A stretch of DNA of 64,000 nucleotides from Akkermansia massiliensis (lineage in GTDB: Bacteria > Verrucomicrobiota > Verrucomicrobiia > Verrucomicrobiales > Akkermansiaceae), in NCBI RefSeq assembly GCF_023516715.1, contig NZ_JAMGSI010000001.1:744001-808000 (forward strand), given 5' to 3'. The notes under the pieces are model-generated. The model made no database searches. It saw only the letters and a program-made list of their open reading frames with translations, and was not told where the DNA came from. Every line of letters starts with the position of its first letter. Position 1 is the first letter of the stretch. Below, in pieces: positions 1-64,000 of this stretch. Both the position numbers and the translations under genes were made by a program.

Positions 1-1501
1 TGCCGATGATGCGCACCACGGCGGGGTGCGTGGGGCGGAACATGTTGGCGACGCGGTTGTTGACCCTGTCCACGGCGATGGTGTACTGCGTGAGGTCGTT
101 CGTGCCTACGGAGAAGAAGTCCACCTCCCGGGCGAGCACGTCCGTCATGATGGCGGCGCTGGGCACTTCAATCATGATGCCCACCTTCAGGTCCCGCGCG
201 TAGGGAACGTTTTTCTTTTCCAGTTCCTCCCGGCATTCCTGAAGGATGTGCTTGGCGGTGACCACCTCCGTATAGCCGGAGATCATCGGGAACATGATGC
301 CGCAGCCGGGCGTGTCCGCGCAGGCGCGGAGAATGGCGCGGAGCTGCTGCTTGAAGAGCTCCGGACGGCTGAGGGAGACGCGGATGCCGCGCCAGCCCAG
401 GAAGGGATTAGGTTCCGGCGTACAGAGCCGTTCGCACGGCAGCTTGTCGCCGCCGGAGTCCAGCGTGCGGAAGATGACGCCGTGGGGCGCGCAGCCTTCC
501 GCCAGCTTCTTGTAGTAGCGTGTCTGTTCCTCCTCGTCCGGCATGCCGGCTGGATTGCCCAGCAGGAAGAATTCCGTGCGGAAGAGTCCCACGCCTTCCG
601 CCCCCACCTCCTTGATGCCGGAGTATTCATGGGGGAATTCCACGTTGACGGAAAGGCGGATGTTGCGGCCGTCCCTGGTGATGGTAGGCAGGTCCCGCAG
701 CGCTTCCAGCGCCTTGTAGGCCTTTTCCTTTTCCACCTGGAGGCGGTTGTAGTACTCCACCGTCTCCTGCGTGGGCTTCAGGATGAGCACTCCCTTGTAG
801 CCGTCCAGGATGGCGGGGGCGTGGCTTTCCACCCGCAGGAGGGCCTGGTCCAGTCCAACGACGGCGGGAATGCCCATGGAGCGGGCGAGGATGGCGGTGT
901 GGGAAACGGAGGAGCCTATTTCCGTGGCAAAGCCGTGAATCAGGCTGGCGTCCATGGCCGCCGTGTCGGAAGGGGTCAGGTCATAGGCCACCAGCACCTG
1001 GGCTTCCTCCGCCTCTTCCTCGTCTTCCAGGGGTTCCGTGCTGCGGAGGTTGTTGATGACCCGCTGCATGACGTCCTCCATGTCCGCGGTCTTGGCGCGC
1101 AGGTAGGGGTCGTCCACGCGGCGCAGGACTTCCATGTAGTTCTGCATGACCACATAAAAGATGTGCTCCACGTTCTGGAGGCGCTTGAGCAGCTCCGTCT
1201 GAACCTGCTGGAGGATGACCTTGTCCTGAAGAAGAAGGATGTGGGCGTCAAAGATGGAGGCGTCCTTTTCCCCGGATATCTGGATCATGCGCTCACGCAG
1301 CGTCCGGATCTGATCCGCGGTGGTTTGCAGCGCCTGGTGGAAGCGCACCAATTCGGCATCCACCTCCTCCGGGGAAATTTCATACGCCACGGGTTCCTTG
1401 GAACCGCTGATCTGAATTTTGATCTTGCCCAGGGCGATGCCGGGGGAAACGGGAATGCCCTGAAGCCAGGTTTCTTCCGTGGAAATGGGTTCCTGAATCA
1501 T
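1..1501 (-). CDS. ptsI: Phosphoenolpyruvate-protein phosphotransferase (PTS Enzyme I), C-terminus cut by window edge
   Basis: Enzyme I autophosphorylates on histidine with PEP and passes the phosphate to HPr in the cytoplasm. Reading the minus strand from the ATG at 1501 gives 500 codons with no stop before the window edge. The protein starts [10 protein letters not shown], and the first segment contains the typical [12 protein letters not shown]. The phospho-histidine motif [12 protein letters not shown] places the active His near residue 201. The PEP-binding barrel follows, with VGLFRTEF, the conserved GIRVSL and [10 protein letters not shown]. ptsH lies 46 bp upstream in the same direction, so the two are probably co-transcribed. 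Roughly 75 C-terminal residues should lie outside the window. No sugar-specific EII gene is visible, so the role may be regulatory. Confidence 0.95.
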
Positions 1502-1547
1502 CTGCGGGCTTGATGGCCCGGTCTCATATGGCCGTGAGCCGGAGTGT

Positions 1548-1814
1548 TCAATCTTCTTCAAACTTGCGGGAAATCAGGTCTTCCAGCGCGTTCAACGCTT
1601 CCTGCTCATCCTTTCCTTCCGCCGTGATGGTGATCTTGGAGCCGTGGCCTACCGCCAGCATCATCAAGCCCAGAATACTCTTTCCATCAACTTCCTCGCC
1701 ATCCTTCTCCACGACAATGTCTGCATCAAATTTACTGGCCAGTTTGACGAATTGAGCAGCCGGACGCGCGTGAATGCCGAGTTTGTTGATGATGGTGAGT
1801 TCCTTGGTAACCAT
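1548..1814 (-). CDS. ptsH: Phosphocarrier protein HPr
   Basis: This 88-residue protein has the usual HPr length and carries phosphate from Enzyme I. The catalytic histidine is visible in [10 protein letters not shown] as His15. The regulatory serine is Ser46, in [11 protein letters not shown], the site phosphorylated by HPr kinase. Both residues are intact, and hprK lies immediately upstream in the same orientation. Phosphorelay through His15 and kinase control at Ser46 are therefore both plausible. The order hprK-ptsH-ptsI on one strand suggests a single regulatory operon. Confidence 0.96.
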
Positions 1815-1892
1815 GGAATTTGAAGTAAGGGGTGATAACGGTTGCTAGAACGGTAAGTACACTAATTGAAGTTTTTTTCCAAGAGTTTTTTG

Positions 1893-2861
1893 TCAGTCCT
1901 GGTTTTCAGGGGGCTGGAAGTTTGACATGAGGCGGCGGTTGAACTCCCCGGCCATGTCGATGCCCATGTCCTTGAGATGGTAGTCCATGGCGGCCACTTC
2001 CACCAGGCGGGCGATGTCCCTGCCGGGGGCTACGGAGAGCTGCACGTGGAGCACTTTTTCCCCGAGAACGTCCAGGCCCTCCCTTTCCAGCCCCAGCCTG
2101 TCCAGCGCTTCCTGGTCCTTGGCGGGAATGAGGGTGACGATGAGGTCCAGCCGCTTGTTGTGGCGGATGGATTTGAGGCCGAAGAGGGTGGTGATGTTGA
2201 CGATGCCCAGCCCGCGCACTTCCATGAAGCCGCGGCTCATCTCCGGCGCGCTGGCCACCAGTTCTCCGCCCACGTTGCGCACGTACACCATGTCGTCCGC
2301 CACTAGGGCCGCCCCGCGTTCAATCAGGCCCAGGGCCGTTTCACTCTTGCCCACGCCGCTCTTGCCGCGGATGAGGACGCCCACGCCGCGCACGTCCACC
2401 ATGCAGCCGTGCAGGGTGAGGCTTTCCGCGAATTCGTTTTCCAGAATGATAGTGGCGGAGTTGACGAATTTCATGGTCACCAGGCTCGTGCGGAAGACGC
2501 AGACGCCGGCCTCGTCCGCCAGCTCCACGATTTCCTGGGGCGGGTCCTGGTCACGGGAGAAGACGATGCCCGGCACCTCGCACCGGAACATGCGCTGGAT
2601 GCGGGATTTGCGCATGCCCTCCGGCAGTTTTTGAAGGTAGGCCAGCTCCGCGGAGCCGAAGACCTGGATACGCTTGTTGGCAAAGTAGGAGTAAAAGCCG
2701 GCGATCGCCAGCCCGGGGCGGTTGAGGGCGGGTTCGCAAATGTGGCGGCTGAGGCCGGCGGGGCTGTTGATGAGCTCCAGTTGGAGGGCTTCCTTGTATT
2801 TGCCGTAAAATTTGGACAGGGTGACGAAATCCACTTTCTTCACTTTGGATTTGCTGAACAT
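1893..2861 (-). CDS. hprK: HPr kinase/phosphorylase
   Basis: HprK phosphorylates and dephosphorylates Ser46 of HPr in response to metabolic state. The segment LHGCMVDVRGVGVLIRG leads into the P-loop GKSGVGKS at about residues 166-173. The family signature region EVRGLGIVNITTLFG follows. I chose the start MFSKSKVKKV (ATG at 2861, about 322 residues). A longer upstream in-frame reading to 2927 adds a proline- and arginine-rich stretch unlike the family N-terminus. The gene lies 78 bp upstream of ptsH and probably forms an operon with ptsH and ptsI. Confidence 0.93.
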   Translation of the reverse strand: MFSKSKVKKVDFVTLSKFYGKYKEALQLELINSPAGLSRHICEPALNRPGLAIAGFYSYFANKRIQVFGSAELAYLQKLPEGMRKSRIQRMFRCEVPGIVFSRDQDPPQEIVELADEAGVCVFRTSLVTMKFVNSATIILENEFAESLTLHGCMVDVRGVGVLIRGKSGVGKSETALGLIERGAALVADDMVYVRNVGGELVASAPEMSRGFMEVRGLGIVNITTLFGLKSIRHNKRLDLIVTLIPAKDQEALDRLGLEREGLDVLGEKVLHVQLSVAPGRDIARLVEVAAMDYHLKDMGIDMAGEFNRRLMSNFQPPENQD

Positions 2862-3017
2862 AATCCTATATAAAGGAACAAATCTCGCGCGAGGGCAATC
2901 AAATATTGTTCCCGGACCCGCGGGCAAGCCTCATTTTTTTGAAAAAAGGCCCGTTCCGGCGCGGAATGCCACACTTTACCGGTTGATTTGAAGCCTCAGG
3001 CGTGGTCTGATGGCGCC

Positions 3018-4358
3018 ATGAACAGACTGGATCAATTGGCAACCTTGTTGAGATTCCCCAGCATTTCCGCCCAGAAGGAACACGCCCAGGACGTGAGCGA
3101 CTGCGCGGACTGGCTGGTGGACAAGCTGTCCGGCATGGGGCTGGAAGCCGCGGCCCACAAGACGCGCCTCCATCCCATTGTGATGGCCCGCAGCCCGCGG
3201 GAGGAAGGCAAGCCAACCGTGCTGATTTACGGCCATTATGACGTGCAGCCCGTGGACCCGGTTGAGCTGTGGGAGTCCGACCCGTTTGAACCGGAAGTGC
3301 GGGACGGGAAGATTTACGCCCGCGGCGCCACGGATAACAAGGGGCAGTTGTTCGCCCATATTCTGGGCGTGGAGGAATTGCTCCGCCAGAACGGCGGCCA
3401 CCTTCCGGTGAACGTGATCTTCCTGCTGGAAGGGGAGGAGGAAGTGGGCAGCGGCAGTCTTTCCCAATTCATCAAGGACCACAGGGACGAACTGGCCTGC
3501 GACGTGATTGTGGTTTCCGATACCGGGATGGCCGCTCCGGACACACCGACGTTTTCCTATGGCCTGCGCGGCCTGGCCGGGGCGGAAATTATCGTGAAGG
3601 GCCCTTCCGCGGACCTTCATTCCGGCGTGTTCGGCGGCGCGGTAGCCAACCCCATTGCGGCCCTGGCGGAAATAATCACTTCCTTCCATGACGAGGACGG
3701 CCGCGTGGCCGTGAGAGGTTTTTACGATGGCGTGGAACCCATCGCCACGTGGGAGCGCAGCATGTGGGCCACCGTGCCCGGCATGAGCAATGAAGAGCTG
3801 GCGAAGCTGACGGGCGTGGAAACCGTGGTGACGGAATCGGGCTTCACCGGGGCGGAATGCATTTTCGCCCGTCCTACGCTGGAAATCAACGGCATCGGAG
3901 GCGGCTACCAGGGAGAGGGAAGCAAGACGATCATTCCCAGCCATGCCTTTGCCAAGATTTCCTGCCGCCTGGTTCCCGGCCAGCAGCCGGAAAAGATTGA
4001 AACGCTGCTGGAAGAACATGTGAAGAGCCATGTCCCCAGGGGCGTCACGGTGGAATTCAAGCGGGGCCACGGCGGAAACGCCTACGTGTGCGACCCGAAT
4101 TCCGAGTTCGGCCTGGCTGCCCAGCAGGCGCTGGAAGAGGCCTTTGGCCGCAAGCCCGTGCTGGTGAGGGAGGGCGGCAGCATCCCGATCATTGAGGAAA
4201 TGAAGCGCGTGCTGGGAGCGGACGCCCTGATGCTGGGCATGTGCCTGCCGGATGCGCGCATCCACTCCCCCAATGAAAACTTCCCGGTGGACCTGTTCTC
4301 CAAGGGAATCGACATGAGCCAGATTCTTCTGCGCCGCCTGGGGCAGATCAAGCATTGA
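3018..4358 (+). CDS. M20 family dipeptidase (CNDP/carboxypeptidase-like)
   Basis: This is a metallopeptidase of the M20 family, expected to cleave dipeptides using a two-zinc centre. Metal-ligand motifs are visible in order: YGHYDVQPVDP (His/Asp), GATDNKGQ (bridging Asp), the catalytic EGEEEVGS and a later SDTG. A dimerisation-domain stretch follows at GLRGLAGAEIIVKG with DLHSG, and a C-terminal ligand region at IHSPNENF. The start MNRLDQLATLL at 3018 fits the family N-terminus. An upstream ATG at 2988 adds only ten unrelated residues. It is divergent from hprK, and the roughly 155-bp gap between them should hold both promoters. Substrate cannot be told from sequence. Confidence 0.9.
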   Translation: MNRLDQLATLLRFPSISAQKEHAQDVSDCADWLVDKLSGMGLEAAAHKTRLHPIVMARSPREEGKPTVLIYGHYDVQPVDPVELWESDPFEPEVRDGKIYARGATDNKGQLFAHILGVEELLRQNGGHLPVNVIFLLEGEEEVGSGSLSQFIKDHRDELACDVIVVSDTGMAAPDTPTFSYGLRGLAGAEIIVKGPSADLHSGVFGGAVANPIAALAEIITSFHDEDGRVAVRGFYDGVEPIATWERSMWATVPGMSNEELAKLTGVETVVTESGFTGAECIFARPTLEINGIGGGYQGEGSKTIIPSHAFAKISCRLVPGQQPEKIETLLEEHVKSHVPRGVTVEFKRGHGGNAYVCDPNSEFGLAAQQALEEAFGRKPVLVREGGSIPIIEEMKRVLGADALMLGMCLPDARIHSPNENFPVDLFSKGIDMSQILLRRLGQIKH

Positions 4359-4368
4359 CCGCGTTCTT

Positions 4369-5247
4369 ATGGACCAGCCTGCCGCCGCTGAAATCGTCAA
4401 CCTGCACAAGACCTTCAAGACAGGTCTTGGCAAGCCCGTGGTGCATGCCGTGCGGGGGATAGACATGAGCATCCGGCAGGGAGAGGTATACGGCCTCATT
4501 GGTCCGAACGGCTCCGGCAAGTCCACCCTGATGAAGGCCCTGCTGGGGCTGGTGAGGCCCACGGAGGGGTCGTGCGCCATCTTCGGCAAATCCAGCCTGT
4601 CCCCGGACAGCAAGGAGGAGGTAGGCTTTCTGCCGGAAAACCCCTACTTCTACAAATTCCTGACAGGGGCGGAAACCGTCTCCTTTTACGGCAAGCTGTG
4701 CGGCCTGAGCGGCAAATCCCTGAAAGAGAAAGTCCGTGAACTGCTGGACCTGGTGGGGCTGGCCGACGCGGCGGACAGGCGGCTGGGCGGCTATTCCAAG
4801 GGAATGCTCCAGCGCGTCGGCATGGCGCAGGCTCTGGTTCAGTCTCCGCGCCTGCTGGTGCTGGACGAACCGACCGCCGGCGTAGACCCCCTCGGTTCCC
4901 GCGACATCCGGAACATTATTGAGAACCTGAAGGCGCGCGGCCTAACCGTTTTCCTGTGCTCCCACCTGCTGGAACAGGTTCAGGAGGTTTGCGACCGGGT
5001 GGGCGTCATCTTTAAAGGGCTGCTCATTGCGGAGGGTTCCATGAACGAGCTGACACGGGATTCCGACAAGCAGGAAATCCTGCTGGAGCATGCCTCCCCG
5101 GAGCTGCTGGAACAGTTGCAGGAGCTGGTGAGGGAAGACGGCCGCGCCGCATGGCTGGAAGCCGGACACCCGCGCAACTCATTGGAAAGCGTATTTTTAA
5201 AGAGCCTGTTGGAATGGAAGGAAAAGCACCCCAATCCGGAACCGTGA
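4369..5247 (+). CDS. ABC transporter ATP-binding protein
   Basis: This 292-residue protein is the nucleotide-binding subunit of an ABC transporter. Walker A is GPNGSGKST at about residues 45-53. The signature loop reads YSKGMLQRVGMAQAL instead of the canonical LSGGQ, as is common in the CcmA/NatA class. Walker B is LLVLDEPTAGVDP, followed by the switch His in LCSHLLEQ. The C-terminal extension is typical of two-gene exporters. No permease gene is adjacent. It starts 10 bp after the M20 peptidase and overlaps the next gene, so it belongs to a three-gene transcription unit. Substrate is unknown. Confidence 0.9.
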   Translation: MDQPAAAEIVNLHKTFKTGLGKPVVHAVRGIDMSIRQGEVYGLIGPNGSGKSTLMKALLGLVRPTEGSCAIFGKSSLSPDSKEEVGFLPENPYFYKFLTGAETVSFYGKLCGLSGKSLKEKVRELLDLVGLADAADRRLGGYSKGMLQRVGMAQALVQSPRLLVLDEPTAGVDPLGSRDIRNIIENLKARGLTVFLCSHLLEQVQEVCDRVGVIFKGLLIAEGSMNELTRDSDKQEILLEHASPELLEQLQELVREDGRAAWLEAGHPRNSLESVFLKSLLEWKEKHPNPEP

Positions 5248-5804
5248 GCGGTCCGGCGGCTTCCAAGAGGGAAGTGCGCCGCATGATACGTGAAAGGATA
5301 GGCGGATTGGACGCCGCCGCCCGGGAAGCCATGTCCCGTTCCATCTGCCGCCATGTGGCGGCGCTGGTACGGGAAAAGAATTTCCGGCGCGTGGCTGTTT
5401 TTGCCGCCAGGCCGGGGGAAGTGGATTTGCTGCCCCTGCTGGACATGCTGCCGGACCGGGAATGGTACTTCCCGCTGGTGCATGAGGGAAGGACGCTGAG
5501 CTTCCACCGCGTATGCCACCACGGGGAGTTTGTGACGGGCTGCTGGGACATTCGCGAACCCGGCCCGGGTTGCCCGGAACTGCATGCGGGAGAAATGGAT
5601 TTGATTGTTCTGCCGGGAGCCGCGTTTACGCGGGACGGCAAGCGGCTGGGGTACGGCGGTGGATTTTATGATACGCTGCTGGCGGGACCGGCTGCGGGAG
5701 TTTCCCTGGCGGGAGTCTGCTTCCCCTGCCAGCTTCTGGACGACCTGCCCATGGAAGCCCATGACAGGCATGTGGACATGGTGATTACGCCGGACGCGGA
5801 GTGA
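5214..5804 (+). CDS. 5-formyltetrahydrofolate cyclo-ligase
   Basis: This enzyme converts 5-formyl-THF to 5,10-methenyl-THF with ATP, returning stored folate to one-carbon metabolism. The family end motif is clear: LIVLPGAAFTRDGKRLGYGG with GGGFYD. The N-terminal KREVRRMIRERI is the expected basic helix. I prefer the start MEGKAPQSG at 5214, giving about 196 residues. It overlaps the end of the ABC gene by 34 bp, suggesting translational coupling. A longer start at 5151 would add residues not typical of the family. Confidence 0.88.
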   Translation: MEGKAPQSGTVSGPAASKREVRRMIRERIGGLDAAAREAMSRSICRHVAALVREKNFRRVAVFAARPGEVDLLPLLDMLPDREWYFPLVHEGRTLSFHRVCHHGEFVTGCWDIREPGPGCPELHAGEMDLIVLPGAAFTRDGKRLGYGGGFYDTLLAGPAAGVSLAGVCFPCQLLDDLPMEAHDRHVDMVITPDAE

Positions 5805-5877
5805 TGCTTGATGGAAAGCGGGTGCGTTTCCGCGGCAGGGAACAGGAAGCCGCGTCTCCGGACGAAAAGGAAAGGGG

Positions 5878-7545
5878 CTAGATGCGGAACCGGTGTTTCT
5901 GCACGGTCAGTTTATAGAACAGGTCGTAGCGGGCATTCAGCAGGGGCTGGAGATGTTCCACGCCGCCGGCCACCTGGCCGCGGATGTCCGCGTACAGTTT
6001 GCGGTAATCGGAAAGGCCGCTGACCATGGCTTCATACAGGGGCGTCCGCAGGCCGCATTCTACGGCAATGTGCATTTCCGCCGCCGCGGCTACAATCTGG
6101 CGCGACAGCCGGAACTGCATCCAGGCCAGCCCCAGGTTGCCGCCCACCCAGACGGCCAGGGCCGCGGCTACGCAGGCAAACCCCGCCGCATGTTCTCCGA
6201 AGCACCCCAGCAGGGCTCCCAGAATCACCAGGATGAGCATCAGCTTGATTTCCGTTCTCATCACGTCCTCCTGGTCCAGAAACAGCTTGCTGAGGCACGG
6301 CTTGATGCCGAAATCCTTCAGGGGCATGTAAATGGAACGGCCCAGGCGCTCCTTGTACACCTCCAGGTCCGCCTGGAGCCGCGCGGCGGGAAAATCGCCT
6401 ATGTCGCAGTCCCACTGTTCCTTCACGCGGGGGCGCACATGGTTCCAGTGCGTCTGGCAGATGTTCAGGAATTCCTTGTTGTAATACGCGTGCCGTTCCT
6501 CAATGCCGGACTTGACCAGCTCATAAAACCATTCGTCAATGACGGGAGGAAGCTTGTGCAGGATCATCGTGCGCCGGATGGAAAGGAAGCGCCCCATCTG
6601 CCGGGCCGATTTTTTCCCCAGCCGCGGCACGCAGTCCTGTACGTACTGGGCGTACGCCTTGAGCCGTGCGGGCATTTCATCCTCCATCTGGAGCTGGATG
6701 CGGTCTATCTCCCGGTCAATGGAGGTCAGGAAGCCGGAATCCATCTTGGAAAGGCGGTGCAGTTCATTGAGCACCTTTCCCTGTTCTTCCAGCAGGCGGT
6801 CCGTAGCCAGCAGCAGGCGTTCCACGCGCTTGTCCGTCAGCGGGCTGCGTTTCAGCACCTCCTGCACGCATGTTCTCAGCGCTTCCACGCCTTCCCCAGC
6901 CTGCTCCCCGGCGGTCGTGACGGGGTACAGGGGAAGTTGCACGCCCAGGCGTTCGCGGGAGGTGGAGCGCAATTCCTCTTTCAGGGACTGGAGCTGGTCA
7001 AAGGATAGCAGCTCCGCGTGGGTGATGACGAGCACCATGCGGGAATGGAGCCGTTCCTCCAGCGTCCGGAGGTAGTCCCATAAAGGGGGCTGGTTGCCGT
7101 CCCTGGCGGAAATGACCACAAGAATGGCGTCCGATTTGGGGACGATGTGTTTCAGCTTCCGGGGGGCGTCCTCCTGTTCCAGGCCGATGGTGTCCCAGAA
7201 CTCAAGGTTCAGCAGGGCGTCCGACGGGTAAAAAAGGTCCAGCACCCATTCATGGGTGTGGGGAGCGGGGTGGGGCCTGTACTGCCAGCGGACCAGTGTG
7301 GCTTCGCTGGAAACGCGGGAACAGAACCGTTCTCCGGCCAGGGCGTCCAGCGTGGAAGACTTGCCGGAACCCGTCATGCCGATCACGGTGACGTTCTGCG
7401 GAGAGCAGCATTCCGCCAGGGCTTCCTCCACGTTTTCCTGGGAGTCAAAATGACGGTCCGGGCCAATGCGGGCGGAAAATGCCGCGGCGGCATCCGCTAC
7501 GTCCCGCACCGCATGCGGAATCACGTTTTTTCCTCCTGTCAGCAT
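5878..7545 (-). CDS. Membrane-associated dynamin/Era-like GTPase
   Basis: This 555-residue protein is a predicted GTP-binding protein of the TRAFAC group. G1/P-loop is GMTGSGKSS at about residues 56-64. A G3-like WDTIGLE lies near 117-123 and a G4-like ITHAE near 175, where the canonical NKxD is replaced by THAE. A long helical middle region follows. Near residues 436-478 there are two adjacent hydrophobic segments, typical of membrane-remodelling or anchored GTPases. The C-terminal 80 residues are again helical. It is monocistronic, divergent from nothing close, with neighbours on both sides at more than 70 bp. The exact role is unknown. Confidence 0.75.
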   Translation of the reverse strand: MLTGGKNVIPHAVRDVADAAAAFSARIGPDRHFDSQENVEEALAECCSPQNVTVIGMTGSGKSSTLDALAGERFCSRVSSEATLVRWQYRPHPAPHTHEWVLDLFYPSDALLNLEFWDTIGLEQEDAPRKLKHIVPKSDAILVVISARDGNQPPLWDYLRTLEERLHSRMVLVITHAELLSFDQLQSLKEELRSTSRERLGVQLPLYPVTTAGEQAGEGVEALRTCVQEVLKRSPLTDKRVERLLLATDRLLEEQGKVLNELHRLSKMDSGFLTSIDREIDRIQLQMEDEMPARLKAYAQYVQDCVPRLGKKSARQMGRFLSIRRTMILHKLPPVIDEWFYELVKSGIEERHAYYNKEFLNICQTHWNHVRPRVKEQWDCDIGDFPAARLQADLEVYKERLGRSIYMPLKDFGIKPCLSKLFLDQEDVMRTEIKLMLILVILGALLGCFGEHAAGFACVAAALAVWVGGNLGLAWMQFRLSRQIVAAAAEMHIAVECGLRTPLYEAMVSGLSDYRKLYADIRGQVAGGVEHLQPLLNARYDLFYKLTVQKHRFRI

Positions 7546-7631
7546 GGGGTGTTGAAATCAAGGCTCCGTCCGGGCCGTTCCGTTATTCCGGAACAAACGT
7601 ACACGCCGCTTTTCCTTCTGTCCAACTAAAA

Positions 7632-8327
7632 TCACGGGGCCGGAGCGTAGGAGCGGCCGCCGAAAATGGCGGTGCCCACGCGGACGAGGGTGGCGCCCTC
7701 CTCCACAGCCGTTTCAAAGTCATGGCTCATGCCCATGGAAAGCTCCCTCAGCGGGGCTCCCCCCTTGCCGGACAGGGTTTCCTTCAGCTCCCGGAGGCGG
7801 CGGAAATAAGGGCGCGCTTCGTCCGGATTTTCCACCGGGGGAGGGATGCACATGAGGCCGGCTATTTCAAGGTGGTCCAGCGCGGCCAGCTCCGGCCATT
7901 CCCGTTCCAGAGTCTCCGGGGAAAAGCCGAATTTGCTGTCTTCATCCCCTACGTTCACTTCCAGCAGGATGCGGGGGCGTTTGCCCGTCTCCTGCGCTAC
8001 GGCGTCCATGAACTGCGCCAGGCGCAGGGAGTCCACGGCGTGGATCAGCGTGAAATGTTCCAGGGCCTTGCGCACCTTGTTGCGCTGCAGGGGGCCGATG
8101 AGGTGCCATTCCGTATCCGGAGGAAGAGCGGGGATTTTTCCCAGGGCCTCCTGAACCCTGTTTTCTCCGAAAATGCGCTGGCCCGCATCGTAGCACGCCT
8201 TCACGTCATCCACAGGAAAGGTTTTGCTGACGGCGACGAGGCGGGCGGACCCCGCCGGACGCCCGGCACGGAGTTCCGCGGAGCGGATGCGGGAGAGAAT
8301 GTGTTCCAGATTCTGTTGGATGCTCAT
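7632..8327 (-). CDS. YggS/PLPBP family pyridoxal phosphate homeostasis protein
   Basis: This is a single-domain alanine-racemase-fold PLP protein of 231 residues, involved in vitamin B6 and amino-acid homeostasis rather than catalysis. The PLP lysine lies in ARLVAVSKTFP at Lys35. Family motifs follow: RIFGENRVQEA, EWHLIGPLQRNKVR, LEVNVGDEDSKFGF and a C-terminal LSMGMSHDFETAVEEGATLVRVGTAIFG. These residues match the family end to end. The upstream YqgE gene ends its own reading 10 bp away on the same strand, so the two probably form an operon. Confidence 0.94.
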   Translation of the reverse strand: MSIQQNLEHILSRIRSAELRAGRPAGSARLVAVSKTFPVDDVKACYDAGQRIFGENRVQEALGKIPALPPDTEWHLIGPLQRNKVRKALEHFTLIHAVDSLRLAQFMDAVAQETGKRPRILLEVNVGDEDSKFGFSPETLEREWPELAALDHLEIAGLMCIPPPVENPDEARPYFRRLRELKETLSGKGGAPLRELSMGMSHDFETAVEEGATLVRVGTAIFGGRSYAPAP

Positions 8328-8337
8328 GATGGATGGT

Positions 8338-8901
8338 TCAATTCAGGGAAGGCTGTGCGGGCGCGTGGCTCATGATGTGGTGCAGGGGGGAGAGGCGCCG
8401 CATGGCCATGGCCCATACCTTGGAGGAGTCCGGCTCCAGGCAGATGTCCGGCACGGTGGGGGAGACGTACCAGGCGCGGTCGTTCAGCTCCCGGCGCAAC
8501 TGGGAGGGCGTCCAGGCGCTGTGGCCCACGTAGGCGCGCAGGATGGCGTGGGGATCCTCAATGTATTCCAGGGCCTGTTCCTCCTGTAGATGGAACTGGA
8601 CGCGCAATTTGTCCTCCGTACGGACGAAGGCGGCGAAAATGAGCTGGTTGCGCTCCACGGGGCCTCCCTTGAAGATGGGAACGGGGTAAAGGGATTCCGG
8701 AATGTCCGTATGGCGCGCCACTTCTCCCACGTTCATGCCGGCCGGATGGTTCAGGATGTGGCCTATGACGAATTCCTCCTCCACCCGGCTCAGAAAAATC
8801 ACGGAGTGGTAAAAGCCGCCGCCGTCCAGATAGGGGGCGGAAACCAGAAGGTGGCCCGCCAGGTTTTCATTGCTGATATCTTCATGTTCCATCATGGCCA
8901 T
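8338..8901 (-). CDS. YqgE/AlgH family protein
   Basis: This 187-residue protein matches the UPF0301 (YqgE/AlgH) fold. Visible features are the opening ENLAGHLLVSAPYL, the HSVIFL strand, the IGHILNHPAG segment and the late YVGHSAWTPSQLRRELND motif. The molecular role of the family is not settled. It is associated with transcriptional effects such as alginate regulation in Pseudomonas. Start choice is uncertain: MAMMEHED offers three in-frame ATGs within twelve bases. It precedes the YggS-type gene by 10 bp on the same strand. Confidence 0.88.
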   Translation of the reverse strand: MAMMEHEDISNENLAGHLLVSAPYLDGGGFYHSVIFLSRVEEEFVIGHILNHPAGMNVGEVARHTDIPESLYPVPIFKGGPVERNQLIFAAFVRTEDKLRVQFHLQEEQALEYIEDPHAILRAYVGHSAWTPSQLRRELNDRAWYVSPTVPDICLEPDSSKVWAMAMRRLSPLHHIMSHAPAQPSLN

Positions 8902-9007
8902 AAGTCTACGTTAACAAATGTGACGGACGCAGGCAACCATGCGTTCAAACAGCCATGTCAGGAGGCGGAGGAACGGGAATGCCGGAAGAATGGCGGGGAA
9001 GGTCGGT

Positions 9008-9865
9008 TCAGCCGAGGGTGTAACGGGTCCCCCTGGCGGAACGGGCGGCGGCTTTGGAGCTCTTCACTGTCTTGCGGACTGCCGTCCGCTTGTGGGGAGA
9101 GGCTTTCTTCCCGGCGGCCGCGGTCTGCTTGCGGGAAAGGGCTACGGCGGGAGGACGGGATGCCCGGCGGCGGTGGGAAATGATGGAAGCCGTGTTGGCA
9201 TTCTCCATGAAAGACGGTGCGGAAGCCATGACCAGCAGGGAGGAATCCTGCGTTTTTTCCGCCTGGGCCAGAGCTTTCAGGGAAGCGTCTATGGAGCAGC
9301 GTTCGATCACGACGGGATCCCCGGTCCGGAGCAGGTTGAAGGCTTCGTACACGTCATTGCTTTTCATCCGCACGCAGCCGTAGGAGGCGGGCGTGCCGAT
9401 GGTGCGTTCCTCTGCCGTTCCGTGGATGTAAATCAGGCGGGAGTGGGCGTTCCGGTTGCGGCCTTCCAGCCCTTCCAGCCACATGATGCGGGTGACGATG
9501 GGGTCGCGGCCCGGAGAATTGGGGGCCACGCATTCCCCGGTGGGCTTGCGGCTTTTAAACACCATGCCCTTGGGCTGTCCGGTGCCGATCTTGGAGGCGA
9601 TGCGGTGGGCGCCCAGCGGAGTGCGGCAGCTCCCCTTCCTGTCGCCCAGACCGAATTTGGAAGTGCTGATGGGGTAGGTTTTTACGACGTGTCCGTTGCG
9701 CATGACGGCCATTTTCTGGTCCCTGACGCTAACGACGGCGCCATCCTTGACGATGGCGGTGGGCTGGTAGTCCGGACGGGAGCAGGATACCAAGGCGCCG
9801 AACACCGCGAAGGCGGCGCCGGCGAGTTGAATCAGGCGTACTGCTTGCGAGAGAGGCGCAGGCAT
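9008..9865 (-). CDS. L,D-transpeptidase (YkuD family), predicted lipoprotein
   Basis: This is a cell-wall cross-linking enzyme or a protein that anchors others to peptidoglycan. The YkuD catalytic block is complete: HGTAEE, then GTPASYGCVRMKSNDV, with the nucleophilic Cys in SYGCVRM. A hydrophobic N-terminus ending ALVSCS looks like a lipoprotein signal with a Cys near residue 28. The last 60 residues are rich in Arg, Lys, Ala and Ser, which could contact the wall or outer membrane. It starts 10 bp after the end of the GT2 gene on the same strand, suggesting shared transcription. Confidence 0.9.
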   Translation of the reverse strand: MPAPLSQAVRLIQLAGAAFAVFGALVSCSRPDYQPTAIVKDGAVVSVRDQKMAVMRNGHVVKTYPISTSKFGLGDRKGSCRTPLGAHRIASKIGTGQPKGMVFKSRKPTGECVAPNSPGRDPIVTRIMWLEGLEGRNRNAHSRLIYIHGTAEERTIGTPASYGCVRMKSNDVYEAFNLLRTGDPVVIERCSIDASLKALAQAEKTQDSSLLVMASAPSFMENANTASIISHRRRASRPPAVALSRKQTAAAGKKASPHKRTAVRKTVKSSKAAARSARGTRYTLG

Positions 9866-9875
9866 GGGAAAGGTG

Positions 9876-11393
9876 TCAGTTCTTGGCTTTGGCAGTTTGT
9901 TTGGCGGGCAGCAGGTTGGAGATCATGCGGCCCAGGGAGCAGAACCCCGTGTAGTAGAATCCCAGGAAGGGAATCATCAGGATGGGGGAAAGGTAATGGC
10001 CCTGGCGGATCATGATGATGATCAGGTTCAGGAAGAAGGTGCCGCAGGCGATTTCCAGGACGGGGATGACGACGGACTTGATGGCCCTGTACCCGTTGCG
10101 CTTGAGCTGGGAGACATGCTGCCTGTTTTCCTTCTGGTCCACCCCGTACTTGGGCGTGCGGACGAAGGCGGACTGATGGCCGAAGATGGCTTCCAGAACG
10201 GCCTTGGCGTTGTTCACCGCCATGCCCACGCTCAGCGTGAGGAGAAGCGGCAGGTAGGGCAGCTCCTTCCACCAGGATTTGGGGCGCACCACGATCTGGG
10301 CGCTCATGTAGAAGATGCAGACGGCCACGCTGGTCATGAAGAACAGGGCCACGTTCACGAACCACATGAAGACCGTTTCATTTTCCGGGATGCGCTGGGT
10401 GCAGATGGGGTACACCAGGAAGCAGAGCAGGGCCAGGAGCAGGTAGGAATAATTGCAGGTAAGGTGCGTGGTGGCCTCCACCTTGGCCTTGAGGGGAGCC
10501 TTGGAGCGCCAGATGTCCAGCAGGATTTTCTGGCAGACCTGGATGGAGCCCTTGGTCCAGCGGTGCTGCTGGGACTTGAACCCGTCCATGTCCACGGGGA
10601 GTTCCGCCGGGGTGACGACATCGTTCAGGTAAATGAAGCGCCAGCCCTTGAGCTGGACGCGGTAGGAAAGGTCCATGTCTTCCGTCAGGGTGTCATGGGA
10701 CCAGCCGCCCGCATCCCCGATCACGCACTTGCGCCACATGCCGGCGGTGCCGTTGAAGGTGAAGAAACGCCCGGAACGGTTGCGCGCCGTCTGCTCCATG
10801 GCGAAGTGGCCGTCCAGGTACATGCCCTGCACGCGGGTGAGAAGGTTGTATTCCCGGTTGATATGGCCCCAGCGGGTCTGGACGAGGCCCACGCCTTCAT
10901 CCGTGAAGAAATGGATGGTTTTTTGCAGAAGGTCCGGTTCCGGAACGAAGTCGGCGTCCAGAATCAGCAGGAATTCGCCCTTGGCCACCTTGGTGGCCGC
11001 TTCCAGCGCGCCGGCCTTGAAGCCCGTGCGGTCCGTGCGGTGGATGCAGACGGCGTCAAAGCCGCGGGCCTTCAGTTCCTCCACCTTGCGGTAGCACTGT
11101 TCCGTGGTGTCGTCTGTGGAATCGTCCAGAATCTGGATTTCCAGCTTGTCCTGAGGATAATCCAGAGCGGCTACGGATTCCAGAAGGCGGTCCACGACGA
11201 ACTTCTCATTGAACATGGGGAGCTGGACCGTAACGACGGGCAGTTCCTGGAAGCGGGACTTGGGCTGGGGCTTGTTGTTGCGGTTCTTCCAGTACAGGTA
11301 AACGATGCTCAGGCGGTGAAAGCCGTATCCGGCTAGGCCGACGAGAACCAGAAGATAGCACAGGAGCCAGATAAAATTGTAATTTAAAGACAT
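9876..11393 (-). CDS. Family 2 glycosyltransferase, cellulose-synthase-like membrane protein
   Basis: This 505-residue processive-type GT2 probably polymerises or transfers sugars at the inner membrane. The GT-A motifs appear in order: VVTVQLPMFNE, ILDDSTDDT, the DxD in LILDADFVPE, TEDMDLSYR, and QQHRWTKGS as the QxxRW acceptor motif. A hydrophobic segment at the N-terminus (IWLLCYLLVLVGLAGYGF) and several after residue 300 give the usual membrane topology. The size matches glucomannan/cellulose-synthase-like enzymes. No BcsB/C partner is adjacent. Sugar specificity cannot be read. Confidence 0.9.
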   Translation of the reverse strand: MSLNYNFIWLLCYLLVLVGLAGYGFHRLSIVYLYWKNRNNKPQPKSRFQELPVVTVQLPMFNEKFVVDRLLESVAALDYPQDKLEIQILDDSTDDTTEQCYRKVEELKARGFDAVCIHRTDRTGFKAGALEAATKVAKGEFLLILDADFVPEPDLLQKTIHFFTDEGVGLVQTRWGHINREYNLLTRVQGMYLDGHFAMEQTARNRSGRFFTFNGTAGMWRKCVIGDAGGWSHDTLTEDMDLSYRVQLKGWRFIYLNDVVTPAELPVDMDGFKSQQHRWTKGSIQVCQKILLDIWRSKAPLKAKVEATTHLTCNYSYLLLALLCFLVYPICTQRIPENETVFMWFVNVALFFMTSVAVCIFYMSAQIVVRPKSWWKELPYLPLLLTLSVGMAVNNAKAVLEAIFGHQSAFVRTPKYGVDQKENRQHVSQLKRNGYRAIKSVVIPVLEIACGTFFLNLIIIMIRQGHYLSPILMIPFLGFYYTGFCSLGRMISNLLPAKQTAKAKN

Positions 11394-11528
11394 GCGGGGC
11401 TTGCAAAGGGTGTTTGGTATCTTTTTGCGTCAGGCGCGGGGGATTTCCTTGACGTGACGCCCGTATAAGACACCATAGGGCGAGAGTCAAGACATATTCC
11501 GTTTTGCTTAACCTTTTTGAGTGTTGTT

Positions 11529-12425
11529 ATGAAGAGATTGTATGTGCTGGCAGCGGCTGTATCCGTCACGGGGGGAATGGCGTTTGCCGCCCCGAAGGAA
11601 AATGCCCCGGAGAAGGAGGAAGCCGTACTGGATGTGCAGACGCCGCCCGGCAAGCAGGACAGGCAGGGTCAGCCGGCCATTCCGGAACGCCTGCTGGACG
11701 ACTCCCACATGAATGAGGAGCTGGGCATCAACGAATTTACCGCGCCGTCCATCCGCAAGATTTTTGAAGACCTGGAAGGGCTGCCGGAAATTCCGGAGAA
11801 CGTGGCGCTGCGCGCGCGTCCCGAACGCCCCCCCATGGACCGCTGCTCCCTGGCTCTCCAGCTTGGCGGCATGATGGCGGACGGCTTTGTGATCGTGCAG
11901 TGCGGCAAGATGAACGAAGTGAAGCCCATTGCGCTGGACCTCTCCAGCTATGCGAAGGCCATCGGAGCCGGGGAACGGGTGAACCGCCATGCCGCCAGCC
12001 TGCTGAAAAATGCGGAAGACGGGGATTTGAGCAGTTTCAAGAATAATCTGGCCCTGATTCAGTCCGACGTGGAACAGGAGCTTGCCTCCCTGCGGGATTC
12101 CGACATGGCGAACCTGATTGGCCTGGGAGGATGGATACGCGCCCTGGATGCCGCTACCGCGGCGCTGGATAACAAGTTTGCGGAGGACAAGGCGAAGGTC
12201 ATCTTCCAGCCGGACGTGCCGGAATACTTCCATTACATCCTGGACGGGGTGGAGCCGGAAATGAAGGAACGCCGGGACATTGCAAAAATCATGAACCTTC
12301 TGACGACCTTGCAGGAGCAGATGACGCTGGCTCCGGACGCCAAGCCCACCAAGGCGGGCGTGGAAGCCATCCGCAAGACGACGCTGGAGCTGATGAAGGC
12401 GGCCCTGGCTCCCGTGGAATCATAA
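11529..12425 (+). CDS. Exported protein of unknown function
   Basis: This protein of about 298 residues starts MKRLYVLAAAVSVTGGMAFA, a clear Sec signal peptide with cleavage likely before APKENAP. I prefer this ATG at 11529 over one four codons upstream because it places the basic residues at the very N-terminus. The mature part is alpha-helical and acidic with no recognisable catalytic motif and no further membrane segment. It is divergent from the GT2 gene and 18 bp upstream of the ApaG-domain gene, with which it may be co-transcribed. Confidence 0.72.
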   Translation: MKRLYVLAAAVSVTGGMAFAAPKENAPEKEEAVLDVQTPPGKQDRQGQPAIPERLLDDSHMNEELGINEFTAPSIRKIFEDLEGLPEIPENVALRARPERPPMDRCSLALQLGGMMADGFVIVQCGKMNEVKPIALDLSSYAKAIGAGERVNRHAASLLKNAEDGDLSSFKNNLALIQSDVEQELASLRDSDMANLIGLGGWIRALDAATAALDNKFAEDKAKVIFQPDVPEYFHYILDGVEPEMKERRDIAKIMNLLTTLQEQMTLAPDAKPTKAGVEAIRKTTLELMKAALAPVES

Positions 12426-12443
12426 TTCCTCTCCGGTTCCCGT

Positions 12444-12821
12444 ATGGTTCTCCCCCTCCTGACCAGCCTGGAAGTGCGGCTCACGCCGCGCAGCCTGTAT
12501 TCACGGGATGAAAAGCTGGAGCGGCTGGTCCGTGACGACGGGCGCATTCCCGTGCCCTACAATGTGAGCATCCGCAATACGGGGGAAGGCGCCGTGCGCA
12601 TCATCGGTAAAAAGTGGACCGTCCGTTCCCATGAAGACGGCACGCAGGTGATTGAAGGGGATGAACTGTTCGGTTCCCGCCCCCTGTTGTGCCAGGGGCA
12701 GATATTTGCGTTCAACGGCCTCCAGATGCTGCGCCTTCCTGCGCGCATCCAGTTAACTCTTCTTGTGCGTGACGAGGCCGGGATTCTTTATCATACGGAC
12801 CCTGTCAGCCTTAAATGGTGA
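12444..12821 (+). CDS. ApaG-domain (DUF525) protein
   Basis: This 125-residue protein consists almost entirely of an ApaG-type beta-sandwich. The strands VPYNVSIRNTGEGAVRIIGKKW and the glycine-containing turn before the DGTQVIEGDELFGSRP stretch follow the family pattern, where the consensus reads roughly GxGVVGEQP. The family binds nucleotides or pyrophosphate-containing ligands, but its role is unclear. The gene is followed directly by a strong hairpin terminator at 12825-12859. Confidence 0.75.
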   Translation: MVLPLLTSLEVRLTPRSLYSRDEKLERLVRDDGRIPVPYNVSIRNTGEGAVRIIGKKWTVRSHEDGTQVIEGDELFGSRPLLCQGQIFAFNGLQMLRLPARIQLTLLVRDEAGILYHTDPVSLKW

Positions 12822-12824
12822 AAT

Positions 12825-12859
12825 AAAAAAGCCCTGCATGAAATTGCAGGGCTTTTTTA
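12825..12859. terminator. Bidirectional intrinsic terminator
   Basis: A perfect stem (AAAAAAGCCCTGCA and its complement) closes on a short loop and is flanked by A and T runs on both sides. It terminates the ApaG unit and could also serve minus-strand transcription. Confidence 0.9.
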
Positions 12860-12871
12860 TAGCGATTAATG

Positions 12872-12960
12872 ATGAGAGATCAGAGAGTAGGGAAAGAATG
12901 AGCGGACCAATGTCCGGAAGTTGAAATAATTAATCTCTACTCACTACTCTCTACTCACCG
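12872..12960. repeat. Heptanucleotide tandem repeats with inverted copy
   Basis: Three tandem 7-mers, CTACTCA, CTACTCT and CTACTCA, lie at 12937-12957. AGAGAGTAG at 12882-12890 is the inverse complement of CTACTCTCT at 12944-12952, so the block could fold. The same style of 7-bp units recurs at prophage late-gene junctions. Confidence 0.7.
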
Positions 12961-12968
12961 CCATCGGC

Positions 12969-15900
12969 TTAGCCTTCTTCGTCATCCCCGTGGTTGAGGA
13001 TGAAGTTCAGGTCGTCAATGCCCAGGCTGGAGGTGAAGCCCTCGTCACCCAGCACGTTGGCGACGAGCTGGTTCTTCTGATGCTGGAGGATGCGGATTTT
13101 TTCTTCCACGGAGTCCTTCGTCAGCAGGCGGTAGGCGATCACCTTGTTCTTCTGGCCGATGCGGTGCGTACGGTCAATGGCCTGGCTTTCCACAGCCGGG
13201 TTCCACCACGGATCATACAGGACCACGTAGGAGGCGGAAGTAAGGTTGAGGCCGGCGCCCCCGGCTTTCAGGGAAAGCAGGAAGACGGACGGGTCCTTGG
13301 TAGTCTGGAATTTTTCAATTTCCCCGCGGCGGTCCTTGGTCTGGCCGGTAAGGTAGTTAAGCGGCCTGTTTTCCGCTTCCAGCCGGTTCTTGATAATTTC
13401 CAGCATGGAGACGAACTGGGAGAAGACGAGCACCTTGTGCCCTTCCTCCCGGAGCTGGTCCAGCAGGTAGAACAGGGCGGTCATCTTGGCGCTGTCTTCC
13501 TTGGCGTACTTGGGGTCCACCAAGCCGGGGTGGCAGCAGATCTGGCGCAGGCGCATGAGGCCCTGCAGGATGGCGAAGCTGTTTTTCTTGACGGATTCGT
13601 CTGAATCCAGGCCGAGCAGGGCCTGCTGGATGCGGCGGAGTTCCGCCTTGTACAGCTGGCTCTGGATGCCTTCCATCTTGGCGTACACTTCTTCTTCCGT
13701 CCTGGGGGGCAGGTCCTTCGCCACCTGTGATTTGGTGCGGCGCAGCAGGAAGGGTTTCAGGCGCGCGGCCAGGCGGTTCTGGCTCTGCGGGTCCTTGCGC
13801 TTGTCAAAGCGCTTCTTGAAGTAGGAACGGGAACCGAGAACGCCGGGCATGGAGAAGGCCATGAGGGACCACATGTCCAGCAGGCGGTTTTCAATGGGCG
13901 TGCCGGAAAGGACCAGGCGGTTGTAGGAGACGATTTCACGGGCGGCCTTGGCCGCCTTGGAGTCCGGGTTCTTGATCTGCTGGCCTTCGTCCAGGATGAC
14001 CGTGAGCCACTTGATCTGGTTGAGGGTTTCTCCGCAGACGCGGAGCTGGGCGTAGTTGACCACGACCATATCGTAATTCTTCCGGATGTCGTCCAGATTG
14101 GCCTGATCCTTGCTGCGGATGACGAGTACGCGCACGCCGGGAGCGAATTTCTCCGTTTCCCCGGCCCAGACATCCAGCACGGACTTGGGGCAGACGATGA
14201 GTACCGGAGGAACGGCGATTTTCTTCTTGGATTTGTTTTTGCGCGCGAATTCCTCACGCAGCCAGAGCACGTAAGTGATGGATTGGATGGTTTTGCCCAA
14301 ACCCATGTCGTCCGCCAGAATGCCGCCGAAGCCGTTCGTGGCCAGATAGGCCAGGAAGTGGAAGCCGTCCACCTGGTACGGGCGCAGGGTGGCCTGAAGC
14401 TGGGAGGGAACGTCCGGCTTGACATCGATCTTGATTTCCGCGGTGCGGTCCTTGATGCGTTTCCAGGCCTTCGGGTCGAACACTTCCGCGGCCTTCGGGT
14501 CCGCAAGCTGCATGGCGTGCATGCGGTGGGTTTCCCCGGAAAGGTCGAAGGGGTCCAGGCCCAGGCGGGTGACGGCGTCGCGCTGGTCGTTGTCCAGCTT
14601 GATTTCCAGGCGCATCCAGCCTCCGTCGTCCATACGGACGTAGCCGCCTCTGGCGGCGACCAGGGCGCGGATTTGTTCCTTGGAAAGCTGGACGCCTTCC
14701 ACGTCAATGACGATGCGGAGGTCAAACCAGTCAATCTCCTGGTTAACTACTTCAAACCGCACGGCGGCGGCCACCGGGTCCGCCAGCAGCGTCTTGAGCT
14801 TGTCATCCATGTTGACGGTCAGCTCTTCCGGGAGCTGCTTGGCCCACTCCGCAAATTTTTCAGGGAACTGCCGGGTAACGCGGGCCTTGAAGGCGCCTAC
14901 CTGGGGATCATAGGAGAAGCCCATTTCTTCCAGCAGGCCGGGAATGGGATAGAGGTGCTCCCGGATGAAGCGCAGCAGGGCTTTGTTTTTCATGGGCTCC
15001 TGGTGAGCGACGTCCCAGCCGTCCTTGCCGAGTTTTTCCGTGCGGTAGCCGGAAGCGTCCCTGGCGCTTACTTCACAAAGCACGTGTTCCGTTTCCGCGG
15101 AGGTGAGGCCGCGGACGATCTTCATGTCAAAGGTGCCGCGCAGGTCGATGTCCACCACGCGGTCCTCCATGCTGGGGGGCAGGGAAGCGCCGATCTTACG
15201 GAGGAACTCCACCCCTTCAAGGCTGTCGATGACCTGCTTGGGAATGGAATAGCGGGGTTCCACTTCCGTGCTCTCCAGCCAGCGGGGGGGACCCGGAAAC
15301 ACGGTTTCGTCAGACTGGTACAGCTCCTGCTGGCCGGGAAGCTGGCGGACGGAGTGGGAGACGTTGATGCCGGTGGACGTGGCGAGCTGGAGGGCGTAGC
15401 AGTCCGGCTCAATGGGGTCGTCCTGGCAAATCCACTTGAGCGGTTCGTCCACCACCTTGAAATAATTTTCATCCAGGTTCACCAGGTAGCCTTTCAGGGC
15501 GGGCTGGTGGAAAAGCTTGTTCATCAGGGCGCACGCGGCTTCCTGGTCCAGGTCCAGCGTCAGGGCGTCTTCTGCACGGGCGTAATCGGACAGGGACACA
15601 AGGAGGATTTCCGTCTGGGCATCCATGCGCACGGCAGCGCGTTCATGCAGGTTTTCCAGATGTTCCAAATCCTGCTTTTCCCGGACGGGAATCCAGTCCT
15701 GCTTCAGGGAATGGCGGTATTCGAAATGGCCCTCGTTGATGGTGGAAACGAGCCTCATGAACAGCTCTCCGCGGGGCGGCTGCGGGGGCCGTTCATTCAC
15801 GGACTGGATGCGGTCATACCAGGTGCCTACTTCACGGGAACGCTCCCATTCGTGAATCTTGCGCTGAACTTTTTCCAGATCCGTGATGGATTCCATGAAT

Positions 15901-16484
15901 TCCGGGTAGGGCAGGCGCCTCTTGTTGAAGGCATAGGCGATGTAATTCCAGAATTCAAGGATGTTCGTGGGAGGCACGGGCCACAGCTCCAGCGGGTCAT
16001 AGCTGACGATTTCCCAGCGGGGATTCAGGCGCACCATGTCATGGTCATGGATTTCCTGCTCAATGGCGAAACGGCGGTAGCGCTTCTCCAGCTTGCTGAC
16101 GTAATCCGCTTCCTTGTCATCCAGTTCGCGGCCCAGCTTCTCTTCCAGAATATCCAGCAGGGGAACGTCGTTAAGTTCGTTCGGGGACTCCGGAAGATCC
16201 TGGCCGCGGTACATGCGTTCCAGCATGGCGGCGTACATGGCCGCTCCGGCCAGATCCTCGTCTTCCGTGGAGCATGCCCCGAACCACCTGTTGCCCTGGA
16301 GGCGGAGGTTCACGCGGTGTACGCCGTGCGCATCTTCCACACGGCCCTGAATATACAAATGATTGCCAAAGATTTGCGTAACCGCTCCGTCTTTCTGGAG
16401 CTTCTCGCCGCGCAGACGGATTTCTTCCGGAAAGGCATTGAGAAAGTTCAGGGTAGCCCTATCCGGGTTAAGTGCCATGCTCAT
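12969..16484 (-). CDS. SNF2-family DNA helicase/translocase
   Basis: This 1171-residue ATP-dependent DNA translocase carries a C-terminal Swi2/Snf2 motor. Motif I is ADDMGLGKT at about residue 720 and motif II is ILDEGQQIKN, with DEGQ replacing DEAH as in many bacterial homologues. Motif III is LSGTPIEN, motif V is LKAGGAGLNLTSA and motif VI is QAIDRTHRIGQ. The first 650 residues form a large N-terminal region, beginning with a segment that resembles a degenerate SWIM-like domain. It is monocistronic. The start is ambiguous between MSMALNPDR and MALNPDR. It probably acts in chromatin or transcription-complex remodelling; the target is unknown. Confidence 0.92.
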   Translation of the reverse strand: MSMALNPDRATLNFLNAFPEEIRLRGEKLQKDGAVTQIFGNHLYIQGRVEDAHGVHRVNLRLQGNRWFGACSTEDEDLAGAAMYAAMLERMYRGQDLPESPNELNDVPLLDILEEKLGRELDDKEADYVSKLEKRYRRFAIEQEIHDHDMVRLNPRWEIVSYDPLELWPVPPTNILEFWNYIAYAFNKRRLPYPEFMESITDLEKVQRKIHEWERSREVGTWYDRIQSVNERPPQPPRGELFMRLVSTINEGHFEYRHSLKQDWIPVREKQDLEHLENLHERAAVRMDAQTEILLVSLSDYARAEDALTLDLDQEAACALMNKLFHQPALKGYLVNLDENYFKVVDEPLKWICQDDPIEPDCYALQLATSTGINVSHSVRQLPGQQELYQSDETVFPGPPRWLESTEVEPRYSIPKQVIDSLEGVEFLRKIGASLPPSMEDRVVDIDLRGTFDMKIVRGLTSAETEHVLCEVSARDASGYRTEKLGKDGWDVAHQEPMKNKALLRFIREHLYPIPGLLEEMGFSYDPQVGAFKARVTRQFPEKFAEWAKQLPEELTVNMDDKLKTLLADPVAAAVRFEVVNQEIDWFDLRIVIDVEGVQLSKEQIRALVAARGGYVRMDDGGWMRLEIKLDNDQRDAVTRLGLDPFDLSGETHRMHAMQLADPKAAEVFDPKAWKRIKDRTAEIKIDVKPDVPSQLQATLRPYQVDGFHFLAYLATNGFGGILADDMGLGKTIQSITYVLWLREEFARKNKSKKKIAVPPVLIVCPKSVLDVWAGETEKFAPGVRVLVIRSKDQANLDDIRKNYDMVVVNYAQLRVCGETLNQIKWLTVILDEGQQIKNPDSKAAKAAREIVSYNRLVLSGTPIENRLLDMWSLMAFSMPGVLGSRSYFKKRFDKRKDPQSQNRLAARLKPFLLRRTKSQVAKDLPPRTEEEVYAKMEGIQSQLYKAELRRIQQALLGLDSDESVKKNSFAILQGLMRLRQICCHPGLVDPKYAKEDSAKMTALFYLLDQLREEGHKVLVFSQFVSMLEIIKNRLEAENRPLNYLTGQTKDRRGEIEKFQTTKDPSVFLLSLKAGGAGLNLTSASYVVLYDPWWNPAVESQAIDRTHRIGQKNKVIAYRLLTKDSVEEKIRILQHQKNQLVANVLGDEGFTSSLGIDDLNFILNHGDDEEG

Positions 16485-16787
16485 AATATCAGACTGTCAT
16501 ATAAAAATTGGAAACAAGCGTTCCTTGTAAAGGGACGCTACAGGTCTATGCACTTTACTATGGCACAAAAGGCGGATTAGAGCAACTATTCTCTGAAAAT
16601 AATTCCAACGGATGTTTGAAATAATGGTTATCTTATTGAAGGCAATAGCATTATATTCTCGGAACGGCGGCTGTTTTTTGAAGAAAAAGAACGTATTTTA
16701 TTATGTTGGAAAGAACGGATGTCAGCCTTGCGTAACATGTGTTCTTGACACGTTCGCTATAAAAGGGTCTTTTATGCCTGAAATTTT
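16485..16787. other. AT-rich intergenic region between SNF2 gene and Lrp-type regulator
   Basis: About 300 bp with lower GC than its surroundings. It should contain the divergent promoters of both genes. A small imperfect hairpin (AGCGT/ACGCT) lies near 16513-16534. A TTGACA at 16744 followed by TATAAAA is too closely spaced to call a sigma-70 promoter. I see no convincing gene in it. Confidence 0.4.
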
Positions 16788-17273
16788 ATGTCCACTGCAT
16801 CACTTCTACAGTTACTGGCGACTCAAGCCCGCTTGAGCGATGGCGAATTGGCCGAACGTCTTGACATGACTGAAGAAGCCGTTCGAGCCCAGCGGGAGCA
16901 GTGGGAAAAGGAAGGCGTGATTCTGGGCTACCAGGCGGTGGTAAATGAGGAATACGAACACGACAGCAGGGTAGCGGCCTTCATTGAAGTAAAAATGACG
17001 CCCGAACGCGATGGCGGCTTTGACCGCCTGGCGATGCGCATCTCCCGTTTTGACGAAGTCTCCTCCTGCTATCTGGCGAGCGGCGGCTTTGACCTGCTGG
17101 TGCTGGTGGAAGGAAAAAGCATGCGTGACATTGCCCGGTTTGTGGCGGAAAAACTGTCTACGCTGGAAGGGGTGCTGTCCACTTCCACGCACTTCCATCT
17201 GAAAACCTACAAGAAAAACGGCTGTGTGTTCGAGGCCCCCGCGCAGAATGAACGCCTGGCTGTTGCTCCGTAA
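16788..17273 (+). CDS. Lrp/AsnC family transcriptional regulator
   Basis: A 161-residue regulator with an N-terminal winged helix-turn-helix (RLSDGELAERLDMTEEAVRAQREQWEKEGVI split over residues 15-45). It is followed by a RAM/AsnC ligand-binding ferredoxin-like domain (AFIEVKMTP, SCYLASGGFDLLVLVEG, LSTLEGVLSTSTHFHLK). Such proteins sense amino acids and usually regulate an adjacent gene. Here the aminotransferase starts 28 bp downstream on the same strand, so it is the likely target and operon partner. Confidence 0.92.
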   Translation: MSTASLLQLLATQARLSDGELAERLDMTEEAVRAQREQWEKEGVILGYQAVVNEEYEHDSRVAAFIEVKMTPERDGGFDRLAMRISRFDEVSSCYLASGGFDLLVLVEGKSMRDIARFVAEKLSTLEGVLSTSTHFHLKTYKKNGCVFEAPAQNERLAVAP

Positions 17274-17300
17274 GTCCCTGCCGACACGAAAGAAATCATC

Positions 17301-18470
17301 ATGAACTGGCAGAACAAAATTGCGGAGCAGGTAAGCTCCATCCCCCGTTCCGGCATCCGGGAATTCTTTGACCTAGTCACGGGACGGACGGACATCATCT
17401 CCCTGGGCGTAGGGGAACCGGACTTCGTTACCCCCTGGAACATCCGGGAAGCGGCCATTTACTCCCTGGAAAAGGGGCACACCTCCTATACCTCCAACTA
17501 TGGACTGGAATCCCTGCGCCGTTCCATCGTCAAATACGTGGACGGCTTCTTCCATGTGAAATACGATCCCCTGCATGAAGTGCTGGTGACCGTGGGCGTG
17601 AGCGAAGCCATTGATCTGGCGCTCCGTGCCATTCTGAACCCGGGGGACGAAGTTCTTTACCATGAACCCTGCTATGTCTCCTATGCTCCCAGCGTGAACA
17701 TGGCCTATGGCGTGGCTACTGCCGTGCCCACAAGCAAGCAGGACCTTTTCGCCCTTAACCCGGCGGTGCTGGAAGCCGCCATTACACCGCGGACCAAGGT
17801 GCTGATGCTCAATTTCCCCACAAATCCGACCGGGGCCGTGGCCCCTGTGGAAACCCTTCAGGAAATTGCCCGCATCTGCATCAAGCACGATCTCATCGTG
17901 CTGACGGATGAAATCTACAGCGAGCTGCGCTACGACGGCAAGCCGCACGTTTCGATAGCCTCGCTGCCTGGGATGAGGGAACGCACCCTGCTGCTGCACG
18001 GCTTTTCCAAGGCGTTTGCCATGACGGGCTTCCGCCTGGGCTATGCCTGCGGACCGGAGCCGCTCATCTCCGCCATGATGAAAATTCATCAGTACTCCAT
18101 GCTCTGCGCTCCTATCACCTCCCAGGAAGCGGCCATTGAAGCATTGCAAAACGGAACCTCCGCCATGATGAAAATGAGGGAAAGCTACCGCCAGCGGCGC
18201 GATTTCCTGGTGAAGCGCTTCAACGAAATAGGCTTGGACTGCCATTTGCCCGGCGGCGCATTCTATGTCTTCCCGGACGTCTCCAAATTTGGACTCACCA
18301 GCAAGGAATTCGCTACGCGCCTGCTGATGGAAGAGCAGGTGGCCGCCGTGCCCGGTACCGCTTTTGGTGCAAGCGGGGAAGGCTTCCTGCGCTGCTGCTA
18401 TGCGACTGCCTTTGACCAGATCAAGGAAGCCTGCAACCGCATGGAGCGTTTCGTGAAAACTCTTTCCTGA
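17301..18470 (+). CDS. Class I/II PLP-dependent aminotransferase
   Basis: This 389-residue aminotransferase belongs to the AspC/PatA-like fold-type I group. It has the N-terminal SLGVGEPDFVTP, the NFPTNPTGAV segment, the Asp of LTDEIYSELRYD and the Schiff-base lysine in HGFSKAFAMTGFRLGYACG at Lys237. The C-terminal Arg region is in the segment EGFLRCCYAT. The preceding Lrp-type regulator suggests amino-acid responsive control. The amino acid substrate cannot be told from sequence. Confidence 0.93.
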   Translation: MNWQNKIAEQVSSIPRSGIREFFDLVTGRTDIISLGVGEPDFVTPWNIREAAIYSLEKGHTSYTSNYGLESLRRSIVKYVDGFFHVKYDPLHEVLVTVGVSEAIDLALRAILNPGDEVLYHEPCYVSYAPSVNMAYGVATAVPTSKQDLFALNPAVLEAAITPRTKVLMLNFPTNPTGAVAPVETLQEIARICIKHDLIVLTDEIYSELRYDGKPHVSIASLPGMRERTLLLHGFSKAFAMTGFRLGYACGPEPLISAMMKIHQYSMLCAPITSQEAAIEALQNGTSAMMKMRESYRQRRDFLVKRFNEIGLDCHLPGGAFYVFPDVSKFGLTSKEFATRLLMEEQVAAVPGTAFGASGEGFLRCCYATAFDQIKEACNRMERFVKTLS

Positions 18471-18483
18471 CCCCTCCGCGTCC

Positions 18484-19263
18484 ATGAACTCCGTCCCGGA
18501 GGCCCTGAAAACAAGGGCGTACGTAGCGCCGTTTGCGGTGTTCATGGGCTTTACCCTGCTGTGGCAGCTTGGCGGGTCGTTCCTGGAATGGAACCACCCC
18601 GCCGCCGCCTGGTGGAGAAGGGCGCCGGAGCAATGGCTGTACCCTGTGCAGGCCATCGTCTGCTTTGTCCTGGTCCTGTGGTGGAGAAAAGCCATTGACT
18701 GGGACTGGAAATGGAAACCCGCCGCATGGGGAATCCTCTTCGGCGTGCTGGGCATCCTGTGCTGGCTGGCCCCTACGATGGCGGCGGACCGTCTGCCGGG
18801 CGGTCCGGATGCATGGTTTGGCCACCCCTCCTGGCCATGGTACCGGTACCTGCTGGGAATTGACATGCGCCCGGAAGGCTTTGATCCCGGCGTCGTCTTT
18901 GCCCCGGATTCCTGGAGCTGGCTGGCGGCGCTGGTCCTGCGCTTCTTCCGTGCCGTGGTGGTGGTGGCGCTGGTGGAGGAACTCTTCTGGCGCGGTTATC
19001 TGATGCGCCTGATGGTGAACCTGGACCATCCCTGGAAAATCCCCTTCGGCACGCATAGCTGGAAAGCGTACTGGGTGACCACTCTCTGTTTCATGGCCGT
19101 GCACCAGCCTGTGGACTACTGCGGCGCCTTCATTTACGGTTCCCTAGTGTACCTGCTTGCCGTCTGGCAGAAAAACCTGTGCTCTGTCATCGTCATGCAT
19201 GCGGTGGCGAATGCGCTGCTGGGATGGGCCGCGTTGGAATGGGGCAAATACGGACTGTGGTGA
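18484..19263 (+). CDS. CPBP family intramembrane protease (exosortase-associated CAAX protease-related)
   Basis: This 259-residue polytopic membrane protein has CPBP/Abi-type protease motifs. The first, VEELFWRGYLMRLM, contains the EExxxR signature. A later conserved His lies in FMAVHQP, and another His region is IVMHAVANALLG. The N-terminus (YVAPFAVFMGFTLLWQ) and the number of hydrophobic stretches fit the subfamily found with PEP-CTERM/exosortase systems. No exosortase is visible nearby. It starts 14 bp after the aminotransferase. Confidence 0.8.
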   Translation: MNSVPEALKTRAYVAPFAVFMGFTLLWQLGGSFLEWNHPAAAWWRRAPEQWLYPVQAIVCFVLVLWWRKAIDWDWKWKPAAWGILFGVLGILCWLAPTMAADRLPGGPDAWFGHPSWPWYRYLLGIDMRPEGFDPGVVFAPDSWSWLAALVLRFFRAVVVVALVEELFWRGYLMRLMVNLDHPWKIPFGTHSWKAYWVTTLCFMAVHQPVDYCGAFIYGSLVYLLAVWQKNLCSVIVMHAVANALLGWAALEWGKYGLW

Positions 19264-19306
19264 ATCCGGCGTTTACAGAAAGGAACTTCTTGGGTACATA
19301 GGGCCG

Positions 19307-19969
19307 ATGACTCCGGAAGAAGCGATAGAAATTTTGTGGGAATACCATCATGTGAAGCAGGAGCTGCGCCCGGCGGACCTCATCTTCATCCTTGGCAGCA
19401 ATGACGTGCGGGTGGCGGAATATGCGGCGGAACTCTATGCTCGGAAGCTGGCTCCCCTCTTGCTCTTTTCCGGCGGGATGGGGCGTTTTACAGGGGAATG
19501 GGCCGTGCCGGAAGCGGAACTCTTTGCTGAGGCGGCCATGAAAAAGGGAGTGCCGGAAGACCGTATCCTCATTGAAAATAAATCTACCAACACCGGGGAA
19601 AACGTCCGCTTTTCCCGTACAATCCTGAAAAAGGCCGGCATCCCGGACCCTGCCAGCCTCATTGCCCTGCAAAAACCGTACATGGAGCGGCGTACGCTGG
19701 CTACGCTCCAGGCCCAGTGGCCGGAAGCGCAGGTGGCGGTCAGCTCCCCTCCCGTCACTTTCCGGGAATACTTGACCCCGGAACTGCCGCGGGAGCTGGT
19801 TGTCTCCGCCATGGTGGGGGACTTCCAGCGGATACTGGAATACCCCAGGCGCGGTTTTTCCACGGAACAACCTGTGACTCCGGAGGCGATGGAAGCCTTC
19901 CGCACGCTGGTGGAAGCTGGATATGACTCCCAGCTGCTCAAGGATGTGCCTCTCCCCTGGAATTCTTGA
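19307..19969 (+). CDS. YdcF/DUF218 family protein
   Basis: This 220-residue cytoplasmic protein has the DUF218 pattern: ADLIFILGSNDVRVAEYAAELY, LLLFSGGMGRFTGEW, AEAAMKKGVPEDRILIENKSTNTGENVRF split across residues 60-110, and a C-terminal region near LIALQKPYMERR. The asparagine and STNTGEN features are diagnostic of the family. In E. coli YdcF binds S-adenosylmethionine, but the physiological role is unclear. The start MTPEEAIEIL at 19307 follows a suitable spacing after the CPBP gene. Confidence 0.82.
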   Translation: MTPEEAIEILWEYHHVKQELRPADLIFILGSNDVRVAEYAAELYARKLAPLLLFSGGMGRFTGEWAVPEAELFAEAAMKKGVPEDRILIENKSTNTGENVRFSRTILKKAGIPDPASLIALQKPYMERRTLATLQAQWPEAQVAVSSPPVTFREYLTPELPRELVVSAMVGDFQRILEYPRRGFSTEQPVTPEAMEAFRTLVEAGYDSQLLKDVPLPWNS

Positions 19970-20052
19970 GAAGACACGCTTTTTGCTTTCACTGGCCGCT
20001 GATTGCGGTCATCAATACAACCCGCATAGCCAACCCAATTATAGATATTATC

Positions 20053-21630
20053 ATGGCAGACAGAACCAATACAGATCCCGCCCGAATGGAGAAAATCGTG
20101 AGCCTCTGCAAAAGGCGGGGTTTCATCTTCCAGGCAGCTGAAATATATGGCGGTCTGAATGGTTGCTGGGACTACGGTCCCATGGGGGTGGAACTCAAGC
20201 GCAACCTCAAGGAATACTGGTGGCGCAAAAACGTGCAGGAGCGCGACGATGTGGTCGGCATGGACGGTTCCATCCTGACGCATAACTCCGTACTGGTGGC
20301 ATCCGGCCATGTGGGCGGATTCTCCGACCCGATGTGCGACTGTCTGCTGACCAAGGAACGCCTGCGCGCCGACCAGGTGCCGGCCCAGAGCGGCATGGGA
20401 TTTTTCTACACCGGAGCCGTTAAAAAGGACGGCTCCTGGAGCATGGAAAAGGAATACTCCGTGCTGGTGGACTCTGAAAAACAGGCGGACAAGGCCCGCA
20501 AGACCGCGGCCCAGTACTATGCCCAGCTAGCAGGCAAGGACGTCTCCCACAAGGAAATGGAACTGAAAGGCGAGCGAATGGAGGCCATAACGGACTCCAC
20601 CATGTACAACCCCGCCAATGGTTCCCTGCTGACGGAAGCCCGTGAATTCAACCTCATGTTCAAGACGACCATCGGAGCCACCTCCGATGAAAACGATCCC
20701 AATGCCACTGGCTGGCTGCGCCCGGAAACGGCCCAGTCCATCTTCTGCCAATACAAGAACATCCTGGACAGCTCCCGCGTGAAGCTCCCCTTCGGGATCG
20801 CCCAGATCGGCAAATCCTTCCGCAACGAAATCAACCCGCGCAACTTCACCTTCCGTTCCCGCGAATTCGAACAAATGGAAATCGAATACTTCTGCCGGCC
20901 GGAAGACGGTCTGCGCCTGGTGGATGAATGGCTGGAACACCGCCTCTGCTTCTATGACGAAGTGGGCGTGCCGCGCGAACACATCCATATCCTGGACGTG
21001 CCGGATGGTGAACGCGCCTTCTATTCCAAGAAAACCTACGACCTGGAATATGAATTCCCGTTCGGCATTCAGGAACTGGAAGGCATTGCCTACCGCACGG
21101 ACTATGACTTGAGCTGCCACCAGAAAGGCTCCGGCCGTCCGCTGGAATACTTTGACGAAGAAACTCGGGAAAAATTCATTCCCCATGTGGTGGAACCCTC
21201 CGCCGGGTGTGACCGCACCATTCTGGCCATCATCTGTGAAGCCTTTGATGAAGAAGAGCTGGTGGATGACAAGGGCAAGAAAGACGTCCGTACCGTGCTC
21301 CGCTTTGTGCCCCGGATGGCTCCCATCAAGGCCGCCATTTTCCCGCTGCTCAAGAAAAACGAGGAACAGGTGCGCATCGCCCGGGAAATTGAAAAAACGC
21401 TCCAGCCATGGATGCCCGTCTTCTATGATGAAACGGGAGCCGTTGGCCGCCGCTACCGCCGCCAGGATGAAGTGGGCACCCCCTTCTGCATCACGGTGGA
21501 CTTTGAAACCCTTGGAGAAAACGATGCCTCCCTCAAGGACACGGTAACTATTCGCCACCGCGACTCCATGGAACAGGAACGCGTCGCCATCAAGGACCTG
21601 CTGCACTGGCTCATTGCCCGTGTGCGTTAA
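20053..21630 (+). CDS. glyS: Glycine--tRNA ligase (homodimeric class II)
   Basis: Charges tRNA-Gly. The 525-residue protein shows class II features: motif 1 region near GPMGVELKRNLKEYWW, motif 2 FRNEINPRNFTFRSREFEQMEIEYF (read in two parts) and motif 3 region near EPSAGCDRTILAII. The C-terminal anticodon-binding domain begins near RMAPIKAAIFPLL. The start MADRTNTDPARMEKIVSLCKRRGF fits the family. An upstream in-frame ATG at 19966 overlaps the previous gene and is unlikely. A terminator follows at 21669-21702. Confidence 0.97.
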   Translation: MADRTNTDPARMEKIVSLCKRRGFIFQAAEIYGGLNGCWDYGPMGVELKRNLKEYWWRKNVQERDDVVGMDGSILTHNSVLVASGHVGGFSDPMCDCLLTKERLRADQVPAQSGMGFFYTGAVKKDGSWSMEKEYSVLVDSEKQADKARKTAAQYYAQLAGKDVSHKEMELKGERMEAITDSTMYNPANGSLLTEAREFNLMFKTTIGATSDENDPNATGWLRPETAQSIFCQYKNILDSSRVKLPFGIAQIGKSFRNEINPRNFTFRSREFEQMEIEYFCRPEDGLRLVDEWLEHRLCFYDEVGVPREHIHILDVPDGERAFYSKKTYDLEYEFPFGIQELEGIAYRTDYDLSCHQKGSGRPLEYFDEETREKFIPHVVEPSAGCDRTILAIICEAFDEEELVDDKGKKDVRTVLRFVPRMAPIKAAIFPLLKKNEEQVRIAREIEKTLQPWMPVFYDETGAVGRRYRRQDEVGTPFCITVDFETLGENDASLKDTVTIRHRDSMEQERVAIKDLLHWLIARVR

Positions 21631-21668
21631 CGGCGCCTTTGACAGCCGCCGATGCCGGAAAACACTTC

Positions 21669-21702
21669 AAGGCCACTCCATTAATATGGAGCGGCCTTTT
21701 GT
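21669..21702 (+). terminator. Intrinsic terminator after glyS
   Basis: The arms AAGGCC-A-CTCCAT and ATGGAG-C-GGCCTT close on TAAT and are followed by a T-rich tail. It insulates the CRISPR leader from glyS transcription. Confidence 0.85.
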
Positions 21703-22009
21703 TTTTGGAATGGCAGAGAAAAAAAGTTGCTGGACGATAGGCCGCTGGCCATCTAGCATTAAAAACAGGTTGGTGAACCAGATGGGAATCAGCAATTCCA
21801 AAATGAATTGCTGAACTGATAAACTGTTTGCGCCAACCTCAAGCTCACAGAAATTCCCGGGGAGATCGGCGATTTCTGTAAGTCCTTGAAATCAGTAGAT
21901 TGACATTCTCTCCAATAAAATATAAGGGGGTAAGGAATATGCATCCTGAAAGAGGTTGGCGCAAAAAGCGATTTGTACCACTAACTTTGAACGCATATCC
22001 CCTTCCGCC
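21703..22009 (+). promoter_or_regulatory. CRISPR leader with promoter and nested inverted repeats
   Basis: This 307-bp AT-rich stretch between the glyS terminator and the first repeat has no credible gene. TTGACA (21900-21905) followed by TATAAG (21921-21926) is a candidate pre-crRNA promoter, with a short 15-bp spacing. A perfect 14-bp inverted repeat (TTTGCGCCAACCTC at 21827-21840, inverse at 21952-21965) brackets it. A perfect 10-bp inverted repeat (21789-21798 and 21805-21814) and an ACAGAAAT/ATTTCTGT pair lie nearby. These could be sites for leader-binding proteins or for spacer integration. Position and polarity match a leader for a plus-strand array. Confidence 0.65.
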
Positions 22010-23592
22010 GTCGCACCCTCACGGGTGCGTGGATTGAAACATCGACGTAAGCTTTTCAGGGTCAATGGTATAGCGTCGCACCCTCACGGGTGCGTGGATT
22101 GAAACCAGCCGGGCGGCAAGCTCCGCTGTGTCTTCGGCAGTCGCACCCTCACGGGTGCGTGGATTGAAACACCAGGAAGCCGCCTTCGTCATGGATGATC
22201 ACGAGTCGCACCCTCACGGGTGCGTGGATTGAAACCGGATGGTAGGTTTCCTTTGCTATGAAGACCCGTGTCGCACCCTCACGGGTGCGTGGATTGAAAC
22301 ATTGGTATCCTCCGGCATGTTCTTGACGTAGATTGTCGCACCCTCACGGGTGCGTGGATTGAAACCTGTCTGCAACGGGTCTTCCGGGTTAAGACGGATG
22401 TCGCACCCTCACGGGTGCGTGGATTGAAACAGAGTCCAAAAGATACTGTTTTGCGCGGCTGGAAGTCGCACCCTCACGGGTGCGTGGATTGAAACCTTAG
22501 TAGTTCCTCAGCCTTGGATTGCATTGCTAGTCGCACCCTCACGGGTGCGTGGATTGAAACTAATAGTTGAATGTTAGTGTGTTGTTATTCTCCGGTCGCA
22601 CCCTCACGGGTGCGTGGATTGAAACCATCTGGGCGGCGGATTGTTCGTGCATGACGGCAGTCGCACCCTCACGGGTGCGTGGATTGAAACCTCAACTTCA
22701 CGCGCTATGTGGTAATCCTCCATAGTCGCACCCTCACGGGTGCGTGGATTGAAACCAATAATTTTTCAAATCTGTAGCATATATCCTTCGTCGCACCCTC
22801 ACGGGTGCGTGGATTGAAACTGACGGCAAGAAGCTGAATAGCCTTTGCCGTCTCGTCGCACCCTCACGGGTGCGTGGATTGAAACGATGGACATGCCGAT
22901 CTTTTCCTCGATTTCGGTTGTCGCACCCTCACGGGTGCGTGGATTGAAACTTCCGGATGGCACGTCAACAACGGTGGGCGTGATGTCGCACCCTCACGGG
23001 TGCGTGGATTGAAACCGGAGGCCCACGGGCGCCGGGCGGCTGATTATCGGTCGCACCCTCACGGGTGCGTGGATTGAAACTCTAACTCCTTTTCAAGGTT
23101 AGCACAAAGCAAGAGTCGCACCCTCACGGGTGCGTGGATTGAAACAACCCTTCTTGCCTGCGGCTTGCAGGGCTTCCAGTCGCACCCTCACGGGTGCGTG
23201 GATTGAAACCGTTGGACAGTGACGCATGGTTATTTTCCGGGAAGTCGCACCCTCACGGGTGCGTGGATTGAAACTAAAGACGTAGTACATTTTTTCGCCC
23301 AGGGCCAGGTCGCACCCTCACGGGTGCGTGGATTGAAACGCTTCGTGGAAGCCTGCTGAAATACGGAAAACATGTCGCACCCTCACGGGTGCGTGGATTG
23401 AAACTATATTTTTTCGTAAGAATCTCTAACTTGTTCACGTCGCACCCTCACGGGTGCGTGGATTGAAACCTGTGTCAGGGTCCGTGATGGTCCTGGTTTC
23501 GAGTCGCACCCTCACGGGTGCGTGGATTGAAACTCCTCCAGAAATTCCACAAAGTCCTTCTGGCTCGTCGCACCCACACGGGTGCGTGGATT
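22010..23592 (+). CRISPR. Type I-C CRISPR array, 25 repeats and 24 spacers
   Basis: The repeat is 31 bp, beginning GTCGCACCCTCACGGGTG and ending CGTGGATTGAAAC. It forms a 7-bp stem (CGCACCC/GGGTGCG) with a TCAC loop and the typical I-C ATTGAAAC end. Repeats start at 22010, 22075, 22140 and so on, nearly always 65 bp apart. Spacers are 34 bp except three that are 33 bp (before the repeats at 23179, 23503 and 23567). The first 24 repeats look identical. The last, at 23567-23592, has a CTC-to-CAC change and stops after GGATT, marking the trailer end. Leader to the left means newest spacers should be at the left. No spacer obviously matches the window, but I did not compare exhaustively. Confidence 0.98.
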
Positions 23593-23616
23593 TAGATGTC
23601 GCAGACTGAACGGCCT

Positions 23617-23621
23617 ACTAT
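23617..23621. repeat. Target-site duplication, left copy (CTAT or ACTAT)
   Basis: ACTAT here is repeated at 57557-57561 at the other prophage edge. With canonical TG...CA ends the duplication is the 4 bp CTAT. If the terminal A is counted as target, it is 5 bp as in Mu. Confidence 0.65.
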
Positions 23622-23673
23622 TGTAACGCGCCAAGGCATCTGATAGAACTATGACAGGTATCTGATATAACTT
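23622..23673. promoter_or_regulatory. Prophage left end: transposase-binding sites
   Basis: Two adjacent direct copies of a 20-bp-class motif: CAAGGCATCTGATAGAAC (23632-23649) and TGACAGGTATCTGATATAAC (23652-23671). The second is inverted exactly at the right end. The outer copy begins 10 bp from the TG terminus, as expected for a Mu-type end. Confidence 0.7.
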
Positions 23674-23683
23674 GCCTGTCTGC

Positions 23684-24520
23684 CTACTCCGCGCAGGGTG
23701 TCTGCATAGACTCTGCCTCACCCTTACACGCGGCCAGAAGCTCACCCCAATCCACCGCCTCATCGTCCTCCCTGTCCACTCCCTCCCGGAGCATCCGCTC
23801 CCTGGCGTCGGCCAGCAGGTGCATCACTCTGGCCCGCTCGCTGGATGGCCGGTCATCCATGCGAGGGGAACCGGTGGTCACCATCGCAAACCTGGCCGCA
23901 TAGCTCTCGGCTCTCACCGTCCTGCTAGGCCAGCACCAGGCCGTCCACTCGCTCCAAGGAGATCGTTGTCGCCACGGCTCCTCAACCCGGCACAATGTCA
24001 CCGGCACTCTGGCCAGTACCTCGCGGCCGATCGTCACGTCCTCCGGCGCTGAATCGTCCAGGAGCGTCCAGTCCATCTCCCGGTAGAGACGTCTGGCCAT
24101 CCAGCCGCGCAAGGCGTACAGACAGCCGTAAATCCTCCAGGAGCCGTCGATAAAATCCCCAGAGGCATACATCGGGCACCATGGCCGGGACTCCATCCAC
24201 CGCAGCCAGCCGTCATCCAGGAGAGCCGTGTCACAGTCAATCTTGACCAGGATATCGTCATCCTCGGCCTCCCGGCACATCTCGGAAAGCATGCCGCGGA
24301 TACAATCCGGGCCACGCAGGTTGCCGTTGCGCTCCCAGGTGGATTGTACGTAGTCCGCCCCCATGGACCGGAGAGCATCTGCGATATCCTCCTGTACCGG
24401 ACTGGCTGCATCATCTACCACCGTCACGCTCGCATAGGGTACGGCCATCCGGGCGCACCGCACGCAAGCTGCTGCCTCGTCGGCGTCTCCGGAGTACGAA
24501 AAAATAAAAATCCTGATCAT
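23684..24520 (-). CDS. GT-A fold glycosyltransferase-like protein, last gene of the late operon
   Basis: This 278-residue protein begins with a Rossmann-type strand (MIRIFIFSYSGD) and has an acidic IDCDTALLDDGW near residues 94-104. That motif resembles the metal-binding DxD and following acidic loop of GT-A glycosyltransferases. Tryptophan-rich substrate-side segments follow (GDFIDGSWRIYGCLYALRGW). It ends only about 60 bp from the prophage left end, a typical place for cargo genes. Possible roles are modification of host surface glycans, to exclude other phages, or of virion proteins. No donor or acceptor can be read. Confidence 0.6.
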   Translation of the reverse strand: MIRIFIFSYSGDADEAAACVRCARMAVPYASVTVVDDAASPVQEDIADALRSMGADYVQSTWERNGNLRGPDCIRGMLSEMCREAEDDDILVKIDCDTALLDDGWLRWMESRPWCPMYASGDFIDGSWRIYGCLYALRGWMARRLYREMDWTLLDDSAPEDVTIGREVLARVPVTLCRVEEPWRQRSPWSEWTAWCWPSRTVRAESYAARFAMVTTGSPRMDDRPSSERARVMHLLADARERMLREGVDREDDEAVDWGELLAACKGEAESMQTPCAE

Positions 24521-24542
24521 ACTATTATATATAGGGTAAAAT

Positions 24543-26717
24543 TTAGATGGCGGGGCCGTATGGATAGAAAGTGCCTCCGTAGACCGGCACCTGGATGGTG
24601 CCCAGCATGTGCTGGATGACCTCCTTGTCCCGGATGGTGGCCAAGTGGAAGGAATAGGAAAACACCTCCGAGGGGTCGCCCTCCTCCATCTGAAGGCGGA
24701 GGGGGTTGACCGCCCCCTGCTCGTAAGCTATGGAGGTGCCGGTCAGCTTGCCCATACCACTGAATTTGACGTCCAGCCATATCTCGCCTGCCGTGCACGA
24801 GGACGCAAACCACTCCCCGCTATTGGGCGTGGGAACCGTACCGATGTACCGGCCGGAGAGCATCAGCTTGCCCGGACGAATTCGGCAGCCGGTTATGTCG
24901 TCGCTGCCCTCGGCGCGCTCCAGGGTGACCTGATAGCCGTAGGCGGGAGGCTGCTCCGGCGCCTCGCTCCATACCATGCCGCCCTCCGGGCCGATGGTCG
25001 GGGCATCCGGTGACTTGTAGGCCTCGTCGTCATATTGCAATGTCTGGACCGGGTTGTCCTGCTGCTGCTCCTGGTCCAGCTCCTGCTGGTCGGCAGCCAT
25101 CTGCTGGATGCGGTCTACCATGTCCTGCAGGGACAGGTGAGAGGGTACGCCCGTCGTGAGTGATGTAGTCTCGCCGGCTAAATCCACTGAGACTCCCTGG
25201 ACGACGGTAGCCATGTCCCGGTACGCACGGCGAGCGCCCTCCAGGGCGAGCCGGCGGCCCACCAACCCGGCCGGACAGAGGGCGCGCAGGGACGTAACCG
25301 CACCCTCCCAGGGCAGCGGACGGGTGATCTCGTAATACTGCCGCAGGATGGACGTATAATCCGGCCACTCCATCGTGGATGACGGCGGTGTGCCTCCGCC
25401 GCTGATGGGCGGATCGCTGCCGTCATCCCCCCCGGCATCCCCGGACTTGCTGGCCCGGTAACGCATGCGCTGCTTGTTGATGGTGCGCCCGCGCCACTTG
25501 AGCCATCCCCAATAGCGGACGCGGCCTCCAAAGTTGCGGGTCTTGGTGAAGATCATCTCGGTGCCCTTGGGAGGCTTGGTGTCGGTGTATACGACCTGGC
25601 GCAGCTCTATGTAACTCCACTTAATGGTCTTGCAGATGGTGGACAGTTGACCGGACGCGTGGCGATATCGCTGGGCCGTATCATCGGTGGAGTAATTGGA
25701 CAGGTCGCTGCCCTCTACATCCGCTATCAGAGACCGCTTGATGATCCCCAATCCTACTCCAGTCGCCTTGGCCAGCTCCGGCACCTGGGACTGCCACCAC
25801 TTGAGGTCGGCCGCCCCCGTACCCGTGGGCAGCCTGTCGCCCCTGACCTCGACAATCGGCTTGGTAAAATCCCAGACGGGGTCCTCACTGCTGACCGGAG
25901 GCTCGTCCCCGGTGGAGGTGGCGCCACCGGACAGCGCCACCTGGATGGTGACACATCCCTCCTGGTGCAGGTCAGCTCCCTTGGGCCAGACTTGGGACTG
26001 GTAAGCCTGCCGTCCGGCCGTCAGTACGACGCCCACGGCCGGAGGCACCAGGTCCGGGCGGGGAGACAGGTTGATACCGGACAACCGATCGCGCACACGG
26101 TCCAGCGTCGCCACCGGCAACTCCTCTCCGTCAGCCACCTTGATCACGGGAGAGGCCCCGGAGTAATCAACCCAGCACACCATGCCAGGACGGCCGCCCA
26201 GAAGCTTGCGCAACACCCCGGCATACATGTCACAGCCCAACGCAGTGTCCCACATCCAGGCCGTGGGAGATACGGCCACCTCAATGCCGACGTCTGCCGG
26301 TAGCAGTCCGTACTTGCGGGCATCCTCCAGCAGCCACTGCACCGTGCTGGCGATCTTGATCTTGCGCGGCACGTCCACGCCATCACCCCCGCCTCCGGAG
26401 ACATAGGGAGACAAGCCGCCGCTCAGTTTACCGCCAGGATTGAAACACAAGGCCGCCTCCAGGGGTTGGAGGATATCGCATGCCTCCATGGACCAGCGCC
26501 AGGCATTGCCGGACTGCTCCAGAGCGCACTTGCGGATCGTGCCCTGTAGCACGATGACGCCGTCCCAGACTACGCGCACATCATCCAGGTAGGCATAGGG
26601 AGCCGGCTCGTCCTGGTCGCGGGCCAGCTGCAGCCAAGATACCTTGGCGGCCGTAAAATTGCGCCAGTCATACTTGGCTCCTTTGATGGCGCTGCCTGTT
26701 AGCTCAATGACGTGCAT
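24543..26717 (-). CDS. Phage tail-associated protein, possible baseplate hub
   Basis: A 724-residue late protein located directly after the tape measure gene in the direction of transcription. In siphovirus-like and Mu-like genomes this is where the distal-tail or hub protein lies. The N-terminal 120 residues look like a beta-rich hub domain (DDVRVVWDGVIVLQGTIRKC, MEACDILQPLEA). The C-terminus is beta-rich with small domains. I recognise no enzymatic motif. The assignment is by position. Confidence 0.5.
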   Translation of the reverse strand: MHVIELTGSAIKGAKYDWRNFTAAKVSWLQLARDQDEPAPYAYLDDVRVVWDGVIVLQGTIRKCALEQSGNAWRWSMEACDILQPLEAALCFNPGGKLSGGLSPYVSGGGGDGVDVPRKIKIASTVQWLLEDARKYGLLPADVGIEVAVSPTAWMWDTALGCDMYAGVLRKLLGGRPGMVCWVDYSGASPVIKVADGEELPVATLDRVRDRLSGINLSPRPDLVPPAVGVVLTAGRQAYQSQVWPKGADLHQEGCVTIQVALSGGATSTGDEPPVSSEDPVWDFTKPIVEVRGDRLPTGTGAADLKWWQSQVPELAKATGVGLGIIKRSLIADVEGSDLSNYSTDDTAQRYRHASGQLSTICKTIKWSYIELRQVVYTDTKPPKGTEMIFTKTRNFGGRVRYWGWLKWRGRTINKQRMRYRASKSGDAGGDDGSDPPISGGGTPPSSTMEWPDYTSILRQYYEITRPLPWEGAVTSLRALCPAGLVGRRLALEGARRAYRDMATVVQGVSVDLAGETTSLTTGVPSHLSLQDMVDRIQQMAADQQELDQEQQQDNPVQTLQYDDEAYKSPDAPTIGPEGGMVWSEAPEQPPAYGYQVTLERAEGSDDITGCRIRPGKLMLSGRYIGTVPTPNSGEWFASSCTAGEIWLDVKFSGMGKLTGTSIAYEQGAVNPLRLQMEEGDPSEVFSYSFHLATIRDKEVIQHMLGTIQVPVYGGTFYPYGPAI

Positions 26718-26744
26718 GGAGGATCAATCGGTGATGGATAGGGG

Positions 26745-29288
26745 TTAATGGCGACCGTACTGCTCACGGGATTTGAGGGCTGCCACCTCCCGCTCAATCG
26801 TGCTCAAACGGTCGTTGTGCCGGGAGGAGTTATCGGCCGCCTGCTTGGCGATGGTGACAAACTGCTGCATGACATCCAGGATACGGCCAGAGGTGTCGCT
26901 CTGACCAAACATCTGCCGGGTAAACTCGCCGATCATGGAGCTGTAGTCCTGGCCTGCTGCAGGCTGGGGAGCAGGATGCGGAGGAGGTTGTGGCGCCTGG
27001 GCTCCGGCCCGGATACGCGTGCGCACCGCATCCTCCGCGTCCAGGTCGCGGCCCTCCGGAGTAACGCGGCGGGGCTTGACCGGCTGAGGCCTGGACATGG
27101 TCATCAATATCCGGCCCAGCTCGCCCTGGACCAGCTCCTTGACCAGGGAGACGACACGCTGCCCGGCGGCATCGTCTCCGTTGATACGCATGGACAGGGA
27201 CTGGAGCCGCTTGACGGTGGCCTCATTGAGGATGCCGTACTTGGCCACATCCTTGAGGATCGCCACAATCTTGCTGGCGGCCCCATCCTTGGGCAGGCTG
27301 GGCGTAATGTCGGAGAGGCCGTCCAGCTTGGCCTTGTAGCGACTCGCCTCCAGGTCCTTGCGCTCCAGGGGAGTCAACAACTCTCTCTCTCCGGACGCGG
27401 CTCTGGAGTATCCCTTGATCATGTCGTCCACCATCCACTTGACCTTGGCCCGCAGCTCCCTGGGCAACCCCTTGAGGGCCTCGTCGCGCATCTGTCCCAG
27501 GCGCACGGCGTCCTGCTCGGACATGTAGCCGGCATCGGCCATGTGCTGCCCCTGGGTCAGCAGCCGCTTGAGCCTGGGAGTCTCACGCTCCTTGTAATCC
27601 TGGCTGGCAGTGAGCTTGTCGTAGTGCTCGCGCCAGCGCTCCTGGACGCCCTTGCGCTGGCTGGCCAGTTCGGCGAGGTCCTTTTGCCGACGCTCGTCGG
27701 CAGCCACGGCGCTGGCCTGATCCGCCTTGGCGGCGGCGATGGTAGCCTCCTTGGAGTTGATCTCACGCTGGTACTGCAGTATCTGCTGCTGAGTAGTGAC
27801 GTTGGCCTCGTCCAGCTTGAGCTGGTTTTCTTTTTCCTTGAGACGGTCCTTGATATCTTTTTGTTTGGCTTCCTGAGCTGCAATATCTGCGGCGATATCA
27901 TTCTTCATCTTCTCTGCACCATCGTTGTTAGCCGAGTACGACTTGAGAGGATTGCTAGTGCGGTAATAGTCCTCAATGGCATCTATTTTATCTTCAACAA
28001 GCTGACGCTCTGCTTGCTGGGATTTGTCTTTGGCAATAGCAATGTTGGCTGTGCCCAACTCTTTATTGATGCGCTCCAATCGGGCACGGTCTGCCTGTAA
28101 TCTGCGCTCCGTCTCATAGATGGCATTTTCCGCCCCCAGCAACGGATTCATCCGTTGCTGCTTGTTAAGTTCCTGCGTCTTTTCGAGTAGGCTAATACTT
28201 TTTTCGAGGCGTTGTTTTTCCTGTTCTAATTTCTGTTTCTGCGGCAGGAGGTCCTTGGCCTCCTGATGCGCCTTGTCAAGCACCTCCTCCCGTCGCTTGA
28301 GTGTGCGATATCCATCCGGAGTCACACCCGCATAAGGCGACTTGGCCGCCTGCTCCTGCTCAGCCTTGATCTGGGCCACCTGTTTGGCCGTTTCATCGCG
28401 TGCCTGGATGGCTGCATCCAGCATGATCTGCTGACGATCCTCACGAGACTTGGCAGCGGACTTGGCCTCGGAGGCGTCCAGGTCGGCCATCAGGGCGGCG
28501 GCCGTTTCTTTACTGATTTCCCCCCTGATCTCGCGGGTCTTGACGATGGTACGCTGCAGCTCCAGCTCCTTTTGACGGAGGGCCTCGACATGATCCACCT
28601 CCGCCGTGCGGTTGACGGCCAGCTGGCCGATGAGCTGGAGGCGCTGGGTGTAGAGGTCATTGATGGCCGTGATCCTGCGCTGCTCCTCGTCATAGATGCG
28701 CTCTCGCTTGGCGTTGGTCAGCGCATCGGTATAAGCCTGCTCGCGGGTGGCGGCCTCGGTGGCCAGCCGGTCCTTAAGCTCCCGCGCCCGCTTGACAGCG
28801 GCCTTGTCCACGCCCTCAATGTATTTATCCCAGGCATCCAGGATGGCTTTGCCCCACGCCACCCCCCGGTTGTAGGCAGCCTCCAGCTCGGTAGGGATGT
28901 TAAACGTCGCCTGTACCTTGCTCTTGAGGTTACCCAATCCGGACGCCGCTCTCCTAGCTCCCCTCTCCATTTTGCGCCCGGCCTCTTCTCCCTTGCTGCC
29001 GGCCTTGTCCATCTCATTGCCGGTGGTCTTGGCCTCCTGGCCAACCTGACTGACGGCCTCCTGCACACCCTCTGCAGCGTCACTGGTCTTGTCCAGGGCA
29101 TCGGCAGTCTCCTCAGCGGCATCGGTCACCTCCTCCAGGTTGGTGGCGACCTCCTTGTCGCCCAGCTCCTCGTTGACCTGGTGTGCCGTCTTGCGGACCT
29201 TGTCGAGTCCCTTGTTGACTTGATCCAGTCCTCGCGTGTCGGCCTTGGCCTCCACACCTACCTGTACCTTGTAATCCTTGTCTGCCAT
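26745..29288 (-). CDS. Tail tape measure protein
   Basis: This 847-residue protein is almost wholly helical and rich in Ala, Glu, Lys, Gln and Arg with long coiled-coil predictions (for example the stretches around KQKLEQEKQRLEKSIS and KDIKDRLKEKENQLK). It starts MADKDYKVQVGVEAKAD, a common beginning of tape measure proteins. Length sets the tail length in such phages, and 847 residues would correspond to a tail near 125 nm by the usual 1.5 Å per residue rule. Less than 50 bp separates it from the genes on both sides. Confidence 0.82.
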   Translation of the reverse strand: MADKDYKVQVGVEAKADTRGLDQVNKGLDKVRKTAHQVNEELGDKEVATNLEEVTDAAEETADALDKTSDAAEGVQEAVSQVGQEAKTTGNEMDKAGSKGEEAGRKMERGARRAASGLGNLKSKVQATFNIPTELEAAYNRGVAWGKAILDAWDKYIEGVDKAAVKRARELKDRLATEAATREQAYTDALTNAKRERIYDEEQRRITAINDLYTQRLQLIGQLAVNRTAEVDHVEALRQKELELQRTIVKTREIRGEISKETAAALMADLDASEAKSAAKSREDRQQIMLDAAIQARDETAKQVAQIKAEQEQAAKSPYAGVTPDGYRTLKRREEVLDKAHQEAKDLLPQKQKLEQEKQRLEKSISLLEKTQELNKQQRMNPLLGAENAIYETERRLQADRARLERINKELGTANIAIAKDKSQQAERQLVEDKIDAIEDYYRTSNPLKSYSANNDGAEKMKNDIAADIAAQEAKQKDIKDRLKEKENQLKLDEANVTTQQQILQYQREINSKEATIAAAKADQASAVAADERRQKDLAELASQRKGVQERWREHYDKLTASQDYKERETPRLKRLLTQGQHMADAGYMSEQDAVRLGQMRDEALKGLPRELRAKVKWMVDDMIKGYSRAASGERELLTPLERKDLEASRYKAKLDGLSDITPSLPKDGAASKIVAILKDVAKYGILNEATVKRLQSLSMRINGDDAAGQRVVSLVKELVQGELGRILMTMSRPQPVKPRRVTPEGRDLDAEDAVRTRIRAGAQAPQPPPHPAPQPAAGQDYSSMIGEFTRQMFGQSDTSGRILDVMQQFVTIAKQAADNSSRHNDRLSTIEREVAALKSREQYGRH

Positions 29289-29334
29289 GGTGATATGATA
29301 GTTATTAGTTAATAGTTAAAAGTTAATAGAGTGG
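29289..29334. repeat. Heptanucleotide repeat block at a late-gene junction
   Basis: Tandem 7-mers of the AGTTAAT type (AGTTATT, AGTTAAT, AGTTAAA, AGTTAAT) fill the gap between two tail genes. Related blocks occur at many other late junctions. Confidence 0.65.
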
Positions 29335-29844
29335 TTAAGAGATGTCTCCCGTGAGGGTGAGGGATACCTGCAGGGCAGCCCAGACCTTGCCCTCGGCATC
29401 CGGCAGCCGGATATCCTCCGGACGGCGGCCGAGGCGCGGCCCATCCGGACCGAGGTCATGATCGCTCGTGAGCGGCAGAGGCTGGGCAAGGTCAACCGTA
29501 GCGTGGTAGGTCCTGGTCCGGCCCGGCCGGCCCTGGTAGTAGCAGGACAACCAGGTAACCACACCCTCCGGGTGCAGGGTGAGCGCCTCCTGCAGGTCGA
29601 GTCCCCAGGCATGGGCGCGGGCGAAAGTCGTAAACGCCCGCACGAGGGTAAAAGACATCTGCAGGGAGGCGTTGCCACGGGCTGCCTGGTGCATCCAGGG
29701 ACTACCGATGACGGCCTCGCGCTGGATCTGGACGGATGGCTTGACGGTCACCAGCTCCTCCATCACGTCGTCGTATTGGCACAGCACGATATCCCGGAGT
29801 CCGTCCGGACGGTAGATGACCGTGTCGAGAGAGAGGTAGTGCAT
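29335..29844 (-). CDS. Hypothetical late phage protein, tail region
   Basis: A 169-residue protein with no motif I recognise. It lies upstream of the tape measure gene, where tail assembly chaperones or tail-tube-associated proteins are usual. The sequence is mixed alpha/beta with a proline- and arginine-rich stretch near residues 120-145. Codon use matches the neighbours. Confidence 0.6.
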   Translation of the reverse strand: MHYLSLDTVIYRPDGLRDIVLCQYDDVMEELVTVKPSVQIQREAVIGSPWMHQAARGNASLQMSFTLVRAFTTFARAHAWGLDLQEALTLHPEGVVTWLSCYYQGRPGRTRTYHATVDLAQPLPLTSDHDLGPDGPRLGRRPEDIRLPDAEGKVWAALQVSLTLTGDIS

Positions 29845-29871
29845 GGTGTGATGAGAGTGGAGAGGTGAGAC

Positions 29872-30282
29872 TTAAGAGTTGAGAGCCGTGAAATACCGGA
29901 AAAACGCCACCGCGCTGGGGTCCGCGAGTACAAACTGCATGTACTCGGAGGGTGTGCAAATGCGCCGGCCGCCGGCACTATTGACAGCCTCAACCGTCAG
30001 TAGTACGGCCTCGTGCACCTCGACGGCCCCCTCGCGGGCAGCGGGGTTATTGATCACGGAGTCGTCTCCCAGTTGTGCCCACACCTGGGAGGCTTGCCAG
30101 TCCTCACCCATGCTCGCGATTGCGGTGACTGTTGCCTCCAGGACCGGGGCCTGATCGGCGGGTATGTCATCCTGGGTATAATGGTCAGTGTGAGTGTAGC
30201 CGTCCGCGTCCTGGTACACGGCTGTCATGGTGTACTTGTCCCACTTACCTGGGCGCGGAAAATGTAAATGTATCTCTTGCAT
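29872..30282 (-). CDS. Hypothetical late phage protein
   Basis: A 136-residue acidic protein beginning MQEIHLHFPRPGKWDKY, mostly beta-stranded in its first half. It is packed between the fiber-like gene and another tail gene, separated by a few bases from the former. No recognisable motif. Possibly a tail assembly chaperone or fiber-associated protein by position. Confidence 0.6.
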   Translation of the reverse strand: MQEIHLHFPRPGKWDKYTMTAVYQDADGYTHTDHYTQDDIPADQAPVLEATVTAIASMGEDWQASQVWAQLGDDSVINNPAAREGAVEVHEAVLLTVEAVNSAGGRRICTPSEYMQFVLADPSAVAFFRYFTALNS

Positions 30283-30289
30283 GTTGTTG

Positions 30290-32896
30290 TTAAGCTAATT
30301 GGTTAATCTTGACGACGGAGGCTTGGGCGTAGTGATGGCCGACAAACGCCCACACCTGCCGGGGCTGGCCAGTCGTGTTGGGAGCCAGCGTCAGGGTGAT
30401 CTGGCCGCCTCCGGCTGGTGTCTGCTCAGAGGACTGCATGCACCATACGGCGGCGGGGTCATGCCCGCACATGGTATCGTTGAGTATATAAACCGCCTCG
30501 GACAGCGTGGACGATACCGTCAGCGTTACCTCACCGCCCTCCGCAGGTACATCCAGCGCGGAAGCCGTCACCGCCGGCATAGGCTTGGCCGTTACTCCGT
30601 CCATCACCACGCGCCCCATAATGGATCGTACATCGTTGACCCCCAGCGCGGGGGCTGCGTCAATCCTCATGCCTCCCATACGCAGCCCCACTTGCAAGGT
30701 ACTGCTTGCCTCGTGAGCCTTGGCCTTAACTGTGACGCAGGCCGTGTGGCCGCTGCCACAAAACAAGGATGTCATCGGCATAACATAATTGCCGTCGACA
30801 AACAGTTCCCATCTGTTCATCGTGTTTTGATGATCGGCGGCTGCGCGGGGTGCCATTGCCACGGCAACGTAAGTGATCTTGGGCACAAGCGCCCACATAT
30901 ATAGCTGGTCGCCAACGGCGCGCCCATAATCCGTGCCTCGGATCAGGCAAGACGTCGTACTCCCCAGGTAGCTTGTGGGATAAATCGTCACCTGCCATGC
31001 GGGTGCCATGTCCCGGCTGGTGTAATTATTGACTGCGTTGAGCAACGGATACCTGTAATCCGCTGCGTCCAGATTGTAGTCAGCCCAATGGATGGGGTGA
31101 GCATAACAGGGCGCTGCCGGATTAGTTGTCGATGAGTACCCTTGGGATGTGCTCCCCAGCAGGATAGACGCCTTGTCAGAGCCGATAATCCGCCATACAA
31201 CGGCGGCGGCATAAGCACTATTGTTATGATCTCCCATGTAATTGGCAAATTTCCACGCGCCTGTAGATCGGCCAATCAAAGACACACCGGCGGAGGGCAT
31301 CATGGTAATCAAAAAATCGTGCAGATCGTTGGTATACACCGCCTCCTTAGAGGATGCGTTGGCCGTGACTACATTATAAGCGTCGGACATCTGCATCTGC
31401 CGCACCAGTGTTGTCACCCAAGACGGGATCAGCGTCTCCATGTAGTAGTTCGCCCGCCGCCAATCATCTGCGGCCCGCTGCTCTATCAGCGCCTCGTAAG
31501 AGATAGCCTCCTGGGCCGTGGCAGGCAGCGGCACGCGAACGCCCCTGGATGCCGTGACGGTGGCATCAAATACCTGTGGCTGTGTCCATGTGTAGGATTT
31601 GGAGGTGTCCACAGCGCCCACGTCCCCGCGCGGTATAGTCATGTCCAGTTGCCACGATCCCGGCGTGCTGCCGGGTGTCAGGGAGGCGGTTGCCTGGCTG
31701 CCTGGCTCGCCCGTCGTGACCGTGCCAACAGTGATGGCCAGACCCTCGGCAATCTCCTGAGCTGCGTCCCTGGCCGCCTCGGATGCGCGGGCATCCTGGT
31801 ATGTCTGCTTGCTGGTAGCGGCAGCATAATCCGTCAACCGCTGCACCTCGGCGCGGGTGGCCAGATTAACCCCTCCCACGCTGACGCCGTCCTGATAAGT
31901 ACAGGACAACATCATTGCGGGCATGACGGTGGCATCGGTAATCGGTCCGTCCAGCGCAGACGCAATCCCGCGCCCGTCGGCTGCCGTCACCATCTGCCGG
32001 GCGATGGACAGGGGGATCTCCACTGGCGCCTCGGGCGTGCCACCATAGACGTGCAGCGCCACCTCGTCCCCGATTACAATATCCGTATCGGCAATCATCC
32101 CCCACATGTACAGGTCCACGTCAGTGCTGGATGCTACGGCCTGACTGGATCGTGCCGCCAATACCCAGTCCCCGCCCGGAGCACGTCGCCAGATGTCCAG
32201 CCAGCGCGGTGTGGTGTCCGTCGTGCCGAGGACTGCCCACATGTACACGTCACGCACCTTGCAGATCGATCCGACATAACCGGTCAAGAGGTCATCGCCA
32301 AATATAAACCGAGCCCATGACCATGCCACGGTCTGGTCCTGGTCATAGCCGGGAGGCGACATGGATGCCGTGCCGCTGGCCGGAGTGACATACATGCCGG
32401 CGTTGTGCAAGGCGTCTGGCAGCTGGTTGGCCAGGGATGCGGCCACCATCTCCTCCCAGTTGACGATGACGTCATCTGGAGGGACGACGTCTGCCGGCAT
32501 GATATCCTGGCGCACTCTTACCTTGATCAGGGATGAGGTGCGCTGGGAGCCGTCTCCGTCAATAATGACCACCTCCGCGACCAGGTCGATGCGATCGGCG
32601 CTGCCCATAGCTGCGATCAACTGAGTCGTGTTGACCGACAAGCTGCCAACATAAGCCAGCCCCAGAGCGTCGTCGACCGGCTCCAGGTTGGTGGCGGCCA
32701 GGACCAGGGTATCGTCACCCAGGGCGGTCTTGACGGCCAGCGCCGGCCTTGTGCCGGAGGGAGTCACCGGAGTGCCCTCATCCAGCAGAGTGATGCGCAG
32801 GGGCAGCTTATCGCCGCGCACCAGGGACAGGTCGGTGACCGGTATGCCGCCGGGGTGCATGACGGCCATGGTGGCCAAGTCAATCAGGAGTATCAT
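30290..32896 (-). CDS. Tail fiber/receptor-binding-like protein with BACON/Ig-like C-terminus
   Basis: This 868-residue protein has phage fiber features. Near residues 400-450 there is a TGEPGSQATASLTPG...LDMTIPRGDVG segment of the type found in tail fiber shafts, followed by a central region rich in small residues and Tyr/Ser/Thr. The last 95 residues (SALDVPAEGGEVTLTVSST and GGGQITLTLAPNTT) resemble BACON or Ig-like domains common in Bacteroidota/Verrucomicrobiota gut proteins, often carbohydrate- or mucin-binding. It is the best candidate for host recognition. Domain calls are by pattern only. Confidence 0.65.
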   Translation of the reverse strand: MILLIDLATMAVMHPGGIPVTDLSLVRGDKLPLRITLLDEGTPVTPSGTRPALAVKTALGDDTLVLAATNLEPVDDALGLAYVGSLSVNTTQLIAAMGSADRIDLVAEVVIIDGDGSQRTSSLIKVRVRQDIMPADVVPPDDVIVNWEEMVAASLANQLPDALHNAGMYVTPASGTASMSPPGYDQDQTVAWSWARFIFGDDLLTGYVGSICKVRDVYMWAVLGTTDTTPRWLDIWRRAPGGDWVLAARSSQAVASSTDVDLYMWGMIADTDIVIGDEVALHVYGGTPEAPVEIPLSIARQMVTAADGRGIASALDGPITDATVMPAMMLSCTYQDGVSVGGVNLATRAEVQRLTDYAAATSKQTYQDARASEAARDAAQEIAEGLAITVGTVTTGEPGSQATASLTPGSTPGSWQLDMTIPRGDVGAVDTSKSYTWTQPQVFDATVTASRGVRVPLPATAQEAISYEALIEQRAADDWRRANYYMETLIPSWVTTLVRQMQMSDAYNVVTANASSKEAVYTNDLHDFLITMMPSAGVSLIGRSTGAWKFANYMGDHNNSAYAAAVVWRIIGSDKASILLGSTSQGYSSTTNPAAPCYAHPIHWADYNLDAADYRYPLLNAVNNYTSRDMAPAWQVTIYPTSYLGSTTSCLIRGTDYGRAVGDQLYMWALVPKITYVAVAMAPRAAADHQNTMNRWELFVDGNYVMPMTSLFCGSGHTACVTVKAKAHEASSTLQVGLRMGGMRIDAAPALGVNDVRSIMGRVVMDGVTAKPMPAVTASALDVPAEGGEVTLTVSSTLSEAVYILNDTMCGHDPAAVWCMQSSEQTPAGGGQITLTLAPNTTGQPRQVWAFVGHHYAQASVVKINQLA

Positions 32897-32970
32897 ATCA
32901 GTGTGGGGGGAGGAGAGTGGAGAGTTGAGAAAGGTTCCTCCCGGCGGATCGCCGGGAGGAAGTGGCGTGC

Positions 32971-33552
32971 TTAGGCCGCCGGATAGTCCGCGTCAGGCGT
33001 CAGCTTGCAAAGCGGGTTGTAAACAACGCTGAGCTCAAATTCGGCCAGGGACGGATCAGACGCCGCCTTGGCCGGGTTGACCAGACGCAGGCGGCCCTGC
33101 ATGCAGGCGCTCATGATCCTGGCGCCGTCGCGGTAGGCGTCGGTCCACTCCGTGTAGACGTAGACGTCGATCTGCGTGGAGCCGGCGGCAAACACAACCT
33201 GCTCCGTGCCCCAGTCCTCGCGCAGCCCAAAAGAGAGCTGCAGGAATTCAGGGGTGATGTAGTTGGAGGCAAACAGGAATTTACGCTTGGTGACCAGCTG
33301 CATCTCCTCGGTCTCGTAGGTGCCGCCGACGCTGGTGCCCTCAATCTCTGCGGTCTTGGGCTCAATCTGAGGGTTGCTGGTGCGGACCTTGCCCATGTAG
33401 AGCCAGGGGCCGGGGTCCTCGTCGCTCGGAGGGACGGGCAGCCAGTCTGCAGACACGGTCTTGGCCTGGTCGCCGCTGCCGATGGAGGCTCCGAATTTGG
33501 CGATGCTGACCTTGGAGCCGATGATCAGGCCGGGGATGATAAATCTAGACAT
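32971..33552 (-). CDS. Putative tail tube or major tail protein
   Basis: A 193-residue beta-rich protein located between the tail-terminator-like genes and the fiber gene. Features: an IPGLIIGSKVSIAKFGASIG start, a central TYETEEMQLVTKRKFLFASNYITPEFLQLSFGL and a C-terminal ELSVVYNPLCKL. Size and position fit a tail tube protein. No family motif is certain. Confidence 0.5.
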   Translation of the reverse strand: MSRFIIPGLIIGSKVSIAKFGASIGSGDQAKTVSADWLPVPPSDEDPGPWLYMGKVRTSNPQIEPKTAEIEGTSVGGTYETEEMQLVTKRKFLFASNYITPEFLQLSFGLREDWGTEQVVFAAGSTQIDVYVYTEWTDAYRDGARIMSACMQGRLRLVNPAKAASDPSLAEFELSVVYNPLCKLTPDADYPAA

Positions 33553-33585
33553 ATCAGTGATTAGTGGTTGGTTAATGGTTGGTAG

Positions 33586-33798
33586 TTACACGCCGATGAT
33601 GACGGCCAGCTTGGCCGCCTCCAGGGCCTTGGCCTGGGAGGCTGTCACTTTGGCGGTCGCACCTGCGCGCCCGTAAGCGCCGTTGATGAGCGTGCCCGTC
33701 TTGGTCACGCGGACTAACACCAGCGTATCCTCCTGGGCGGGAGCCTGCGGAGTCGTGCCGGTCGTATCTGTGTTGTTGGTTGTGTTGGTCTTAGCCAT
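33586..33798 (-). CDS. Small hypothetical late protein
   Basis: A 70-residue protein with a disordered, Thr/Asn-rich first 25 residues (AKTNTTNNTDTTGTT) and a compact C-terminal part ending KALEAAKLAVIIGV. The C-terminal pattern resembles small phage proteins near head-tail genes. No function is suggested. Confidence 0.55.
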   Translation of the reverse strand: MAKTNTTNNTDTTGTTPQAPAQEDTLVLVRVTKTGTLINGAYGRAGATAKVTASQAKALEAAKLAVIIGV

Positions 33799-33831
33799 GG
33801 TTGTGTGTTGTGGGTGAGGATGAGGGAAAAA

Positions 33832-34296
33832 TTAAAAGTTGACGGGAGCGTAGAGGATGATGGCCCGTCCCCGGAAGCCGGTGAGCTTGGACTTACTCAT
33901 ATCGTAATCCTCGACGGATGCCACGGAAGGCATGTCGTAGCAGACGCGGTCGACGACCGGGTCCCAGGTGCGGACCGCGTGCAGCGCCTGCCCGACCATG
34001 CCGGACAGACAGCGCAGAGGCGGCATGCCTCCGGGCATCCCGGCTGTCCTGGCAAAGCAGCTCACGGCCAGCACGGCGTGCATGCGCACCATCGGAGCAT
34101 CAACGCCCATGTCCAGCAGGGGGACGTATCCTGCAGGAGTGACGGCGACGCTGCCGGGCTTGCCAATGGCCACGCGGTTGATGGCGTCCACCTGGTCCTG
34201 GTCGTCCCACACGGTTGGGCACACCATCGGAGCCAGGACGTCGTCCTGCTGCAGGTGCTTGATGAGATGCTCGGCGAGCTTGTAATCCTTGTCCAT
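33832..34296 (-). CDS. Hypothetical protein, possible tail terminator
   Basis: This 154-residue protein lies directly after the virion-morphogenesis gene, a standard place for tail terminator proteins. It begins MDKDYKLAEHLIKHLQQDDVL and ends RGRAIILYAPVNF, with a long mixed middle. No motif is diagnostic. Confidence 0.5.
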   Translation of the reverse strand: MDKDYKLAEHLIKHLQQDDVLAPMVCPTVWDDQDQVDAINRVAIGKPGSVAVTPAGYVPLLDMGVDAPMVRMHAVLAVSCFARTAGMPGGMPPLRCLSGMVGQALHAVRTWDPVVDRVCYDMPSVASVEDYDMSKSKLTGFRGRAIILYAPVNF

Positions 34297-34308
34297 GAGA
34301 GTGGAGAG

Positions 34309-34947
34309 TTAAGAGTTGAGTGTTGAGTTGTCGTCGGCCTGGGCCAGGAGGCGGTTGAGGACCAGGGTGGCGGCGTACACGGCATTCTTGCGCATCTGCT
34401 CGCGGGAGGGCATCACCTCCGGATGGGCCGGGATGGTGGCGGACTTGACCAGGGCACCCAGTGGTGTGACATCCTGGTAGTGGCCGTCCTTGTTGCGGCG
34501 CTTACGCTGCTTGACGCGGGCCAGGATGGCGCTGCCGGTATCGACGTCGCCCAGGACCATGACCTCCTCCTCCGGGATATTGAGGGATGCCAGGGAGCGC
34601 CGGCGCAGGGGGGAATCCTTAAACGGGATGAGCAGGCTCTTGATGCGGCGACCGGTCACCTCCGACTTGCGGCCGGAGGGCTTGACGGTGCCGCCCAGCC
34701 ACTGCAGGCGCACGCCGATGTGGGTGATGTCGATGGTGGCCTTGTTGTCCCGGATGACGGGAGGGTTGACTGATCGCTTGGCCGCGCCCCAGAATCTCTG
34801 GGACTGGGTGCGGTCGAGCATGTCCTGGAAACTATCCCTTACTGCCTGGCGGGCAGCCCTGGCCACGTCAGCCACCATCTCCGTGCGGATGGCGGGAGCC
34901 AGGGGGAGCCGGTTAAGCCCAATCACATCTACGTGCAACCTGATCAT
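34309..34947 (-). CDS. Phage virion morphogenesis protein (Mu gpG-like)
   Basis: A 212-residue protein with a basic, helical N-terminus (IRTEMVADVARAARQAVRDSF) and a central beta region, including GVRLQWLGGTVKPSGRKSEV, seen in Mu gpG and HK97 gp10-like tail completion proteins. It follows the MuF-like head gene, matching the Mu order F-G. Its last residues NSTLNS are encoded by heptanucleotide repeats. Confidence 0.6.
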   Translation of the reverse strand: MIRLHVDVIGLNRLPLAPAIRTEMVADVARAARQAVRDSFQDMLDRTQSQRFWGAAKRSVNPPVIRDNKATIDITHIGVRLQWLGGTVKPSGRKSEVTGRRIKSLLIPFKDSPLRRRSLASLNIPEEEVMVLGDVDTGSAILARVKQRKRRNKDGHYQDVTPLGALVKSATIPAHPEVMPSREQMRKNAVYAATLVLNRLLAQADDNSTLNS

Positions 34948-34985
34948 GAGTTGACATCAGTTAAGGGTTGAGGCATAAGGGGGAC

Positions 34986-35198
34986 ATGAGTGGGATGGAC
35001 GGCAAGATCAGTAACCGCGACCTGCGCTGGTGGCTCAAGGAGCTGGCCAGACCGCGCGATGCTGCGTCCGGCATCCGACCGGAGCCGTCCGACTGGGAAA
35101 GCCGAGCCCGCGCCCAGGGCTGGCAGCCGGCCAGACCGTTTGTAAGCGGCCGCCATAACAACGGCCGCCAGAACCGCCATCTCCGGCGTAAGGGTTGA
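34986..35198 (+). CDS. Small plus-strand ORF inside the minus-strand late operon
   Basis: A 70-codon reading frame with a strong upstream AAGGGGG, starting MSGMDGKISNRDLRWWLKEL and ending in a basic tail (NRHLRRKG). Codons use G or C in the third position like phage genes. It fills an otherwise empty 258-bp gap between the morphogenesis and MuF-like genes, but on the opposite strand. An alternative 78-codon minus-strand frame (34944-35180) overlaps the next start as ATGA but reads like a shadow. Either could be wrong. Confidence 0.4.
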   Translation: MSGMDGKISNRDLRWWLKELARPRDAASGIRPEPSDWESRARAQGWQPARPFVSGRHNNGRQNRHLRRKG

Positions 35199-35205
35199 TC
35201 TGTTA

Positions 35206-36600
35206 TTACTGCTCGCTGACATAGACGTAGGTGGGCGTACCGTCCCTCCCCCGGACGATCTTGTTGACTCCGTGGCGGACCTGCTGCATGAACAGGACCT
35301 CGCTCTCGTTGGTATGGGGATGCTGGTCGGACTTGTTGACAAGACGCCTCTGATCTTGGAGAGTGCGGACGATGGTGTCGATGCGGTGGCCGGAGCGGTA
35401 GTCCTCGTTGACAAGGATGATCCTCTCGTTGCCCGGTTTGCCGCTGCCGGCAAACCGCTGCGCCGTCTCCTCCGTGCGTGACCAGCTGTCCACCATCTTG
35501 GTGGGGAGCGCCTGGTAGCCGTCGCGCTTGATGGCAACCAGGAATTGGTCGGCGTTGTTGGGGTCGATGGACATGCCCCGGTAGAGCGTGCCGCTCTCCC
35601 GGACGTCGGTGGGCGTGATGCGGTTGACGGCATCGTAGAGGGCGTCCCACTCCTCCTGGGTGGCGTAGTCCTGGACTCCGCGCTGGCTCCTGTCAAATTT
35701 GCGCTGGTCCTCCACGAATTTGACCATGGCCCTGGCCTGGGTGTCCGGGATGACGGGAGGGCGCTGCCCGCAGATCACACGCCCGGCCTCGCTCCAGTGC
35801 ACCGGGCGTGTGCCGTTGGGGTCGGTGTAGTAGACGCGGTCTCCCTCCACCTCCACGCAATCCTCCAGAGCCTCGACAAATGCCTGCTGCAGGTCGCCGT
35901 CCATCTTGGCGATGGACGCCTCCAGGCTGGCGTTGAGTGACTCGCCGTCCATGTCATCCACCGTCGCCTCCGGGATAACCAGGCCGTGGCGCTGAGCCTC
36001 CTCGTAGTCAACCGGGTCAACCCCCATGCCGGAGTTAAAATCAAACGGAGGATAGTCCAGGTCAAATCGGCTGAGCTTGCGCCAGATGGGCGAGGTAAGC
36101 AGCGCGATGTGGGAGCCGTCGGTGGCCACGCCCTCGTAGTTGACGGCCGCCGCCGCCTCCCTCCAGCGGGCGGCCCAGTCCCTGGGCTGGCGGCTGTAGC
36201 GGATACGCACCAGACGCTGGGCCGGATAGGCCAGCGACCCCATCATGGAGTCCCGGTAGGCTCGCTCTTGGACCATGGCCACGTTGGTCTCCAGGATCAG
36301 GCGCTGGCGGGCGTCGGAGTTGAGGTCCTGGATGGTGCCCTCTGTGCCGGGCTCCGGCTGGTAGCCGGTGGCCTTGAGCATCGCGCGGACCTCGCGCAGG
36401 GCGTCGGCCTCGGACAGGTTGCCGTCCACAATGCCCTGGGAGCGATCCCTAAATCCCTGCACACGCGCATAGTGCCCCTGCCTGGCCGTCCAGTAGGAGC
36501 GCTCGCGGATATCCGGGTCCACGCCGTCCCAGTCCGCCGACGACATGCCGGCAGCAGGCACCGTGACCTTGGCACGCATGATATCCGAGGGAGAGGGCAT
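35206..36600 (-). CDS. MuF-like head morphogenesis protein with C-terminal ADP-ribosyltransferase-like domain
   Basis: This 464-residue protein has a MuF/gp30-type N-terminal two-thirds, with helices from residue 1 to about 240 including an NVAMVQERAYRDSMMGS stretch and a Pro/Asp-rich YPPFDFNSGMGVDP loop. The C-terminal 130 residues look like an R-S-E class mono-ADP-ribosyltransferase: TLYRGMS (Arg341), SWSRTEETAQRFA (Ser372/Ser374) and ESEVLF (Glu432-x-Glu434). Its position between the gp36-like gene and gpG matches Mu gpF. The ART could be injected with the genome to modify host proteins, or act as a polymorphic toxin tip. No immunity gene is obvious. Confidence 0.72.
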   Translation of the reverse strand: MPSPSDIMRAKVTVPAAGMSSADWDGVDPDIRERSYWTARQGHYARVQGFRDRSQGIVDGNLSEADALREVRAMLKATGYQPEPGTEGTIQDLNSDARQRLILETNVAMVQERAYRDSMMGSLAYPAQRLVRIRYSRQPRDWAARWREAAAAVNYEGVATDGSHIALLTSPIWRKLSRFDLDYPPFDFNSGMGVDPVDYEEAQRHGLVIPEATVDDMDGESLNASLEASIAKMDGDLQQAFVEALEDCVEVEGDRVYYTDPNGTRPVHWSEAGRVICGQRPPVIPDTQARAMVKFVEDQRKFDRSQRGVQDYATQEEWDALYDAVNRITPTDVRESGTLYRGMSIDPNNADQFLVAIKRDGYQALPTKMVDSWSRTEETAQRFAGSGKPGNERIILVNEDYRSGHRIDTIVRTLQDQRRLVNKSDQHPHTNESEVLFMQQVRHGVNKIVRGRDGTPTYVYVSEQ

Positions 36601-36605
36601 TGCTG

Positions 36606-36657
36606 TTGAGTGAGGAGGGTTGAGAGTGGAGAGTTGAGCTGCTGTTACCTGTTAACT
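36606..36657. repeat. Heptanucleotide repeat block at a late-gene junction
   Basis: Tandem 7-mers of the GAGAGTG/GAGAGTT type run into GTTACCTGTTAAC units between the gp36-like and MuF-like genes. It overlaps the stop region of the upstream gene. Confidence 0.6.
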
Positions 36658-37112
36658 CCCCGTCCGGGGGACGGGAACAACCCCGGAGCTCCGGAGCCGT
36701 AGGCAGGGCGCGGTCCCTGGACGTAGGGGCGCTTACCGGGAGGCACGGGCATGCGGCCATCCGGACCGATCACCCGGTGGGTGCCGGCCCGGACGGCCTC
36801 CAGCCGCTCGCGGGCGGCTGTGTTGGCCTTATCCCGGTCCTCGGAGACCATCACCGCAAACCGCTTGAGCAGACGCCAGGCGATCATGTCCAGGGCCTCC
36901 GGCTTGAGCGTGCGCGGGATGGTGGTGTCGCTCTGCAGGTCCATCACATTGGCGGCGTTGGCAGCAATGGCCTCGCGCACGGCTGCCGTCACGTCCTGGA
37001 TGATGCCGGGGATGACGGTGCCATCCGTGTCGGCGGCCGTGATGGCCTCCAGCTCCGCTCGGTCGATGGCCTCCGTGAGCATGTCCGCCGTCAATGTGAT
37101 CCAGCTTGACAT
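36645..37112 (-). CDS. Mu gp36-like (DUF1320-type) protein
   Basis: This 155-residue protein starts WITLTADMLTEAIDRAELEAI, contains the segment IQDVTAAVREAIAANA, then a helical ALDMIAWRLLKRFAVM, a pattern typical of DUF1320/gp36-like head-tail connector proteins. The C-terminus (PPGKRPYVQGPRP) is proline-rich. It lies directly after the capsid block, as in Mu-like genomes. Confidence 0.6.
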   Translation of the reverse strand: MSSWITLTADMLTEAIDRAELEAITAADTDGTVIPGIIQDVTAAVREAIAANAANVMDLQSDTTIPRTLKPEALDMIAWRLLKRFAVMVSEDRDKANTAARERLEAVRAGTHRVIGPDGRMPVPPGKRPYVQGPRPAYGSGAPGLFPSPGRGVNR

Positions 37113-37138
37113 TGTTGTTGAGAGTAGAGGGTGGAGAG

Positions 37139-37672
37139 TTAAGAGTTGGGTTGCTCGTCCGGGGACTCCGGGGCGGGATCGTCGAGGTGCAGGATCATAT
37201 CGACTATCGTGTCACACATGCCCAGGGTCTCGGCCGCCTTATGCAGGTCGAGGGTCTCGTAGGGCTTGGTACGGGCCAGCAAGCCGCCGATGATACCGCC
37301 GGCGATGATGGCTGTGATCTCCTGTCTGGGAGTCAAGCCGGCCTGGATGGGACGCAAGGAGGCGACGTATGGCTCCAGGGTCTTGGCGGGGCCATATAGG
37401 GCCTCGTACTCGTCCTCGGTCATGTTGGGTCCGTGATCGTTCCCTGCCTCCTGGTTGGTGCCGTCACCCTTGTCGGCGGGCGTGGGGGAGTCTACGGCAG
37501 GTTGATTGGCGGGATTGGCTACAGGCTCCGGTGTGGATGCCTCGGCAGCGGTGTCCTCTGCGGGCGGCGTGATCTGCTCCTGGTCGGTATTGGCAGGTGC
37601 TATATCCTGAGCGGGAGCCTGAGGAGCGTCGTGATTGGTAGCCTTGTTGGTCTTGGTTGATTTAGCGGTCAT
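37139..37672 (-). CDS. Acidic hypothetical protein with disordered N-terminus
   Basis: About 177 residues from MTAKSTKTNKA. The first 85 residues are Pro/Ala/Glu/Thr-rich and probably unstructured. The rest (TEDEYEALYGPAKTLEPYVASLRP and QEITAIIAGGIIGGLLA) is helical with one hydrophobic stretch. I chose this start over 37732 because the upstream residues (MRCSCLHAPSLN) are out of character. It sits between capsid and head-connector genes. Function unknown. Confidence 0.55.
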   Translation of the reverse strand: MTAKSTKTNKATNHDAPQAPAQDIAPANTDQEQITPPAEDTAAEASTPEPVANPANQPAVDSPTPADKGDGTNQEAGNDHGPNMTEDEYEALYGPAKTLEPYVASLRPIQAGLTPRQEITAIIAGGIIGGLLARTKPYETLDLHKAAETLGMCDTIVDMILHLDDPAPESPDEQPNS

Positions 37673-37689
37673 CTTGATTGTGTATTGAT

Positions 37690-37756
37690 GGTAAGTATTA
37701 AGAGAGGGAGCGTGGAGGCAAGAGCATCTCAACTCTTAACTCTCCACACTCCACCC
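37690..37756. repeat. Heptanucleotide repeats forming an inverted pair
   Basis: The AGAGAGG/GAGCGTG side and the CTCTTAACTCTCCACACTCCACC side are near inverse copies across the capsid-gene upstream region. It could fold into a stem in the late mRNA. Confidence 0.5.
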
Positions 37757-37760
37757 TGTA

Positions 37761-38729
37761 TTAAGCGATCTGCATGCGCATCATGCAGGAGGGAGCCGAG
37801 AAGACCACCTTGTGGTGGCCCTTGATGCGCAGCCACTCTGTGGAGATGTCGTCGTCACGGTAGGTCTCCACCGTGCTGTACATGTCGTCTCCGGCGATGT
37901 TGAGCGTCTTGAGCGCCGTGATGTCAAATGGGCTCGGATCGTCGTCAGCGTAAAACAAGTAGAAATTGCTGCCCACGATGCTGACGTTGTCCACCTCTGC
38001 TCCCGCCACGCCTCCGGGATTGTAGGAGGCGATGGAGCGCATGATCTTGACCGGCGGGATGTCGTCTCCTTTTAGACCGATAAAATCCAGGAACTTGTCC
38101 TGGGTGAGTACCTTGGGAGACCCCTCACCCATCTTGTACTGGATTTGCTTGTTGGCCTCAACAAGGTCCCAGATATCGCCCGTAGTCAGGATGCGGTTGG
38201 GATAGACTCCATTGTTCCGAGCAAATTGTTTAGCCATCTTTTTCAGGATATCCGCCAAGGGCAGGTCCAGGTTGGTCCACTTGTTGGCCTCGTTGGTGTC
38301 GCCCACCTTGGTGATGCTGGGGATGATGGAGTTGGCGTAATCAAACACCTCCTTGTTGTGGCTAATCAACATGCGGCGGGCCAGTCCCCGGGTCTTGGCC
38401 TGGCGCAGGCTGTTACGGTAGACCTCCTGGTCGATGGCACCGAGCAGCTCGCGGTCGTCGATGCCGATCTTGAGGGTGTGCTCCTCCAACATGACCGGGA
38501 GGTCCTCTCCCTGGATGTCGATGGTGCGAGGTGCCTCGTACATGCCGCGCCGGGTATCGGAGACCGCAAATGCGTCCTGGCGCAGGTAGCGCTTGTAGGA
38601 GGTCAGCAAGCCGGGGGCCTTGACACCCGGAGCAAGAAAGCGTGCCGGGTCGTGGAGTTGAGTGCCGTACCAGCCGACGATGTAGTTGGTCAGCGGCAGG
38701 TTGACGGCGTAAGTTGCAGATGTGCTCAT
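37761..38729 (-). CDS. Major capsid protein
   Basis: A 322-residue protein of the size and position of the Mu-like major capsid protein (Mu gpT). It follows the protease/scaffold and decoration genes. The N-terminus (LPLTNYIVGWYGTQLHDPARFLAPGVK) and the middle segments SHNKEVFDYANSII and GVYPNRILTTGDIWDLVEANKQI match the HK97-fold capsid style (E-loop then spine helix). It ends CMMRMQIA. Confidence 0.75.
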   Translation of the reverse strand: MSTSATYAVNLPLTNYIVGWYGTQLHDPARFLAPGVKAPGLLTSYKRYLRQDAFAVSDTRRGMYEAPRTIDIQGEDLPVMLEEHTLKIGIDDRELLGAIDQEVYRNSLRQAKTRGLARRMLISHNKEVFDYANSIIPSITKVGDTNEANKWTNLDLPLADILKKMAKQFARNNGVYPNRILTTGDIWDLVEANKQIQYKMGEGSPKVLTQDKFLDFIGLKGDDIPPVKIMRSIASYNPGGVAGAEVDNVSIVGSNFYLFYADDDPSPFDITALKTLNIAGDDMYSTVETYRDDDISTEWLRIKGHHKVVFSAPSCMMRMQIA

Positions 38730-38766
38730 ATGAGTTAATAGTGATTAGTTAACAGTTAATAGCGTA
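38730..38766. repeat. Heptanucleotide repeat block upstream of the capsid gene
   Basis: Units GAGTTAATAG, TGATTAG, TTAACAG, TTAATAG fill the 37-bp junction between the capsid and decoration-like genes. Confidence 0.6.
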
Positions 38767-39192
38767 TTAGGCGGTGGGCGTTGCCCAGGCGACGAGCAGG
38801 GCCTCGTGGAGGCAGCTGCCCTGTCCGCTGGTGTTGGGGGCCATGGACTGAGCCACGATGAGCTCACCGGCCGTGCCGGTGGCTGCCTTGACGGTGGCAT
38901 CAGCGCACAGCACCAGATAGGTGCCGGTCTCGATCATGCCGGGAGTGTCGTTGAGACGGACCTGGACGATGCCCGGATGAGGCATCAGGATCAGGTCGCC
39001 GCCGTTGCCGTCGGCGCCGTCGCGTCCGTCGGGGTTGCTGACGACGCCGTCAGGGACGGTGGTGGCGGACGTCACCAGGGACATCGTCTGTCCGTCAGCG
39101 GAGAGCTTGGCGAATTTGCCCTCGCTCTTGTCGGTGCCGGTGGTGCCGGCCGGCCAGTCGCGGCGCACCACGGGAGTTTGCTTAATAATCAT
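38767..39192 (-). CDS. Capsid-associated protein, possible decoration (DUF2190-like)
   Basis: A 141-residue beta-rich protein next to the major capsid gene. It contains glycine-rich turns (GDLILMPHPGIVQVRLND and TAGELIVAQSMAPNTS), as in small capsid-decorating proteins. The assignment is by position and composition. Confidence 0.5.
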   Translation of the reverse strand: MIIKQTPVVRRDWPAGTTGTDKSEGKFAKLSADGQTMSLVTSATTVPDGVVSNPDGRDGADGNGGDLILMPHPGIVQVRLNDTPGMIETGTYLVLCADATVKAATGTAGELIVAQSMAPNTSGQGSCLHEALLVAWATPTA

Positions 39193-39229
39193 CTTGTTTA
39201 GAGTTGAGTGTTGAGAGTTGGGAGTGGAG

Positions 39230-39856
39230 CTATTTGCTGCGTGAGGACGTGAATTCCTCCGCAGCCCTGGTCCAGGTGCGGTTGTACTCGCCCGGAGTCA
39301 GAGCGCGGCCGTGCTTGGTGACCTCGGCGTCCACGGCCTTGCGGCAATGGGCCACCAGATCGACGTCGCTCTGCGGCACCTTGACGGCCTTGCCCTCCGG
39401 CGTGCGGTGGGTGATCACACCCGCAGGAGTGACCTTGGGGTCCATGCGCTGCTGGTTGCCCTTGTTATGCAGCTGTCGCGGCAGGGGTGCCCTGTTGTGG
39501 GCAACGGAGCCTCCGTTGGACTCATCGACCTGCTGCTTGAGCAAATCAAAATCCGTCTTGAGATCCGTCACGGCCTTGAGGATGTCGTCCCCGGTCGCGG
39601 TCTCGGACAGGTTGAGTGCCTTGGCGATCTCGTTACAGATCCCCAGCCAGCCCTCGTCGTCCGAGTTGCAGTTGGTTTCGTCTTTGTTTTGGTCGTCGTT
39701 GTTGGTATTGGTTTCGTCTTCCTTTTTCTTTTCCTCCTCCGTGGTAGCGGGCGAAGGATTGTCATTGTTGGTGTTGGTTTCTTGCTTCTTCTTTTCCTCA
39801 TCTCCGGCGGCATCGTCGGAGTGCAGGACCCGTTGCTGTGTTGCTTTCTTGCTCAT
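39230..39856 (-). CDS. Candidate nested scaffold protein (Mu gpZ-like)
   Basis: An in-frame internal ATG at 39856 begins MSKKATQQRVLHSDDA, immediately before the long Asn/Asp/Glu/Lys-rich, coiled C-terminal half. This gives about 208 residues ending with the protease stop. The arrangement matches Mu I/Z. The ATG follows a CCACAACC leader like those of other genes here. It is inferred from architecture, not proven. Confidence 0.5.
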   Translation of the reverse strand: MSKKATQQRVLHSDDAAGDEEKKKQETNTNNDNPSPATTEEEKKKEDETNTNNDDQNKDETNCNSDDEGWLGICNEIAKALNLSETATGDDILKAVTDLKTDFDLLKQQVDESNGGSVAHNRAPLPRQLHNKGNQQRMDPKVTPAGVITHRTPEGKAVKVPQSDVDLVAHCRKAVDAEVTKHGRALTPGEYNRTWTRAAEEFTSSRSK

Positions 39857-40471
39857 GGTTGTGGTTTGGGAGATGGTGGCACTGCGGCTGTGGACGACCA
39901 CATCGCCTGCAGCGGATTGGCGGATGATGCCCGGCTGGGCCTCGTGGTCCGGGTTGTTGGTGACGGCCAGACCGGACAGGCGCGTCGGGCTGTAGCCGTT
40001 GTCGTAGACGCGCTTATAGTCGGCCAGCTTGTACTCGGTGCTAAATGCCCAGTACTTGCCTTGGTTGAGGTCATGGTGGGTGTCCTTGACCCAGGCGATG
40101 TAGGCAGCCTGGTAGAGGCTGCCGTCGACCCGGCCGTAGTCCAGCGCCTTGCACCAGCCCAGGGCCGGGTTATCGCCGGTGGTGCGCAGATGCAGGTGGT
40201 CGTTGTTGACCTGGATGCCGTTGCCGCCGTTGATGGCAGGATCGTAGGACTCGCAGATGGCCTGCAGTGCTGCCTCGTCGATGACCTCGTCCACGTCCCA
40301 GCGCTTGCCTGGGGCGATGGAGGTGTCGGGCACCGGGATGGTGTAGGTGCCGGCCGGCTCAATCAGGTACCAGCCTGATTGCGGGACCTGGCCGACGGGG
40401 TACGGAGCGCAGGCAGCCGGGTCAAAATCCGGGATGCCGCGGGCGATGTATCTGTCTCGGTAGTTGCTCAT
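39230..40471 (-). CDS. Phage prohead protease/scaffold (Mu gpI-like)
   Basis: This 413-residue protein has a protease-like N-terminal half (VDEVIDEAALQAICESYDPAINGGNGIQVNNDH, then CKALDYGRVDGSLYQAAYIAW and LSGLAVTNNPDHEAQPGI split over residues 60-210), as in Mu gpI. The C-terminal half is acidic and coiled (EEKKKEDETNTNNDDQNKDE) like a scaffold. In Mu the scaffold gpZ is produced from an internal start within I, and the same arrangement appears here. It lies between portal and capsid genes. Confidence 0.72.
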   Translation of the reverse strand: MSNYRDRYIARGIPDFDPAACAPYPVGQVPQSGWYLIEPAGTYTIPVPDTSIAPGKRWDVDEVIDEAALQAICESYDPAINGGNGIQVNNDHLHLRTTGDNPALGWCKALDYGRVDGSLYQAAYIAWVKDTHHDLNQGKYWAFSTEYKLADYKRVYDNGYSPTRLSGLAVTNNPDHEAQPGIIRQSAAGDVVVHSRSATISQTTTMSKKATQQRVLHSDDAAGDEEKKKQETNTNNDNPSPATTEEEKKKEDETNTNNDDQNKDETNCNSDDEGWLGICNEIAKALNLSETATGDDILKAVTDLKTDFDLLKQQVDESNGGSVAHNRAPLPRQLHNKGNQQRMDPKVTPAGVITHRTPEGKAVKVPQSDVDLVAHCRKAVDAEVTKHGRALTPGEYNRTWTRAAEEFTSSRSK

Positions 40472-42222
40472 GCGTTGGATTGGGCTGAATTTGCGCCGTG
40501 CAGGGGTCGTGCAGGGGTGGATAATGTGAGAGACGGGTCAATGGCCGCCGCGCGGCGTCTCCCCTCGTTGCGGGCCTCCTGGAGGCGTCGGGCAATCTGG
40601 AGTGCGGTGGAGACGATCTCCTCCTCTCCGGGGACCTGCAGCATCAGGGCCAGCTGGGCCTGCTCCGCCGGGGAGAGGGGCAGCATCTCCAGCGTGACCC
40701 GCTCCAGGCGTTTGTCGATGTCTTGCAGGCGGTGGGCGACCACCTCCTCCAGACGGAGGCGGGCTGGCTCCCAGAGTGTGGTGCTGCGGTGCAGAGCCAG
40801 GGTAGTGAGGGCGTCTCGGCGGCGGGAGTTAAGCGTGTAGGGCGTCTCCTGGGGGGCGGGCTGCAGGGGCATCTTGACGACACCCTCCATGGCCTGCTGC
40901 TGGGGCACGTAGCCGGCGGCCTTGATGGCGTAGAGCTGGGAGGAGGAGACCCCGGCGGTCACCTGCCAGCCGGTGCGCTCGCTGACCTCGGCGTCGTCGA
41001 TGTCGTAGCCGGCGGCACGCAGGGCGGCGGCGTTGGCAATCTCCTTGTCCGGCGTGGTCTTGTCCACGCAGGAGAGCGTAAAATTCACCAGGTGCGGCTG
41101 GCCGGGGTGGTACTCATCCAGCACCCGGTTGACCAGCTGGACTGTCAGTACAGAGGCGATGGAGGATGCCTCGCCGCCGGCCCAGTCGGCAAATCCGTCG
41201 GCCTGTGCTCCCCCGGCCAAGGTACCGGAGCCCGACTCGGTCATGACCGTGAGCTTGCCGGCCGTGGTCAGCATGGCGATCTCCTCGGTGGCCACCTTGT
41301 AACGGCGGTCAAACAAGTCGACGCTCGTCTGGGATATCGGGATGGACTTGATATCGGAGTCGTGGTCGATGACGCCGGTGGCCGCCGAGTAGCACATGGC
41401 CGACATCTTGATGTACTCCTGACGCAGCTCCTCGGAGCAGTCAGGAGGAAGCACAAAAAATGCCGGCGGCGTACCCAGCCTCTCCAAGAACACGTCCCAT
41501 TGGGCCAGCGTCGTGCTACGGTTAAGCACCAGCATCTGGGCGGGCATGTCGATGGGCCGGGGATGCAGGCGCAGGATGAGGTCGTCCAGCGGGACCGGCA
41601 AGGCCTCTCCCCGGTAGCGGCCAAACTGGGCGTTGGGATTGTACCCCCAGGGACCCCGGTAGCCGTCCCGGCACATCAGCCAGTTGTCAATGGGCAACAG
41701 ATGCAGGCCATCGCTGTCGGCGTAGGGCTGCAAGAATTTGTAGTGCCGGCGGGACGCCTGGGACAGGGAGGTGATGGCCTCGTCCATGTTAACGATGGCG
41801 TTGCACAGGTCGGTAATGGTGCGCTGCTGGCTCTCGGCCAGCAGGCTGTCGCGGTCGTCCAGGTCCGGCTTGACCGTGATAGACCAGTCGTACTTGCTCA
41901 GAGCGTCGTCCCGCTTGGTAATACAGGTCATCAGCATGGCGTCGTAGCGCTCCATCTGTTCCCAGATCCACTGCTGCTCGGCATAGGCGCCCAGCTGGCA
42001 GTCCTGCAGGCAGCGCCGTATGGTATCCACGCTCAGGTAGTCCAGCGGGCACACGCGCTCAATCTGGCGGCGGCGTACCTTGTCCAGCTCGGCCAGGGCG
42101 AGTGCGGCAAACATGGCCGGCTTGCTGTCCTGGGATGCCTTGTCCGGCGCGGTAAGCGCCCGCTGCACGCCCTCTGCATGGGGCCTGCGGTGGAGGATGT
42201 AGTTGTAGAGTCGTCTGATCAT
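40468..42222 (-). CDS. Phage portal protein (DUF935, Mu gp29-like)
   Basis: This 584-residue protein starts MIRRLYNYILHRRP, with the DUF935 core segments DYLSVDTIRRCLQDC, MERYDAMLMTCITKRDDALS and DNWLMCRDGYRGPWGYN. It forms the dodecameric DNA portal. I take the ATG at 42222. A longer upstream frame to 42900 is a shadow of the terminase gene. It overlaps the protease start at 40468-40471 and lies one base from the terminase stop, so packaging and head genes are tightly packed. Confidence 0.82.
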   Translation of the reverse strand: MIRRLYNYILHRRPHAEGVQRALTAPDKASQDSKPAMFAALALAELDKVRRRQIERVCPLDYLSVDTIRRCLQDCQLGAYAEQQWIWEQMERYDAMLMTCITKRDDALSKYDWSITVKPDLDDRDSLLAESQQRTITDLCNAIVNMDEAITSLSQASRRHYKFLQPYADSDGLHLLPIDNWLMCRDGYRGPWGYNPNAQFGRYRGEALPVPLDDLILRLHPRPIDMPAQMLVLNRSTTLAQWDVFLERLGTPPAFFVLPPDCSEELRQEYIKMSAMCYSAATGVIDHDSDIKSIPISQTSVDLFDRRYKVATEEIAMLTTAGKLTVMTESGSGTLAGGAQADGFADWAGGEASSIASVLTVQLVNRVLDEYHPGQPHLVNFTLSCVDKTTPDKEIANAAALRAAGYDIDDAEVSERTGWQVTAGVSSSQLYAIKAAGYVPQQQAMEGVVKMPLQPAPQETPYTLNSRRRDALTTLALHRSTTLWEPARLRLEEVVAHRLQDIDKRLERVTLEMLPLSPAEQAQLALMLQVPGEEEIVSTALQIARRLQEARNEGRRRAAAIDPSLTLSTPARPLHGANSAQSNA

Positions 42223-42223
42223 A

Positions 42224-43675
42224 CTATGCTGCCAGGAGTTGATGTAGGATGGGACGGCCGCCAAAGAGCGAGCCGTGGGAGCGGCCGCCAAACAGGCCCG
42301 CTCCCGTGATGATGCGGCCGGTGCCTGGGGCCGGGAGATGGTGCTGCACGTGGCCGTCGGCGGCGCGCAGGGCCAGAGCCAGGGCCGTGCACCGGTCGGA
42401 GTGTCCCTCCCTGGTGTGCGGGGCCTCGTAGCTGTAGTCCGTACCTCTAAATATCTGCTGCATGGCGTGCAGGTCCTCGCGCACCTCCACGTCGATGGGG
42501 ATGCGGACGCGGGTCGGAGCCTCAAAGGCCTGGCGGAGGCGCGGGAAGATGAGGCGCTTAAACGCAGGCGTAAACGTGCAGAGCTCGATCCTGCCATACT
42601 CATGGCCCTCCGGATGCCAGCGCTTAAACTCCTTGACCAGGACATCGCCCATGCCGATGCCCACACCCGTGTAGTCGTAGCAGACGCGTCTGGCCGCCTT
42701 GATGCGGTGGCGCAGTACCTCCATCTGGTCGGGCACGGACATGTTGCGCAGCACCAGTACCTCGCGGGTGACGAGCACGTCCCCCACCCGCTCCAATGTC
42801 CAGCAGACCGTCGGGTCGTTGGTGCGTCCAAAGTCGATGCCCAGGCGCAGGTCCAGCTTGTTGCCCAGGTAGATGGCCGGGTCGCAGGACACCGTGGCAC
42901 TTGCCGACTCAGCCGTGGCGATCAGGTCGTAGGGCAGCAGCACGTTGCTGCTGTCCAGGAATTCGCACATGTACTCTTGAGCCCAACCAATGGGGTCGTC
43001 CAAGGATTCGCGGAGCTCGTCGATGTCGATCGGGAGGCCATCCTCCACTGCCTTGGCGATGGTCACCACATGGCAGGACCAGTGCTGCTTGCGGCCCTCC
43101 CTGGGGTTAAGCAGGTTGTCGTTGATGATCTTGTACGTCCTGGCGCCACGACCCGTCTTGCCGTTGGGGGTAGTAATGAGGCGGACCTTTTTCTCACCGC
43201 CCCGGAGGGGATTGGTGATGGATGGGAGCACTGCACGCCACGTCGCATCGGGGTCCTCGAAAAATGCGAATTCCGTCAGCACCAGGTTGGCGCTAAAGCC
43301 TCGCACGGTATCCGGCCGGCCGGGGACAGCCAGGATGCGGCTGCCGTTGTCAAACGTGATGGAGCCGGACTTGAGCAGGGTGTTGGGGCCGTCCTGGCGC
43401 TCAATCTCCTCGGCAGCCAGTGCGACGCTAAATGCCTCCGCCCACTCCTTGCACTTGGACAGCGACTCCATCGCCTGGCGCTCGGAGGGGGCTGCGATCA
43501 TCCAGGTGGTCTTGGGCCTGATCATCGCATCCCTCACCGCCTCGGCGGCCGTGCTAAAATCCTTACCGGACTGACGGGACCAGATGCCGGCCTTAAACCG
43601 GCTCTCGTCCGCCACCCACTGCGCCTGGTAAGGCAGCAGCAGATCCAGTGGCGTTGTGATCAGGGAGGAGGACAT
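42224..43675 (-). CDS. Phage terminase large subunit (Mu gp28-like)
   Basis: A 483-residue packaging ATPase-nuclease. A Walker A-like GIWSRQSGKDFSTAA lies near residue 32. The VLTEFAFFEDPD segment holds the Walker B acids. The nuclease domain shows GIDFGRTNDPTVCW and a later YDYTGVGIGMGDVL, acidic residues typical of the RNase H-like fold. It is followed at once by the portal gene. The preceding small terminase-like gene completes the pair. Confidence 0.85.
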   Translation of the reverse strand: MSSSLITTPLDLLLPYQAQWVADESRFKAGIWSRQSGKDFSTAAEAVRDAMIRPKTTWMIAAPSERQAMESLSKCKEWAEAFSVALAAEEIERQDGPNTLLKSGSITFDNGSRILAVPGRPDTVRGFSANLVLTEFAFFEDPDATWRAVLPSITNPLRGGEKKVRLITTPNGKTGRGARTYKIINDNLLNPREGRKQHWSCHVVTIAKAVEDGLPIDIDELRESLDDPIGWAQEYMCEFLDSSNVLLPYDLIATAESASATVSCDPAIYLGNKLDLRLGIDFGRTNDPTVCWTLERVGDVLVTREVLVLRNMSVPDQMEVLRHRIKAARRVCYDYTGVGIGMGDVLVKEFKRWHPEGHEYGRIELCTFTPAFKRLIFPRLRQAFEAPTRVRIPIDVEVREDLHAMQQIFRGTDYSYEAPHTREGHSDRCTALALALRAADGHVQHHLPAPGTGRIITGAGLFGGRSHGSLFGGRPILHQLLAA

Positions 43676-43680
43676 GATGG

Positions 43681-43743
43681 AGGGTTGAGAGTGGAGAGAT
43701 GAGAGTTGATTTGGTGTTAACTATTAACTGTTACCTATTAACC
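43681..43743. repeat. Heptanucleotide repeats of both types at the terminase junction
   Basis: GAGAGTG/GAGAGAT/GAGAGTT units are followed by TTAACTA, TTAACTG, TTACCTA and TTAACCG. This is the clearest site showing both 7-mer families side by side. Confidence 0.7.
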
Positions 43744-43750
43744 GGATGCG

Positions 43751-44248
43751 TTAGCATCCAAAGATATTGCGCAGCTTGCGGTCGCGCTCCTCTGGAGTGA
43801 GGGTGGACTGGGTGACCTGTTTGGCGGCGTCGGCCTGGGCAGCCTTGGCCTCCAGTATCTTGAGGCGGCGCTTGTCTTGGGCCAGCTGCTCGGCCTTGAG
43901 GATGAGTCCCACCAGGATGTTAAGGGCCTTAGGGTCGCAGGACGGGGAGGCGGCCAGGTCCAGGGCGGCGGAGCGGATGGCCCGCATGGTGGCCTCGTCC
44001 ACCCCCTCCACGGATATCTTGTTGAGCTCCTCGGCCGTCTTGTTCTGCCGGGCCAGACGCGCCGGCAGGATTTGGGAGTGGTAGTAGCGCCGGATGGCCT
44101 CCTGGCTCAGCTTGATGCCGTCCTCCTCCAGGCGCTGCTGCACCTTGCGGTAGGACTCGCCGGAGAGCAGCATGGTGTCTACGTCGTCCTTGATGATGGG
44201 GGGCAACTGGGAGCCGATCACACTGTCTGGTCTGGGCTTGCGGAGCAT
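43751..44248 (-). CDS. Phage small terminase-like protein (DUF3486, Mu gp27-like)
   Basis: A 165-residue helical protein with an N-terminal HTH-type segment (SYRKVQQRLEEDGIKLSQEAIRRYY), a RQNKTAEELNKISVEG link and a C-terminal coiled part. The pattern matches the DUF3486 family found next to Mu-like terminases. It precedes the large subunit by about 75 bp. Confidence 0.7.
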   Translation of the reverse strand: MLRKPRPDSVIGSQLPPIIKDDVDTMLLSGESYRKVQQRLEEDGIKLSQEAIRRYYHSQILPARLARQNKTAEELNKISVEGVDEATMRAIRSAALDLAASPSCDPKALNILVGLILKAEQLAQDKRRLKILEAKAAQADAAKQVTQSTLTPEERDRKLRNIFGC

Positions 44249-44287
44249 AGCGTTAATACTGTTAACTATTACCTGTTCACTGTTACC
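44249..44287. repeat. Heptanucleotide repeats
   Basis: GTTAATA, CTGTTAA, CTATTAC, CTGTTCA, CTGTTAC units fill the junction. Confidence 0.55.
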
Positions 44288-44545
44288 TCATATCTGGGTA
44301 AGCTGGACGCGGCCGGCGTCGGTGATGGCGTACTTGCGCTCGCCAGTGATCATGCAGGTGGTGGACGTGATCAGGCGCAGGGCCTCCAGCTCCTGGATAG
44401 CTAGGTCGATATCGGCAGTACCTGGACTCGGAGACATGTCCAGGGATACCTCGGCCCGGAGGGCAGACACGCGCTGGGTATAGGCAGCGGGCAGCCGGTC
44501 GAGGACCTGCAGGACGGTGATCTTGATGTTGGCGCGAGTGGTCAT
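44288..44545 (-). CDS. Small winged-helix-like phage protein
   Basis: An 85-residue protein with VTTRANIKITVLQVLDR-type helices and a beta-hairpin wing (STTCMITGERKYAITDAGRVQL), resembling a compact wHTH. It overlaps the next gene by 4 bp. Probably a structural or regulatory late protein. Function unknown. Confidence 0.5.
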   Translation of the reverse strand: MTTRANIKITVLQVLDRLPAAYTQRVSALRAEVSLDMSPSPGTADIDLAIQELEALRLITSTTCMITGERKYAITDAGRVQLTQI

Positions 44546-44865
44546 AAGGATTTACGGGTCTTGAGGATGTCGATCATCAGGGTGAGGGTGCCGGACATCT
44601 CATTAAGCTTGACGGTGATGCCGTTGAGCCTCTTGTGCATGTCGTCGGTGGTCTTGGCTTGGAGGGCCTTGAGTTCCGCCACCTCCTCACGGGTGGCGTA
44701 CTTGTCCTCCATCAAGAAGCGCTGGGGATCGTCGGATTGCTGGGGAGCCTTGCGGCCCTTGACCATCCACCATGTCCCGGACGAGCCGAGAGCAACGCCG
44801 AGGATGGTGCCCACTGCCTCCGGCGAGATGCCTGCAGCGGCGTCTGCTATTAGTGCAAGGATCAT
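44542..44865 (-). CDS. Small membrane protein, DUF2730-like (Mu gp25 position)
   Basis: 107 residues from the ATG at 44865. A hydrophobic N-terminal segment (MILALIADAAAGISPEAVGTILGVALG, in two short stretches) is followed by a coiled-coil (VAELKALQAKTTDDMHKRLNGITVKLNEM). It lies between the endolysin and the gp27-like gene, where Mu has the DUF2730 gp25. A longer upstream frame is a shadow. Possible lysis or spanin-type role. Confidence 0.5.
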   Translation of the reverse strand: MILALIADAAAGISPEAVGTILGVALGSSGTWWMVKGRKAPQQSDDPQRFLMEDKYATREEVAELKALQAKTTDDMHKRLNGITVKLNEMSGTLTLMIDILKTRKSL

Positions 44866-44867
44866 GA

Positions 44868-45470
44868 TCAGAGCAGTTGGGCCAGCGTGCTGGCCCCGGT
44901 GGTGTAAGCGCGGTGGAGGGTGGCCGTGGGGAGGGAGCCCAGCTGGACATGGCCGGGATCGTAGGGCGAGCGCCAGTCTCCACCCCACACCAGACCCAGC
45001 TTATGGGCCAGGGCCGCCACGGGCTTATAGATGGAGTCCGGTCCCTCGCTGGGTGCCCAGATATCACGGCCGTCCCTAAACAGGCAGACGTCGGCCGCAA
45101 TGCCAAAATTGTGCATGGACTGCCCTCCCCTGGCGTTGGTCACCTTGGGGCGCTTGGCGTAGAGCTTGTCTTGCTCGTCGTAGGTGCGGAGTCCGCAGAT
45201 GAGCCGCCAGTCGGCAAGACCGCGCAGGGCCGTCATCATCTGGCGCACCTTGAGCGCGGCCAGAGGCTGGAGGGTAAGCAGGTTGTCCTCCGTGCGCTTG
45301 TCCAGCCGGCCGTAGCGGGTCTGGAGCTGTTGATGGCTCTCGCGCCACTGGGCCGCCGCCTCACGGGTCAGCGGACCGGTGATGCCGTCAAGCTGGCCCC
45401 GGTAAAATCCGGCAAATTTGAGGGCGCGCTGCCACGCCAGTGTGTTGGATTGTAACTCTGCGTAGGTCAT
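44868..45470 (-). CDS. Endolysin: M15-type peptidase with peptidoglycan-binding-like N-terminus
   Basis: The N-terminal 80 residues look like a PG_binding_1-type repeat (AWQRALKFAGFYRGQLDGITGPLTREAAAQW). The C-terminal domain carries M15/VanY-like motifs: LICGLRTYDEQDKLYAK, GGQSMHNFGIAADVCLF (the SxHxxGxAxD zinc motif) and a later YDPGHVQLG His. It hydrolyses peptide cross-links in the cell wall during lysis. Its neighbours include small membrane proteins. Confidence 0.78.
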   Translation of the reverse strand: MTYAELQSNTLAWQRALKFAGFYRGQLDGITGPLTREAAAQWRESHQQLQTRYGRLDKRTEDNLLTLQPLAALKVRQMMTALRGLADWRLICGLRTYDEQDKLYAKRPKVTNARGGQSMHNFGIAADVCLFRDGRDIWAPSEGPDSIYKPVAALAHKLGLVWGGDWRSPYDPGHVQLGSLPTATLHRAYTTGASTLAQLL

Positions 45471-45509
45471 TGCTGTGGAGAGTGGAGGGTTAAGAGTTGA
45501 GAGTGGAGG
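45471..45509. repeat. Heptanucleotide repeats
   Basis: GAGAGTG, GAGGGTT, AAGAGTT, GAGAGTG, GAGGTTA units lie between the endolysin and the two-span membrane protein. Confidence 0.6.
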
Positions 45510-46175
45510 TTACTTGGACGTGGCCTGGACGACTGGCGGTACTACGACAACGTCCGGAGTTGATTGGGACCAGGCAACGCTGTGGGAGTCACGGTCCACC
45601 ACCAGGGATGAGCCACCACGGATGACCACCACCTGCCCGTCGGTAAGAGCCACGCTGGTGGCTACCGGGTCGGCATCCTTGCTGCAGGAGTTGCCAAGCA
45701 GGATCATCAACGCGCCCAGGACGATCATCAGGCGGGTCGTCCCGGACAAAGGTGAGGAGGACCCGGAGCCATTGGGCATGGACGACGTATCCTGATCAGG
45801 ATACTGGCTCCGGTCCTCCACAGGGGGAGCGACGTCCTCCCCCATGGAAGCGACGGGGAGAGGGAGGACGCCGGCCGGATTGGCGGACTGGCCACTCTGG
45901 CCATCCTCTCCGGCAAGCTGGTATTTCCCGCCGCTTATAAACTGCAGCAGGATGTTGACCGCGCCAAGGGCGCTAAAGAATTCAATGGGGTTGCTGTCCA
46001 GCCAGGCCCGTACGTCGGGGATGATCAGAGCCAGTAAGGCGGCCAAGTTGGTCCAAAAGTATTTGGACAGGTAAAATGGCGTCTTGTTGGTGGTGGTGTT
46101 CCCGGCTCCACCCGGAGCCGGGATTGTATCATGTGCACCAGTAGTATTATCAACAGGAGAGGGAGTGTAGCTCAT
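45510..46175 (-). CDS. Two-span membrane protein with lipobox-like second segment (lysis candidate)
   Basis: 221 residues: a first hydrophobic segment FWTNLAALLALIIPDVRAW near residue 40, then a disordered Pro/Ser/Gly-rich linker, then a second segment LMIVLGALMILLGNSCSK around residue 155. The second resembles a lipoprotein signal with Cys. The start MSYTPSPVDNT has a Thr/Pro-rich stretch. The position next to the endolysin suggests a holin or a fused Rz/Rz1-like role. An internal start such as MPNGSGSSS would release only the lipobox part. Function not proven. Confidence 0.45.
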   Translation of the reverse strand: MSYTPSPVDNTTGAHDTIPAPGGAGNTTTNKTPFYLSKYFWTNLAALLALIIPDVRAWLDSNPIEFFSALGAVNILLQFISGGKYQLAGEDGQSGQSANPAGVLPLPVASMGEDVAPPVEDRSQYPDQDTSSMPNGSGSSSPLSGTTRLMIVLGALMILLGNSCSKDADPVATSVALTDGQVVVIRGGSSLVVDRDSHSVAWSQSTPDVVVVPPVVQATSK

Positions 46176-46208
46176 GGGGGCACTTTAGCCCATTCCCGGC
46201 GACCCTCT

Positions 46209-46248
46209 GTTGCATTTGGCGCGTTTGTTGCATTTGGCGCATTTGGCG
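46209..46248. repeat. Short tandem repeats between HTH gene and lysis gene
   Basis: Units of 9 bp with GCATTTGGC predominating: the 14-mer GTTGCATTTGGCGC occurs at 46209-46222 and 46227-46240, and ATTTGGCG at 46241-46248. Directly repeated sites like this could be operators for a late-operon activator. The minus-strand late genes start just downstream. Confidence 0.6.
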
Positions 46249-46503
46249 TCAAAAAAAGTCGAATGTGCTCTGCAGCAGGCGGGCGTGACGGATGGCCCGT
46301 CTCTGGAGAGTGACGGCCATAGCCTCCACCTGGCGACGGTAGAGCAGCCACTTTCTTCCGGCCGGGTTGGGACGCCAAGCGATCAGGCTGCCGTGCATCA
46401 CCATGCGCCTGACCGTCTGTGAGGACACTCCCAGCAGGGCCGCTGCCTGGGTAATGGTACAGAGGGGCCCGGAGGCCCAGTGCTTGAGCGTCTTGTCGTC
46501 CAT
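46249..46503 (-). CDS. Excisionase/MerR-like HTH protein
   Basis: An 84-residue DNA-binding protein, with ITQAAALLGVSSQTVRRMVMHGSLIAWR (a MerR/HTH_17-type helix-turn-helix) and a basic C-terminus. It sits at the head of the late minus-strand block. The tandem repeats at 46209-46248 immediately follow it and lie in front of the lysis genes. It is a good candidate for a late activator or excision-type protein. Confidence 0.65.
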   Translation of the reverse strand: MDDKTLKHWASGPLCTITQAAALLGVSSQTVRRMVMHGSLIAWRPNPAGRKWLLYRRQVEAMAVTLQRRAIRHARLLQSTFDFF

Positions 46504-46546
46504 GCCTCAACCTTACCACAATTTTTTGCCATCTCTAATGACGGCC

Positions 46547-46583
46547 AAAAAAAGCCCCCTGCAGGGATGCTGCAGGGGGCGTG
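46547..46583 (-). terminator. Intrinsic terminator for the minus-strand hypothetical gene
   Basis: A perfect stem GCCCCCTGCAG/CTGCAGGGGGC, followed on the minus strand by T7, lies between the HTH gene and the gene at 46600. It isolates the late block from the moron genes. Confidence 0.8.
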
Positions 46584-46599
46584 CAATGGTTGGATGTTG

Positions 46600-46932
46600 T
46601 TAACCTAAAACGTGGGGAGCTTTTTCTTTTATTGCCTCATAAATACGGATTAACAATTCATCAGGCGCAGTTTCGGCAGCAGGGCTTTTCAAATGCATCG
46701 TGTCACCTTTTCTCTCACATGGAGAGAATGGTAGGATTTGGTTCACTTCATCATCTGATAGGTTCGCCCACAATTTTATGTCTTCTAGGGCTTCTACTTC
46801 ATTGTGTCTATCCGTTTCAAAAATATTGTTGAGCAATGCATGCATAAAATTCCATTTCAAGGCATTATTTCCGTCAATAGTAATGGATTCAATTTCGTTA
46901 TTTGACGTTGAATTAAGTAATATTTTGTGCAT
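46600..46932 (-). CDS. Hypothetical AT-rich moron-like protein
   Basis: A 110-residue acidic protein (MHKILLNSTSNNEIES) on the minus strand with lower GC than neighbouring phage genes. It has its own terminator. Genes between repressor and late operon in temperate phages are often accessory. I recognise no motif. Confidence 0.6.
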   Translation of the reverse strand: MHKILLNSTSNNEIESITIDGNNALKWNFMHALLNNIFETDRHNEVEALEDIKLWANLSDDEVNQILPFSPCERKGDTMHLKSPAAETAPDELLIRIYEAIKEKAPHVLG

Positions 46933-46998
46933 ATAGGAATAGAATATACAGAAGTATGAAAATACAAAATTTGTACTTATGTCATTAACATTAATAAA

Positions 46999-47028
46999 AA
47001 GACCGCCGGGAATTTTCCTGGCGGTCTT
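46999..47028 (-). terminator. Intrinsic terminator after the methyltransferase gene
   Basis: The arms AAGACCGCC and GGCGGTCTT flank a loop, with an A-run to the left giving a T-run on the minus strand. Confidence 0.8.
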
Positions 47029-47051
47029 GCCGTACTGGGTATCGACGGAGA

Positions 47052-47774
47052 TTAGGCAGTGAGCACGAGGCCGAGTCGGTCGGAGGCGATGCGGTGGTAG
47101 TCCGGTGACAGCTCAATGCCCACGGCCGTATGTCCCTTGTTGCGCGCAGCCACCAGGGTGGTTCCGCTGCCGGCAAACGGGTCCAAGATGCGGGACTTGG
47201 CAGGCAAGATGGTCATGAGGTGCTCCATCAGGGGGACCGGCTTGCCCGTCAAGTGGAGCTTATCCTTGGGGCGGATTGGCTCGCGGACCACTCCCGGAGG
47301 GCATAGCTTGACGGACTTGTTATATCCTCCATGCGTGGCGGTCAGGACGTACTCGGCCTGGTTGCGGTACAGTCCCATCTGGGGGCGGCAGCTTTCCGTC
47401 TTGTCCCAGGGGATGATGCCCCTCCACGTCCAGCCGGCAATCTGCAAGGCGTCGGAGGTGAGCGGGAGTTGACGCCAATCGCTAAATACCATCAGCCAGC
47501 CGCCGGGGCGCGTCAGGCGGAGGGCCTGCTCCATCCACCGCACGGACCACATCAGGTGGGTACGCTGGTCGCGGGTGTCATTGCTAAACGTCGGGTAGTA
47601 TTTACGGGTGCCGGATTGCTGGTACTTGACGCGTGGGTCTTGTGCTCTGGCAGCGGTAGAGAGGCCGCCGCTGGCGTAGGGAGGATCGGTGATCACGGCA
47701 TCATAGGATGCCTCCGGCATCGTCATCATCAGGGACATGCAGTCCCCATGCAACATGGTATGTGTGTTGGTCAT
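47052..47774 (-). CDS. DNA methyltransferase (beta-type order, N6A or N4C)
   Basis: The catalytic motif IV DPPYASGG lies near residue 30 and the SAM-binding motif I DPFAGSGTT near residue 200, the order of beta-class DNA methyltransferases. The target domain lies between. I take the start MTNTHTML at 47774. An upstream in-frame ATG at 47798 adds eight residues. It is a solitary enzyme without a restriction partner. Likely role: protecting phage DNA from host restriction, or regulation. Confidence 0.85.
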   Translation of the reverse strand: MTNTHTMLHGDCMSLMMTMPEASYDAVITDPPYASGGLSTAARAQDPRVKYQQSGTRKYYPTFSNDTRDQRTHLMWSVRWMEQALRLTRPGGWLMVFSDWRQLPLTSDALQIAGWTWRGIIPWDKTESCRPQMGLYRNQAEYVLTATHGGYNKSVKLCPPGVVREPIRPKDKLHLTGKPVPLMEHLMTILPAKSRILDPFAGSGTTLVAARNKGHTAVGIELSPDYHRIASDRLGLVLTA

Positions 47775-47894
47775 CGGACGCGAGCATAGCTCACGCAAGC
47801 ACCTCTCTCTAACGTCACAACAAATTTATTATGAATTTGTTATGCTTGTTAGATGTATAAAATTTATGATCAGAATGTTGCGCTGTGTCATACA

Positions 47895-48230
47895 TCAGAT
47901 ATTGCGCTTCATAAGGACAAAAATCCAGCGGCCGTCGTCAAACAAAGTGCCAGCATAATCCCATCCAAAAAAATCAAGGTCTTTTTGGCTATTGGGGGAG
48001 ATCAAAGGTTCTTCTTTTCCGTCGTAAAAATCCTTTTTGTATAATGCGCGGAATCGGTATTCGTATTTGATTGGACGCTTGCTGATTTTTTCTTGGCTAC
48101 CTGTTTGAGGTAGCCTTGTCACATCAGCTATTTGGGTAGAAAGGTTGTACAAGCTGTATGAGATTGCCCCAGTAAGAGCGATCAAGCAGATGCCTATTAC
48201 GGTGAGAGTGTAAAACTGCCATGGTTTCAT
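47895..48230 (-). CDS. Small membrane protein next to the repressor
   Basis: 111 residues with an N-terminal hydrophobic segment (MKPWQFYTLTVIGICLIALTG) and a polar C-terminus. It is encoded on the minus strand directly after the repressor, AT-rich, a typical place for superinfection exclusion or moron genes. No motif. Function unknown. Confidence 0.6.
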   Translation of the reverse strand: MKPWQFYTLTVIGICLIALTGAISYSLYNLSTQIADVTRLPQTGSQEKISKRPIKYEYRFRALYKKDFYDGKEEPLISPNSQKDLDFFGWDYAGTLFDDGRWIFVLMKRNI

Positions 48231-48243
48231 ATCTAATTGGTCA

Positions 48244-48564
48244 TTATTTACTTACATTGTTAACTAATAATTTTAAGGCCTCACGCAATTTTGCGAGCTC
48301 TCGTTCTGACTCTCTCCATTTATGTTCATAGTATGAAGATTCTTGTAGACTTTCGGCTCCAGTACGTCGCCATAGATAGTCCATCGATACTGACAAAGCA
48401 TCCGCCATTCTTTGCAACTCCCCCGCTTTAGGAGTCGCCTTACCTCTAAGATAAAGAGATATAGCACTTTGTGATATACCAGTAGATTCGGCAAGCATGA
48501 CCTGAGAGAACCCTTTTTGCTTCATCAGCTCTCTCAAATTATCTTGAAATAGAAGTTTCTTCAT
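48244..48564 (-). CDS. XRE-family phage repressor
   Basis: A 106-residue protein with a classic HTH (FSQVMLAESTGISQSAISLYLRG, near residues 19-41) and a helical C-terminus. It is divergent from the rightward early operon and followed by the small membrane protein. It is the lysogeny repressor (Mu c-type role). The gap to the divergent early gene is 94 bp and should contain the operators. Confidence 0.85.
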   Translation of the reverse strand: MKKLLFQDNLRELMKQKGFSQVMLAESTGISQSAISLYLRGKATPKAGELQRMADALSVSMDYLWRRTGAESLQESSYYEHKWRESERELAKLREALKLLVNNVSK

Positions 48565-48658
48565 ATTTTGTGCTTGCCAAATATTACGTTACTGGTATTA
48601 GTTTCTTCATAAGGCCGCCCCATAAGGGCGGCCATAGGAAGAACCTAACAAATCTCTT
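48565..48658. promoter_or_regulatory. Divergent operator/promoter region between repressor and early operon
   Basis: AT-rich, with a perfect hairpin GGCCGCCC-CATAA-GGGCGGCC at 48613-48633 just upstream of the first early gene. The hairpin lies in the early mRNA leader and could act in attenuation or as a structured operator. I see no certain -10/-35. Confidence 0.5.
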
Positions 48659-48859
48659 ATGAGAACACAAGAAGACATCTCACTCCAGTGGCTCTTGAGC
48701 AGGGGGTATACGCCTGTTGAGGCTGCCGAAGCATTAGGGGTATCACCTAGTCACGTACGCAGAGTACTCAAAGGGGCCCCAGACCGAGGCAATGCCCTGA
48801 AAGCTCGCATCAGGAGGTTGCCGCGTAAAAAACTGACATCATTAAGGAGGAGCAGGTAA
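48659..48859 (+). CDS. Small HTH protein (Ner/Cro-like)
   Basis: A 66-residue DNA-binding protein with GYTPVEAAEALGVSPSHVRRVLKG as helix-turn-helix and a strongly basic C-terminus. It is the first early gene, divergent from the repressor, the place of Mu ner. It likely represses or balances early transcription. Confidence 0.7.
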   Translation: MRTQEDISLQWLLSRGYTPVEAAEALGVSPSHVRRVLKGAPDRGNALKARIRRLPRKKLTSLRRSR

Positions 48860-48861
48860 CA

Positions 48862-49053
48862 ATGCTGAGGAACGCCGCCAATCTCATTGCCGCCATAGCA
48901 GTCATGGCCCTGGCATTTTTTGGGATGGTCAAGGCAGGAGGCTGGTATCTGGATACGGAGGAGCGGCAAGTGCGCGACGGCATCAAGGACCCGCGCACGG
49001 CCAGCCTGCCAGTTATAGAAAGGCCACACGATGATGGACGACACCCCCGTTGA
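48862..49053 (+). CDS. Small single-span membrane protein
   Basis: 63 residues with one hydrophobic segment (ANLIAAIAVMALAFFGMVKAGGWYL, in one helix). It starts 3 bp after the HTH gene and overlaps the next gene by 23 bp. Role unknown. Confidence 0.6.
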   Translation: MLRNAANLIAAIAVMALAFFGMVKAGGWYLDTEERQVRDGIKDPRTASLPVIERPHDDGRHPR

Positions 49054-49303
49054 TATGGACGCCCCCATGACTGCTGATGAGTGGGCCATCTGGGGAGCCC
49101 TGTGGAACATCCCGGAGGTGCGCCGCCATTACCAGGTACATCACGACGGACCGCTTACCTGCTCGAACCTGGCTCATTACCTGGGCCTGTCCGACAAGGC
49201 TATCTGGGAGCTGCAAGACAAGGCCCTGGTCAAGCTGAGGGTGGCCCTCAACCGCTACATCCTACAGCAAGAGATCAATCGTCAACAACATTTTGACCAA
49301 TGA
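49031..49303 (+). CDS. Sigma-70 region 4-like small protein
   Basis: A 90-residue protein with helices (EWAIWGALWNIPEVRRHY) followed by LTCSNLAHYLGLSDKAIWELQDKALVKLR, which resembles sigma-70 region 4 (LGISxxxVRQxExKALxKLR). It could act as an accessory sigma factor or anti-sigma type modulator in early transcription. Overlaps the next gene by the ATGA junction. Confidence 0.5.
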   Translation: MMDDTPVDMDAPMTADEWAIWGALWNIPEVRRHYQVHHDGPLTCSNLAHYLGLSDKAIWELQDKALVKLRVALNRYILQQEINRQQHFDQ

Positions 49304-50088
49304 AACACGAGCTAATGATAACCGCTGAAACGCGGGTGACGCTGGGCGTCAGCGAAGCCAACCGCCTGCATCGGTATGCCCAGGCGCAGGCCGAGATGGC
49401 GGCATGCGCCGGCCGCAATGCCGTGACGGCAGGACTCAAGCTGGGCAAGCTGCTGACCGAGCTTAAGGCCGCGACTCCCCATGGAGAGTGGGGTGAATTC
49501 TTCGCCAAAGACGATAAATTGAAACCACGGTTTCAATTTACCCAGCAGATGTCCAACCGCTACATGCGCTGCTACAAGACAGCAGCCGGTCGATTGGCCA
49601 ATACGGAGAGGTATCTCCTGGACGCCGGACTGAGCGGTGAACCTGTCTCCGAACTGCCCACCCTAGTGGATAAAGTAACCGACGGAGCCGAGACACCTCG
49701 ACAGATGGAGATCAACCTGGGAGTTATCTCTACCCGCAAGCGGACAACGCATGACCGGGTTAAGCCCCTGGGATTTACTGGAGCCGGCAACCCTGACGGA
49801 GCGCTGGCCCTCACCCCTATGGACAAGCTGGCCAATGACCTGGCCGCCCTCAATCTCCCCCCGGATGAGCTGGAGCGTCGCCGGCACCAGGCCGAGCAGG
49901 ATGCGGCCTGCCTGCTCAAGCAGCTGGGGACCTTTGTGGACCAAGGCTACATCCACTTATTGCGTCTCCAGGAGCGCGAGCTTTTCGCTGAGTCCTTGGC
50001 CGCCTACGCCCGCAAGATATCCAACGTCGACGAGCAGCGAGTCAAGGCCACGATGGATGGGTTGGTCAACGGCACAACTACATTATAA
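49300..50088 (+). CDS. DUF3102-like phage protein
   Basis: A 262-residue helical protein. Segments include GRNAVTAGLKLGKLLTELKAATPHGEWGEFF and FQFTQQMSNRYMRCYK, a pattern seen in DUF3102 proteins of Mu-like phages and transposable elements. It overlaps the previous gene start-stop as ATGA and precedes the transposase by 4 bp. Function unknown. Confidence 0.55.
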   Translation: MKHELMITAETRVTLGVSEANRLHRYAQAQAEMAACAGRNAVTAGLKLGKLLTELKAATPHGEWGEFFAKDDKLKPRFQFTQQMSNRYMRCYKTAAGRLANTERYLLDAGLSGEPVSELPTLVDKVTDGAETPRQMEINLGVISTRKRTTHDRVKPLGFTGAGNPDGALALTPMDKLANDLAALNLPPDELERRRHQAEQDAACLLKQLGTFVDQGYIHLLRLQERELFAESLAAYARKISNVDEQRVKATMDGLVNGTTTL

Positions 50089-50092
50089 CACA

Positions 50093-52120
50093 ATGGACAA
50101 TATCACCATGGACGATTTACCGCTGGTGGAGCGGGACAGAGTGCTGGCCATCTATGCGGCCTGCAAGCGCATCAAGGAGGCCAGCGCCTGCTATGGAGCG
50201 CAGCAGGGAGCTATCCGGGATGCTGCAGCCCTCTGTGGCATATCCTCCGTCACCATGCGCCGCTGGTATGATATCTGGCGCAACAGCGGAGACAATCCCC
50301 TCTCCCTGGTGGACCGCCGCTACCGCAAGATACAGGCCCGTAGCCGTGTTACCCTCAGCAAATTCTTGGCCTATTGGCACGGTCTCTGCACCCAGTGCCA
50401 GCGCAATGGGGGCATACCCACCGCCAGGCTGCAGCTTATCAAGACCTGGACGGAGAGGCGCGACACCATCCCCGGCTATGAGGACTGGCCGGGCTGGCCG
50501 CGCATCCCCTCCGGCTGGAGCCTGCGCAACCTGCAGCGGCTTGCCCCCCAGACCCTGGAGACGGTGGCGCTCAAGCAGGGCATCCGCACGGCAGCGCCCC
50601 AACTGGCCCAGGTACTGGCCACCCGCGAGGGACTCTGGCTGGGCAGTCATTTCTTGTTTGACGACGTGTGGTTGGACCTCCAGGTCTTATCCGGCCGCGA
50701 CAAGGGGCAGCCCCTGCAGCTTGGGGTGCTGGAGTACCTTACGGGCAAGCGTGTAGCGTGGGGCCAAAAAATCCGCCGCCGCGACGAGGAGACGGGCAAG
50801 ATGATCCATCTTAACAAGCGGGACATGCGCAGCATCCTGGCCCTGTGGGGAGCTACAATCGGATACTCCCCACGAGGAACCACCCTCGTGGTCGAGAATG
50901 GGACGGCCGCCATTGACAAGGAGATGGAGGAGCTGCTCTACCATGCCAGCGGCGGTCTGATCAAGGTGGACCGCTCCGGCATCGGAGGCGTGCGCCAGAC
51001 GCTCAAGCAGGGCCATGGCGGCCGTGGGGTGGGCAACCCGCGCCACAAGGCCCCCCTGGAGAGTTACCACAACCTGCAGCACAACCGCATCAGCCATCTG
51101 CCTGGGGCCACCGGCCACGACCGCACGCCGCCGGAAACCCTGCACGGCCTGGCGCGTGCCGAGGACCAGCTCATCAAGGCGATGGACAAGCTGCCCGCGG
51201 ATAGAGCCGGTCAACTCAAGCACTACATGCTGACCATGGACGAGTTGAGTCACGAGCTCACTAAGATTGTCAGCGACATCAATGCCCGCACCACCCACAA
51301 GCTGGAGGGCTGGGAGCGCTGCGGTTACATGGTTGAGGAGCTGCGCCTGTCACCCTCCGCGCCCTGGACTCCGTCCTGCGAGGTGGAGCCGTCCATGGCC
51401 GCCCAGATCATCCGCACCGCCTGCGAGACCGGAGCCGACCTGGTGCACCGCCGCCGGATGAGCCCCACCGAGGCATGGGATTACGAGGAGGCCAAGCCGG
51501 GCAACAGGCTTATCAAGCTGCCCGCCTGGTGCATCTGTCAGATACTGGGCATGGACCTGGCCCGCCCCATCAAGGTGGCCAGCGCCTACATCCGGATGCG
51601 CGACAAGGCTATCCAGGACGAGGAGCTGATCTACGAGGCCCGCGTGGTTACTCCTGACGGAGCCATCCGGGAGCTGGCCCACGGCAAGTACCAGGGCTAC
51701 GTCAATCCCTACGATGCCAACCAGCTATTTGTGTGCGGTCAGGACGGCCGCATCATCGGCACTGCAGGCCTCGTGCAGAGGGTCTGCACGGCGGATACGC
51801 ACGCCGTGGAGCAGGCCATGGGCAAGGCGGCCGGGCGCCGGGAGCATCAGCTGGAGTATGCCCGCATCATCGGAGCCAAGGACGAGGCGGATATTGTCCG
51901 CAAGCGCGAGCACAACAGGCGGTTGATGGAGGGCAAGCCGGTCACGGCAGCCGAGTATGCCCAGGCATACTCCCTCACCCCCACGCCTGCCGATAAGCGG
52001 GCCGTGACTAGGGCAGCCACGGCGGCGGCCGAGTCCATGCCGGACATCAGCCTCATCCCCGCCAGCGGCAACGATGACGACGAGCTGCCCCACGACCTGC
52101 CCGATGTAAGATTTTTATAA
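50093..52120 (+). CDS. DDE transposase (MuA-like)
   Basis: This 675-residue transposase catalyses integration and replicative transposition. It has an N-terminal HTH region (RDAAALCGISSVTMRRWYDIW), a catalytic core with FDDVWLDL (Asp190/191), VVENGTAAID (Glu268 at the usual second Asp) and KAPLESYHNLQHNR (Glu323). The 55-residue spacing between the last two acids matches MuA. The start MDNITMDDLPL at 50093 follows four bases after the previous stop. A longer upstream frame to 49751 is a shadow of the preceding gene. It partners with the downstream MuB-like ATPase. Confidence 0.9.
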   Translation: MDNITMDDLPLVERDRVLAIYAACKRIKEASACYGAQQGAIRDAAALCGISSVTMRRWYDIWRNSGDNPLSLVDRRYRKIQARSRVTLSKFLAYWHGLCTQCQRNGGIPTARLQLIKTWTERRDTIPGYEDWPGWPRIPSGWSLRNLQRLAPQTLETVALKQGIRTAAPQLAQVLATREGLWLGSHFLFDDVWLDLQVLSGRDKGQPLQLGVLEYLTGKRVAWGQKIRRRDEETGKMIHLNKRDMRSILALWGATIGYSPRGTTLVVENGTAAIDKEMEELLYHASGGLIKVDRSGIGGVRQTLKQGHGGRGVGNPRHKAPLESYHNLQHNRISHLPGATGHDRTPPETLHGLARAEDQLIKAMDKLPADRAGQLKHYMLTMDELSHELTKIVSDINARTTHKLEGWERCGYMVEELRLSPSAPWTPSCEVEPSMAAQIIRTACETGADLVHRRRMSPTEAWDYEEAKPGNRLIKLPAWCICQILGMDLARPIKVASAYIRMRDKAIQDEELIYEARVVTPDGAIRELAHGKYQGYVNPYDANQLFVCGQDGRIIGTAGLVQRVCTADTHAVEQAMGKAAGRREHQLEYARIIGAKDEADIVRKREHNRRLMEGKPVTAAEYAQAYSLTPTPADKRAVTRAATAAAESMPDISLIPASGNDDDELPHDLPDVRFL

Positions 52121-52144
52121 CATAATAAACACAATAATAACAAT

Positions 52145-53185
52145 ATGGACGACATCACCAAAATCAACAACGACGCCGACCTGAGCAGATATCTGGCACG
52201 CATCCCGGCCACGCCCTACAAGCAAGGCCACAAGAAGATGCTTACGGACCTGATCAACTACGCCGTCGAGCATCAGTGGACCCTGCGTACTCTGGCCGAC
52301 AAGCTGCCGGTGAGCACGACGGTCATGCACCGTCTGCTCAACGGTACCTACCAAGCGCCTGCCGGCCCCCATCTGGCCAAGCTGGACGACCTGTGCGGCG
52401 TCCTTTCCCTACGCCAGCAGTCAACCTCGGACGGCCCGTTTATTGAGACGGCTCTGGCGCGCTACGTGATGCAGATTGCCGAGCTGACCCACGTTAATCA
52501 ATACGCCTCCATGCTGGTGGGCAAGACGCAGTGGGGCAAGACCTGGGCGCTCAAGGAGTATGCCCGCCGCCACCCCGGCACGGTCATCCTGGTGCGCTGC
52601 CCGGTAGTCACCAGTCCGGGACGGCTGCTCTACCGCATTGCCGCTCAATTAGGCCTGTCGGTCAAAGGCAACACCGAGTTCCAGATTGCCAAGATTGTCA
52701 ACCGCCTGACTCCGGAGCACCTGCTCATTGTCGACGAGATCCACCACGCGCTGGACAGCGACAAGACCGGACGCAAGGGCATTGAGCAGCTGCGGGAGAT
52801 ATACGATGAGACCCAGTGCGGCATGCTCCTGGTGGGCACACCTGTATTGGCTGAGTACGTGGAGCATAATGACAAGTGGCAGGGCATCCTGGAGCAGACC
52901 TCCAAGCGCGGAGCGGCCAATATCTACCGCCTCCCGGATTACATTGAGACCCGTGACCTGGAGACGCTCTGGACCTACTACGGCTATCCGACTCCCAGCC
53001 GGGCCATGCTGGCCACCCTCAAGCAGCAGGCCAACCTGTACGGATTTGGCAAGACTACCAAGCGCCTGCGCAAGGGTCTGGAGGCAGCCAACAATGCAGG
53101 GGTGGACCTCACCTGGGACTACTACCTGGCCGCGGTTAGAAAACTTGAAGAAATGGAAGCCGGCAAGATGCCGGAACACGTATAA
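52145..53185 (+). CDS. MuB-like transposition target-selection ATPase
   Basis: A 346-residue AAA+ ATPase with an N-terminal HTH (RTLADKLPVSTTVMHRLLNG, near residue 50), a P-loop GKTQWGKT at 126-133 and Walker B LLIVDEIHHA with Asp197/Glu198. It lies directly after the transposase, as in Mu. It binds target DNA and stimulates the transposase. Its A-rich leader (AACAATATG) lacks a Shine-Dalgarno, like neighbouring early genes. Confidence 0.9.
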   Translation: MDDITKINNDADLSRYLARIPATPYKQGHKKMLTDLINYAVEHQWTLRTLADKLPVSTTVMHRLLNGTYQAPAGPHLAKLDDLCGVLSLRQQSTSDGPFIETALARYVMQIAELTHVNQYASMLVGKTQWGKTWALKEYARRHPGTVILVRCPVVTSPGRLLYRIAAQLGLSVKGNTEFQIAKIVNRLTPEHLLIVDEIHHALDSDKTGRKGIEQLREIYDETQCGMLLVGTPVLAEYVEHNDKWQGILEQTSKRGAANIYRLPDYIETRDLETLWTYYGYPTPSRAMLATLKQQANLYGFGKTTKRLRKGLEAANNAGVDLTWDYYLAAVRKLEEMEAGKMPEHV

Positions 53186-53204
53186 CCACAAACAATAAGC
53201 AAAC

Positions 53205-53474
53205 ATGAAACAACAACCCAACACCGAGAAAAACACGCTCACCATTACGGTGCCGCCAGAAACCCTGGCCGCTATCAGGATTGCCGAAGGCATACCGCAG
53301 CTGGTTGACCTCGTCGGCACGGCGCTGACAACATGGGGAGCCATTGGTACGACCGATCCGGTCGACCTGGGCGATATCCACCAGGTCCTCACCGATGCTG
53401 CTGATCAGCTGCCCGATCTCCTGCAGGACCTGACCCTGCTGCGCGACGCCATGCTTGCACAGGACACCCATTAA
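53205..53474 (+). CDS. Hypothetical early protein
   Basis: 89 residues with a beta strand then helices (NTLTITVPPETLAAIRIAEGI). No motif. It lies in the early operon after the MuB-like gene. Confidence 0.6.
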   Translation: MKQQPNTEKNTLTITVPPETLAAIRIAEGIPQLVDLVGTALTTWGAIGTTDPVDLGDIHQVLTDAADQLPDLLQDLTLLRDAMLAQDTH

Positions 53475-53486
53475 CACTCCGATACC

Positions 53487-53843
53487 ATGCGCAAGAAGAC
53501 CATCAAGTACACCATCGTTGACCTGGACGGCACCCGATATGTGGTCCTCCGCCTAGCCGACCTCGACGCCCTCATCACCACGCATCACAGCCTGTCCCTG
53601 GAGCTCATCCCGGTATTAAGCGAGGAGCAGTGGGAGCAGCACCGGCAACTGCTCTACATCACCCAGCATATCCACATTGAGCGGGTCAGCCACTGCAAGG
53701 CGGCCCTCCTGTCCAAGACTGACTACGACTCGCTCAATCTGGCCATATCTCATTTGCACACCCTACTGGGCAAGATGCGCCTGGCCAGCATCACCGTCGG
53801 TCCATCCGAGGCCGATCAACCCACCTCAACCACCAACCAATAA
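53487..53843 (+). CDS. Hypothetical early protein
   Basis: 118 residues starting MRKKTIKYTIVDLDGTRYVVLRLADLD, with a beta-rich N-terminus and a helical rest. Twelve bases after the previous gene. No motif recognised. Confidence 0.6.
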   Translation: MRKKTIKYTIVDLDGTRYVVLRLADLDALITTHHSLSLELIPVLSEEQWEQHRQLLYITQHIHIERVSHCKAALLSKTDYDSLNLAISHLHTLLGKMRLASITVGPSEADQPTSTTNQ

Positions 53844-53856
53844 CACCATTACTATC

Positions 53857-54141
53857 ATGTACAGCACCAACACCAATCAACAACAGGACGGGCGGCGGCA
53901 AGCCCCCAACTTCACGCTGGACCCTAAGGGAGGCAACTTTGTCCTCCACATCGAGGACGTCATCACGGACAGCGGACGGTCCGGACTCGCCATCTATAGC
54001 GAGACCATCCAAAAGGCCGACCATGAGACCCCTGCCGCCCGTGTCGCCACGCTGATCAATGAGTTCATCGCCAGTAATCCCGACACCATTGGTGAGGTGA
54101 TAATTGATACTATTCACCATAACCGGGAGGGCGAGCAATGA
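53857..54141 (+). CDS. Hypothetical early protein
   Basis: 94 residues from MYSTNTNQQQ. A Gln/Asn-rich start is followed by beta strands (GNFVLHIEDVITDS) and a helix (AARVATLINEFIAS). It overlaps the next gene by 4 bp (ATGA). A longer in-frame reading upstream runs into the previous gene and is a shadow. Confidence 0.55.
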   Translation: MYSTNTNQQQDGRRQAPNFTLDPKGGNFVLHIEDVITDSGRSGLAIYSETIQKADHETPAARVATLINEFIASNPDTIGEVIIDTIHHNREGEQ

Positions 54142-54449
54142 AAGACCTGTTTACCGCCACACCTGCGGAGCGTGAGATCATTGAGCGCATCGCCAAGCGG
54201 GCCTGCGCCCTATACCACAAGTACGGCAATACAGACGTCGATGAGCTGGATATCCAGATGGACCTGGAGGCGTGTCACTGCAACGGCTGCCCTCTGCGGC
54301 TTGCTGACATGGAGCAGGCTGATAACTTCAATCTCATGCACGATGTCACGGGCATCAATGCGCATCTTAATCATGACACGGGCAAGCTGGAGAGGTGTTT
54401 TCTCCCCCGTTTTACCGATATGGAGAGGAGGTCCAGCCGTCATGACTAA
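54138..54449 (+). CDS. Hypothetical early protein (DUF6874-like)
   Basis: 103 residues. The helical MKDLFTATPAEREIIERIAKRACAL precedes a cysteine-containing CHCNGCPLRLADM. The pattern resembles small phage proteins seen next to gam genes. It overlaps both neighbours by 4-8 bp. Confidence 0.5.
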   Translation: MKDLFTATPAEREIIERIAKRACALYHKYGNTDVDELDIQMDLEACHCNGCPLRLADMEQADNFNLMHDVTGINAHLNHDTGKLERCFLPRFTDMERRSSRHD

Positions 54450-54687
54450 TCCCATCTACTGCTATTACCACCGGCACGCACGCCTGGAGATCATCCAGCG
54501 CCATGGACAGACTTATGCGGTTTGCCCGGAGTGTCGAGCCGTCCTGGCTGATAGGCTCAGGGGAGATATCTATATATCCCATCACGGAGGATATGCTGCA
54601 TCCGACGACCTGATCCACAAGCTGATAGACGGTGCCGAGCCGGTTAATCCCATCCCTCCCATCTACATGTACATTGACCAGCCATGA
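54442..54687 (+). CDS. Hypothetical early protein with a CPEC-type cysteine pair
   Basis: 81 residues from MTNPIYCYYHRHARLEII. A CPEC pair could hold zinc. It overlaps the preceding gene by 8 bp and the following gene by 4 bp (ATGA). The upstream longer frame is a shadow. Confidence 0.55.
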   Translation: MTNPIYCYYHRHARLEIIQRHGQTYAVCPECRAVLADRLRGDIYISHHGGYAASDDLIHKLIDGAEPVNPIPPIYMYIDQP

Positions 54688-54944
54688 CCTACGATCCAGA
54701 GACCCTGTGCACGCTGATCAGCATGCAGCTGTCCAGATTTGCCAGCTCCGGCAACTACTGGACTATCTACGACCCACGCTGGCCGGGCATGATTGCCATC
54801 CGTCTGGAGCAGCTGGGAGAGCGCTACGTCCCGGTGGATGGAGCTAAATTCTACGCATGGCTACAGACGCCCGGTCTCACCTGGCAGGACGTCGTATCCA
54901 TGGTGGCCCGCAAAAGTAAACAAATCAACAAGCAACACACATAA
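54684..54944 (+). CDS. Hypothetical early protein
   Basis: 86 residues starting MTYDPETLCTLISMQLSRF, helical with several Trp (NYWTIYDPRWPGM, TWQDVVSM). No motif recognised. Directly precedes gam by 2 bp. Confidence 0.55.
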   Translation: MTYDPETLCTLISMQLSRFASSGNYWTIYDPRWPGMIAIRLEQLGERYVPVDGAKFYAWLQTPGLTWQDVVSMVARKSKQINKQHT

Positions 54945-54946
54945 CA

Positions 54947-55474
54947 ATGACTAAATTAACAACACGCAACACCGGACTGGCCACCCTGGCCGAGTACGAG
55001 CAATGCCTGGACCAGATCGCCGAGCTGACCGTCAAGCGAGACAAGGCTCAGGCCCGACTGGACAAGGCCATTCTGGCCGCCCGCGAGGAGCACGGCGGAG
55101 TAGTTGATGGCCTCAACAACCTGATCACCGCCAAGCTGGCCCAGGCCGAGCAGTATGCCATCCGCAACCGGGAGGCGCTCCTGCAAGGGGACGCCAAGTC
55201 CGGAGAGACCGGCAAGGCCCGATGGGGTTGGAGACTGGGCAATCCCACACTGGTGCTACTCTCCCGCAAATTCACTTGGGGAGCCGTTTGCAACAAGATT
55301 AAGGAGATGGGACTCACCGCCTACCTCAAGGTGTCCGATCCCAAGCCGGACAAGGACAAGCTCAAGGCCGAGCTGGATGACGAGCGGCTGGCCGCCCTGG
55401 GACTACGCATTGAGCAGACGGAGGCATATTGGGTAGAGCCTAAGACTGACACAGCAGGGAGGATAAGCGCATGA
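54947..55474 (+). CDS. Gam-like host nuclease inhibitor
   Basis: A 175-residue protein matching the Mu Gam family. It has an N-terminal coiled-coil (YEQCLDQIAELTVKRDKAQARLDKAIL), then GKARWGWRLGNPTL and a conserved C-terminal core with an AYLKVSDPKPDKDKLKA region. Mu Gam binds DNA ends and protects them from RecBCD. It lies in the early operon as in Mu. Confidence 0.85.
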   Translation: MTKLTTRNTGLATLAEYEQCLDQIAELTVKRDKAQARLDKAILAAREEHGGVVDGLNNLITAKLAQAEQYAIRNREALLQGDAKSGETGKARWGWRLGNPTLVLLSRKFTWGAVCNKIKEMGLTAYLKVSDPKPDKDKLKAELDDERLAALGLRIEQTEAYWVEPKTDTAGRISA

Positions 55475-55644
55475 CTGAGATTGAGGTCAAGGACATGGGG
55501 CACCACATCATCCTGTCCATTACCACAGGAGCAATCCGTGGGGCCAGTACCGCAACATTAATCTATCTAACGCCGACGCAGCACAAGCAACTGATCAATG
55601 CTCTGATTAACCCTACACCCTTCAAGCCCAACATCGATATATGA
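55471..55644 (+). CDS. Very small early protein
   Basis: A 57-residue frame starting MTEIEVKDMGHHIILSITTG, with ATGA overlaps at both ends. Overlapping starts and stops on both sides support translation as part of the operon. No motif. Function unknown. Confidence 0.6.
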   Translation: MTEIEVKDMGHHIILSITTGAIRGASTATLIYLTPTQHKQLINALINPTPFKPNIDI

Positions 55645-56279
55645 GCAAACCACTTACCAAGCGACAGATCACCGTACTGTCCATCATGGCCGGCAAGGCC
55701 TACAAGTGCATCCAGTCCCAGGGGTGCCCCCTGCCGTCCCTGGTGGATTGGCGGCATGACGAGGTTTGGGCTGCCACAGGAGTCACCGAGTCACTTACCA
55801 AGGCAACCCAGGAGCACTACGTGCCTATCTATAATAGACTGGCTACCTACCTGGGCACGTCCTCCATCAAGGACCGGACTTGGTCGGAGATGGACACGGC
55901 CCTCCACAACCTGCGCGAGGCTATGATGCGCTACGAGACCAGCCCAGACTATCTGGCCGAGATCGTGCGGGACCAGTTGCACCTGCCTTGCACGGGTCGG
56001 GATGTGTACCAGGCATTGCGGCATTACGCTGCCGTGGAGCATGTCCAGCACCTGATGTATACTATCATCAACCGGGGTCGGGAGGATGCCCGCAAACTAG
56101 CCTCCGAGACTGGCCAGGATACCTACGAGCCGCATGCTGATCCGCGCACGATGCCGCCCGGCAAGCTGGCTGATCATGTGGGGGCTGTACGCATTGTCAC
56201 CACTCCTGGGCCGCATAAGCCCACCGCGCGGGGATTCCGCAGTAATATATGGATGCCAGACCAGGAGGTGCAGTCATGA
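55641..56279 (+). CDS. Hypothetical early protein (possibly GemA-position)
   Basis: 212 residues starting MSKPLTKRQITVLSIMAGKAYK. Mostly helical with a C-terminal Arg/Pro stretch. It lies after gam, where Mu has the gemA region, and its start (RQITVLSIMAGKA) faintly recalls DUF1018, but the match is weak. Overlaps both neighbours by 4 bp. Confidence 0.5.
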   Translation: MSKPLTKRQITVLSIMAGKAYKCIQSQGCPLPSLVDWRHDEVWAATGVTESLTKATQEHYVPIYNRLATYLGTSSIKDRTWSEMDTALHNLREAMMRYETSPDYLAEIVRDQLHLPCTGRDVYQALRHYAAVEHVQHLMYTIINRGREDARKLASETGQDTYEPHADPRTMPPGKLADHVGAVRIVTTPGPHKPTARGFRSNIWMPDQEVQS

Positions 56280-56509
56280 GTGATCCTGACTATCCGCTCA
56301 CCTGGCCGGAGGCTCTTAGAGCTGCCAAGGAGGGAGCCATGATTGAGTCTGCCTGCTTATCTCAATTGGATGGATACCGCATTATGGCAGTATTCAGCCC
56401 ATCCAAGGGGGTGCTAGTCGATCATATTTGGCAGGACTGGGTTATTGACATCGGCAGTAACGAGGTCCGATCTGGATGGCGTATCGTCCCACAGGAGGAG
56501 CAACCATGA
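56276..56509 (+). CDS. Hypothetical early protein, remotely DUF2829/Tad2-like
   Basis: 77 residues from MSDPDYPLTWPEALRAAKEG. The layout (WxEALRAAKEGAxIES near the start, then SGWRIV at the end) recalls the DUF2829 fold used by Tad2 anti-Thoeris proteins. The similarity is weak and not tested. Start chosen for the ATGA overlap with the previous gene. Confidence 0.5.
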   Translation: MSDPDYPLTWPEALRAAKEGAMIESACLSQLDGYRIMAVFSPSKGVLVDHIWQDWVIDIGSNEVRSGWRIVPQEEQP

Positions 56510-56748
56510 GGATACTGGACACGATCCTGCGCCTGCTGCCATATCAGCGCACCATGCTGGAGACGGATATACCTGCCGACGCGACACTGGAGTGGTGCCG
56601 GAGACCTCGCCGAGGCATTAGGTTGGTTCAGTCTTGCCCCCCCGCGAGTAATGTAGTGAGAGGATACTCCGGCCGTGTAGTCGTCGATGAGTTTAATCCC
56701 ATCCTCATCGACATGGAGCAGCCCAGTGTTCCGTCGGATAACAACTAA
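56506..56748 (+). CDS. Hypothetical early protein before the solitary CRISPR-like repeat
   Basis: 80 residues from MRILDTILRLLPYQRTMLET. It overlaps the previous gene by ATGA and its TAA ends one base before the solitary repeat. No motif recognised. Confidence 0.55.
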   Translation: MRILDTILRLLPYQRTMLETDIPADATLEWCRRPRRGIRLVQSCPPASNVVRGYSGRVVVDEFNPILIDMEQPSVPSDNN

Positions 56749-56749
56749 C

Positions 56750-56780
56750 TTTTCGCCCTCACAGGGGCGTGGATTGAAAC
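56750..56780 (+). repeat. Solitary type I-C-like CRISPR repeat inside the prophage early operon
   Basis: A 31-bp copy matching the host array repeat at 25 of 31 positions, with identity over the last 14 bp (GCGTGGATTGAAAC). The stem is rebuilt as CGCCC (56754-56758) pairing GGGCG (56765-56769), with a CACA loop extended by a T-G wobble, so the hairpin survives although the bases changed. It lies in the 44-bp gap between two early genes on the sense strand, without a spacer array. This is the layout of a phage solitary repeat unit. Confidence 0.92.
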
Positions 56781-56792
56781 AGAAAAAACATC

Positions 56793-57023
56793 ATGAAAAC
56801 CTTAACTCCAGGCGATAAGCTTAATTGCTACGTTATTGATCGCAATGGCCAACAGTCCAATCTAGCCATCCAGATACTTGTTGTTGCCACCAAGCAATCC
56901 CTGTATGCTGACGGCCTCTATTCTACTATTCTGGGTATCGTCGATGAGCGGACGGGTAAGCTGATAGAGGATCATCCGGGCAAGGAGATGACTCCATTTG
57001 TCCGCGCTTTATGCGATGACTAG
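56793..57023 (+). CDS. Last early-operon protein
   Basis: 76 residues starting MKTLTPGDKLNCYVIDRNGQ, a small beta-rich protein (LAIQILVVATKQ, TILGIVDERTGKLIED). It starts 12 bp after the solitary repeat and ends just before the early terminator. Its expression could depend on how the repeat is processed. Function unknown. Confidence 0.6.
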   Translation: MKTLTPGDKLNCYVIDRNGQQSNLAIQILVVATKQSLYADGLYSTILGIVDERTGKLIEDHPGKEMTPFVRALCDD

Positions 57024-57037
57024 CCCAGATACCATTC

Positions 57038-57068
57038 AGGCCGCCAGGGACAACCTGGCGGCCTTTTT
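57038..57068 (+). terminator. Early operon terminator
   Basis: A perfect 11-bp stem (AGGCCGCCAGG and inverse) with a GACAA loop and T5 tail ends the rightward early operon. Confidence 0.88.
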
Positions 57069-57078
57069 GTTTCTTGGG

Positions 57079-57300
57079 TCAATCGTCTTCATGGACGATG
57101 ATCCACACGTTGTCGAGTACGTCACGCACCCACGCTGTTACCTTATGCCCTTGACGAGTGGCCCAGATCAGCACGATGGCCGACTCTCGCAGATGATAGG
57201 TCTGGGGGTGTTCTTTGTCTTGGTCCTGCGGCGAGATGACAGTGACTGATCCGTACACTGGGATCGGCGTTATAACAAGAGGTGTATTTGATTCAGACAT
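57079..57300 (-). CDS. Small minus-strand protein at the right prophage end
   Basis: 73 residues (MSESNTPLVITPIPVYGSV), beta-rich with a VWIIVHEDD end. It converges on the early terminator and fits the phage codon use better than the overlapping plus-strand frame. Likely an accessory gene. Function unknown. Confidence 0.5.
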   Translation of the reverse strand: MSESNTPLVITPIPVYGSVTVISPQDQDKEHPQTYHLRESAIVLIWATRQGHKVTAWVRDVLDNVWIIVHEDD

Positions 57301-57557
57301 GGTCGCTATTTCAATCAGCTTTCACCTTTTCTGCAATGCGATTGCATGTGCTTTTTTCTCATGCTTTCACCCCTTGTGCAGCCCCTCTGCATAGCCAGTG
57401 CACTTATATCAGATACCTGTCATTTCTCCGCATTTTGGCTTCGACTTTTATAAGATATCTCCTGTCTGGCCAGGAGCGCTCCAACTCCCGTGTTTTCTAA
57501 GATTCCAACGGATTTCAACCCTAAATCAACTTATATCAACTATCCTGTCATCCCTCA
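57301..57557. promoter_or_regulatory. Prophage right end: transposase-binding sites
   Basis: Three inverted copies of the left-end motif lie at 57402-57422 (perfect 19-bp match), 57444-57466 and 57529-57550. The outermost ends about 7 bp before the terminal CA at 57556-57557. No gene is seen here. Confidence 0.7.
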
Positions 57558-57561
57558 CTAT
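57557..57561. repeat. Target-site duplication, right copy (CTAT or ACTAT)
   Basis: Matches 23617-23621. Joining left and right flanks would restore a continuous region between the array trailer and the cas7 terminator. Confidence 0.65.
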
Positions 57562-57599
57562 CTCTGGAATGAGAAGGAGCAGTTGGCTATAACACTCAT

Positions 57600-57636
57600 T
57601 AAAAACACCCTTCATTTTTAGTGAAGGGTGTTTTGA
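57600..57636 (-). terminator. Cas operon terminator
   Basis: Arms AAAACACCCTTCA and TGAAGGGTGTTTT around a short loop, just after cas7. A-run to the left gives minus-strand T-run. Confidence 0.85.
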
Positions 57637-57656
57637 CATTTGTGAAAAGAAACAGA

Positions 57657-58481
57657 TCAGAAGCCTTCAATCATTTCCGGGGTTAACCCCGGTAGATCAT
57701 ATTTCTTTACAATATTTCCATCCTCGGAGACTTCAATGGAATGGTGAACCTTGGCAGAAGAGTATTGACCGCTTTTACAGTTATGTTCCCACCAAATGAC
57801 TTTTTGAATAGACATGCTACCTTCCGGTCGTGCAGAGGAGGCATCTCCTTCAAACATCTGAGGAAGCGCTTGTTTGAAAATGGATGCATCTTCATCCGAG
57901 AAGCCTGTGAGTTCTGCCAGCTGCGGATTGATTGCTCCAAAGAAGACATAGGTGCCCTTGTCCACCCGGTGCTTCATGCCCATGGTGTCGGAAGATTTTT
58001 TACTGCCGTCTCCGTCATTGCTGACGCTTTTCGTGATTTGTGTACTAGTGATATTCACCGTATCTCTGCTGAAGGCAGGTTGAATAGTGACTGGGCCTCT
58101 GATTCCTATGGAGACGCCGGTGCCTTTTGCCGCATCTTTGTCTTTTAAGGCAAAGACCTGTCCAAAAGCTCTCACATCATACCATTCCTGACAGGCTTTT
58201 TGTGCCAGTTCAGCAGACGTACCTTTTTGTTTCAGGATGGGAGTAGCACGTTCTTTCAATGTTTTATAGTCGTCTACACGTCTGTCGTCTGACTGGACAA
58301 AGATGTTTTGTCCCATGTCCATCAGCTTATTGCGGATTTTTCTTTTAAGACAGACATCGGAGATTTCTCCGAGTCCTTCCAAAGTGGTTCTGGGCCGGTT
58401 GCCATCGAGGGGGTCTCCGTTGGGGTTAGCGTTTGTAACGGTAAAGATGACGGCAAAGTCGATTTTATGATTAAGGCTCAT
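57657..58481 (-). CDS. cas7: Cas7 (Csd2), type I-C Cascade backbone
   Basis: A 274-residue Cas7 of subtype I-C. It forms the filament that holds crRNA. Family features: the opening LNHKIDFAVIFTVTNANPNGDPLDGNRPRT, CLKRKIRNKLMDMGQ, GVSIGIRGPVTIQPAFS and the C-terminal KVIWWEHNCKSGQYSSAKVHH region. The size is typical. It is the last gene of the effector arm and precedes a terminator. Downstream lies the prophage, not cas4. Confidence 0.95.
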   Translation of the reverse strand: MSLNHKIDFAVIFTVTNANPNGDPLDGNRPRTTLEGLGEISDVCLKRKIRNKLMDMGQNIFVQSDDRRVDDYKTLKERATPILKQKGTSAELAQKACQEWYDVRAFGQVFALKDKDAAKGTGVSIGIRGPVTIQPAFSRDTVNITSTQITKSVSNDGDGSKKSSDTMGMKHRVDKGTYVFFGAINPQLAELTGFSDEDASIFKQALPQMFEGDASSARPEGSMSIQKVIWWEHNCKSGQYSSAKVHHSIEVSEDGNIVKKYDLPGLTPEMIEGF

Positions 58482-58523
58482 GATGTGGTTTTATAGTGTT
58501 GAATTAATGTTTTATTCTAAGAT

Positions 58524-60515
58524 TTATTTTGCCAGTTCAGCATTTTTTTCTTCTTTAGTTTTGTAAATGAAGGCTCTCTGGCAGTGGTAACCGAGGAGGT
58601 AGGCGCCGGTTAATGGTCCGTTATCCATGAACTGTCCCATGAGGAATGTTTCCATGATATTGTCTATGTAAGCATCATAGCTTTTCAAGAAAGAAACGGT
58701 GTTTTCATTTTTCTTCAAAATGTTGCGATAGGGCTGAATGCTTTTTTCCAGCATGGGCCATGTTTCTGACGGTCTTTGCTGGAACCGCTGCATAAGTTTT
58801 TCCGCATTGGTGGGGCGGGAGGTTTTCGTGATATTTAATGCTGATGTTTCGATGGCTTCTGCAACGGCTAAAAGACGGCCGAAGAGGTAACTGCGATCTG
58901 TGATTTTTGGATCAAGGCTCATGGTATCTGAGGACGAAGTATTTGTTTGTGGATGATTATAAAGATAAACGGAACAGGATACTCCCAAGGTCATTTCCCA
59001 TTCCCACCATTCCATGGCATGTCGTTTGGATGTCTGGAGAACACATTGTTTTTCCAGGTCCGGAGGAATGGGAAGATTGTGAAGAATACAGGGTAGTAGT
59101 CTGGAGAGGGCGTGTTTGCGTAGTTTATCGTCTACCTTTATTCCATACGCTGCTTTGACAATCATGGAGATAGACGGCGCGCCAATATAAGATCGGTCAT
59201 TTCCTTCTTTGTCTTTAGGAAGGCATTGTTTCCATCTGGCTTTGGAATGCCACGAAAGCAGGTTGTTAAGGTATTCGGAGACGGTGAATTCCTGAAAGCT
59301 CGAGAGGGACATGCGCCCCGGCGACGCAGAATTCAAGCTGAGAACAAGAACACGGTTTTTAATATCGTTTTCATTCAATGATGTCCGCAGCAGCTCTTTT
59401 CCTCCTCCGGAGAGTTCTTTTTTAAATTGCTTAACCAATTGGGTGACTTGGTCATTCGGTGTTGGCTGGTCGGGCGTGTAGTGTTCCCATTCCTGCACAT
59501 TGCCGCAGGGAGACGGAACTTTCAACAGACCGGGAGACCAGGCGAGAACGACAAGATCTCCATCATACCAGCCTTGGCGGGAGATAAGCCAGCGAAGCGC
59601 GCTGTGGGCTTTTTGGGTGACTTCCGTACTTACTCCGCACGCTTCATCCGCTTCAATGAATCTGCCGCGGTAGGTATAGCCGGAACTGTCATTGGAAGAA
59701 ATGAGTTTGGCTTTGTCGCCGGCGTTTCTGATGCGTGCCGGGTGAGTGGTTGCCAGAGGTGCTGTTTTTCCCAGGACATAGCACATCCCTTCTTTGTTGG
59801 CCTTGGATTCCGTATAAATCCGCCAGGATTCGTACATGGCGGGGTCTTCATACACTTCCGGAGGGCTTCCATCCCTGCTGTTGACCTTCCATCTTATGAA
59901 CGCATTTTCCTGGGTGGATGCTCCCAGGATTTCAAAGATGGCGGGCATTTCCCGTTTGTCCCCTTTCCATACAGGAAGCAGAGTGTTGGTGGAATCTTCC
60001 GCATATAGGATTCCCCCGTTGATCAAGTCCGTGATCAGGGATTTTTTACGAATATAGGCCAGAACGGCGTTCAGTTTGACATTACCGGGATCAAATGCCG
60101 CCCATTCCGATAATTGCTGTTCATATTGTTCGTAGGATTCCTGAAGGGTTTTGAGTTGCTTTGTCCGTTTGGCCGGGGATTCTTCCGGAGGGAAATAGTC
60201 AGCGTTATCACCTGCCACGTATTGGAGCTTGTCACACAGAGGGTGGGCACAGGCTCCGCTGGTGCGGCCTCCTGAGGCTTCCGTAACGGGGATGATGGTG
60301 GGTTGACTGTTCTGATTGTTGAGGGATGCATTAATTAGCTCTCCCTGTTTGTTCAGTGTGATGGTGATGTGAGCATTCTGCATGCTGTGGTACAGCGGCA
60401 GAAGAGGGGTAATGAGGCGTTCTTTCCTGTTGCCGTGGGCCGGTTCTTTGTCAATACGACCCACATAATCACGGTTTTGTTCATAGGTGGCGTATAAGGC
60501 GTGCATCCAGTTCAT
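58524..60515 (-). CDS. cas8c: Cas8c (Csd1), type I-C large subunit
   Basis: A 663-residue protein of the Cas8c/Csd1 family, which recognises the PAM and recruits Cas3. Recognisable parts: HPLCDKLQYVAGDN, FIRWKVNSRDG, KAHSALRWLISRQGWYDGDLVVLAWS and a C-terminal YLFGRLLAVAEAIE, with helical C-terminal region (GAYLLGYHCQRAFIYK). In I-C the gene also encodes a small subunit from an internal start (cas11c); I did not locate that start. It lies 42 bp upstream of cas7. Confidence 0.92.
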   Translation of the reverse strand: MNWMHALYATYEQNRDYVGRIDKEPAHGNRKERLITPLLPLYHSMQNAHITITLNKQGELINASLNNQNSQPTIIPVTEASGGRTSGACAHPLCDKLQYVAGDNADYFPPEESPAKRTKQLKTLQESYEQYEQQLSEWAAFDPGNVKLNAVLAYIRKKSLITDLINGGILYAEDSTNTLLPVWKGDKREMPAIFEILGASTQENAFIRWKVNSRDGSPPEVYEDPAMYESWRIYTESKANKEGMCYVLGKTAPLATTHPARIRNAGDKAKLISSNDSSGYTYRGRFIEADEACGVSTEVTQKAHSALRWLISRQGWYDGDLVVLAWSPGLLKVPSPCGNVQEWEHYTPDQPTPNDQVTQLVKQFKKELSGGGKELLRTSLNENDIKNRVLVLSLNSASPGRMSLSSFQEFTVSEYLNNLLSWHSKARWKQCLPKDKEGNDRSYIGAPSISMIVKAAYGIKVDDKLRKHALSRLLPCILHNLPIPPDLEKQCVLQTSKRHAMEWWEWEMTLGVSCSVYLYNHPQTNTSSSDTMSLDPKITDRSYLFGRLLAVAEAIETSALNITKTSRPTNAEKLMQRFQQRPSETWPMLEKSIQPYRNILKKNENTVSFLKSYDAYIDNIMETFLMGQFMDNGPLTGAYLLGYHCQRAFIYKTKEEKNAELAK

Positions 60516-60531
60516 CTTTTTCTTTTTCCTT

Positions 60532-61227
60532 TCATTCTCCCAGGCTCAGATCATTCAGTCCGCTGGATCTTGGCGGGCATGCCGCCATGGGGCGTACATG
60601 CTTGACAATTTCGCATGCTTCAGGGCGCACGAAGCGGATCATTCCATTTTCCATGACCGGACGCCAAAAACGTATGGAAAGCTCCTCTTTTCCCGTTTCA
60701 TCCGGATAATTGAAACCATGGAACATGAGTCCGAAAGACGTGTTTCCATATTGGTCATAGAATCCCTTTCCTTCTCCAAACCGGCATGGTTCCACGTATC
60801 CCTGGCATTCCCTGGTTCCCAACGCGATGTCCCTACGTCCTCCGCGGTCAATCATGCGACGGGCAATTTCATAATGCTTGCCGTCGATCCGGTCCTTGGA
60901 CATATCCGGACGGTACATGTTCCATTCAAAATGAGCCTTGACTTGATATTCCACATCTTGAAGGTAGGTATATACGGATAAATCCGCCCCGGCTTCATGA
61001 TATTTGATCAGTTTCATATTTTTGGGAACCAGACGGATAGGGCGCATTATTCTCACCTCGTCAATTAACCAGATCAGGGTGGGTTTCCAGTAGACCGCCT
61101 TTACAATTCCTTTCAGGGCTTCATAAGTGGGGATTTGATAAGAACATTTTTCTCCGCCTATCCGGGTGAGGGGGTCGGAGAAAAGCGCATATTTCCCGTA
61201 GACCTTAAATTCGATTTGATTAAGCAT
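60532..61227 (-). CDS. cas5c: Cas5c, pre-crRNA endonuclease of type I-C
   Basis: 231 residues. Cas5c replaces Cas6 in I-C and cuts the repeat to make crRNA with an 11-nt 5' tag. Features: N-terminal FKVYGKYALFSDPLTRIGGEKCSYQIPTYEALKG, a middle KAHFEWN region and a FYDQYGNTSFGLMFHGFNYPD segment. The conserved 3' end of the repeats is its expected recognition zone, which matters for the solitary phage repeat. Located 16 bp upstream of cas8c. Confidence 0.94.
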   Translation of the reverse strand: MLNQIEFKVYGKYALFSDPLTRIGGEKCSYQIPTYEALKGIVKAVYWKPTLIWLIDEVRIMRPIRLVPKNMKLIKYHEAGADLSVYTYLQDVEYQVKAHFEWNMYRPDMSKDRIDGKHYEIARRMIDRGGRRDIALGTRECQGYVEPCRFGEGKGFYDQYGNTSFGLMFHGFNYPDETGKEELSIRFWRPVMENGMIRFVRPEACEIVKHVRPMAACPPRSSGLNDLSLGE

Positions 61228-61249
61228 GAATATGAAGCTGTTGAAATTT

Positions 61250-63721
61250 TTAAATCCGGGAAACGGTCAGCGCACCGGAAGTCTCTCCGGGGTCTGTGAG
61301 AAAGCCCAGAAATGGATCATATTTATTAGGTACTGTTGTATAAATATCCACTCCTTCCTGTATACGCATGATGTCTCCCGCATTCAAGTATTTTCCAAGA
61401 AGTCGGTTGGAAATCGCGACGGAATAGGCTCTGGCTTTTTGGATCCATTCATTCCATTGTTCCCATTCTTCATCCGTATGAGGATTCATGTTCCAGAGTT
61501 TTTCCCTGCATTCTTCCCCTCTTCCATAAGGGGTGATAACAGCTATTGTATCAACCTGGATCGGATGATAGTGGCGTGCTGCCGAGTCAAAGGCCTGGAA
61601 AAGACGAAGGGGAGCATATTTGGACTGCTGACGGGGATATGTCATCAGTTTGGAATTTTGAGATAGCGCATCCTCCATGTTGGTGACGACGCCGGAGCAT
61701 TTAAACGGGTAAGACAGATGATCATGATTATGAGAGCGGGTGAGCTTGCCGTAGAATTCCTTAAAATAGAGCGAAACGGATTTGTTTCCCAGAATTCCTC
61801 CTTCTTCAGGATCACAAATCATTCCCATAGCAATTTCTCTTCCGATTTCAAGTTCCCGGAGAGAATCCAGTCTTTCCAGATTGCCTGCGGGATTAATCAG
61901 GATAACTCTTCCCCCGGGACGGTTGGCGTCCCTGTTGCATCGGCCTGCCGCTTGAGTGCAGGAATCCAGGCCGGCCACGCTCCGTATGATTACGTCAAAA
62001 TCTACGTCCACTCCGGCTTCAATGAGGCCGGTACTGATGCACACAACGGCTTTTCCCTTCCTTCTGGCCTTTTCCAGGGATTCTTTGTCAATACGGTTCG
62101 TGATGATTTCTTTCCTGTGGGCAGGGCACATGTTGGTGCTGAGGTGGAAAACGTCCGCCTCTGTATTCAGGTCCCGGCAGGCGCAGGCCAGTTTAGAGGC
62201 CAGTTTTTTGGTGTTTACGATGACGAGGGTGGGGCCTTTGGAGAAAGCTTGCTCCATGATGGAGTCCCTCATTTTTTCTACGGTCCAGTAATTGGAGGAT
62301 TTTAGTTCACAGACAACCTCGCATTGACGGAATTGGCTAAATTGATCGAAATAAGCTTGGCTGTCCGGAATAATAGGTGTTTCGATGAGATGAGCATGCG
62401 TTCCGTCTTCCGTGGCAGTTTCCGGAGGAGTAGCCGTACAGCGGATGGTGCTGCTGTGGCAGATGCCGGAGAGAAAATCCAGCGAATGTTCAAAAAGCCG
62501 TAGTGAGGTTGGGGGAATAGCTTGCACTTCGTCAAAAATAACAACGGCATTTGCCAGGGAGTGCATGCGCCGCACATGCTGTTTGCCGGATGCATATAAG
62601 GCATTCAAGTATTGGACGGATGTAGTGAGTACAATGGGAACGTTCCATGTTTGAGTGGCTTCCATGTACCAGGTTTTTCTTTTCGGTGACCATGGTTCCA
62701 TTTCTCCCTCCTCGTTAAGGGTTTCCTTCACCAGATTGGAATGATGCTCCAGGATGCAGTCTTTATATTCATTTCCAAGTACTTTCCGGATGGCATTGGC
62801 CGTTTGGTCAAGAATGGAGGTATAGGGAATGATGTAGATGATGCGTGACAAATGGTGCCGCCGTGCATGTTCCAAGGCAAATCTGAGGCTTGAGAGAGTT
62901 TTGCCTGCACCGGTGGGAAGTGTAAGGTTCCACTTGCCAACTTGTCCTGGCGCAGCTTGAAGGCACTCCTGCGACATGGCTGCCCGGCTTTGATTGATGG
63001 GAGTATCAGCCTTGAATTGTTCGAGATGTTTATTCAAGTTTTTTAACATTCCTTCCCAATCCGGGTCCGGAATGCTTTCGTAGCTTCCTTTTCCGGAAGC
63101 ACTGGTGTAATCCGCTTCGATAAGGCTGCTCAAGCAGAACCGTGCGATTAGTCCGGCATGGAATGCTTGTTTTTTTGGACAGTGGCCAAACAGGGTGGCA
63201 AGGAGGGTGTAAACATTCTTGAATTCCGTGGCCAGTTCCGTTTTTTTCAGGAGAGAGTAGTAATGATCTTTCTCCTGAAACGTCAATTTGGACAGGATTT
63301 CATCAAGATGGGTTTTCTCTCCGGATTTTTCCATGCGCTTGGAGAATACGTCATCTCCGGGCATCGTGCCACGGAAGCAGTCAATGAGAGCAGAGTTGTG
63401 ATGGGAGGCAATACATAAAGCAATGATTTGCCGGAAGATAAAAAATTCTTCAGAGTCCTCCGGGATGGGAAAATAATTCCAGACAAACTGGGCTCCAGCA
63501 GTGGAATGGTCTATGCCGCTTTTTGGAATTGGAGGACTGATATGTTGAGAGAGAGCATCCATGTATTGCTGAAAGTCTGCACTCATTTTGCCGAAGTCGT
63601 GCATGCCGCCGATCAAGGCCCCAAATTGCGATAGCCCTAAGGGAGCAAGCAGGGTAGACATCGTACGGGAACATTCTTGTTCGTGAGTGGAAAGAGACTG
63701 ATGGGGGCGAGCCTGATACAT
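61250..63721 (-). CDS. cas3: Cas3 helicase-nuclease
   Basis: An 823-residue Cas3 with N-terminal HD nuclease (LIGGMHDFGKMSADFQQYM, HD at about residue 40) and C-terminal SF2 helicase. Motif I is TGAGKTLSSLRFAL, motif II is FDEVQAIPP, motif III TATPPE and later SAGLIEAGVDVDFDV-type and SCTQAAGRCNRDA. It degrades target DNA. It heads the effector arm and is divergent from cas4. Two in-frame starts (MYQARPH and MSTLLAPLG) exist; I use the longer. Confidence 0.94.
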   Translation of the reverse strand: MYQARPHQSLSTHEQECSRTMSTLLAPLGLSQFGALIGGMHDFGKMSADFQQYMDALSQHISPPIPKSGIDHSTAGAQFVWNYFPIPEDSEEFFIFRQIIALCIASHHNSALIDCFRGTMPGDDVFSKRMEKSGEKTHLDEILSKLTFQEKDHYYSLLKKTELATEFKNVYTLLATLFGHCPKKQAFHAGLIARFCLSSLIEADYTSASGKGSYESIPDPDWEGMLKNLNKHLEQFKADTPINQSRAAMSQECLQAAPGQVGKWNLTLPTGAGKTLSSLRFALEHARRHHLSRIIYIIPYTSILDQTANAIRKVLGNEYKDCILEHHSNLVKETLNEEGEMEPWSPKRKTWYMEATQTWNVPIVLTTSVQYLNALYASGKQHVRRMHSLANAVVIFDEVQAIPPTSLRLFEHSLDFLSGICHSSTIRCTATPPETATEDGTHAHLIETPIIPDSQAYFDQFSQFRQCEVVCELKSSNYWTVEKMRDSIMEQAFSKGPTLVIVNTKKLASKLACACRDLNTEADVFHLSTNMCPAHRKEIITNRIDKESLEKARRKGKAVVCISTGLIEAGVDVDFDVIIRSVAGLDSCTQAAGRCNRDANRPGGRVILINPAGNLERLDSLRELEIGREIAMGMICDPEEGGILGNKSVSLYFKEFYGKLTRSHNHDHLSYPFKCSGVVTNMEDALSQNSKLMTYPRQQSKYAPLRLFQAFDSAARHYHPIQVDTIAVITPYGRGEECREKLWNMNPHTDEEWEQWNEWIQKARAYSVAISNRLLGKYLNAGDIMRIQEGVDIYTTVPNKYDPFLGFLTDPGETSGALTVSRI

Positions 63722-63817
63722 GTGAAACTATCATAGGTTCCATATGATCATTTGCAATATATGAATTGATTAATTTAGTATTTTATTTAGTGTTTCACCC
63801 TGAACAGAATTTCCAAG
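63722..63817. promoter_or_regulatory. Divergent promoter region between cas3 and cas4
   Basis: A 96-bp AT-rich spacer that must hold both promoters. GTGAAAC (63722-63728) and GTTTCAC (63792-63798) form an inverted pair 63 bp apart at its two ends, a possible operator for joint control of both arms. Confidence 0.5.
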
Positions 63818-64000
63818 ATGCCTTCTTCCTTTTTTTCAGTGCCCCTGGCGGCATTACAGCATTACTTGTATTGTCCCAGGCAATGCGCGCTGATTCATCT
63901 GGAATGCGTGTGGGCTGATAATCAATTTACGGCGGAGGGGAATGTATTTCATGAACGGGCGGATTCCGGCATGACGGAAAACCGCGGGCGAAAGAGGATC
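63818..64000 (+). CDS. cas4: Cas4, N-terminal fragment cut by window edge
   Basis: 61 codons from the ATG at 63818, starting MPSSFFSVPLAALQHY and continuing LYCPRQCALIHLECVW. The YCPRQ Cys with neighbouring residues is the first ligand of the Cas4 Fe-S cluster. Cas4 works with Cas1-Cas2 to choose prespacers with the right PAM. cas1 and cas2 are expected to follow outside the window. It is divergent from cas3, so the cas module is split into two arms. Confidence 0.9.
   Translation, partial: MPSSFFSVPLAALQHYLYCPRQCALIHLECVWADNQFTAEGNVFHERADSGMTENRGRKRI

Follow-up and report, generated by a model that had tools for sequence, protein, structure and literature searches.

A solitary type I-C repeat-like element, probably an RNA anti-CRISPR, in Mu-like Akkermansia prophages found mostly in or at CRISPR arrays

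Solitary repeats, RNA anti-CRISPRs and prophages in the CRISPR repeats of Streptococcus pyogenes are already known. Varble is said to have reported in 2021 the integration of prophages into CRISPR loci of S. pyogenes, and this integration into a CRISPR repeat reportedly is a site-specific recombination. The excerpt of PMC10359306 drawn on here places it in the direct repeats. Mu-like phages reportedly show little sequence preference when they integrate, and transposition of the Mu-like phage DMS3 in Pseudomonas aeruginosa removes the CRISPR2 region under self-targeting (both from extracts of PMC11406979). For solitary viral repeats two roles had been put forward, inhibition of Cas proteins and integration into arrays, the second in a sentence of PMC10651486 that cites its references 4 and 17, and inhibition was then shown (extracts of the same paper). 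These extracts also describe RacrIC1, which lies directly behind acrIC5 in a Bifidobacterium prophage, is carried on the same transcript and inhibits type I-C, and RacrIF1, in which the stem-loop is essential and the handle is not. The program SRUFinder discards matches below 90% identity and applies a score cut-off against a library of 17,823 repeats (Camara-Wilpert 2023, PMC10651486, in extract).

The window analyzed here is a 64,000-bp stretch of a 3.28-Mb Akkermansia massiliensis genome (bases 744001 to 808000 of contig C1). A sequence-only reading of this DNA had pointed to a solitary type I-C repeat in a prophage (p1), at 56750 to 56780 on the + strand, with the sequence TTTTCGCCCTCACAGGGGCGTGGATTGAAAC. 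Compared with the host type I-C repeat used as reference, GTCGCACCCTCACGGGTGCGTGGATTGAAAC, a recount returned the claimed match of 25/31 positions, and the claimed identity of the last 14 nt was seen again; to the closest of three host repeats the identity is 81%. The second-best site within the prophage scores 19/31 against the host repeat and the best score in 200 first-order Markov simulations of prophage length was 22/31, so the match is far above chance. For GGGCGTGGATTGAAAC with up to 2 mismatches, 0.05 matches are expected in the window. The reading was also right that no spacer array accompanies the element, which is a single copy in the prophage, whereas array repeats occur only outside it, the nearest being 33 kb leftward (array 22010 to 23597) and 9.2 kb rightward (C1:810010, outside both window and prophage). 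As in the described solitary repeat units (SRUs) that act as RNA anti-CRISPRs (Racr), the unit thus stands alone in a mobile element and resembles a CRISPR subtype present in the host, here one with a type I-C effector operon.

The element lies in the sense strand between two early genes, as claimed. A 90-aa ORF (56476 to 56748, +) ends with its stop codon 1 nt before it, a 76-aa ORF (56793 to 57023, +) starts 12 nt after it, and a terminator-like hairpin (57038 to 57064, +) follows the early operon 3' of the 76-aa ORF. Homologs of the 76-aa ORF adjoin the element in p2, G034, L016, L017 and L069. Neither these two nor the other small ORFs near the element could be assigned to a family, and the structure model of the 76-aa protein is of low confidence (pLDDT 66).

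The prophage is transposable and Mu-like: it encodes a MuA-type transposase (49751 to 52120, +; phrog_310, E 1.6e-9), a MuB/TniB-type AAA+ ATPase (52145 to 53185, +; phrog_296, PF05621) and Gam (54947 to 55474, +; PF07352), and it is bordered by a short target duplication. Its 33,936 bp (23622 to 57557, ends TGTAACG.../...CCTCA) lie between two copies of CTAT, at 23618 to 23621 and 57558 to 57561, and the empty site in G166 has a single copy (ATAT). All five insertions with both flanks read (p1, p2, G010, G166 and G015) show a 4-bp duplication. The prophage also contains a DNA methyltransferase gene (47052 to 47798, -; phrog_67), a possible second anti-defense gene. Between 29851 and 45523 its late genes hold 7 to 8 copies of GAGAGTTGAGAGTGGAG-like tracts (starts at 29851, 32897, 34297, 36608, 37127, 39199, 43680 and 45478), which fall in repeat families D3 and D4.

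The host I-C system that the sequence-only reading had placed next to the prophage is real. Its effector operon, cas7c-cas8c-cas5c-cas3 (57657 to 63721, -), starts about 95 bp beyond the right end of the prophage and consists of cas7c (57657 to 58481, -), cas8c (58524 to 60515, -), cas5c, the pre-crRNA nuclease (60532 to 61227, -), and cas3 (61250 to 63721, -). The host I-C array (22010 to 23597, +) has 24 exact repeats and one degenerate last repeat. Seen from the operon, the prophage directly adjoins cas7c, and the array follows in the opposite direction. The closest PDB entry to the host Cas5c is Bacillus halodurans Cas5d (4f3m, 7.9e-90), and the alignment conserves the positions of a YWKPT tyrosine and a Lys-His pair, which we take to be the residues that the B. 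halodurans enzyme (BhCas5c) uses. BhCas5c uses Tyr, His and Lys, and Cas5c cuts hairpin repeats, leaving an 11-nt handle (extracts of PMC3727216).

Is the element kept in other phages? Ten related Akkermansia phage loci have it in the corresponding place, close to where the early operon ends (p1, p2, G034, L016, L017, L069, G010, G015, G166 and L067/L158); together they represent 7 distinct sequence variants. Here p2 is a second prophage of the same genome (C1:811.4 to 843.7 kb), and L016, L017, L069 and L067/L158 are IMG/VR contigs. The gene beside the element led to p2, G034, L016 and L017, and the element pattern itself led to L067/L158 and L069; the unbiased sample is a MuB search of 76 same-genus genomes, which gave 19 matches. 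In this sample, the element is present in 6/6 of the closest MuB matches (p1, G010, G166, G015, p2 and G034; 35 to 100% identity), and the partial stretches scanned for the 13 more distant ones (25 to 35%) had no element inside the phage. The contigs L018, L159 and L157 stop short of the place of the element, which therefore cannot be read in them. The right-end ORF, used as a query, retrieved no further phages of this group. Pattern scans covered 8 and 34 stretches, and only matches in the Akkermansia phage group entered the counts; the others were ordinary arrays (Psychrobacter and others) or solitary look-alikes in other phyla and were left out. Among the look-alikes, the beta-proteobacterial contigs L074, L076, L081 and L099 have TTTTCGCCC..GGGCGTGGATTGAAAC followed directly by ATG, and the viral contig L073 has three closely placed copies of a similar unit.

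All 10 loci and 7/7 variants have the handle core GGATTGAAA unchanged. The wider frame TTTTCGC...GCG[C/T]GGATTGAAAC is kept in 8/10 loci (5/7 variants), p2 and L017 having CTGGTGC at the left and T at the end, and the exact frame was found in 5/76 same-genus genomes. In the window, a predicted hairpin CGCCCTCACAGGGGCG (56754 to 56769, +) is followed by a predicted 11-nt crRNA-type 5' handle TGGATTGAAAC (56770 to 56780, +) that is identical to the host repeat and lies downstream of the expected Cas5c cut. The stem CGCCCU/GGGGCG (-10.3 kcal/mol by RNA folding) is re-paired and not copied from the host repeat, and 41/2000 inner shuffles fold equally well. The hairpin is strong in 3/7 variants (p1, G015/G166 and L016) and weak in the other four (G010, G034, p2 and L017; 369 to 752 of 2000 shuffles fold equally well). 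Hence, the proposal that the hairpin is kept although stem bases changed is borne out in part, by the three variants with strong pairing and less so by the four with poor pairing. The sequence-only reading had named random drift in related prophages among the results that would speak against it; no such drift is seen in the handle, which is the conserved part of the element, and the stem drifts.

Some variants carry GCGCGGATTGAAAC, the handle with C at its first base. This sequence is present in 3/76 same-genus genomes, once in each, always at the element and never in an array, so these elements are not stray host repeats. The expected Cas5c cut falls just 5' of the first handle base; C-variants may therefore be handled differently.

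The surroundings of the element bear on the second proposal of the sequence-only reading, that Cas5c cuts the early mRNA and the element thereby works as a sensor of host Cas activity. In the form considered here, a switch or sensor, cleavage at the tag would alter the expression of the downstream 76-aa gene. This gene is found 3' of the element in 6/10 loci, its ATG 12 to 15 nt away, and five of these six loci share the spacer AACAGAAAAA..ATCATG. However, the element persists although neighboring genes differ between loci, and in G010, G015, G166 and L067/L158 it is conserved without the 76-aa gene, with non-coding sequence and a terminator after it. Because of these four loci we disfavor the sensor proposal and regard a regulatory switch as very unlikely.

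Host spacers show that the conflict between I-C immunity and this phage family is real. We tested 581 distinct I-C spacers from the fetched arrays against 12 phage sequences of the family; 23 match at up to 6 mismatches, 12 of them at up to 1 mismatch. The three bases before these 12 protospacers are TTC (6), TTT (4), TGC (1) and GAG (1), TTC being a reported I-C motif (PMC8406640, in extract). G022, a genome lacking both the element pattern and a MuB match, contributes sixteen of the 23 spacers. G010 has two spacers that match its own prophage at 33/34 (TTT) and 34/35 (TTC) positions, each with the mismatch at position 1, yet the prophage is kept. The arrays of the carriers G000, G034, G166 and G322, as far as sampled, have no spacer against their own prophage at up to 6 mismatches. 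A smaller search with 167 spacers gave phage matches only from G010; its apparent matches in L017 were that contig's own array inside the test sequence and were discarded.

We conclude that the element is probably an RNA anti-CRISPR of the solitary-repeat kind, a phage-borne mimic of the host I-C repeat. It would be transcribed as the tail of the Mu-like early operon, and Cas5c, then possibly Cas7c, would bind or process it instead of pre-crRNA, so that less functional I-C Cascade would be available in infection and in lysogeny. Placed on an early transcript, the repeat mimic would occupy Cas5c when protection of the phage matters most. This conclusion, the first proposal of the sequence-only reading, draws indirect support from the conservation of the element, the intact cognate I-C operon, the I-C spacers against the phage family and the precedent of RacrIC1. 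Three findings count against it, namely, the weak hairpin in 4/7 variants, given the essential stem-loop of RacrIF1; the presence of the element in G015, whose host lacks both a Cas8c match and any I-C repeat of the pattern used; and the distant MuB relatives that lack the element in the stretches scanned. Conservation of the handle before the stem may reflect that Cas5c is itself the I-C processing enzyme. Separation of the array from its leader, or an unknown Acr protein, could also explain why G010 tolerates self-targeting.

The phages that carry the element are repeatedly found in or at CRISPR arrays. We read phage ends by comparing relatives and call window-type those phages with the left end TGTAACG or with an early operon running out at the right end. 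All eight window-type phages with a readable end lie in or at an array (8/8), as judged from repeats read beside the end in seven and from homology in one (L016), and the element itself is readable in six of these eight; L157/G326, with an unmappable phage end, and L069, whose contig ends at the gene, are left out of this tally. The window prophage sits 20 bp past the last, degenerate repeat of array 22010 to 23597, which adjoins its left end. The same junction is found without an insertion in G034 (91.6% over 1469 bp) and G166 (90%). Both genomes have a prophage at another place in this orthologous array: that of G034 has its end 31 bp ahead of a repeat, and that of G166 is in the leader, 62 bp ahead of the first repeat. 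A single array has thus taken three insertions. The G166 target is a 14-bp palindrome, CCTCCCATGGGAGG, around the duplication CATG (read by eye).

The other insertions are spread over further arrays. The second prophage of the window genome splits a 34-nt spacer of a second array, and two related array-inserted Mu-like prophages flank one I-C effector operon, one on each side (L010, L040 and L011). The insertions in L017, 6 bp before a repeat, and in L159/G327, inside a repeat, show the trailer of the second array type (read by eye). The weakest case is L016, whose record has no repeat; an alignment of its flank with the sequence from C1:844577 on places the insertion, by homology, about 21 bp beyond the final repeat of the second array. 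The G010 prophage interrupts a spacer in yet another array; in L018/G322 the array has nine repeats, and the phage is 11 bp from one of them. Across the family, then, insertions fall in spacers, leader, trailer and once a repeat, and the distance to the nearest repeat varies from 6 to 31 bp, with 62 bp in G166 and one insertion inside a repeat. A rule that insertions avoid repeats was dropped on account of G327. A crude joint chance of 5e-12 was obtained for p1, p2, G010 and G034 only, under the assumption of uniform insertion.

Phages of a second type, that of G015 (ends TGAAAAGGGAC and GTTACA), are at an array in one of three cases (G166); neither G015 nor L067/L158 is inserted at an array, and the G015 genome is the one named above that lacks a Cas8c match and I-C repeats of the pattern used. 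More distant relatives give a mixed picture. One end of the G271 phage (MuB 33%) apparently falls about 26 nt from a repeat in an array of 106 repeats, and the stretch scanned has no element. In G288, which has I-C repeats and Cas8c, there is no array in the stretches of 70 and 48 kb read around the MuB matches on C1 and C18, and arrays lie about 12 kb from a partial MuB match on C15. The same I-C repeat occurs near this partial match in two stretches about 13.6 kb apart (C15:76508 to 76810 and 90443 to 91464; L133), perhaps another interrupted array, and a solitary hairpin unit ending in GTGCGTGGATTGAAAC is found between them, near 78.7 kb. The MuB match of p2 contains one in-frame TAA. Nine further genomes with distant MuB matches (G246, G258, G263, G289, G298, G300, G303, G229 and G309) have no Cas8c match and are thus a poor control for array preference.

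Why, then, are these phages at arrays? The insertions themselves are plain, and their origin, by targeting or by selection, is what we infer. Random Mu transposition followed by selection for lysogens with a disrupted array would account for the self-targeting spacers of G010, both of which lie in the array half to the right of the prophage, cut off from the left, presumed leader, side, and the removal of CRISPR2 by DMS3 (PMC11406979, in extract) is a parallel. Against selection, all nine array-associated insertions spare the cas genes, although the effector genes (about 6 kb) offer a target as large as the arrays or larger; p1 and, by homology, L016 are beyond the last repeat and disconnect nothing; and the spacers of G000, G034, G166 and G322 do not match their own prophages within the limit given above, lost spacers being invisible. 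We therefore consider selection alone unlikely, if a serious contender, and judge targeting by the MuA/MuB complex to be the more likely explanation.

The element might itself serve such targeting, with a repeat-like RNA or DNA, perhaps together with I-C Cas proteins, steering MuA/MuB to the array. The carriers are at arrays (the eight window-type phages and G166), the window MuB matches TniB, and an earlier proposal held that solitary repeats enable viruses to integrate into arrays (PMC10651486, in extract). However, the element lies about 780 bp inside the window prophage, and the phage in G271 is apparently at an array with no element in the stretch scanned. We rejected recombination between element and repeat as the integration route because the insertions with both ends read show 4-bp duplications and the element is internal. 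A part of the element in array targeting is accordingly hard to credit. It is likewise improbable that the element resembles the delocalized guide of a CRISPR-associated transposon, as the 35 nt after it differ between phages and, in the stretches searched, match only their own locus and its homologs, and the distance between insertion and repeat varies, unlike the fixed spacing of RNA-guided insertion. A guide RNA was sought directly in the 35 nt after six elements and the reading given up, with no target match in the stretches searched.

Alternatively, an array-dwelling phage may have captured a repeat by accident, and the element may be neutral. Phages living in arrays have access to repeats, and the stem drifts, but the handle core is invariant though the MuB proteins are only 34 to 49% identical to that of the window and the neighboring sequence differs, and we give neutral capture little credence. 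A combined scheme, in which the family homes to host arrays as its attachment region and the element, as RNA or in Cas-bound form, both jams the I-C system and tethers the transposition complex to arrays, seems to us quite unlikely; if it were true, the phage would disable and occupy the very memory that targets it. Our preferred reading of the element remains that of an RNA anti-CRISPR.

How does this family compare with known systems? Like RacrIC1, the element is a solitary, intergenic I-C mimic in a prophage, shortly after a small early gene, in a host that has the same subtype, and Cas binding is proposed for both (PMC10651486, in extract). Unlike Racr, it matches the host repeat at only 25 of 31 positions, its handle is more conserved than its stem, some variants of the family have C at the first handle base, and the carrier phages live in arrays; its activity is predicted. 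The S. pyogenes prophage likewise sits in a CRISPR array and can interrupt it, whereas here a Mu-like transposase, 4-bp duplications and varying positions are found, and one of nine array-associated insertions (G327) is in a direct repeat. With CRISPR-associated transposons with delocalized guides (PMC11656645, in extract), the family shares an AAA+ TniB-like protein and an atypical solitary repeat; it differs in that no matching spacer was found in the stretches searched and insertion positions follow no fixed spacing, and the prophage genes tested include no cas genes. Open-license titles and abstracts on transposable phages in CRISPR arrays, on prophages integrated into CRISPR loci and on Akkermansia prophages with CRISPR do not describe this family.

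In summary, what is new here is the handle-first conservation of the element and the array-dwelling habit of its carriers; one phage family pairs a repeat mimic with repeated insertion at differing array positions, and the old idea of solitary repeats in integration becomes directly testable through it. The variants, with their defined base changes around the expected Cas5c cut, offer a ready-made natural set of repeat mimics for dissecting I-C RNA anti-CRISPRs. With Mu and DMS3 the family shares MuA, MuB, Gam, a Mu-type portal and TG...CA ends. It differs from Mu in its 4-bp target duplication, that of Mu being 5 bp, and from both phages in its concentration at arrays, and it thus adds a group with an apparent array preference to the Mu-like phages, which are described as inserting with little preference.
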